A DNA stretch of 26,264 nt, from the IMG/VR virus record IMGVR_UViG_3300022707_000333, positions 1 to 26,264 of that record; one strand, 5' to 3'. Under the pieces are notes generated by a model. It was not told the DNA's origin, did not search any database, and saw only the letters and a program-made list of their open reading frames with translations. The position numbers and the translations under genes were made by a program. This DNA is from a virus. Below, piece after piece: positions 1-26,264 of this stretch (the stretch's first letter is position 1; every line of letters starts with the position of its first letter).

Positions 1-48
1 AAACTAACAGTACTAGGCGAAATGTTCATGGAAAGCGCCACAACTTAG
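1..48 (+). CDS. C-terminal end of an upstream gene (partial)
   Basis: An open frame runs from the window edge to a TAG at 46-48 and encodes only 15 residues ending in MFMESATT. The next start codon follows 10 bases later with its own AGGA site, so this looks like the end of the preceding gene in the same operon. Too little is visible to suggest a function, and a chance open frame cannot be excluded. Confidence 0.4.
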   Translation, partial: KLTVLGEMFMESATT

Positions 49-58
49 GAAAAAAATC

Positions 59-214
59 ATGACCACACTTTTAGAATATTTTGAGCAAGAAACGAAGCCG
101 TCAGTCAAGCTCAACCAGTCCATATGGCACATAGCAGCAAGAAACAACGCTAAGCCAAAGGTTGTCACGATAAAAATGCTTAACGGCTCCACAATAAGCT
201 ACACCGGAAAATAA
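59..214 (+). CDS. 51-residue protein of unknown function
   Basis: ATG at 59 is preceded by TAGGA at 46-50 with about 8 bases of spacing, and the frame runs 51 codons to TAA at 212-214. The protein starts MTTLLEYFEQ, has a charged middle and a beta-like end (VVTIKMLNGSTISYTG). It is the last gene of the operon entering from the left, because an intrinsic terminator starts 8 bases after the stop. I do not recognise a family. Its ribosome binding site and placement argue that it is real. Confidence 0.6.
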   Translation: MTTLLEYFEQETKPSVKLNQSIWHIAARNNAKPKVVTIKMLNGSTISYTGK

Positions 215-221
215 AACCATG

Positions 222-250
222 AAAAAACCCTCTTAACTGAGGGTTTTGTT
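222..250 (+). terminator. Rho-independent terminator closing the left-hand operon
   Basis: AAAACCCTC (224-232) pairs perfectly with GAGGGTTTT (239-247) around the loop TTAACT, and the right arm ends in a T run. It separates the 51-residue gene from the packaging operon. Confidence 0.85.
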
Positions 251-251
251 G

Positions 252-271
252 GTTATGGTATAATCAAGCAT
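252..271 (+). promoter_or_regulatory. Extended -10 promoter of the packaging operon
   Basis: TATAAT at 259-264 is a full -10 consensus preceded by TGG, giving the TGnTATAAT extended form. No -35 match lies at 16-18 bases, where the upstream terminator arm sits. Transcription should begin near 271, about 22 bases before the ATG at 293. Confidence 0.7.
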
Positions 272-292
272 TAACAATACAGAGGTACTTTG

Positions 293-613
293 ATGACTAA
301 CCAAAAGTTAAACAGCTATGATGTGTTGATGTGGTGGGGAAAAGTCCTTAACTCATGCAACACAGAAGACCAATTCAAAAACGCGCTTAATCTTTGGCCT
401 AAAGTTATTAAGTTGACGCCATGCATTGATGATGCCTGGCAGCGCCAACCACTTCTTGCCAGGAATAAGCTTTCCAGAATAGTTCGTAAGCCACCACTCG
501 CAAGGGTTATTTCGATTAGCGGGCTTATAGGGCAGGAGCGTGTTTTTCCCCGAACAAAAAAAGGAATCAAACACGCTGTATTCGTCTCTTCAAAACCACC
601 GGGGGCAGAATGA
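293..613 (+). CDS. 106-residue unknown protein, first gene of the packaging operon
   Basis: The start is the ATG at 293, which has AGAGG at 281-285 and 7 bases of spacing, not the TTG at 290. The protein has a Trp-rich N-terminal half (MWWGKV, LWPKV, DAWQRQP) and a basic C-terminal half (LSRIVRKPP, FPRTKKGIKH), which would suit nucleic acid or terminase contact. That reading is inference. It overlaps the small terminase start by ATGA and is probably translationally coupled to it. I do not recognise the family. Position before the terminase suggests a packaging or regulatory role, without proof. Confidence 0.65.
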   Translation: MTNQKLNSYDVLMWWGKVLNSCNTEDQFKNALNLWPKVIKLTPCIDDAWQRQPLLARNKLSRIVRKPPLARVISISGLIGQERVFPRTKKGIKHAVFVSSKPPGAE

Positions 614-1089
614 GCCAATCAAGACCAACCAAAGCAGAGATTGACACCTACGCCGGACACTACGTGCTTTATGGTGAGCAGAGTAATGCATGGAGGGCTA
701 CATTTCCTAATAGCAAATCAAACGCACACACCACCCACACTAAGGCGTCTAAGTTCCATGCGTTAGCGGAGGTTCAGGCTAGGACTGGGGAACTCAAGGA
801 ACAAGTTAGACTGTTGGCTGAGAAAGACTTCAAGATAGACGCCGCATGGGTGTTAAAGAGCGCTAAACTTGTATTCGATAGGTGCATGCAGAATGAGCCT
901 GTAATGGTGCAAGGCGAGCCGTCAGGAGAGTATAAGTTTGAAGCGGCTGGCGCGAATAAAGCATTGGATACCATTGGTAAGCATATCGACGTCCAGGCGT
1001 TTAATGAAAACATAAGCCTTAAGAATGCCAGCGAGCTAACGCCATGGAGTAGCGTTAAGGCAAGCGTTGACAAGTTAAAGAGTGACTAA
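610..1089 (+). CDS. Terminase small subunit
   Basis: This is the DNA-recognition subunit of the packaging motor; it selects phage DNA and presents it to the large subunit. The 159-residue length and the N-terminal pattern (TYAGHYVLYGEQSNAWRATF, then SNAHTTHTKASKF) fit the Terminase_2/XtmA group, in which an HTH binds the packaging site. The start overlaps the upstream stop by ATGA and the TAA shares one base with the large subunit ATG (TAATG at 1087-1091), so the two subunits are coupled. Assignment rests on pattern and on adjacency to an unmistakable large subunit. Confidence 0.8.
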   Translation: MSQSRPTKAEIDTYAGHYVLYGEQSNAWRATFPNSKSNAHTTHTKASKFHALAEVQARTGELKEQVRLLAEKDFKIDAAWVLKSAKLVFDRCMQNEPVMVQGEPSGEYKFEAAGANKALDTIGKHIDVQAFNENISLKNASELTPWSSVKASVDKLKSD

Positions 1090-2618
1090 TGGGGGCCGTA
1101 TTAGACTGGTGCCCACAAGAAGTATTTACTGATTTCTTTTACACTACGGCTGAAGAAATACTAAGCAAGCGAACAGTATTCAGAGAAGAGATAACCTACA
1201 TCGTGCCATACGGCGGACGGGGATCAGGTAAGTCGTTTACGATTATGGATGCTTGCGTTGTAGAAGCAGCCTTAAGACCAGTCAGAATATTGTTTACTCG
1301 AGAGATACAATTATCAATCGAGGAATCAGTAAAGGCAGAGATCGAGGCGGCAATAATAGAGCGCGGCCTAAGTGATTTCTATGACGTAACCGAAAACAAA
1401 ATAGTCGGGCTCAATGGTTCTAAATTCATATTCAAAGGCATTAAAAACAACATCAAAAATATCAAGTCAATAAGTGATGTTGATATCGTCGTATGTGAAG
1501 AGGCGGAAAATGTAGCAAAAAACTCATGGGATAAGCTATTACCATCAATTCGCCCTAGGAAGCCATTTGGCGGCAGAGGGCAACGGCCGATCATCATAGT
1601 CATATTCAACCCGGACGACGAACTAGACGACACTTACCAGAGATTCATCGTTAATCCGCCACCCAGGAGCTGCGTCAAGCTCATCAACTGGCGCGACAAC
1701 AAATACTTTCCTGAAAACCTCGAGGAAATGCGCCTCCACTCATTAAAGACTCGGCCGCTATCAGATCACGAACACGATTGGGAGGGTAAACCTAAATCAG
1801 CCAGTGCAGACGTCATTATCCAGCGCGAATGGGTAAGGGCCGCAAGGTTCGCCAGTCGTAAAGAAGGGTTTATAAAGTCCGGACCGAGAAAGGTTGCTTA
1901 CGATCCAGCAGGCCAAGGCCGAGATTCCAACGCGGTAGTTCTTGCAGATGGTAATGTCATTACCGAAATTGACGAGTGGGTTAAGTCTAATGACTTACGC
2001 GAGGCCAGTTATAGAGCTTATGAACACTCGATAGATTTTGACGCTGATGATTTCATCTTTGATACATGCGGCGGCCTCGGTGATGGCGTCAGTGTATTTA
2101 TCGATGATAAGCGCGACTTGGTTATTGATGAGATAAAAGAAGAAGCCGAAGCATCAACTCAGGAAGAGATTAGGCACGTTGAATACATGATCTCAAGGGA
2201 GAACGACCGAAACGTTTTTCCTTTTGATGCCGGAGCCGGTGTTGTTGACCCTGATGATGAAATTGCTGGCACCGGTAAAACGTGGGGCGAAAGATGCGCC
2301 AATGCCAAGGCCCAGGCCCATATGGTGACAGCCCAAAAGCTATACAATACATTCAGGTTTGTTATCCTTGGCGAACTCGACATTGATCCAGATGATATGC
2401 TCAGCATTGATATTGAGGATGACGTCGTATTCAACAACTTAGTTAAAGAACTGTCGTGTCCGCTATGGGTTAAATCAAGAACCAATAGCAAGAAGCAAGT
2501 CGAAGATAAAAAGTCTATGGAGAAGAGGACGGGGCAAAAGTCGCCTAACGTCTCGGATTGCGTTATTATGATATGCGCGCCTCAAGACGAAGCTCAGACA
2601 TTCGGTCTAATTTTTTAA
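1089..2618 (+). CDS. Terminase large subunit (PBSX/XtmB type)
   Basis: This is the ATPase-nuclease that pumps DNA into the prohead and cuts it. The 509-residue protein has a Walker A loop GGRGSGKS at residues 42-49 and a Walker B strand DIVVCEEAE at about 132-140. The C-terminal RNase H-like nuclease domain shows the three expected acidic positions: D272 (YDPAGQGRDSNA), D325 (FDTCGGLGDG) and D490 (SPNVSDCVIM). Length and motif order match the PBSX-type family and all key residues are present. It sits between the small subunit (one-base overlap) and the portal (14 bases downstream), the standard packaging order. Confidence 0.95.
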   Translation: MGAVLDWCPQEVFTDFFYTTAEEILSKRTVFREEITYIVPYGGRGSGKSFTIMDACVVEAALRPVRILFTREIQLSIEESVKAEIEAAIIERGLSDFYDVTENKIVGLNGSKFIFKGIKNNIKNIKSISDVDIVVCEEAENVAKNSWDKLLPSIRPRKPFGGRGQRPIIIVIFNPDDELDDTYQRFIVNPPPRSCVKLINWRDNKYFPENLEEMRLHSLKTRPLSDHEHDWEGKPKSASADVIIQREWVRAARFASRKEGFIKSGPRKVAYDPAGQGRDSNAVVLADGNVITEIDEWVKSNDLREASYRAYEHSIDFDADDFIFDTCGGLGDGVSVFIDDKRDLVIDEIKEEAEASTQEEIRHVEYMISRENDRNVFPFDAGAGVVDPDDEIAGTGKTWGERCANAKAQAHMVTAQKLYNTFRFVILGELDIDPDDMLSIDIEDDVVFNNLVKELSCPLWVKSRTNSKKQVEDKKSMEKRTGQKSPNVSDCVIMICAPQDEAQTFGLIF

Positions 2619-2632
2619 ACAAAAGGTAGTTT

Positions 2633-4024
2633 ATGTTTGGCCTATCAAAGCAAGACAAGCAGGATAAATTAATCGCTACATACAATAGCGAACTTAAAGA
2701 CCTTCTCATTCAAATCAACAGCAACACAGAAAGGTCGAATCTATTCGCAAGTATGCGCGGAGGTAGCTTTGACCAGGCTGATGCATTGCACAATGTGTTT
2801 GAGGATTTTGGCTATCCAAACGAATTAAACTTTTTCAATTTCTGGAACATGAAGCGGCGCTTCGGCCCGGCGACGGCCGTTATCGATATTCCCCCAGATT
2901 TGTGCTGGCTTTCGCCGCCAGAAGTTAAAGGCAGCGAAAAATTTAATAGACAATTTGAATTACTCGTCAAAAAAACCAGGCTATGGAATCGACTAAAAGG
3001 CCTGGACAAGCGTCAAAGGGTTGGCAGGTATGCCGGTCTGTTTATCCAGATTAGCGATAACAAAAAGCCAAGCGAAGAAGTCGGGGGGCTAAATGGCCTT
3101 GGCAACATTGACAACCTAAAGCCAATCTATGAGGGCCAGTTACAAGTATCAACAACCGAGAAGAACGAGAAAAGTTCAACGTTCGGCGAGCCAACGATGT
3201 ACAACTTTATATCGGGCGGAGTGGGCAACAAGGATGACAGGACAACGGTAGCATTTGAGATTCATCCGTCTAGATTAATAATTGCCGCCGAAGGTGCGGA
3301 CGATGGCAGTATTTACGGTATAAGTGCACTAGAAAACATCTTTAATGATTTAATGGATCTAAGAAAGATAAGCGGTGCCGGTGGCGAAGGCTTCTATCAA
3401 AACACTCGAAGCGCTCCTGTTATAGAAACTGAAGCAGGGTTTAAGCCACCAAAAGGTAAAGAAGCAAAAGACGCGCTTGAAAAGGAGATTGATGACTTCC
3501 TGGGTAAGTGGCAAAAGAAATTTGTCGCTCAGGGGTTGAAATTCGTTTACCCCGACATAAAACTTGATAGCCCCAAAGAATTCGCCGAAAACTCATGGAA
3601 CAACATCGCGGCAGGCAGCGGAATATCATCAAACGAGTTGAGAGGCGTTCAAACTGGCGTGCTGGCCGGGGATAAAGATAACAAATCGACTCTAACCAAA
3701 ATGCAATCGCGCCGCGAAAACTACTTAACTGAGCTAGTTACTGACTTTGCTGACTGGATGATTTTACACCGGGTATTGCCGGCATCTGAGTTTGAGGTTA
3801 TATGGGATGATCTGCTAGCCGCCTCTGATGATGACAAACTAAGTCTCGGCGATAAGATGGCCGGCATTAACGAGAAGCTATTTAAGTCAGGCCAGGGGCA
3901 GGCTTTTACTGAAAACGAGATTAGGTTGGCATCCGGCCATGAGAAAGCTGTAATTGAACAGCCGGACGAAAGCATAGATGACGATCTGGACGATGACTTA
4001 TTGGATGGGCTTAAAGATGAATAG
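2633..4024 (+). CDS. Portal protein (DUF1073 / Phage_portal_3 type)
   Basis: The portal forms the dodecameric ring at one capsid vertex through which DNA enters and to which the tail connects. This 463-residue protein shows DUF1073-like sequence: LNFFNFWNMKRRFGPATAVID near the start, GLDKRQRVGRYAGLFIQI, FEIHPSRLI, then GEGFYQNTRSAPVIE and the C-terminal ELRGVQTGVLAGDKDNKSTL. Length fits the core portal. The last 20 residues are strongly acidic. ATG 2633 follows AAAGGTAG. Databases sometimes label this family anti-CBASS Acb1 because the enzyme domain can be fused to it; I see no such extra domain here. Confidence 0.9.
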   Translation: MFGLSKQDKQDKLIATYNSELKDLLIQINSNTERSNLFASMRGGSFDQADALHNVFEDFGYPNELNFFNFWNMKRRFGPATAVIDIPPDLCWLSPPEVKGSEKFNRQFELLVKKTRLWNRLKGLDKRQRVGRYAGLFIQISDNKKPSEEVGGLNGLGNIDNLKPIYEGQLQVSTTEKNEKSSTFGEPTMYNFISGGVGNKDDRTTVAFEIHPSRLIIAAEGADDGSIYGISALENIFNDLMDLRKISGAGGEGFYQNTRSAPVIETEAGFKPPKGKEAKDALEKEIDDFLGKWQKKFVAQGLKFVYPDIKLDSPKEFAENSWNNIAAGSGISSNELRGVQTGVLAGDKDNKSTLTKMQSRRENYLTELVTDFADWMILHRVLPASEFEVIWDDLLAASDDDKLSLGDKMAGINEKLFKSGQGQAFTENEIRLASGHEKAVIEQPDESIDDDLDDDLLDGLKDE

Positions 4025-4256
4025 CATTGATTGGAATCAAATGAGCGAGCTTGGCCTGATTGAGCGAATTAACAAAGAAATACTTCACCCATTAGGGTTA
4101 GCTATGTGCCGTACGGTGGAAACAGGAAAGAGTGAAGCCGTGTTGATAGCTGATGACGGCGAATGGCAGTACGGCCCCGGTGTGGTGTTAAAACCGATTT
4201 TAACCAAGGCCGAAGTCCAAAGAAAACTAGACGGCTTTATAAACGATGGCAAATAA
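4017..4256 (+). CDS. 79-residue portal-adjacent protein
   Basis: The chosen ATG at 4017 overlaps the portal stop by 8 bases; the open frame extends to 3978, but that would run inside the portal gene. The protein reads MNSIDWNQMSELGLIERINKE, then HPLGLAMCR, EAVLIADDGEWQYGP, and ends KLDGFINDGK. It is small, soluble and mixed alpha/beta. I recall similar short proteins beside portal genes of other phages but cannot name the family with confidence. It overlaps the next gene by 11 bases. Function unknown, possibly a regulatory or assembly accessory. Confidence 0.7.
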   Translation: MNSIDWNQMSELGLIERINKEILHPLGLAMCRTVETGKSEAVLIADDGEWQYGPGVVLKPILTKAEVQRKLDGFINDGK

Positions 4257-5193
4257 AGCAACCAGGGCCGAGCAAGATCCAACCAACCAGGCCAACACCA
4301 GGGCCAAGGCCACTCGAGACAACAACCGCAGGCTTAACAACTCAGCCAGGGAAGTTATTGCGATATGGAAAGGTGTAAGCTCCAAGCGAACAACCCGCAA
4401 GAAGATAATCAATGAGCAGGCCAACAGCGAGAACTTAGACTTTTACGTTTATGACCTGACAGCTCAACAAAAGCAAAACTTGTCTGTCGATATATCCGAT
4501 TCAGTAAACAAGAACTTGGAAACGTTTGGGGTTATCGCCGCTTTGAGTTGGTATTATGAGCAATATATAGAACAGGCATATAGAGGCGGCACTATCCAAG
4601 AAAACGCCACGATAGCGGTGTTGCTGTCTTTAATCACTGGCGCCATCATAATCGAGACATCAAATATTTTATTGTCTCCAAGGTATCTTGACTTATTAAA
4701 TGCCGCAGTAAACAATAATTATCCATTATTTAAAGGACTTTCCGAGACAACAAGCAAGCAAGTATTTCAAGTTATCAGCGATGGTATCGATACCGGGCTT
4801 AGTAAGAGCGCCATCAGGCGAAAGATAATAAAGCGGTATGAAGTGGCTAAATCATCCGCTAAGCTCATCGTAGACACAGAAGTCAACAAAGCCTATAACA
4901 ACGCCAGAACTGATTTAATAAAGTTCTATCGCGACAATGGCGAACCCTTGGCTGTTCAGCATATATCGGCATTACTTAAAACAACCAGGCCGCATCACGC
5001 CGCGCGTCACGGTAGAGCTTACACCCCAGAGCAACAAAACAAATGGTGGAATACTGGAACCAACAGAATTCGTTGCCACTGCTCAATCAGGGCCATAGTC
5101 GTTAATCGAGATGGCACAGTGGCAAATAAAACCGCTCAGAATAAAGTCATCGCTCGCGGAAGAGAGATTTTCGAAAGCCAACAATTGAAGTAG
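4246..5193 (+). CDS. Head morphogenesis protein (Mu gpF / SPP1 gp7 family)
   Basis: This minor capsid protein family is packaged near the portal and helps head assembly or DNA delivery. The diagnostic domain is C-terminal, residues about 205-285: DTEVNKAYNNARTDL, then TTRPHHAARHGRAY and NRIRCHCSIRAIVV, the usual R-x-H...HG and CxC signature of Phage_Mu_F. The N-terminal 45 residues are basic and polar and the middle (residues about 100-150) is more hydrophobic. The start lies inside the preceding gene with no obvious ribosome site, so coupling is likely. The stop is part of a palindrome at 5191-5205. Its length of 315 is normal. Confidence 0.88.
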   Translation: MANKATRAEQDPTNQANTRAKATRDNNRRLNNSAREVIAIWKGVSSKRTTRKKIINEQANSENLDFYVYDLTAQQKQNLSVDISDSVNKNLETFGVIAALSWYYEQYIEQAYRGGTIQENATIAVLLSLITGAIIIETSNILLSPRYLDLLNAAVNNNYPLFKGLSETTSKQVFQVISDGIDTGLSKSAIRRKIIKRYEVAKSSAKLIVDTEVNKAYNNARTDLIKFYRDNGEPLAVQHISALLKTTRPHHAARHGRAYTPEQQNKWWNTGTNRIRCHCSIRAIVVNRDGTVANKTAQNKVIARGREIFESQQLK

Positions 5194-5205
5194 TCAAATT
5201 GACTA
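5191..5205 (+). repeat. Perfect inverted repeat overlapping a stop codon, upstream of the capsid promoter
   Basis: TAGTCAA-A-TTGACTA is a perfect 7-bp inverted repeat with a one-base centre. It contains the stop of the head morphogenesis gene and ends 13 bases before the -35 of the next promoter. The short centre makes an RNA hairpin unlikely, so a protein-binding operator is the better guess. Confidence 0.5.
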
Positions 5206-5218
5206 AAATTTGTTTATT

Positions 5219-5246
5219 TTGATATTAATTAAATCTAGCGTATAAT
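5219..5246 (+). promoter_or_regulatory. Sigma70-type promoter of the capsid operon
   Basis: TTGATA (5219-5224) lies 16 bases before TATAAT (5241-5246), five and six matches to consensus. It is the best full -35/-10 promoter in the window and would start transcripts near 5253, feeding protease, scaffold, decoration and major capsid genes. Confidence 0.8.
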
Positions 5247-5276
5247 CAGAAACAATAAATAAAGGCATGGGCAGCA

Positions 5277-6671
5277 ATGAGAAAATTACACTTTTGCACA
5301 CAAAAAGTTAATCGTAAGCATATCAGGCGAGAAATCCGAAACGCCGTCGAGCATATCATATTAACCTCTTTCACCTTGCCGCCTAATATCGTCATGAACG
5401 GCGGGCTCTACTCCACAGAAGAGAGAGACAAAGCATTTGAAACTCTAAATAGAACCCCTGTTACCGTTGAGCATCCAGAAATAGACGGCATGTTTGTTTC
5501 TGCAAACGATCCTGAAATTGATTTTGATTTTCGTTTTGGCGCCTTCAATGAAAACGCAAGAATTACAGATGATAATCGAATAGCCTTAGATAAAGTCATT
5601 AATGTTCAAAAGGCGATGATGACCGAGAAGGGTAAGCGTCTCCTTGACCGCATTAAAGAATTAGAAACCAACGAAAATGCCCGCCCAATGCATACCAGCG
5701 TTGGGGTTTTTGTTGATGTTGAAGAGGTCGAGCTTTCGACTAATGCAGACGGCCAGGAATTTACCTGGATTGCCCGGGACATGATATTCGATCACGATGC
5801 TATCTTACTGGATAGTATTGGCGCATCAACTCCAGATCAAGGCACCGGCATTGGAATCAACAAAGAACAATTAAAAGTTAGTCACTATGTTGTCGAAGAT
5901 GAAATTGACGATCGCAGCGCAACACCTGAAAGCCTTAAATTAAAGGCGGCGTCTTTCCATACGAATAAAAATGTAACATTCTCAAAAATATTCGAAGAGC
6001 TGAGCAGGCTGATAAACCTAAATACGGACGAGGGCGATCATAACTGGTTGCTGCACGAATCGGTCGACGATGACTCGTTTGTATTTGAGACGCAATCAGG
6101 CGAGCTATTCAAATCTAATTACACAGTCGACGAACTGGGTAATATTGCCATTCAAGACACACGTTTACCGGTGGAGCGTGTTGTCAGTTTTCCACCAATA
6201 AATACCACCGATACAGAAGAGGATAGCGCTATGCGTGATTCAATCATTGCCGAACTTGCGAAGCTAGGGATTAAGGTTAACACCGAAATTACCGACGCTG
6301 AACTGATGGCGAAATATAACGAAGCGTTAGTCGCCAATAAAGGTGATGACACGCAAGACGAAAAGGGCATGGCCGAGCTTATTGCTAATGAGTTTTCGAA
6401 AGCAGTAAAACCATTAATTGAAAAGATTGACGGTTTAGAAACCCAACTAACTGCCAACTCCGACAAAGAATTGACCGAACTGGCGGATTTTATCGTTAAT
6501 TCAAAGCGGCGTCCCGAATTTGACGTTGAAGGTATCAAGGCGCTCGGTCTTGCTAAAGCTAAAGCTATCGCATCTAACTGCGGTTTCTCTAATGGCATAG
6601 GTTCTACCATGCATCTCAATAACAGCGAGTCAGACACGTTCAAAACGAACGTCGATGACTTACCAGAATAA
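5277..6671 (+). CDS. Prohead protease with scaffold-like C-terminus (DUF2213-like)
   Basis: The N-terminal part looks like a DUF2213-type head maturation protease: LPPNIVMNGGLYS, PVTVEHPEIDG with candidate His66, MHTSVGVFV with candidate Ser141, and MIFDHDAILL near 172. Such enzymes cleave scaffold and capsid precursors during head maturation. From residue about 319 the sequence changes to charged helical, coiled-coil-like segments (SIIAELAKLGI, FSKAVKPLIEKIDGLE), as expected of a scaffold. A strong internal start lies at 6231. It directly precedes the decoration and capsid genes, the classic place for a protease-scaffold. The catalytic residue assignment is inference from motif order. The site before ATG 5277 is weak. 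Confidence 0.8.
   Translation: MRKLHFCTQKVNRKHIRREIRNAVEHIILTSFTLPPNIVMNGGLYSTEERDKAFETLNRTPVTVEHPEIDGMFVSANDPEIDFDFRFGAFNENARITDDNRIALDKVINVQKAMMTEKGKRLLDRIKELETNENARPMHTSVGVFVDVEEVELSTNADGQEFTWIARDMIFDHDAILLDSIGASTPDQGTGIGINKEQLKVSHYVVEDEIDDRSATPESLKLKAASFHTNKNVTFSKIFEELSRLINLNTDEGDHNWLLHESVDDDSFVFETQSGELFKSNYTVDELGNIAIQDTRLPVERVVSFPPINTTDTEEDSAMRDSIIAELAKLGIKVNTEITDAELMAKYNEALVANKGDDTQDEKGMAELIANEFSKAVKPLIEKIDGLETQLTANSDKELTELADFIVNSKRRPEFDVEGIKALGLAKAKAIASNCGFSNGIGSTMHLNNSESDTFKTNVDDLPE
6231..6671 (+). CDS. Nested in-frame scaffolding protein from an internal start
   Basis: Inside the protease gene, ATG 6231 (Met319) is preceded by GAAGAGGA (6216-6223) and 7 bases of spacing, a better ribosome site than that of the full-length gene. 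Translation there yields 146 residues covering the charged helical C-terminal part (ELMAKYNEALVANK, LIEKIDGLETQL). In lambda and related phages the scaffold Nu3 is made the same way from within the protease gene C. The nested product is inferred; the site and the domain boundary are seen. No separate scaffold gene occurs elsewhere in the head block. Confidence 0.7.
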   Translation: MRDSIIAELAKLGIKVNTEITDAELMAKYNEALVANKGDDTQDEKGMAELIANEFSKAVKPLIEKIDGLETQLTANSDKELTELADFIVNSKRRPEFDVEGIKALGLAKAKAIASNCGFSNGIGSTMHLNNSESDTFKTNVDDLPE

Positions 6672-6682
6672 GGGGCTAACTA

Positions 6683-7153
6683 ATGGCTACTAAAGGTAAA
6701 CGTAATATTTATGTCGGCCCCGCTGATCACGGTCATGCTGGTAAGCCGCTAAACGTCGAAGGTAAAGCGCTTGGAGTTGTACGCCCTGGCGCGTTAGTCG
6801 CTGAAGCTGCAACTGGTATCGATGAGAACGCCGTTGCCGCAACAATCTTTGGCGCATCTCGTCTATGGGCTGACAAAGACCAGCAACGAACTAAAACCGT
6901 CGATGATGACTGGGCTATCAATGAAAACATGGTTGCCATTCGCGCTCGTTCAGGCGAGTTTTTGAATGTGTTGGTCGCAGATGCCCAAACAATCACAAAA
7001 AGCGGGACTCCTTTGAGCTCTAACGCTGATGGCACGTTAAAAATCGCAGTAACACCGGCAACCGTCGGCGTAACAAGCGAGGAAATTTTAGCGTATTCCG
7101 ATGAAATCATCACCACTTCAGGCGTAACGCTTGTTCGTGTTGTAGTAGCTTAG
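6683..7153 (+). CDS. Probable capsid decoration (cement) protein
   Basis: This 156-residue, beta-rich, Gly/Ala/Val-rich protein begins MATKGKRNIYVGPADHGHAGKPL and has no membrane segment or enzyme motif. It sits between the protease-scaffold and the major capsid protein, as lambda D does, and AAGGGG precedes ATG 6683. A capsid-stabilising role is inferred from position and composition. The sequence is longer than lambda D and I do not recognise its family by motif. It could also be a minor head protein. Confidence 0.6.
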   Translation: MATKGKRNIYVGPADHGHAGKPLNVEGKALGVVRPGALVAEAATGIDENAVAATIFGASRLWADKDQQRTKTVDDDWAINENMVAIRARSGEFLNVLVADAQTITKSGTPLSSNADGTLKIAVTPATVGVTSEEILAYSDEIITTSGVTLVRVVVA

Positions 7154-7163
7154 GAGGCTAATT

Positions 7164-8240
7164 ATGATTTTTACTAAATCACTAGTTGCGAATAGCTTTG
7201 CAGCAAAGCGACAGTTACGAGAGCGTGATGCTATCCGAAGCTGTTTTAATATCAACGAAACTAAATTCGCCAATGAATATCGAGTGCATGGATTAAAAGC
7301 TAATGCCGGCCGTATTCCTGATGAAGTGTTTCGTGAGTTCGACAATGTAACCGTTGAGCGCATGAAGCTAGACGAAGGTGATGCGTTCTTAAACGATCTA
7401 ATGCCTATGTCTCGCGCATTACCTATCGGTAAGCTGACATTCGAAAATCGTCGTGCTTCTGATGCTGGTAACGTCCAAACATCAATGACCGGTCAGATTG
7501 GCGTTAAATTTGATAATGTCGATTTTAGCATCGATGGAACGATTATCCCGGTGCATGATAACGGCTTCTCTCGGAACTGGCGCGAATTCTCAGCCGGCCA
7601 ATCCGAAGGGTTTGACGTTTTGGTTGATGACCAACGTGAAAACGTATCGGCGCATCGTAATCACCTAGCGGATACATTCTTAGACGGTCACACAGACAAG
7701 AACGGCCAGGTCATCGTTGTTGATACTCGCAAGTGGGAAGGTATGCGCAACGACGCCCGGGTTGCTCAAATCGACTTAGGCGCCGGCGGCATTAATTTTG
7801 ATTTCACCGACCAAACTAAAACTGGCGATGAAATCAAAAACGCATTTATCCAAATCCGCGATACAATGCGCATTACTAACAAATGTACTGTTGATTTGAT
7901 GTATTATGTATCAGAAGAAATTGCCTCAAACTTTGAGCGTAAATTCTCCGCACAATACGACGCTCAGACCATTCAGGCGGAGCTTGAGCAATTGCGTGGA
8001 GTTGCCGGTATTAAAGCCTCTAGTAAGATGGGTTCTGCCGCTGTCACCACTGGTAACGAATTGATGGGTTTCCCCTTAAACGGCCTGGTTCGTCCATTGA
8101 CCGGCATGGGTGTGTCCACTATCGCGCAGCCTCGACAGATTTATAATGCAAATTATGACTTTATCGTTGCATCGGCTATCGGTTGGGAAGTTCGAACAGA
8201 TTTCTTCAATAACACTTGTGCGTTCAGCGCTAAGGATTAA
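7164..8240 (+). CDS. Major capsid protein
   Basis: This is the subunit that builds the icosahedral shell, 358 residues. It has the strongest ribosome site in the window: AGGAGG at 7152-7157, 6 bases before ATG 7164, as expected for the most abundant virion protein. Features include an N-terminal basic helix (AAKRQLRERDAIR), the central VDFSIDGTIIPVHDNGFSRNW region, and a C-terminal beta-rich end (DFIVASAIGWEVRTDFFNNTC) typical of HK97-fold capsid proteins. The order protease, decoration, capsid supports it. The fold call is inference; no long pro-domain is seen, consistent with a separate scaffold. Confidence 0.85.
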   Translation: MIFTKSLVANSFAAKRQLRERDAIRSCFNINETKFANEYRVHGLKANAGRIPDEVFREFDNVTVERMKLDEGDAFLNDLMPMSRALPIGKLTFENRRASDAGNVQTSMTGQIGVKFDNVDFSIDGTIIPVHDNGFSRNWREFSAGQSEGFDVLVDDQRENVSAHRNHLADTFLDGHTDKNGQVIVVDTRKWEGMRNDARVAQIDLGAGGINFDFTDQTKTGDEIKNAFIQIRDTMRITNKCTVDLMYYVSEEIASNFERKFSAQYDAQTIQAELEQLRGVAGIKASSKMGSAAVTTGNELMGFPLNGLVRPLTGMGVSTIAQPRQIYNANYDFIVASAIGWEVRTDFFNNTCAFSAKD

Positions 8241-8242
8241 TC

Positions 8243-8446
8243 ATGGCTAAGAAAACGTTTATTGTTGGTCATCCAAAGCAGTTTCTTAAAGTTGATGGCA
8301 AGTTAAAGCATGTAGTAAAAGGCACGGAAGTTACCATGGATGAAAAGCATGCTGCCAGCTTGGTTAAGCAAGGTAAGTTACTTGTTAAGGGATCAGGTAA
8401 AAAAGTTGACATTGAGACTGAAGACAAAAAAGAAGTCGTAGAGTAG
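8243..8446 (+). CDS. 67-residue Lys-rich protein following the capsid gene
   Basis: This small protein (MAKKTFIVGHPKQFLKVDGK, then KGTEVTMDEKHAASLVKQGKL) looks like a single SH3-like beta barrel with a charged tail ending DKKEVVE. The pattern of a strand, a glycine turn and a helix with AASLVKQGKLL recurs in short head-module proteins of many phages. It starts 2 bases after the capsid stop, with AAGGAT before the ATG, and a terminator follows. Role unknown; a head or connector accessory fits its place. Confidence 0.7.
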   Translation: MAKKTFIVGHPKQFLKVDGKLKHVVKGTEVTMDEKHAASLVKQGKLLVKGSGKKVDIETEDKKEVVE

Positions 8447-8451
8447 ATATC

Positions 8452-8480
8452 AAGCCCATTCGTTGAGTGGGCTTTAATAT
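8452..8480 (+). terminator. Intrinsic terminator after the capsid genes
   Basis: AAGCCCATTC (8452-8461) pairs with GAGTGGGCTT (8465-8474) through one G-U pair around the loop GTT, followed by a T-rich TTTAATAT. It probably ends much of the capsid transcript. No clear promoter follows before 8499, so the next genes may depend on readthrough. Confidence 0.75.
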
Positions 8481-8498
8481 GGATTCTTAAGGGATGTT

Positions 8499-8939
8499 AT
8501 GACTGTAACCTTACCAAATATACCTGTTCCAGCTGGAGAATGGATTAACCTTTATGATGAGTCAAGTATTGATGTCGGCATAAAGGTATCAATAGACAAT
8601 GTAAGCGACTCGGATATTTATTACACATCCGCTCAAGAGCAGCCTGAGATTGATTTTAGGTCATACAACACGCTAAAGCCAAGAGTCGGCAAGGTTTCAA
8701 ATAATAAAGGCGATTTGGGATTGTGGGCGCTTGCATTAGTAGAGGGTAGCGAGGTTAATGTTTCTCTATTTGTAGATGAACAAAAAGAAACATTCGATAA
8801 CTTGATCGATGTTATTACCACGTTATTTGGTAAATCAGGATGTCAAAATCAAGAGATAATCGATGAATTAAAACTGTTCAATTTAAGATTTGAAGAAATG
8901 GCAAACACTGGAATTAATAAAAATGATATAGGTGACTAG
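8499..8939 (+). CDS. 146-residue putative structural protein
   Basis: The protein begins MTVTLPNIPVPAGEWINLYD and continues SIDVGIKVSIDNVSDSDIYY, a pattern I associate with small beta-sandwich virion proteins whose opening reads as an ordered coat domain. The last 45 residues are helical (NQEIIDELKLFNLRFEEM). AAGGGA precedes ATG 8499. It heads a run of three unknown beta-rich genes between capsid and adaptor, suggesting head fibre, decoration or neck decoration. No enzymatic motif is visible. Confidence 0.7.
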   Translation: MTVTLPNIPVPAGEWINLYDESSIDVGIKVSIDNVSDSDIYYTSAQEQPEIDFRSYNTLKPRVGKVSNNKGDLGLWALALVEGSEVNVSLFVDEQKETFDNLIDVITTLFGKSGCQNQEIIDELKLFNLRFEEMANTGINKNDIGD

Positions 8940-8940
8940 C

Positions 8941-9528
8941 ATGTCAGGAATAGAAGGCGCAAACAACCCGAAAAACGGAGTTCACGTTGATGACGAAGGT
9001 AAAATACAAGCCAGGGCAGTAAGCATATCAGAGCAATCTAGTAAATCTCTCTTCGGTGATACATATAATCTTAACACTGGGAGGATCACCCTAACTAGTG
9101 ACGCGGAAACTCCAATATTTCATTTTAAGAATGATAGTGAAGATAAACCGATGGTGGTCACTCGAATATTTGTCACTTTCTTAACGAGCACTGGAGGAAC
9201 TGGAGAGGTAGTGGCATCGATTGAGAAAGCTGTTACGGGAGGCACCATCCTTACTGGTACAGAGATTGATCCGGGAAACTTTAATTTTGGTTCTAGCCGA
9301 TCCCCTGGGGCTACCTTTATTAAGGGTGCTACAGGGTTAACTTTTACCGGGGGAATTAAAGTCCCTGAATTTCTATTCACTAGTGACAATCAGAGGCAAA
9401 TAATTCCGTTCGACGCAATTATTTTACCTCGTGGTGCGTCGATGACGTTTACACTAACGCCACCATCAGGTAACACAAGCATGGTTGTCGAGGCTGGTGC
9501 AAATGTTTATATAGACGGTGATTTTTAA
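8941..9528 (+). CDS. 195-residue beta-rich putative virion protein
   Basis: ATG 8941 has AGGTGA at 8930-8935 and 5 bases of spacing; a GTG at 8932 is an alternative but would overlap that site. The protein contains LFGDTYNLNTGRITLTSD, then PMVVTRIFVTFLTST and repeated Gly/Thr-rich strands, with no helices of note, fitting a jelly-roll or Ig-like virion decoration domain. It starts one base after the upstream stop. Family not recognised by name; structural role inferred from composition and place. Confidence 0.65.
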   Translation: MSGIEGANNPKNGVHVDDEGKIQARAVSISEQSSKSLFGDTYNLNTGRITLTSDAETPIFHFKNDSEDKPMVVTRIFVTFLTSTGGTGEVVASIEKAVTGGTILTGTEIDPGNFNFGSSRSPGATFIKGATGLTFTGGIKVPEFLFTSDNQRQIIPFDAIILPRGASMTFTLTPPSGNTSMVVEAGANVYIDGDF

Positions 9529-10154
9529 TGCCTCTCGATGTTAGAATTGTCGGAGAAAAGGCAGGTTTTGCGGATGTGCAGGATAAGGCGCAACTGACTT
9601 CAATTGTGCCTTATCCACCAATCAATGTGGATAATAAAATAGTACCTTTTTTTGGCAGGTTAACCATGAACGGTGATGGCATAACAAGTGAATTAACGGT
9701 TGACGGGAGCATGACTCCCATTGATGCCTTTATAGGTCCACCTGTAGATGGTGACTTGTACATAACTACTGCTAATGTGTTAATAGCGGATTCAGGCGCT
9801 ATATCGTTAAATCGCTTCGGTGCTGCGACAGCATTGACGAATGGTATTAATTTTTTTGTTGAAACACAGAATAAAAGATTAAATATTAGTGTGGGATTGA
9901 AAACTAATTTTGATTTCATACGCATTGGAACATTAACTGTCGGCACAGGTGGAAAGAATGATGCATATCAACTTTCTAATACCGATCCAGCAAATGATGA
10001 CGGTTATAATCCTATTTTAGACTTCACCAGAGCTTCGCCAATTGGCATAAGACTCAGAAGAGATACACAAGATAAATTAGGAATTTGCATAAATGATGAT
10101 TTAACCGGCATTGCTACGTTTAATATAGGTATCACAGGATTTATCAGGATCTAA
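9528..10154 (+). CDS. 208-residue beta-rich putative virion protein
   Basis: The start overlaps the previous stop as TAATG (9526-9530). The sequence is almost all short strands: IVPYPPINVDNKIVPFFGRL, LTVDGSMTPIDAFIGPP, GDLYITTANVLIADSGAI, RIGTLTVGTGG. It seems to pair with the preceding gene as two beta-rich proteins made together. The opening YPPINV and the central IDAFIGPPVDGDLYI resemble capsid-surface or head-fibre proteins, but I cannot name a family. No catalytic motif. Confidence 0.65.
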   Translation: MPLDVRIVGEKAGFADVQDKAQLTSIVPYPPINVDNKIVPFFGRLTMNGDGITSELTVDGSMTPIDAFIGPPVDGDLYITTANVLIADSGAISLNRFGAATALTNGINFFVETQNKRLNISVGLKTNFDFIRIGTLTVGTGGKNDAYQLSNTDPANDDGYNPILDFTRASPIGIRLRRDTQDKLGICINDDLTGIATFNIGITGFIRI

Positions 10155-10155
10155 T

Positions 10156-10533
10156 ATGAGCAGAGTTGACCCAACAGAAGTAAGGCAAATAATCACAACA
10201 ACTTTAACTGATCCAGTTATTCGAATATGGATTGATGGCGCTAACACTATCGTTACCGCTAATGTGGCGTGTATCGGCGGTGATGACGCTTTGTTAACTC
10301 AGGTTGAATTATATCTATCCGCTCACTTTATCGGAATGCTTGACCCGGCTATTAGGGGTTTCGTAACAAAAGAGAAACTGGACATATTCGAAACTACTTA
10401 TTCAAACCCTGTCACATTAAGCAATATAATCGATAACACGCCATACGGAACAACCGCCAATATGCTATCTGGCGGTTGCTTGGCTAATACATCGGACAGG
10501 GTTGCAACTCTATTTAGTGTTGGAGGTTGTTAG
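10156..10533 (+). CDS. Probable head-tail adaptor protein (gp6-like)
   Basis: This 125-residue protein has an N-terminal half of helices (VRQIITTTLTDPVIRIWIDGAN, LLTQVELYLSAHFIGML) followed by a Cys/Gly end. Helical proteins of this size with an L-T-Q-V-E-L-Y-L-x-A-H-F pattern at this position usually form the ring beneath the portal. AGGATCT precedes ATG 10156. Its expected partner, the head closure protein, is not next to it but on the other side of the minus-strand island, at 14328. The function is inferred from pattern and order. Confidence 0.65.
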   Translation: MSRVDPTEVRQIITTTLTDPVIRIWIDGANTIVTANVACIGGDDALLTQVELYLSAHFIGMLDPAIRGFVTKEKLDIFETTYSNPVTLSNIIDNTPYGTTANMLSGGCLANTSDRVATLFSVGGC

Positions 10534-10537
10534 TTAC

Positions 10538-10669
10538 TCAATCAACCAAGCCAAGGAAGGCGATTCCGGCGCCAAGCAATGCCCAGAACGAGTCATATTC
10601 AAATCCTAAATAAGTTAGTGACAGACAAAGTATCGTGCACATTATCATTTGTATTGATTTATCGGTCAT
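10538..10669 (-). CDS. 43-residue membrane microprotein
   Basis: On the reverse strand an ATG at 10669 follows GGGAGGAG with 7 bases of spacing, and 43 codons lead to TGA at 10538-10540. The sequence has two hydrophobic stretches (IMCTILCLSLTYLGF and FWALLGAGIAFLGLV) around a short acidic turn, fitting a two-pass membrane hairpin. It overlaps the preceding 124-residue membrane gene by 11 bases, so the two are probably coupled. It ends 4 bases from the convergent adaptor gene. Role unknown; holin partner or superinfection factor are guesses. Confidence 0.7.
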   Translation of the reverse strand: MTDKSIQMIMCTILCLSLTYLGFEYDSFWALLGAGIAFLGLVD

Positions 10670-11033
10670 TTTTTTGCTCCTCCCTGATCTCATCATCAAT
10701 TAAATTAATATTAGTGTTGGCCAGTAATTGCAACATCCACCAAATTGCGCCGGACCATAAAAACCCCAAAGCAGCCAAGGACAGCGCAAAGAAAGTATCA
10801 TAAGTAAATGAATACCAAACCCTAACCTTGGACCTCGGCTTCCTGCCTTCTTTGAATTTTTCTTTGAGGTCATCTACCGATGTAGCTATAATCATTAGTA
10901 CTGTAATCAAGATAAAGACCCAAAACACTGCCCAGAATATATTTGCAGCGTAAACGTTCTCATTAAATACGCCGAAATAAAGTAGTGCTGCCATTACAGC
11001 TTCTACCACTGTTGATATTATTGTTTTTTTCAT
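10659..11033 (-). CDS. 124-residue multi-pass membrane protein
   Basis: The protein has at least three hydrophobic segments: near residues 9-23, 31-53 (IFWAVFWVFILITVLMIIA) and 81-105 (FFALSLAALGFLWSGAIWW). A strongly basic loop (KEKFKEGRKPRSKVR) separates the second and third, predicting that loop to be cytoplasmic. AAGGAA precedes ATG 11033 and the start overlaps the upstream stop as ATGA. Together with the 43-residue microprotein it makes a two-gene membrane pair. Candidate roles are holin/antiholin or membrane-level superinfection exclusion; none is shown by a motif. Confidence 0.7.
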   Translation of the reverse strand: MKKTIISTVVEAVMAALLYFGVFNENVYAANIFWAVFWVFILITVLMIIATSVDDLKEKFKEGRKPRSKVRVWYSFTYDTFFALSLAALGFLWSGAIWWMLQLLANTNINLIDDEIREEQKNDR

Positions 11034-12370
11034 GATTGTTCCTTATTTTTTAATTGCCAAGCCTTAAGGTCTAGGATAGAAATCTTGCTATCCTTCCATT
11101 CATCGCCGGTTAGTTTTGGCATCTTGATGCCGGTTAGTGGATAATTTGAAAAAAATCCGTTGGTATGTGAATCGTCAAAATCAACAATAGGCTCACCCCC
11201 GAACGCACACCAACCCTTTCTGTGATTACACCACGCAAGGAACTTAACCTCATCATTAAACAAACCAACATCCGGCAAATCCTTCAGCCAGTGACGGGGT
11301 TCGTGTTTTGATACGATGTCATATTCACTACATTCCGAGCCTGCGCCAGTTGTCATATCGCAAATGCATATTGCCTTTTCGTTGCCAACAACCATTTGAT
11401 CTGATTCTTCATGAGTAATTAAAACATTAACAACCTCGCTATTTCGCAAAACTAGTGAATCACCCACTTTTACACCATTTAAATCAATCATTTTTGTTTC
11501 CTTTTCTTTCGCTTTGTCCATCACGGCATCCGGCAGCTCATCGCGTGAGCTGGCCGTAATTACATCGCCTTCTTTTAGCGACTGCAATGCTTGCTCTGCT
11601 TGGTATTGTTTTAGCATTGCTGCATGGTTAGGTTTCCATGTTTCGTTACACGATAACTCGGGGTCTAACTCCCAACCCGCACCGCTAGCGTGGGCCGGTT
11701 GGGACAACCAGCTAGTGTCAACAACCACATCATCACCCACTGGCTGCTTGCCGGTGTTTGGGCGGTCGGCGAATGATTTAAGAAAAAATACACCTTCTGG
11801 AATATATTCATTGAGATTTAATACTTGTTCGCCTCCCCCATCGATTACGAAAGTAATAGGTTCCTTGCTATTGTATATTTCATCACCAACAAATAGCGGT
11901 GTGAAATTCTTAACGAATGAGATTGGTATTAGGTTATCTGTGTTCATTTCAGTTTCCTTTTGATCATCCGGGGCGCGTCCCATACTGACGGCGTGCGATT
12001 TTACTAATTTTATTATTGGCTTTTCATCAAGGCCCAATTCATAGCGCTTGTTTTGCCATTGCTGGTAGATGTAACAGTCCGGGTTGCCGCTTTTAAATCT
12101 GTAGTTAACATAGCCAACCATATCACGGAATATTGATGGATACTCATCATCTCCACCCCATTCTGATTCATTCACCGCCAGCCATTCCAAATCTGTTTGC
12201 GGGGTGAATTTGAATAAATCAACGAATTCACTTATATGCAGTGGCGTGGCGGCATAATCATCCCTGCCGTAATGTATTAAATTATTATCGTCGATAAAGT
12301 TTACTTCCCATTTTGACTTTGATTGGTTGCCGACCCAAACTTGCCCAACCATCGGTTTAACGTTTTTCAT
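11030..12370 (-). CDS. 446-residue three-module protein of unknown function
   Basis: The frame divides into three parts of 141, 152 and 153 residues. Parts two and three begin at Met142 and Met294, each preceded by its own AGGA exactly 7 bases before the ATG (ATGs at 11947 and 11491). Each part starts with a small beta-rich, SH3-like section (VGQVWVGNQSKSKWEV; FVGDEIYNSKEPITF; VKVGDSLVLRNSEVV). Part one then has an EWLAVNE...YQQWQNKRYELGL stretch common in small phage proteins. No enzyme motif is seen. It is the largest island gene and overlaps the membrane gene downstream by ATGA. A fused or multi-start gene is the best reading. Confidence 0.75.
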   Translation of the reverse strand: MKNVKPMVGQVWVGNQSKSKWEVNFIDDNNLIHYGRDDYAATPLHISEFVDLFKFTPQTDLEWLAVNESEWGGDDEYPSIFRDMVGYVNYRFKSGNPDCYIYQQWQNKRYELGLDEKPIIKLVKSHAVSMGRAPDDQKETEMNTDNLIPISFVKNFTPLFVGDEIYNSKEPITFVIDGGGEQVLNLNEYIPEGVFFLKSFADRPNTGKQPVGDDVVVDTSWLSQPAHASGAGWELDPELSCNETWKPNHAAMLKQYQAEQALQSLKEGDVITASSRDELPDAVMDKAKEKETKMIDLNGVKVGDSLVLRNSEVVNVLITHEESDQMVVGNEKAICICDMTTGAGSECSEYDIVSKHEPRHWLKDLPDVGLFNDEVKFLAWCNHRKGWCAFGGEPIVDFDDSHTNGFFSNYPLTGIKMPKLTGDEWKDSKISILDLKAWQLKNKEQS

Positions 12371-12679
12371 TTAAAACCCCTCTATTAAATATTTAATCTG
12401 CTCACTAGTTAAGTGGTCTTGTACGTTTCTCTTATGCTCAGGAAGATTTCGTATCGTTCTAAATACGCAGTCTTGACCTAAAGTAATTTCTTGCTTTGTG
12501 TCCTTCTCAAGAATGTAAGTCCATGACCGCCAACCTATGCTATTGGTCATAAAATAAATCTCGACATCAAAGTTATTGCATGTGGCGTGACTTAGGTTTA
12601 CTGGGTACCAAAAATGCCTGTCAGCTGGAGCGCATCCTAATAACACTAACGCCATCCCTATGATTAACACTTTTTTCAT
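12371..12679 (-). CDS. 102-residue lipoprotein
   Basis: A bacterial lipoprotein signal is clear: MKK, a hydrophobic core VLIIGMALVLL, and the lipobox LLGC with Cys16. Position +2 is Ala, which in Gram-negative hosts favours the outer membrane. The mature part is about 87 residues with two further Cys (CNNF, QDCVF) that could form a disulfide, and ends in a charged helix. Candidate roles are an outer-membrane spanin-like protein or a superinfection-exclusion lipoprotein; no coiled coil or Pro-rich region argues for spanin. Its start overlaps the 21-residue gene stop as ATGA. Confidence 0.75.
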   Translation of the reverse strand: MKKVLIIGMALVLLGCAPADRHFWYPVNLSHATCNNFDVEIYFMTNSIGWRSWTYILEKDTKQEITLGQDCVFRTIRNLPEHKRNVQDHLTSEQIKYLIEGF

Positions 12680-12741
12680 TTCTTCTTGCTCCCAAATATT
12701 TTGTCGAATTCTTCTTGAAGTTCACGTGGTAGATCAGTCAT
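12676..12741 (-). CDS. 21-residue micro-ORF coupled to the lipoprotein gene
   Basis: ATG 12741 follows AAAAAGGTGG with good spacing, overlaps the stop of the 50-residue gene by 8 bases, and its own TGA overlaps the lipoprotein ATG. The peptide is charged and helical (RELQEEFDKIFGSKKK). Every junction suggests a real coupled gene, though a pure coupling device for the lipoprotein is equally possible. Confidence 0.5.
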   Translation of the reverse strand: MTDLPRELQEEFDKIFGSKKK

Positions 12742-12886
12742 TATTTGCCACCTTTTTATTCACTTCGAACGCGATGTAAATATTACAAATGATCGCGCTA
12801 GCTGCAATGGCGATTTCAGGGCCGTCAGTGGCGCGAATAATAGCAGCGACTATGAGCCACGAAACTGCGCTTATGGTGTTAAACAT
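12734..12886 (-). CDS. 50-residue small membrane protein
   Basis: The frame from ATG 12886, with AGGGG upstream, encodes a hydrophobic N-terminal helix (ISAVSWLIVAAIIRA) and a second one (EIAIAASAIICNIYIAF) joined by a short TDGP turn, then a charged tail (EVNKKVANND). It looks like a two-pass hairpin. It overlaps its upstream neighbour by 8 bases and its downstream one by 8. Function unknown. Confidence 0.6.
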   Translation of the reverse strand: MFNTISAVSWLIVAAIIRATDGPEIAIAASAIICNIYIAFEVNKKVANND

Positions 12887-13067
12887 GTTTGTCCCCTAAT
12901 TTAATCGCCATAGTAAAGCTATTAAACCCCATGCTATCAGCCGTCATGCCGTAGGTTGGCTGTATGCCATGGCTATGAATTCCAATTTGACTGCCTAGCT
13001 CAAGGTCTGGTTTATCATCCAGCATTGTTATTGATAGGTCGGATATTGACTCGAATGTTATTTGCAT
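12879..13067 (-). CDS. 62-residue unknown protein
   Basis: ATG 13067 has GGAGA with 6 bases of spacing. The protein is soluble, acidic at the N-terminus (MQITFESISDLSITMLDDKPD) and has a His-containing middle (GIHSHGIQPTYGM). It is mostly predicted beta. The reading frame overlaps the following membrane gene by 8 bases. No family recognised; the coding call rests on the ribosome site and the tight packing of the operon. Confidence 0.6.
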   Translation of the reverse strand: MQITFESISDLSITMLDDKPDLELGSQIGIHSHGIQPTYGMTADSMGFNSFTMAIKLGDKHV

Positions 13068-13070
13068 GGT

Positions 13071-13235
13071 TTATCTCCAATTCCACATGTCTGATGTTGT
13101 CTCTATGAATACATTAAGCGTTTGCTTCCGAGTCATGTTGAAGTCTCGCCATAAAACACAGTGAAGCGGGAAGGTCAGCCACATAAGAGGGATTAACCAC
13201 CACGATATTAATATTCTTAAAATCCAAGATTTCAT
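13071..13235 (-). CDS. 54-residue single-pass membrane protein
   Basis: ATG 13235 overlaps the YopX-family gene stop as ATGA, and 54 codons end at TAA 13071-13073, three bases before the next ATG. Residues 4-28 form a Trp/Leu/Ile-rich membrane helix (WILRILISWWLIPLMWL) followed by a basic and polar tail ending WNWR. The ribosome site is weak (AATAGGC), so translation probably depends on coupling. Function unknown. Confidence 0.6.
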   Translation of the reverse strand: MKSWILRILISWWLIPLMWLTFPLHCVLWRDFNMTRKQTLNVFIETTSDMWNWR

Positions 13236-13642
13236 TGCCTATTGTCCAACAATTCTGGATGCTGATGGATATTTCCGATTACTTGCGCGTCAAATGATTC
13301 TGTAGCAGATAGTATCGAGCAATCGCCAGAAAGGAATTGATCCCCTAAAAATCTAACCTCTTTGTTGTGCCTTCCGTTATGAAACATGCAGTTCTTTTCT
13401 TGGCTAACAATATCACCTTCGTAAATATCCACGCCGTTTTTGTCGGTTAGGCCGGTGAATTGGCCAATTGTTTCCTCTTTAACAATGTTATATTCCATGC
13501 CTACGCCGCCGCAAGGGTCGTTCATTGTTGGTGCGTGCTCAAATGGCTGACTTATCACATAATTAAACTCGCAATTCATTGATAGAAATCCAGTAACCAC
13601 GTGACCGGATTTGTTTATTCCTCTGAATTTAGTTTGACGCAT
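13232..13642 (-). CDS. YopX-family protein
   Basis: The 136-residue protein starts at ATG 13642 (MRQTKFRG), which has GGAG and 7 bases of spacing; the longer frame from 13660 begins inside the upstream gene without a site. The YopX hallmark is plain: RQTKFRGINKSG at the start and IGQFTGLTDKNGVDIYEGDIV in the middle, ending in IGNIHQHPELL. YopX-domain proteins are common in phages and have no agreed function. Here it is the fourth residue of a chain of overlapping genes in the island, 14 bases into the upstream HTH-like gene. Confidence 0.85.
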   Translation of the reverse strand: MRQTKFRGINKSGHVVTGFLSMNCEFNYVISQPFEHAPTMNDPCGGVGMEYNIVKEETIGQFTGLTDKNGVDIYEGDIVSQEKNCMFHNGRHNKEVRFLGDQFLSGDCSILSATESFDAQVIGNIHQHPELLDNRQ

Positions 13643-13802
13643 TTTTATTCTCCAATTCATTAACCTGACTAACTAGCGTTTCGTGTTTTGGATGGCTTTC
13701 ATGCTCGCGCGCCCGATAGGTCCTTAGTGCAATATCTTGAAGCTTGCAGAACTCATTAAGGTTGTAGCCCTTATTTCTGATTTTTCGTGTTAGTTTGTTC
13801 AT
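13629..13802 (-). CDS. 57-residue putative helix-turn-helix protein
   Basis: The likely start is ATG 13802 with AGGTGG 5 bases before it; a GTG at 13811 would begin within that site. The protein is basic and helical, and the segment YNLNEFCKLQDIALRTYRARE matches the spacing of an HTH whose recognition helix carries TYRAR. It would then bind DNA, perhaps the divergent promoter region at 14213-14327. This is inference from composition. Its start shares one base with the stop of the first island gene (TAATG). Confidence 0.55.
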   Translation of the reverse strand: MNKLTRKIRNKGYNLNEFCKLQDIALRTYRAREHESHPKHETLVSQVNELENKNASN

Positions 13803-14212
13803 TACAGCCACCTGTGTAGATTTCTTCTTGCTAATATTCGTTCGATGAAATTGCCGTTCAAATTAATCAGCATCCGCTTTGACGAGCAAAGAAGATCGTA
13901 AATACCTTCAAACTCATCAGGCATAACCTGTCTAATGATGTAATAATTTTGATTGTCATAGTGGCACGAGGTTTCATCAAAAAACATTCCGCTCAATGAG
14001 TTTATGAAGTGAATACAGCCACCTTCTTGCCCGCCCCATGCCATCCACACTTTATCGGTCCTTTCGCCGTTAACCGCTGCTACGGCGTTAAAATGACAAG
14101 ATGAATTACTAAGGGTAAAGCCCGATTTCTTTATTTTGTCATGCGGCACTTTTTTATAGTTTGTTACAACAAAATCAAAGCACTTAGATTTGAACTTATT
14201 TTTTATACTCAT
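13802..14212 (-). CDS. 136-residue protein with a possible Cys-His-Asp site
   Basis: First gene of the reverse-strand operon, ATG 14212 preceded by GAGGAT. The middle of the protein reads SSCHFNAVAAVNGE (Cys39), then WGGQEGGCIHFIN (His68) and SGMFFDETS (Asp79). This order and spacing, small residues around the Cys, a His in a strand, and an Asp shortly after in FxDxT, resembles papain/transglutaminase-like folds. I do not recognise a named family and activity is not shown. The C-terminus is basic (RMLINLNGNFIERILARRNLH). Confidence 0.6.
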   Translation of the reverse strand: MSIKNKFKSKCFDFVVTNYKKVPHDKIKKSGFTLSNSSCHFNAVAAVNGERTDKVWMAWGGQEGGCIHFINSLSGMFFDETSCHYDNQNYYIIRQVMPDEFEGIYDLLCSSKRMLINLNGNFIERILARRNLHRWL

Positions 14213-14243
14213 ACATCCTCGTTATACCTGCATTGTTTGCACT

Positions 14244-14272
14244 ATTATATTGCATTAATTACATTATTCCAA
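14244..14272 (-). promoter_or_regulatory. Promoter of the reverse-strand island
   Basis: Read on the minus strand, TTGGAA (14272-14267) lies 17 bases before TATAAT (14249-14244). Transcription would start near 14237, about 25 bases upstream of ATG 14212. Confidence 0.75.
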
Positions 14273-14279
14273 GTCTATT

Positions 14280-14307
14280 TTGTAAAAAGGTTGATTAGTG
14301 ATAAAAT
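14280..14307 (+). promoter_or_regulatory. Divergent promoter for the head closure operon
   Basis: TTGTAA (14280-14285) and TAAAAT (14302-14307) are 16 bases apart. The -35 elements of this and the island promoter are only 7 bases apart, back to back, so a protein bound between them could affect both. Confidence 0.6.
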
Positions 14308-14327
14308 GCCATAAAAGAGGAATTCAC

Positions 14328-14696
14328 ATGGCATACGATTTCGACGCGTCCAGAAAATTAGCATTGAGAGTTATCACTAAGTTTGGTGCGCCCGGCTCAG
14401 TAGTAAAAAAAGGAGTTACCGGCGGCGGATTTGACAACAACGGCGATCCGATACCCGATAGCCCAGATGAAATAATTCTTGGCACTATAACGCCGCTGGT
14501 TCAATTTAAGTCTCATGAGGTGGATGGGGAAGCGATACAGAGCGGTGACTCGTATGTATTTTTCCATAGTGAGGTAGAGCCAGAAATTGATATGCAAACA
14601 ACAATTAATTTTAAAACATTTAGAATCGTTGACACCATCATACTTTCATCGGTTGATGATGTTAATATATTTAGGCGCTTGCAATTAAGGAAATAA
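14328..14696 (+). CDS. Probable head closure (head-tail connector) protein
   Basis: The 122-residue protein starts at ATG 14328 with AGAGGA at spacing 7. The pattern GAPGSVVKKGVTGGGFDNNGDP, then IILGTITPLVQF, DGEAIQSGDSYVFFHSEV and a final SSVDDVNIFRRLQLRK is typical of the small beta-barrel proteins that plug the head after packaging and accept the tail (lambda FII / SPP1 gp16 role). The following genes are tail completion and tail terminator, in the right order. Function is from pattern and context. Confidence 0.75.
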   Translation: MAYDFDASRKLALRVITKFGAPGSVVKKGVTGGGFDNNGDPIPDSPDEIILGTITPLVQFKSHEVDGEAIQSGDSYVFFHSEVEPEIDMQTTINFKTFRIVDTIILSSVDDVNIFRRLQLRK

Positions 14697-14697
14697 C

Positions 14698-14820
14698 ATG
14701 ACTACCAAAAAATCCAAAGCAAAGAAAAAGCCGGCACCAGAGGCAAAGAAAAACCCAAGCGCCGAACAATTCGACGAGAACGGCAAGCGCTCGGTTAAAG
14801 TAATCGTTAATCGTGGCTAG
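14698..14820 (+). CDS. 40-residue Lys-rich protein
   Basis: ATG 14698 follows AAGGA with 8 bases and overlaps nothing upstream; 40 codons end at TAG 14818-14820. The first half is Lys/Ala/Pro-rich (MTTKKSKAKKKPAPEAKKN) and disordered; the second (EQFDENGKRSVKVIVNRG) is a short strand pair. The next gene begins inside its last codons. Small basic proteins of this form occur in head-tail joining blocks; role unknown. Confidence 0.65.
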   Translation: MTTKKSKAKKKPAPEAKKNPSAEQFDENGKRSVKVIVNRG

Positions 14821-15184
14821 CCAATGGACCAGAATAGCTGACTCTCAAAAAAGTAAGTTATTGAGAGTCGCTAAAAATTCGTTTTCGTTTGCCGGTAAAA
14901 AAATAATCAGACTATCGCCAGTCGATACCGGTCGATTCAAAGAGAATTGGCTAACCGCCATTGGACAGGCTAACACGTCTATAGATTTACCAAGTGGGTT
15001 TGGCCTAACTCCGACAGTTAAATTATTAAGACCGGGTGATACGATATTTTTTACCAATTCGCTACCTTATGCATTCAGACTTGAATTCGGTTGGAGCGGT
15101 CAAGCACCGTTAGGAATGGTTCGCATAACCATAGTTGATTGGCAAGGCATAGTTGATAGAGAGGTTAAAAAGATAGCGGCATGA
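14813..15184 (+). CDS. Tail completion protein, HK97 gp10 family
   Basis: The only early start is GTG 14813, overlapping the preceding stop by 8 bases, with no clear ribosome site, so coupling is likely. Across 123 residues it shows the family marks LSPVDTGRFKENW and NSLPYAFRLEFGWSGQAPLGMVR, where VDTG and the Y-A-x-x-L-E-F-G segments are the usual core. Proteins of this family sit at the tail end that joins the head. Length is normal. Confidence 0.85.
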   Translation: MASQWTRIADSQKSKLLRVAKNSFSFAGKKIIRLSPVDTGRFKENWLTAIGQANTSIDLPSGFGLTPTVKLLRPGDTIFFTNSLPYAFRLEFGWSGQAPLGMVRITIVDWQGIVDREVKKIAA

Positions 15185-15591
15185 TTTCAAAATTCGATCT
15201 GGCAAAAGCATTGCGCGATCAAGCCAAGATAACAGCTGATGCTAATAGCATTAAGTTAGTTACAAATGGCGAAGGTTTTAGCCCCGGCGTAAATCAAACC
15301 ATCATTGAAGAGGCGGTAATATTTGGCGATGATAACTCCATTGGCCTAGCTGGTGCCACTAGCGATATGCAGATAGGTATTTTCCAACTCTCACTTCACG
15401 TTCCAAAAAATGAAACAAAGTGGGACGGGCTAAAAATTATAGATATTTTACAAGCCGCATTCCCTAGAGAGTTAAAATTAACGTTTAACAGCCAGTTGGT
15501 GGTTATCATGGATTCATCAACTGGACCAATGTTTCAGAACGATACTCACTTTATATTTATCCTGAGTGTTAGTTTTAGTGTAATAAATTAA
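15181..15591 (+). CDS. Tail terminator protein (gpU-like)
   Basis: The protein of 136 residues is expected to cap the finished tail tube and dock it to the head. It begins with a helix (FDLAKALRDQAKI), then strands with SDMQIGIFQLSLHVP, the helix DGLKIIDILQAAFP, and ends in the strand FIFILSVSFSVIN, an arrangement consistent with lambda gpU-type terminators (DUF4128-like). ATG 15181 overlaps the previous stop as ATGA. Order between tail completion and tail tube genes strongly supports it. Confidence 0.78.
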   Translation: MISKFDLAKALRDQAKITADANSIKLVTNGEGFSPGVNQTIIEEAVIFGDDNSIGLAGATSDMQIGIFQLSLHVPKNETKWDGLKIIDILQAAFPRELKLTFNSQLVVIMDSSTGPMFQNDTHFIFILSVSFSVIN

Positions 15592-15594
15592 CCA

Positions 15595-15603
15595 TGCTAT
15601 AAT
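15595..15603 (+). promoter_or_regulatory. Extended -10 promoter before the homing endonuclease
   Basis: TGCTATAAT is a perfect extended -10 element, with no convincing -35. Transcription should begin near 15610, the first base of a stable RNA stem. Confidence 0.7.
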
Positions 15604-15606
15604 CAA

Positions 15607-15660
15607 TTTGCGCTGAGGGATTAATTACCCCGCTCTGATTCGTTACCAGACAGCGCGAAA
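15607..15660 (+). promoter_or_regulatory. Leader RNA A, predicted three-way junction at +1
   Basis: Outer stem GCGCTG (15610-15615) with CAGCGC (15651-15656), extended by TTT/AAA past a bulged G. Inside lie two hairpins: GGG (15617-15619) with CCC (15628-15630), 8-base loop, and TCTG (15634-15637) with CAGA (15647-15650), 9-base loop ATTCGTTAC. The inner stems are short, so the fold is a prediction. It sits exactly where the transcript should begin and about 40 bases before the endonuclease start. Confidence 0.5.
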
Positions 15661-15696
15661 CATCCTTCAGGTAGCGACGCTTTAACGAGGTGAATC

Positions 15697-16310
15697 ATGT
15701 TTATAGAGATCCCCGCAAGCAAAATGTCCATAGCACTTAGAAGGCTATCTTTCGGCGTTGGCGTAAATGACGCTGATTATATCGTGTGCAATAAAACCGA
15801 CGGTAAGAGGATGACTTGCCCATTCTACAAAAGATGGAATCATATGCTGGAAAGGTGCTATTCAGAAAAATTCCTCGAAAGAAACCCATCATATAAAGGA
15901 TGCACAACATGTGAGGATGGTACCTGTTTTCAAATTTCAAGAAGTGGATGATAAATCAGGACTGGGAAGGGAAACAACTAGATAAAGATATTAAATTTAC
16001 TGGCAATAAAGTGTATTCGCCGGAAACATGTATATTCGTTCCGCAACAAATCAATTCCCTATTGACAGATAGGAGAGCGGAAAGAGGATCTGAGTCACAG
16101 GGCGTACATTTCAATATAAGGGATAATAAATTTCAAGCTAATTGTAGCGTCAATGGAAGGAAAAAACATTTAGGTTATTTTGATAAAGAAGAAGATGCTG
16201 CCGTGGCATATAAAGAATTTAAATCTAAGCACGTTCACGGTGTTGCGATGGAGCAAGCCGATCCGTTACGTACCTATCTAATTAGGATATCTAGAGAATA
16301 TTTGGTGTAA
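15697..16310 (+). pseudogene. HNH/AP2 homing endonuclease broken by a frameshift
   Basis: Free-standing homing endonucleases of this kind cut an endonuclease-free copy of the locus and spread by repair. The first frame (15697-15951) holds YKRWNHMLERCYSEKFLERN and KGCTTCE, the HNH-side motif; the second (to 16310) holds WMINQDWEGKQLDKDI, YSPETCIFVPQQIN and an AP2 DNA-binding domain (GVHFNIRDNKFQA...HLGYFDKEEDAAVAYKEF). In the second frame the sequence upstream of 15948 reads YLFSNFKKWM back to about 15918, so one base appears lost near 15916-15918 where a GAx-TGG pair is expected. GAGGTG precedes ATG 15697. Sequencing error remains possible. Confidence 0.85.
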
Positions 16311-16341
16311 TTTACCTTTATTTAGCCAACTTAGCTAATTG

Positions 16342-16350
16342 TGATATCAT
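16342..16350 (+). promoter_or_regulatory. Extended -10 promoter of the tail tube gene
   Basis: TGATATCAT fits TGnTAtcAT with five of six matches in the -10 and the TG extension. Transcripts would start near 16357, just before a palindrome at 16367. Confidence 0.55.
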
Positions 16351-16366
16351 GAGGATGGATGAAATT

Positions 16367-16380
16367 ATTTAACGTTAAAT
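16367..16380 (+). repeat. Perfect 14-bp palindrome in the tail tube leader
   Basis: ATTTAACGTTAAAT is a perfect dyad centred about 24 bases after the -10 box and 17 bases before the ATG at 16397. Its location suits an operator or leader-binding site. Confidence 0.45.
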
Positions 16381-16396
16381 TATTGAGGAATTAATC

Positions 16397-16840
16397 ATGA
16401 CGCAAACGTCAACTGGGACTTTGTTCGCCATCGTGGCAGCATCTCCAGCAACTATTGACCAGGCAGGGTTTGAAGCCCTGAGTTACGTCAACGTGGGGGA
16501 GGTCACTGACGTTCCGGAGATTGGGGCAGATGTTGCGGTAGTGAGTCACATGCCGCTGGCAACCGGGATCGTGGAAAAATTCAAAGGTTTCAAAAACTTT
16601 GGATCATTCGCTCTTGGTTTTGCCGACGACACAACTGATGCGGGCCAGGCTGTATTGGATTCGGGCGCTACTGGCGCAAACGAAAATGTACAGCACAGCG
16701 CGAGGATAACCTTGCAAGATGGAACATTTATATTTTTCACTTGCAAAATATTCTCATTCAAATTAGCACCAGGCTCAGCCGATTCAATTGTGGGATCAAC
16801 ATCTGCAATCGAAATTGAATCTAAACTAGTGAGGGTCTAA
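16397..16840 (+). CDS. Major tail tube protein
   Basis: This 147-residue protein should polymerise around the tape measure to form the tail tube. It begins TQTSTGTLFAIVAASPATIDQAGFEALSY, then VNVGEVTDVPEIGADVAVVSH, a pattern common in lambda gpV-like tube proteins of siphoviruses, and ends with repeated strands. GAGGA at 16384-16388 gives a good site before ATG 16397, and it has its own promoter, fitting high output. Terminator protein upstream and chaperones downstream confirm the position. Confidence 0.82.
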   Translation: MTQTSTGTLFAIVAASPATIDQAGFEALSYVNVGEVTDVPEIGADVAVVSHMPLATGIVEKFKGFKNFGSFALGFADDTTDAGQAVLDSGATGANENVQHSARITLQDGTFIFFTCKIFSFKLAPGSADSIVGSTSAIEIESKLVRV

Positions 16841-16842
16841 TC

Positions 16843-17190
16843 ATGGCAGTTATTACTCCTACAGATATGACCGGATCAGGCTCAAGAGCGGTTACCGTAA
16901 CCACTTTGGGCGCGTCTGATACATTCGTTTATAACCCAGACAAAAAACCAGTGCTTTACCTGAATAATGTTTCAGGTGGCGCCCTAACTCCATTAATCGA
17001 CGGTGATGGCGGCACAACTACGCCATGCCCAGGCATTGGTGATGTTGACGTTTCGGCAGGTCTAACTCTCGATTCAATTGGTATTGGCGCCACGGCGGCT
17101 ATTCCACTTAATAGCATCGAAGCTTTTTTAAAGGGCGTGATCACCATCACTGGCGGCGACGCCATTGAAGCAACACTGCTTGAATTCTAA
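16843..17190 (+). CDS. 115-residue putative tail structural protein
   Basis: Starting 2 bases after the tube gene, the protein is rich in Gly, Thr and Val with strand-rich pattern (SRAVTVTTLGASDTFVYNPDKK, VLYLNNVSGG, GVITITGGDAIEATLLEF) and no membrane segment. It resembles a small beta-sandwich decoration domain that could coat the tube or be a second tube subunit. An intrinsic terminator follows, so it is co-transcribed with the tube gene. The exact family is not recognised. Confidence 0.65.
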   Translation: MAVITPTDMTGSGSRAVTVTTLGASDTFVYNPDKKPVLYLNNVSGGALTPLIDGDGGTTTPCPGIGDVDVSAGLTLDSIGIGATAAIPLNSIEAFLKGVITITGGDAIEATLLEF

Positions 17191-17206
17191 ATCAGTTAAG
17201 TGATGT

Positions 17207-17236
17207 AAAAGCCCGTCTAGCTGATGGGCTTTTTTA
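17207..17236 (+). terminator. Intrinsic terminator after the tail tube genes
   Basis: AAAAGCCCGTC (17207-17217) pairs with GATGGGCTTTT (17223-17233) with one G-U pair, loop TAGCT, followed by more T residues. A strong, classic terminator. Confidence 0.88.
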
Positions 17237-17250
17237 TGCTCGTTATTTAA

Positions 17251-17259
17251 TGCTACAAT
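17251..17259 (+). promoter_or_regulatory. Extended -10 promoter of the chaperone operon
   Basis: TGCTACAAT has the TGn extension and five of six -10 matches. It lies directly after a terminator. Start of transcription is expected near 17266, the first base of leader RNA B. Confidence 0.6.
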
Positions 17260-17265
17260 AACCAC

Positions 17266-17318
17266 GGCCGCAATACCCTCGCGCAGGGCTCGCAGAATCA
17301 TCCGCTGCTTTTGCGGCC
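17266..17318 (+). promoter_or_regulatory. Leader RNA B, predicted three-way junction at +1
   Basis: Outer stem GGCCGCAA (17266-17273) pairs perfectly with TTGCGGCC (17311-17318). Inner hairpins are CCCT (17276-17279) with AGGG (17285-17288), loop CGCGC, and GCAG (17292-17295) with CTGC (17305-17308), 9-base loop AATCATCCG. The layout mirrors leader A. A T run (17324-17330) follows six bases later, too far for a normal terminator. ATG 17360 lies about 40 bases beyond. Confidence 0.55.
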
Positions 17319-17359
17319 ACCTAATTTTTTTGGATGCTACTAATGATGAAGGTATTACC

Positions 17360-17845
17360 ATGGACTTAAACACACTTGACGTTATTAAATTGGCCAATGA
17401 AGGAACAGTTTTAGAACTGCTCCACCCTGCAACTGGTGAAGTATTAGCCGACAAAACAGAAGAGTACGAGGAATCTGTTGATAAAATCAATTCAAACGAC
17501 AGCTTGAGCGATGATCAGAAAGCAAAAAAAATAGAAGGTCTTGAAAAGCCAAAGCCATTTTATCTTCGCCTGCTAGGATCGGACTCGGACACTTATCGTA
17601 ATGCAATGAAGCGCCGATTTGAGCGAAATCAAAACAAGAAAAACCAAAAGATTAATCTTGACGATGCTCAAATAAAGGCCGCTGAATTATTGGCGAAGTG
17701 CACTACCGACTGTTTCATGATCGAAGATGGCAAGGCGATAGTGTGTAATCATTCTGAAATGACGCGTTTATATCTTAAGTACCCATGGATGAGAGAGCAA
17801 GCAGAAGAAGCGATGGCTGATCGCTCGGTTTTAATGACGAAGTAA
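17360..17845 (+). CDS. Tail assembly chaperone, G-type product
   Basis: Tail assembly chaperones bind the tape measure and recruit tube subunits. The start is ATG 17360 with GAAGG at spacing 7; the frame extends to TTG 17330 without a site. The 161-residue protein shows MDLNTLDVIKLANEGTVLELL, PKPFYLRLLGSDSDTYRNAMKRR and TDCFMIEDGKAIVC...RLYLKYPWMREQAEEA, the pattern of gpG-like proteins. A second frame, opened by a -1 shift near 17827-17833, extends it into the T domain. It sits directly before the tape measure gene, as required. Confidence 0.82.
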   Translation: MDLNTLDVIKLANEGTVLELLHPATGEVLADKTEEYEESVDKINSNDSLSDDQKAKKIEGLEKPKPFYLRLLGSDSDTYRNAMKRRFERNQNKKNQKINLDDAQIKAAELLAKCTTDCFMIEDGKAIVCNHSEMTRLYLKYPWMREQAEEAMADRSVLMTK

Positions 17846-18288
17846 GCGACGAGCTTACACTTTACGCCCAGCAGTTGGCGTGGCTACATGCCGCGCCTAA
17901 ACGCCACAAAAAAGATGACGATCCAACATCCAGGGCGGAATCATTAGACGATGATAACCCAGCAAAGTCATTACCAGAAATTAACGGTTATCTTGCCAAG
18001 TGTTTCCATCTGTCAGGTGTTTGCTTAAGTGGCGGTATGGGGATTAACGCCTTAACATGGGCAGAGATTGATTCGTTTGTTAATCGTTCTGGTTATCCGC
18101 TTACGGGTTGGGAATCTGAACAAATTATATTAATGAGCCGGGCTTATGTTAACTACTCACACAAAGCAAAGGAACTTAGTTGCCCTTCACCGTTTAATTT
18201 GGCGGCTAATGATGAGGGCGCGAAGGAAACCAACAGGAGGATAGTAAACGATCGATTCATGGCAATGGTTAACGCAATGGAAAAATAA
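17833..18288 (+). CDS. T-domain of the chaperone, read by -1 frameshift
   Basis: The frame one base back from the G gene opens after a TGA at 17818-17820 and reads without a good ribosome site: FNDEVSDELTLYAQQLAWLHAAPKR, then a Lys/Asp-rich linker and a helical C-terminus (NRRIVNDRFMAMVNAMEK). LYAQQLAWLHAAP directly after the G stop is the familiar GT pattern. The fused GT product would be about 309 residues. Slippage is proposed at GGTTTTA (17827-17833). An independent start at TTG 17875 is possible but lacks a site. Confidence 0.7.
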   Translation, partial: NDEVSDELTLYAQQLAWLHAAPKRHKKDDDPTSRAESLDDDNPAKSLPEINGYLAKCFHLSGVCLSGGMGINALTWAEIDSFVNRSGYPLTGWESEQIILMSRAYVNYSHKAKELSCPSPFNLAANDEGAKETNRRIVNDRFMAMVNAMEK

Positions 18289-18289
18289 T

Positions 18290-18315
18290 AAAAAGGGGCC
18301 TAATGGCTCCTTTTT
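18290..18315 (+). terminator. Intrinsic terminator after the chaperone genes
   Basis: AAAAAGGGGCC (18290-18300) pairs with GGCTCCTTTTT (18305-18315) with one G-U pair around the loop TAAT. A perfect U-tract terminator. Confidence 0.88.
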
Positions 18316-18356
18316 ATTGCCCTATTGCTAGAATATAAATCAACATTTATTTAGGT

Positions 18357-18362
18357 TATACT
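18357..18362 (+). promoter_or_regulatory. Promoter -10 box of the tape measure operon
   Basis: TATACT lies 29 bases before ATG 18391, after the terminator. No TGn extension and no clear -35, so this is the weakest promoter call. Confidence 0.4.
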
Positions 18363-18390
18363 AAATTCAATTAATTTTTAGGTATCTGTA

Positions 18391-21300
18391 ATGTCTGATA
18401 TAGCAATCCTTGGTTTTAAAGTTGACACGAAAGGCCTAAAAAAAGGCGAGCAGGCGCTTGATAATTTTGCCAAGAAGGGCGAACAAACAGAAAAGAGGAT
18501 CAATAACAGCTTTAAACGAATCTCAGCACGTATCTCTGGCATCAAGGATGTAATAGGAATTGTCGGACTTGAGTTTGCCCAACTATCCAACAAAACAGAC
18601 ATAGCAAGAAAGTTAGTCGTAAAAGATATGCAGCAAATGCGCAATAGCGTAACGGATTTAAACAGGGAAGTTAAAAAGGTTCCGGTCGGATTTGGCAGAA
18701 TATCAAGATCAGCAAGAACATCATCAGCAAGCGCAGTCACCAGCATCACCATATTGAAAAAAGAAATAATATCAGTAAACAGAGTGGTTGGGTTGCTCGC
18801 TACTGGATTTCTTTTGATTGGCGGAGCCAGGTTGGGGACTGAGATAATTAGTCTGTCTGATACGTGGAAAGGATTGAATAGCCAAATAAGACAGGTTACT
18901 GATTCAGAAGAAGATCTGATAAAAACCCGCAAAATATTATTCGATTTAACACAGGATACAAGATCTCAACTATCAGGTACGGTTAATTTATTCGCTGAAT
19001 TAACCAGAGGAACATCAGAGCTAGACATTTCAAGCGATCGATTGGTTGGTGTGACTCGGACATTAAATAATTTGTTTGTCGCCGGTGGCAAGCCGATGTC
19101 TGAAACCATCGGCGCTATACGCCAATTAAACCAAGGTTTTGCTTCTGGCGTTTTGCGTGGTGATGAATTTAACTCTGTTGCTGAAGGTGCGCCTAAGGTC
19201 TTAGTCGCGTTAACAAGAAGCTTGGGAATAACAAGGGGTGAACTAAGAGAGTTCGCGGCTACAGGTGGAATAACAGCAGAAATAATGATCACTGCTTTAG
19301 AATCGTTTAGTCGTGAAGCTCAAAGCCTGGCAGACCAAACAGAAAAAACTTTTGCTCAAAGCTTGCAAATATCTACCAATAATATAACTAAATTTGTTGG
19401 CGAAGCTGAATTGCTAAATGAAATTTTAGGCTCAGTCGGTGCCGGCATGGAAGAACTAACAGGTAACCTAGATGCGACAAGTGATGCCGCACAAACGATG
19501 GTTGCGGTAATAGGTGTAGGGCTTACCCCTGTTATGTTTGGATATATCAGATCTCTTGTTGGCACAATTGCGGCGCAATTAACGGCCGGAACCACGGCGA
19601 TTAAAACTGCTAACGCATTTAGCGTTGTAACAACATCAGCGGCAACAGCAACGGTCGCGACAAATGCACTCGCCATAGCTACAAAATTCTTACTTGGGCC
19701 ATGGGGACTGCTATTAATTGCCATTGGTGCCGCTGTCGGTGTTTATGCAGCATCAAAGGCGGCTAGCGAAGACATAACAAGGCAATTCGGAATAGAAGAG
19801 GAAGCCATAAGGAAGTTAGCAAAATCATATGAGGATGCCAGCGTTGGAAGGTTAGGTAGTGACTACATAAAGTCCCAAAGAAAAGCTATTGAGATTGACA
19901 AAGAACGCAATAGAATACAAGAAAACATTATTTCAATACAAAATCGAATTACAGCCGCTAGGGCATCTGGCGCTCAATTTAGGGATATCAGTCAATCTAT
20001 AAATAGTTTAAAGGATCAGAAAAAAGCATTAGCAGCTGTCAATCTTAAAGGTGCTGAAAATGCTAAAGTCCTTAAAATTATTGGAGATAAATTCGAAAAT
20101 CTTTTACCGAAAGGCAGGGAGTGGGTAGAGATATCCGACAATATAGCGAAAAAGACAAAAGATCAAATGAAGGCTCAATTGAGAGTTGCCGAGGCGTTTG
20201 GCCTTACTATTTTTAACCTTGAAATGCAGAGACAGGAGCTTTTACTTAGCGCTAACGCTTTTGAGATATACGAAGCAAAAATACAAGCAATAGCTGATGG
20301 CGCAACGCCAGCAATGGTCAAGGCCATAACTGATGCTATTAAGGTTAACCAAGATTTAAGGGCAGAGATAGACAATCAGGAAGGGCTAAACGAACTATCA
20401 GATCAAGTTGATAACTTCGGTGGCGCCTGGTCTCGCACGGGTTCAGCAATCATTGACGCTTTCGGAGGAATGTCTGAAGCGTTAAGTGATTATATGGGGC
20501 GAGTAGAAGAAATTGCAGAGCTCGAGGCTAAAGTTGCTGATGCCCGGGTTATTTTCGGCGAAAATAACGCCGATGTTATCCGATTGCAGCAAGAGCTCGA
20601 CAGTCAAAAAGTATCAGCTGAATTGAGCGGATTAAAAGCAATATCAAAAGCATCAGGATCGCTTTTCAAAGAAAAAACAGCAGCATCAAAAGCATTTGCG
20701 GCTTTAAATAAAATAATAGCAATCGCTGAAATTGCCCTGTCATTCCAAAAAATAACAGCAGGCACAGCCGAGGCAGGCGTTCACGTTGCTAACGAAACAA
20801 CAAAGCAAGGCGCTAACTCGCTAACGGCTATCACATCAGCCTTTGCTGCCCCGTTCCCGATTAACTTTATAGCCGGCGCTGCAATGATTGCAATAATGGC
20901 CAGCTTGCTCGGTGGTTCTTCTGGCGGAGGTGGCGGGGGGTTTGATGCATCACAGGCGGCTCAAGAGGCGCAGGGCACCGGCACCGTATTTGGTAGTAAT
21001 GAACAGTCACAATCAATAGTAAATGCTCAGGAACGGTTTGAGGATATCGCGATCGATCAGCTTTCTGAGTTACGAAAAATACGTAACTCAATGGGCGCTT
21101 TGGCTGATGGCATTGCTAAGTTGGCCGGATCGATAATAGGCGGAGGACTTGGAGAGTTTGGTGGTAATTTAGGCACCACAACATCAGTTACCGGCGGATT
21201 TTTAGCTAATCTTGGTGATCCGTTCGGCGGAACAGTTAGCGCGGTATTAGGCTCTTTATTCGGAAAAACTACTAAAAAGATTGTTGATGAGGGCATTAGC

Positions 21301-22683
21301 TTTATCGCTCAGTCGCTAGGATCTATAATTGACCAAGGGGTAATTGAGGCCCAGGCATTTTTTGACGTAGAGACGAAGAAAAGGAAATTCTTCGGTCTGT
21401 CAAAAAGCACAAGCACCAGCACTGAATTTAAAGATGTTAATGATGCGATAACAACGGAGCTCGGAGCAATATTTAGCAACATTGGTAACGCTGTTACAGA
21501 GTCGATTACCTTGTTAGGCTTAACAACTAACAAATCAGTAAATGATTTTATAATCAATATCGGCAAAATTAGCTTTAAAGATTTGACTGGTGAAGAAATA
21601 CAGGCAGAACTTGAGGCAGTATTTAGCCAACAGGCTGATTTATTATCAACATTCCTGGTTCCCGAATTAGCCAATTTTCAGCAAATAGGCGAGGGTCTTT
21701 TCGAAACGCTAATCCGTGTAGCTCAAGAACAAGTTATTTTTAATGATGCACTTGATTTTATGGGCGGAAGTCTATCTCAACTATCGAACATTATGCAAAT
21801 AGAAGTTGCCCAATCAATAATTGGAATGGTTGGCGGGCTCGAAAGGTTTAGCGATTTAACTAATAAATTTTTTGATGAATTCTTTACCGAAGAAGAAAAA
21901 TTTGAACGCTTGAGTAATTCATTGAACGAGGCAGTTTCAGGTCTTGGTATTTCAATGTTCGAAACCAGGGGCGCATTTAGGGCGGCAGTTGAGGGAGTAG
22001 ACAAAACAACCGAAGCTGGCCAAGCTCTATTTGCTGGACTTCTTGAGTTGGCCCCGGCATTTGATGACTTTTTTGATAGCATTGAATCAGATTTGAGGTC
22101 AGCGTTAAATTCTGAAATAAAAGGGCTGCGGACGCTAGCAAATAATATTGATAGCATTAGCCGAACATTTGGCGCTAATGCTGGGCAAGATTTAATATCA
22201 GCATTAGCCGGCGCCAAGCAAGGAGAATTTGGCGCGGCCCAGGCATTAAATCTTAGAGCCCTAACAAGTTTAGATCCTAGACGATTCGAGAGCGCGGAAG
22301 CCTTGGCAATTCAAGAGGCGATAAACAGGGGTAGGCTAGCAACTATTGGAGAATTGGCAGGAGCAGAAGCCACCAGGGCGGAAACGGAACTCGACGCGCT
22401 TAACCAGCAAGTAGAGCTAACTCAAGAGGTAGCCGATAACACCGCAAGCATCGATGAGGCTATATCGTCAATACCCGGGGCGGTAACATCAGCGGCAGCA
22501 ATAACGGCTGAATCGCTGCAAGCTAGCAACGTAGTCATACTCGAAACGATACGAAACGAATTAAAAGACGCCCGAGAAGAAGATACCAAAATTCAAATGC
22601 AAATATTAAGAAACTCTACGACTTCAGCCAATGCGTTGCAGCAATTTAAACTAGACGGGATGGATGTAAGGGAAATTTCATAA
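18391..22683 (+). CDS. Tail tape measure protein
   Basis: The longest gene in the window, 1430 residues, encodes the ruler that fixes tail length and is ejected with the DNA. Residues 1-130 form a charged helical start. A tape_meas_nterm-type segment covers about 150-310 (QLNQGFASGVLRGDEFNSVAEGAPKV, GITAEIMITALES). Hydrophobic stretches lie near 133-150 and 428-452 (FLLGPWGLLLIAIGAAVGVY). A Gly-rich hinge (GGSSGGGGGGF) sits near 842-851, followed by helical and then hydrophobic C-terminal parts. At about 1.5 angstrom per residue the tail would be near 215 nm, an estimate. It follows the chaperones and overlaps the next gene by one base (TAATG). Confidence 0.92.
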   Translation: MSDIAILGFKVDTKGLKKGEQALDNFAKKGEQTEKRINNSFKRISARISGIKDVIGIVGLEFAQLSNKTDIARKLVVKDMQQMRNSVTDLNREVKKVPVGFGRISRSARTSSASAVTSITILKKEIISVNRVVGLLATGFLLIGGARLGTEIISLSDTWKGLNSQIRQVTDSEEDLIKTRKILFDLTQDTRSQLSGTVNLFAELTRGTSELDISSDRLVGVTRTLNNLFVAGGKPMSETIGAIRQLNQGFASGVLRGDEFNSVAEGAPKVLVALTRSLGITRGELREFAATGGITAEIMITALESFSREAQSLADQTEKTFAQSLQISTNNITKFVGEAELLNEILGSVGAGMEELTGNLDATSDAAQTMVAVIGVGLTPVMFGYIRSLVGTIAAQLTAGTTAIKTANAFSVVTTSAATATVATNALAIATKFLLGPWGLLLIAIGAAVGVYAASKAASEDITRQFGIEEEAIRKLAKSYEDASVGRLGSDYIKSQRKAIEIDKERNRIQENIISIQNRITAARASGAQFRDISQSINSLKDQKKALAAVNLKGAENAKVLKIIGDKFENLLPKGREWVEISDNIAKKTKDQMKAQLRVAEAFGLTIFNLEMQRQELLLSANAFEIYEAKIQAIADGATPAMVKAITDAIKVNQDLRAEIDNQEGLNELSDQVDNFGGAWSRTGSAIIDAFGGMSEALSDYMGRVEEIAELEAKVADARVIFGENNADVIRLQQELDSQKVSAELSGLKAISKASGSLFKEKTAASKAFAALNKIIAIAEIALSFQKITAGTAEAGVHVANETTKQGANSLTAITSAFAAPFPINFIAGAAMIAIMASLLGGSSGGGGGGFDASQAAQEAQGTGTVFGSNEQSQSIVNAQERFEDIAIDQLSELRKIRNSMGALADGIAKLAGSIIGGGLGEFGGNLGTTTSVTGGFLANLGDPFGGTVSAVLGSLFGKTTKKIVDEGISFIAQSLGSIIDQGVIEAQAFFDVETKKRKFFGLSKSTSTSTEFKDVNDAITTELGAIFSNIGNAVTESITLLGLTTNKSVNDFIINIGKISFKDLTGEEIQAELEAVFSQQADLLSTFLVPELANFQQIGEGLFETLIRVAQEQVIFNDALDFMGGSLSQLSNIMQIEVAQSIIGMVGGLERFSDLTNKFFDEFFTEEEKFERLSNSLNEAVSGLGISMFETRGAFRAAVEGVDKTTEAGQALFAGLLELAPAFDDFFDSIESDLRSALNSEIKGLRTLANNIDSISRTFGANAGQDLISALAGAKQGEFGAAQALNLRALTSLDPRRFESAEALAIQEAINRGRLATIGELAGAEATRAETELDALNQQVELTQEVADNTASIDEAISSIPGAVTSAAAITAESLQASNVVILETIRNELKDAREEDTKIQMQILRNSTTSANALQQFKLDGMDVREIS

Positions 22684-23591
22684 TGAGAGTGATTAGGCCG
22701 CAACTAGTAGATGACACAAATTTAACATCATCAACAATACCCGAACCAGATACAGGAGAAACTGTTTGGACGCCTGGAACAAGGTTGCTGGGTGAGCAAT
22801 TTATAAGCACGGTAACACATAGGGTCTACGAAGTTGTGGCCGACCCTAGCACCACGGATGATCCTGTTGATGGTGTCGATGCCAATCCACCAACTTGGGT
22901 TAATGTTGCGCCAACAAATAAATTTGCAATGTTCGATAATATAAATAGCACTCAATCATTAGAAACAACATCATTAGTAGTTGAAATAGATACCGGACTA
23001 ATTACTAATTCAATAGCTGGTTTTAATATCGATGGTGCATCAACGATAAACGTAACCATGACCGATCCGGTTGAGGGTGTTGTTTTTGATCGCGACATTA
23101 GCATGATTAACCAAGAGGTAGTTGGTAGTTGGTGGGATTACTTCTTTGCACCAATTATTAACATAACATCATTTGTTATTTTGGATATGCCTCTTTTTCC
23201 AGATGCAACAATAAAGATTACTGTCACCGGTGGATCTATAGCATTTGGCAACTTGATTGTTGGCAGTCAAATAACTTTAGGTATAACCAATTTTGGAACA
23301 TCATTACAGCTATTGGATTTTAGCCGAAAAGAAACTGATTCGTTTGGGAATACAGTGGTGGTGCCAGGTAGAACGAGCAAGTTGGTTAATTTTAATGTTA
23401 CTGTTCAAAAAAGCCTTGTTGGTTATACATTCAATCAGCTAGATGATTTAACGGGAATCCCAAGCGTATTCGTTGGTACCGATGAGTTTGACGATGCAAC
23501 TCTTGTGTTTGGTTATTATAGAGATCTTCAAATTAACATTAGTTCACCAACAATAATCGATATGACGCTAACTGTTGAAGGCTTGGTTTAA
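22683..23591 (+). CDS. Tail tip or distal tail protein
   Basis: The 302-residue protein follows the tape measure (TAATG overlap), where distal tail or minor tail proteins are encoded. Its N-terminal 40 residues include YEVVADPSTTDDPVDGVDANPPTWVNVAPTNKFAMFD, common at the start of such structural proteins, and the rest is strand-rich (ITSFVILDMPLFPDATIKITV) with a conserved-looking LLDFSRKETDSFGN region. AAGGGA precedes the start. Assignment is from position and composition; the exact hub role is not proven. Confidence 0.72.
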   Translation: MRVIRPQLVDDTNLTSSTIPEPDTGETVWTPGTRLLGEQFISTVTHRVYEVVADPSTTDDPVDGVDANPPTWVNVAPTNKFAMFDNINSTQSLETTSLVVEIDTGLITNSIAGFNIDGASTINVTMTDPVEGVVFDRDISMINQEVVGSWWDYFFAPIINITSFVILDMPLFPDATIKITVTGGSIAFGNLIVGSQITLGITNFGTSLQLLDFSRKETDSFGNTVVVPGRTSKLVNFNVTVQKSLVGYTFNQLDDLTGIPSVFVGTDEFDDATLVFGYYRDLQINISSPTIIDMTLTVEGLV

Positions 23592-23602
23592 TCATGATTA
23601 AA
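23587..23602 (+). repeat. Perfect 16-bp palindrome upstream of the spike promoter
   Basis: TTTAATCATGATTAAA is a perfect dyad containing the stop of the tail tip gene and ending 8 bases before the -10 of the next promoter, over the -35 region. This is where an activator or repressor would bind. Confidence 0.5.
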
Positions 23603-23607
23603 AATAA

Positions 23608-23616
23608 TGATATACT
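23608..23616 (+). promoter_or_regulatory. Extended -10 promoter of the tail spike gene
   Basis: TGATATACT has the TGn extension and five of six -10 matches. Start near 23623 leaves a leader of about 20 bases before ATG 23644. Confidence 0.6.
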
Positions 23617-23643
23617 AAATCAAATTAAAATTAAGGATTTAAA

Positions 23644-25560
23644 ATGGCAATCCCTTTAATACCCATTTACGGTGGCGATATTCCAGATCGCAACGCCCAA
23701 GACGCCGCAACCTTTACGTTCAATTCAATTACCTGGCTTGATTACCAAGTGGTACAGATACCGGCCACAAACACATCAATCAATGGTATTAATGTTGCTG
23801 CCGCTCAGGTTGCTGCCGATGAAGAATCCGCCGCAATAAGTGCCGCCGCCGCCGATTCAAGCGCAAACTTTAAAGGCCGCTGGCTAGATTTGACTGGGCC
23901 TTTAAATATTCCCGCATCAGTTGAGCGCAAGAGCAGAATTTATCAGCTACTTGAAAACTTAGCAGATGTTACACTGGAAGATCCATTAACAAGTTCTAAA
24001 TGGATTGTTATTGATGTTGCAGGTGCCGGGAATATTATTCCCTTTAATACGCTGGCGGACACACTATCCAGCGAAAGTCTTTTTGAAGGCGCAGCCACAA
24101 ATATAAAAGATCGCACACCAGGAAATGGCGGCGGTGCGTTTTGGGATGCTTTCCCTGCGGGAACATTTGCAGTTGGAGCTACAATTTTTGATGTATTTGA
24201 CCATGATACATTAGCATTACAATTAAAATTGAGACCTAATGATTTTATCGAATTGGCTACATTTGGTTTTATTGCTGATGGCGTTACAGATAACAACGCT
24301 GCATTCCAAGCGGCTATTGATGTTGGTAATGCTAGATTTTTAGGGGGATCCCTTGGAGGTGGAGGTGTTGAGTTAATTCTACCCGAAGGCAAGTCTGTTT
24401 ATACCGGAGTAATATGGAAATCAGGCGTTTCAATGCGCGGTGTAGGTCAGAATGCTTCCATATTACTTTTATCAGGAGTTGCAGCTACAGGAATAAAAAA
24501 TCTATCAGCTACATCAGGACTTGCCGCCGATCAATTACAAAGAGGACATTTTAGAGATTTCTCAATGTTCTCTGATGAATCAGCGCCAACCTCTCAAATA
24601 CAATGGAATATTATCGGGTTTTCACGATGGGAAACTAGTAATGTATTTATTCAATTTTTTGGCGGCTGCAACGGTATCAGCATGAAAGGATCCGTTCTCA
24701 CAGGAAGTGGCGGGCCGGCTCAATTTTATAATGATTTTTATAATTGCTTTTTACTTAGAGCCGCAAGCAACCCCGCTGGCGGTATTGCTTTAGATTTGGG
24801 TGATACGGATTCAGGATTTGAGCAAGTTACAACCTTTCATTTTCACGGAGGTCGAGTATCAGGTTCAGGTGATGGAACGGGGCTCGCATTGAGGGGGACT
24901 GGGTGTGCATTCTTTGGAGTGGTTTACGAAGGTCTTGACACCGCAGTACAAATTGGCTCATCAGGAACAAGGGGGGCTAACACTAATAGCTTCTTTGGTT
25001 GTTACTGGGAAGGAAACACTACTAACAGACAAACCTTTGCCAATGCTTCAGGAACTAAGTTCTCGGGAAGTTTTGTCACGGGCGGCGTTGATGCTGATAT
25101 TGCAACCGATACTACTTTTGATGATCCTGGCGTTTTCGAAAGTTTTGCTGGGAGTTCGGGGGCGCAGAAGTGGGAAGTTAAAATTAATAATGGTGGCGTA
25201 AGACGGCCTAAGTTTACAGGATCAACATTACCTGCAATTGAAATAGAAAATTCAGCATTAACATCTTTTTCAATGGCTAACGGTGCGGCTACATCTGCGG
25301 GCGATAAGCACGTCCGCTTCCTAGATGACGCACTCGCTACGAGTCTTTTAGATTTTGGCACTGTTAATGCAACATTTAAAGCGGTGAATATAAAGCTCAG
25401 AGAAGATACAGGCTTTGGGATATTCACAGGTTCAGGTAGTCCAGAGGGGGTTGTCGTTGCTAATGTAGGGTCCGTTTTTCAAAGAACTGACGGCGGCGCA
25501 TCTACAAGTCATTATATTAAAGAATCAGGGACCGGCAATACCGGATGGGTGGCTAAATAA
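23644..25560 (+). CDS. Tail spike / fibre with pectate-lyase-like beta-helix
   Basis: A 638-residue virion protein likely to bind and perhaps cut a host polysaccharide. The N-terminal 115 residues (MAIPLIPIYGGDIPDRNAQDAATF, an Ala-rich helical stretch, GRWLDLTGPLNIPASV) match tail-anchoring segments. Then LATFGFIADGVTDNNAAFQAAID at about 205-227 is the classic opening of a Pectate_lyase_3-type right-handed beta-helix, followed by GVELILPEGKSVY and repeated short strands with Asn/Gly turns. The C-terminus (DTGFGIFTGSGSPEGVV, GGASTSHYIKESGTGNTGWVAK) resembles trimerisation domains of spikes. Catalytic residues cannot be assigned. AAGGAT precedes the ATG. Confidence 0.87.
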   Translation: MAIPLIPIYGGDIPDRNAQDAATFTFNSITWLDYQVVQIPATNTSINGINVAAAQVAADEESAAISAAAADSSANFKGRWLDLTGPLNIPASVERKSRIYQLLENLADVTLEDPLTSSKWIVIDVAGAGNIIPFNTLADTLSSESLFEGAATNIKDRTPGNGGGAFWDAFPAGTFAVGATIFDVFDHDTLALQLKLRPNDFIELATFGFIADGVTDNNAAFQAAIDVGNARFLGGSLGGGGVELILPEGKSVYTGVIWKSGVSMRGVGQNASILLLSGVAATGIKNLSATSGLAADQLQRGHFRDFSMFSDESAPTSQIQWNIIGFSRWETSNVFIQFFGGCNGISMKGSVLTGSGGPAQFYNDFYNCFLLRAASNPAGGIALDLGDTDSGFEQVTTFHFHGGRVSGSGDGTGLALRGTGCAFFGVVYEGLDTAVQIGSSGTRGANTNSFFGCYWEGNTTNRQTFANASGTKFSGSFVTGGVDADIATDTTFDDPGVFESFAGSSGAQKWEVKINNGGVRRPKFTGSTLPAIEIENSALTSFSMANGAATSAGDKHVRFLDDALATSLLDFGTVNATFKAVNIKLREDTGFGIFTGSGSPEGVVVANVGSVFQRTDGGASTSHYIKESGTGNTGWVAK

Positions 25561-25937
25561 TGAAAATTTACAAATTAAATGGGACGGTTATTAATATCGG
25601 TGAATGGGATTATAAAACAGAGCCAGTTATGAACCCTATCAAACTGACAGATGAACAGGCTGACGCTGAGATTGCAGCAGGTAGAGACCCGTATATATTA
25701 TATGACGATAAGGGAAATGTTGTTACGAAGGATACCAACCCTTTACCAGAAGGCGCAACGACAGAAGAGGCTGACGTAGTAAAATCGGCTGACGGAGGGC
25801 TTTGTTTAGCATCTGATTATAAAGCTTTAAGGAAGTATCCACCTATTGCGGAACAGCTTGATTACATCTATCACAACGGGGTTGAAGCGTGGAAGTTAGA
25901 TATGATTAAACCCGTGAAAGATAAATACCCAAAATAA
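25560..25937 (+). CDS. Small tail-associated protein (XkdW-like C-terminus)
   Basis: The 125-residue protein starts within the spike stop (TAATG). It is acidic in the middle (EIAAGRDPYILYDDKGNV, ATTEEADVVK) and ends with PPIAEQLDYIYHNGVEAWK and KPVKDKYPK, the QLD-x-x-Y-H-x-G-x-x-x-W-K pattern found at the C-terminus of many small proteins next to tail fibres. It may help fold or assemble the spike, or be a minor tail part. A stem-loop follows the stop. Confidence 0.75.
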   Translation: MKIYKLNGTVINIGEWDYKTEPVMNPIKLTDEQADAEIAAGRDPYILYDDKGNVVTKDTNPLPEGATTEEADVVKSADGGLCLASDYKALRKYPPIAEQLDYIYHNGVEAWKLDMIKPVKDKYPK

Positions 25938-25942
25938 GCGAA

Positions 25943-25966
25943 GCATCCCGCCTAACAGCGGGATGT
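25943..25966. terminator. Stem-loop between convergent genes, probable terminator
   Basis: CATCCCGC (25944-25951) pairs perfectly with GCGGGATG (25958-25965) around CTAACA, plus a G-U closing pair. The trailing sequence is only moderately T-rich on the forward strand and slightly better on the reverse, so a bidirectional terminator between the spike genes and the convergent holin-like gene is likely. Confidence 0.6.
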
Positions 25967-26000
25967 GCCTTGGTGTTATTTTCCCATGTCCTTATTTGCG

Positions 26001-26264
26001 CTACTTAGAAACGCCTAATTTAATTTTTATAAGGCGCTCGATAAGTGGCATTAAGTTTTTAATTGCTCGCTCACCAAACAAGAAGCCAAGAACCAACAAA
26101 TTTATGATCCAAAGTGCGCTTTCCTGAGTTTCGGTCAATGACTTCCATTTGTCGCTAAAGACCATAAAATCCATGTATAACGTTGAATACCCCCAAACTG
26201 GTCGCTGACATCCACGCAAAAATATAACGATAGGACCAATAATAGGAATGCTCTTCAAGTCTTT
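26001..26264 (-). CDS. Holin-like membrane protein (5' end outside window)
   Basis: The reverse-strand frame stays open to the window edge, and the only start inside it is a TTG at 26258 with no site visible, so the true start may lie beyond 26264. The visible part of about 88 codons has a hydrophobic N-terminal segment (IPIIGPIVIFL), the RPVWGYSTLYMDF motif seen in small phage holins, a second membrane helix (ALWIINLLVLGFLFGERAI) and a basic end (LIERLIKIKLGVSK). Such proteins form membrane lesions that release the endolysin. The lysis role is inferred; the endolysin would be upstream on the same strand, outside the window. Confidence 0.65.
   Translation of the reverse strand, partial: KDLKSIPIIGPIVIFLRGCQRPVWGYSTLYMDFMVFSDKWKSLTETQESALWIINLLVLGFLFGERAIKNLMPLIERLIKIKLGVSK

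Follow-up and report, generated by a model that had tools for sequence, protein, structure and literature searches.

Anti-CRISPR-associated (Aca) proteins of acr-aca operons (Aca1 of phage JBD30, Aca2, Aca10) are small single-domain helix–turn–helix (HTH) proteins with mean sizes of 60–65 aa (PMC9410906). Their genes lie among short genes without a known function, and their sites fall within the core promoter of their own operon. According to a review, a phage does not survive uncontrolled acr transcription (PMC7556299). Morons are accessory genes with their own transcription that lie between virion genes and leave empty sites in relatives, and Pseudoalteromonas phage H103 carries four small antisense groups between its structural genes. 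Further points of comparison are the Lar proteins, which alleviate restriction, and the Dam methylases of phages. Here we describe an island of small genes whose arrangement, by analogy, resembles Aca regulation; we do not class its HTH protein, i10, as an Aca.

The island lies in a marine phage contig that was analyzed as a single window of 26,264 nucleotides. Eleven minus-strand open reading frames tile positions 10538–14212 with short overlaps or small gaps between neighbors (Table 1), and the GC skew switches sign across this segment. Eight of these frames (i1, i3, i4, i5, i7, i9, i10, and i11) have homologues in other viral contigs and are therefore coding, while i2, i6, and i8 found no homologue among the fetched loci. 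This layout bears out a first-pass annotation, which had described eleven small genes opposing the structural genes between the adaptor and head closure. The closure gene Hc1 is identified by phrog_161; the probable adaptor is assigned by position and gene order, its own PHROG match being of unknown function. The i1 and adaptor genes are convergent, with the i1 stop 4 bp past the adaptor stop. We found no terminator-like site on either strand at the 3′ end of the island near 10538, hence none of the kind that morons may carry.

Table 1. Features of the island and its flanks in the window.
Feature	Position	Strand	Basis or remark
Probable head–tail adaptor, left flank	10156–10533	+	position; Ad1–Hc1 gene order in Vibrio phage 1.122
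i1, 53-aa membrane-type microprotein, last gene	10538–10699	-	homologous pieces in L066/L062 (3e-4, 1e-3)
i2, 124-aa membrane protein	10659–11033	-	ORF
i3, 446-aa modular protein	11030–12370	-	three parts match separately in relatives
i4, 102-aa lipobox protein (LLGC)	12371–12679	-	72% identical in L005 island, same site
i5, 21-aa microprotein	12676–12741	-	63% identity over 19 aa with ORF in L052/L027 cassette
i6, 50-aa membrane-type microprotein	12734–12886	-	ORF and tiling only
i7, 62 aa, most conserved cargo at this site	12879–13067	-	homologues
i8, 54-aa membrane-type microprotein	13071–13235	-	ORF and tiling only
i9, YopX-family protein	13232–13660	-	Pfam PF09643
i10, 57-aa HTH protein, signature gene, putative autorepressor	13632–13802	-	44 non-identical homologues; AF2 model
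i11, 136 aa, first cassette gene, Cys-His-Asp-rich	13802–14212	-	phrog_6596 (function unknown), 4.5e-10
Putative i10 operators, four half-sites	14228–14263	-	two each side of -10 box
Half-site TGTAA	14263–14259	-	putative operator
Half-site TGCAA	14254–14250	-	putative operator
Half-site TGCAA	14241–14237	-	putative operator
Half-site TGCAG	14232–14228	-	putative operator
Cassette promoter TTGGAA, 17 bp, TATAAT	14244–14272	-	same layout ahead of other cassettes
Outward promoter facing Hc1: TTGTAA, 16 bp, extended TG-a-TAAAAT	14280–14307	+	motif scan
Head closure Hc1, right flank	14328–14696 (alternatively 14298 start)	+	phrog_161, 2.1e-11

The first-pass annotation had also stated that adaptor and closure adjoin in related phages, had read the island as an inserted moron-type cassette rather than virion parts, and had proposed a gene-order comparison as the check. 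We ran this comparison. The adaptor adjoins closure with a gap of 3–10 bp in relatives L004 and L007, and directly abuts Hc1 as Ad1 in Vibrio phage 1.122, so that the island, like a moron, is missing from the same place in close relatives. Non-identical islands that overlap partly in content occupy the junction in L002, L005, L006, L015, and L061. Judged by gene order, these empty and differently filled sites indicate that 10538–14212 is an inserted, modular accessory cassette, and no island gene resembles a virion part; the earlier reading was right on both counts. The cassette boundaries are exact gene ends. The i11–i10 pair also occurs at a junction other than that of the window, between head morphogenesis and p760 in L004, where i11 heads the cassette and is 76% identical.

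The earlier annotation had missed the key part of the cassette, namely an HTH gene that recurs across cassettes, together with its candidate operators. i10 is the second cassette gene; its ATG overlaps the 3′ end of i11, its stop codon is 13629–13631, and a start at GTG 13811 would give 60 aa. Uncultured viral contigs and a Colwellia metagenome-assembled genome (MAG) together supplied 44 non-identical members of the family, which matches no curated Pfam or NCBIfam family at cut-off. Antisense blocks of this type recur in dozens of related uncultured phages, and the majority include an HTH gene of this family. No homologue was found in 50,697 isolate phages (four query types, E up to 1) or in plasmids (one query type, E up to 1), and our searches of open-access papers gave no account of such cassettes. 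Small cassettes antisense to the surrounding genes contain 40 of the 44 copies, at portal/TerL, scaffold/head-morphogenesis, closure/adaptor, and TMP junctions. They are bordered by the portal (10), Hc1 (9), or scaffold (6) at one end, while the other end adjoins TerL (about 9), head morphogenesis (about 11), or the adaptor. Three copies are colinear in early regions and that of L064 is colinear within structural genes. In L060, our reading of the sequence places an i10–YopX–i3-like module colinear just before terminase, after RecT- and exonuclease-like genes, which suggests that this module is expressed early.

The AF2 model of i10 (pLDDT 92.6) contains helices at residues 3–10, 15–21, 26–32 (the third), and 40–48. 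Among the fold matches listed in a second-look comparison, the best was a weak one to Aca1 (Z 5.6). Foldseek returned nothing at E < 1, so the likeness to Aca1 depends on this Z score and, by the note of the tool itself, may reflect a common arrangement. Like Aca, the family consists of small helical single-domain HTH proteins (53–60 aa) that lie among short genes without a known function, with putative sites inside the core promoter of their own operon. Unlike Aca, i10 is the first or second gene, whereas aca1 lies downstream of acr; its cassettes run antisense to the late operon; no known acr gene was seen in them with Pfam, PHROGs, or NCBIfam; and i10 has no sequence match among the Aca chains of the PDB.

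The first-pass annotation had proposed a sigma70-like promoter for the island. A consensus scan for promoters and terminators did not by itself exceed chance (16 promoters found versus 14.9 expected), but comparison across cassettes strongly supports such a promoter, a trait shared with morons. Cassette heads share a sigma70-type promoter with half-sites TGnnA spaced 9 bp apart that flank the -10 box. At least three half-sites fit this template in 23 of 44 heads, compared to 0.9 in shuffles, and all four in 14 of 44, compared to 0.0. The window head scores 4/4; a score of 3 was reached in 31 of 5000 shuffles. The heads of the divergent WW and other classes do not match the template, and the i10 copies of L062 and L066 have no recognizable promoter. 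A first reading of the operators as palindromes was dropped: dyad symmetry did not exceed shuffles, so the repeated half-sites are not demonstrated inverted repeats, unlike the Aca sites. Facing the other way, an outward motif TGnTAnAAT occurs in 25 of 37 cassette heads (1.6 expected) and is absent at the empty sites of L004 and L007.

Residue 31 of i10, in the predicted recognition helix, matches the half-site type without exception across 30 promoters: arginine goes with TGnCA and other residues with TGCAA. The mean share of C-type sites is 1.00 for Arg31 (n = 7) and 0.02 for the others (n = 21; permutation p 2e-5; dereplicated, 5 versus 11, p 2.4e-4), and a tree with 30 rows contains no mismatch. 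The i10 proteins of the window and L060 are 92% identical, yet residue 31 is A in the window and R in L060 and the operators differ accordingly. The covariation comprises only 1–4 phylogenetically independent contrasts, so that it loses formal significance when relatedness is taken into account. This matching predicts cognate autorepression: i10 appears to recognize, and would repress, the promoter of its own cassette.

We consider it probable that the island belongs to a family of modular accessory cassettes set antisense at gene or transcription-unit boundaries in the late operon of marine siphophages, and that it works as follows. Upon infection, host RNA polymerase would use the promoter at 14272–14244 (minus strand) for early expression of the cargo. 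The second gene would supply i10, a minimal HTH protein, which would bind the half-site pairs between the -35 and -10 boxes and immediately downstream of the latter and shut its own cassette down, sparing the late operon a head-on run with antisense transcription. The outward extended -10 promoter would restart transcription of head closure and tail genes. This scheme builds on what can be read from the DNA: the insertion, one module found at more than one junction, an HTH gene that keeps recurring, a fixed arrangement of promoter and half-sites, the matching of residue 31, and the outward motif. DNA binding by i10, repression rather than activation, and early timing are presumed from these.

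Alternatively, the islands could be morons of the usual kind, in which unrelated accessory genes bring their own promoters and i10 is simply another item of cargo, regulating genes of the host or elsewhere in the phage. Antisense islands lacking i10 do exist in L004 (two junctions) and in H103, where no i10 homologue was seen, and most cargo differs from cassette to cassette. Nonetheless, i10 sits at or near the cassette head in dozens of contigs, and its subtype fits the half-sites of its own cassette even where one contig (L042/L056, L015) holds two cassettes with different HTH types and different sites. Unlike morons, the cassettes are long (up to 3.8 kb) and antisense, draw on one family of regulators, and provide the operon that they interrupt with an outward promoter. 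We regard this explanation as unlikely. A zinc-ribbon gene found in the two i10-less L004 islands was rejected as a second signature gene because its relatives do not reliably lie in islands of this kind.

An even less probable reading makes i10 an activator or a Cro/CI-like lysis–lysogeny switch of a temperate phage. The weak fold matches of this HTH protein include EnrR and a lambda-repressor-like protein, and sites flanking the -10 box could affect the outward promoter. However, half-sites placed between the -35 and -10 boxes and immediately beyond the latter represent repressor geometry, and different i10 types occur within one genome. Among 297 genomes around the Colwellia MAG, we found no other convincing copy and one weak partial match; this near absence from bacterial genomes gives no sign of prophages, and we rejected a prophage origin of i10. 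That the cassette is a mobile parasite spread by homing endonucleases, with a regulator that only limits its harm, is very improbable. HNH-type endonucleases do occur inside the cassettes of L007, L003, L004, L015, and L045 and once in the window (15697–16310), but most cassettes, including the window island, have none, and their exact gene-end boundaries show no visible target-site duplication.

Returning to self-repressing cassettes, we asked what their cargo may do. Nearly all cargo lacks a known family, and 132 cargo proteins contained no Acr family in Pfam, PHROGs, or NCBIfam. Sister cassettes hint at anti-restriction: in L005, i10 forms an in-frame fusion with a Lar-like domain (Pfam PF14354, E 0.0047, below cut-off), and a Dam methylase follows i10 in L003/L047; the window island has neither. 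The cargo may counter host defense. The host-interaction role proposed by the first-pass annotation is partly upheld by these hints and by the predicted early, self-repressing expression, whereas nothing points to superinfection exclusion. More tentatively, i10 could represent a new and widespread family of autorepressors, each specific to its cassette and with a readable protein–DNA code in which residue 31 determines the fourth base of the half-site, running several mutually orthogonal early anti-defense antisense islands in marine phage late operons, and roughly 130 mostly family-less cargo proteins would be candidate immunity inhibitors. If so, i10 would mark early, possibly anti-defense genes and, much as aca1 led to anti-CRISPRs through guilt by association, serve as a sequence handle on many family-less genes in hardly cultured phages of marine gammaproteobacteria. 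It would also provide a compact test case for a 57-residue protein that changes DNA specificity by one residue and one base, and would show how a phage tolerates antisense cargo in essential late genes, through self-silencing and an outward promoter.

The lipoprotein and tripartite protein that had been annotated in the island correspond to i4, whose lipobox makes the assignment plausible, and i3, whose N-terminal, middle, and C-terminal blocks match separate pieces in L061, L032/L063, L015, L062, L066, and L059. The C-terminal block resembles NinX-type early phage proteins, with a tblastn match to a part of Vibrio phage 1.210 that is annotated as NinX. Neither i3 nor i11 has relatives in the PDB, and the AF2 model of i11, built from two sequences, is of low confidence (pLDDT 36.7). 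We rejected i2 as an endolysin because the weak PHROG match (9e-4) covers the membrane segment only. The i7 protein is 57–88% identical in six loci (L002, L005, L015, L032/L063, L061). Finally, the annotated YopX protein is confirmed: i9 matches PF09643 at 9.3e-16 (58.4 bits; gathering score 22.4), is 78% identical in L032/L063 and 58% in L061, and has the solved homologues 2ox7 and 2qyz.

The window is a 26-kb viral contig from IMG/VR. Its siphophage late operon encodes TerS, TerL, portal, head morphogenesis and capsid proteins, adaptor, head closure protein (Hc1), neck, tail terminator, major tail protein and a tape measure assigned from size and position. Eleven minus-strand ORFs separate adaptor from Hc1 (i11 first, i1 last). 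GC skew is reversed across them, and eight, including the 21-aa i5, have homologues in other contigs, which bears out the reverse-strand island described in the first-pass annotation. That annotation also held that the island splits genes adjacent in related phages. We therefore compared gene order with seven close relatives retrieved via the capsid protein. In L004 and L007, which lack an island at this junction, adaptor and Hc1 directly adjoin (gap 3-10 bp), and the Vibrio phage 1.122 annotation gives the same order. Islands at this junction in L002, L005 and L006 share only part of the window's gene content: the HTH gene i10 in all three, i3 (446-aa modular protein) and i7 (62 aa) in L002 and L005, and i4 (lipobox protein) in L005. 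The L003 contig ends inside such an island, L015 and L061 hold other versions, and in L032/L063 relatives of i9 (YopX), i7 and i3 precede an adaptor homologue. The island is an insertion, and these empty and differently filled sites support its reading as a moron-type cassette.

Coordinates of features in the window and in related contigs
Contig	Position	Strand	Feature
Window	ends 10533		Adaptor
Window	10538-14212	-	Island
Window	13632-13802	-	i10, 57 aa
Window	starts 14328		Hc1
Window	15599-15656		58 bp, 87.9% identity to end of Vibrio phage 1.054.O record
Window	15697-16310		HNH endonuclease gene, two frames (84 + 120 aa)
Window	about 17200-17240		Hairpin plus T, g115/g171
Window	about 18290-18320		Hairpin plus T, g137/tape measure
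L004	16984-17118	-	Island without i10
L004	19781-19921	-	Island without i10
L005	9984-10376	-	i10 with Lar-like domain
L069	1501-1695	antisense	Lone i10, 64 aa

Antisense cassettes also occupy the junctions head morphogenesis/p760 (L003, L004, L007), g115/g171 (L004, L007) and g137/tape measure (L002, L004, L007, L015). Most contain an i10 gene (53-60 aa); subtype searches and an HMM yielded 44 non-identical copies, some near duplicates of one another. With genes called by a simple custom caller, 40 of the 44 have opposite-strand neighbours, on both sides in 34 and with one side a contig end or uncalled in six; the i10 strand holds 2-46% of coding bases around these 40. By PHROG tally, the divergent flank was portal in 10 cases, Hc1 in 9, scaffold in 6 and p760 in 3; the convergent flank was TerL in 9 (counting phrog_2), a head morphogenesis or minor head gene in 11 and an adaptor-like gene in 6. 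The four colinear copies lie amid structural genes (L064) or in apparent early-gene regions, judged by eye from RecT-, exonuclease- and CCA-adding-enzyme-like neighbours (L060, L062, L066).

i10 falls below every curated cut-off in Pfam and NCBIfam, and searches of isolate phages and of plasmids gave no match. Among bacteria it is recorded only from a Colwellia MAG (isolate ALOHA_DT_125), in three copies, two of them on contigs with phage-like neighbours. On one of its contigs (L069) a solo i10, a cassette shrunk to the regulator alone, lies antisense to its neighbours, a gene of TerS size on one side and small genes of structural type on the other. The AF2 model is confident (pLDDT 92.6; helices 3-10, 15-21, 26-32, 40-48). 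Foldseek returned no significant match; on re-alignment of its top chains, Aca1 ranked first with a modest score (Z 5.6, 2.7 A over 53 residues).

Upstream of the cassettes recurs a sigma70-type promoter, TTGnnn-n3-TGnnA-n4-TGnnn-(TAnnnT)-n2/3-TGnnA-n4-TGnnA, whose TGnnA half-sites are putative i10 operators. Scored on TG pairs alone, 23 of 44 heads have at least three half-sites, where shuffling predicts 0.9; the full set of four is present in 14, against a shuffle expectation of 0.0. The window's head has four; at least three arose in 31 of 5000 shuffles of it. A test for dyad symmetry of the half-sites was negative. Copies with Arg at residue 31 go with TG(A/C/T)CA, others mostly with TGCAA: the mean C-type share over 28 promoters is 1.00 versus 0.02 (p 2e-5, label shuffling; 2.4e-4 following 85% dereplication). 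With column 31 left out of tree building, residue and half-site type each change four times along the tree, with no disagreement in 30 rows. Independent contrasts number only one to four, so kinship may contribute to this match. Most telling are the window and L060, whose i10 proteins are 92% identical: A31 with TGCAA versus R31 with TGnCA. WW-class cassettes (L003, L007, L036, L041) instead show ACGGTA-type repeats, spotted by eye only.

We found no terminator at the island's 3' end, so an antisense operon left on within late genes should interfere with their transcription. The natural answer is for the leading part of the cassette to encode a regulator whose sites span the cassette's promoter, as anti-CRISPR-associated (Aca) proteins do for acr operons (PMC9410906, PMC9410881, PMC7556299). 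We therefore propose that the cassette is expressed early and that i10 binds its own head and then represses it; binding, repression and early timing are predictions. We regard the cassettes as morons with an autoregulator that is Aca-like in its arrangement and at most a putative relative of Aca. Morons as such are already known; the new part is i10 with its putative operators. On the structural strand, TGnTAnAAT lies no more than 160 bp ahead of the next virion gene in 25 of 37 heads (1.6 expected), a putative outward promoter that would drive late genes. Since empty adaptor/Hc1 sites leave no space for one, the promoter at this junction was either brought in by the cassette or arose after insertion.

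Nearly all of 132 cargo proteins lack a match in Pfam, PHROGs or NCBIfam, the exceptions being three YopX proteins, a single Dam methylase and one weak match to Lar. In L005 the i10 frame runs on into a Cys-rich domain with a below-cut-off likeness (E 0.0047) to the restriction-alleviation protein Lar, recalling fused Acr-Aca proteins. The methylase and Lar-like cargo hint at anti-restriction.

Both i10-less L004 islands carry a zinc-ribbon gene (CxCGCGxKFYGTKRR) and share a GTTAC...GTTAC promoter motif; the zinc-ribbon family is not limited to such islands. The isolate Pseudoalteromonas phage H103, whose late operon contains four groups of small antisense genes but no i10, offers a cultured system for tests of antisense morons. 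In the window, hairpin-plus-T sequences mark unit ends at two junctions that are antisense cassette sites in L002, L004, L007 and L015. The split HNH endonuclease is flanked by the tail terminator and major tail protein genes, and both halves match phrog_953; relatives have single copies of about 210 aa, some within i10 cassettes (L007, L004, L015, L045). The window's only near DNA match among isolate phages is the 58-bp segment, annotated in Vibrio phage 1.054.O as terminase small subunit.
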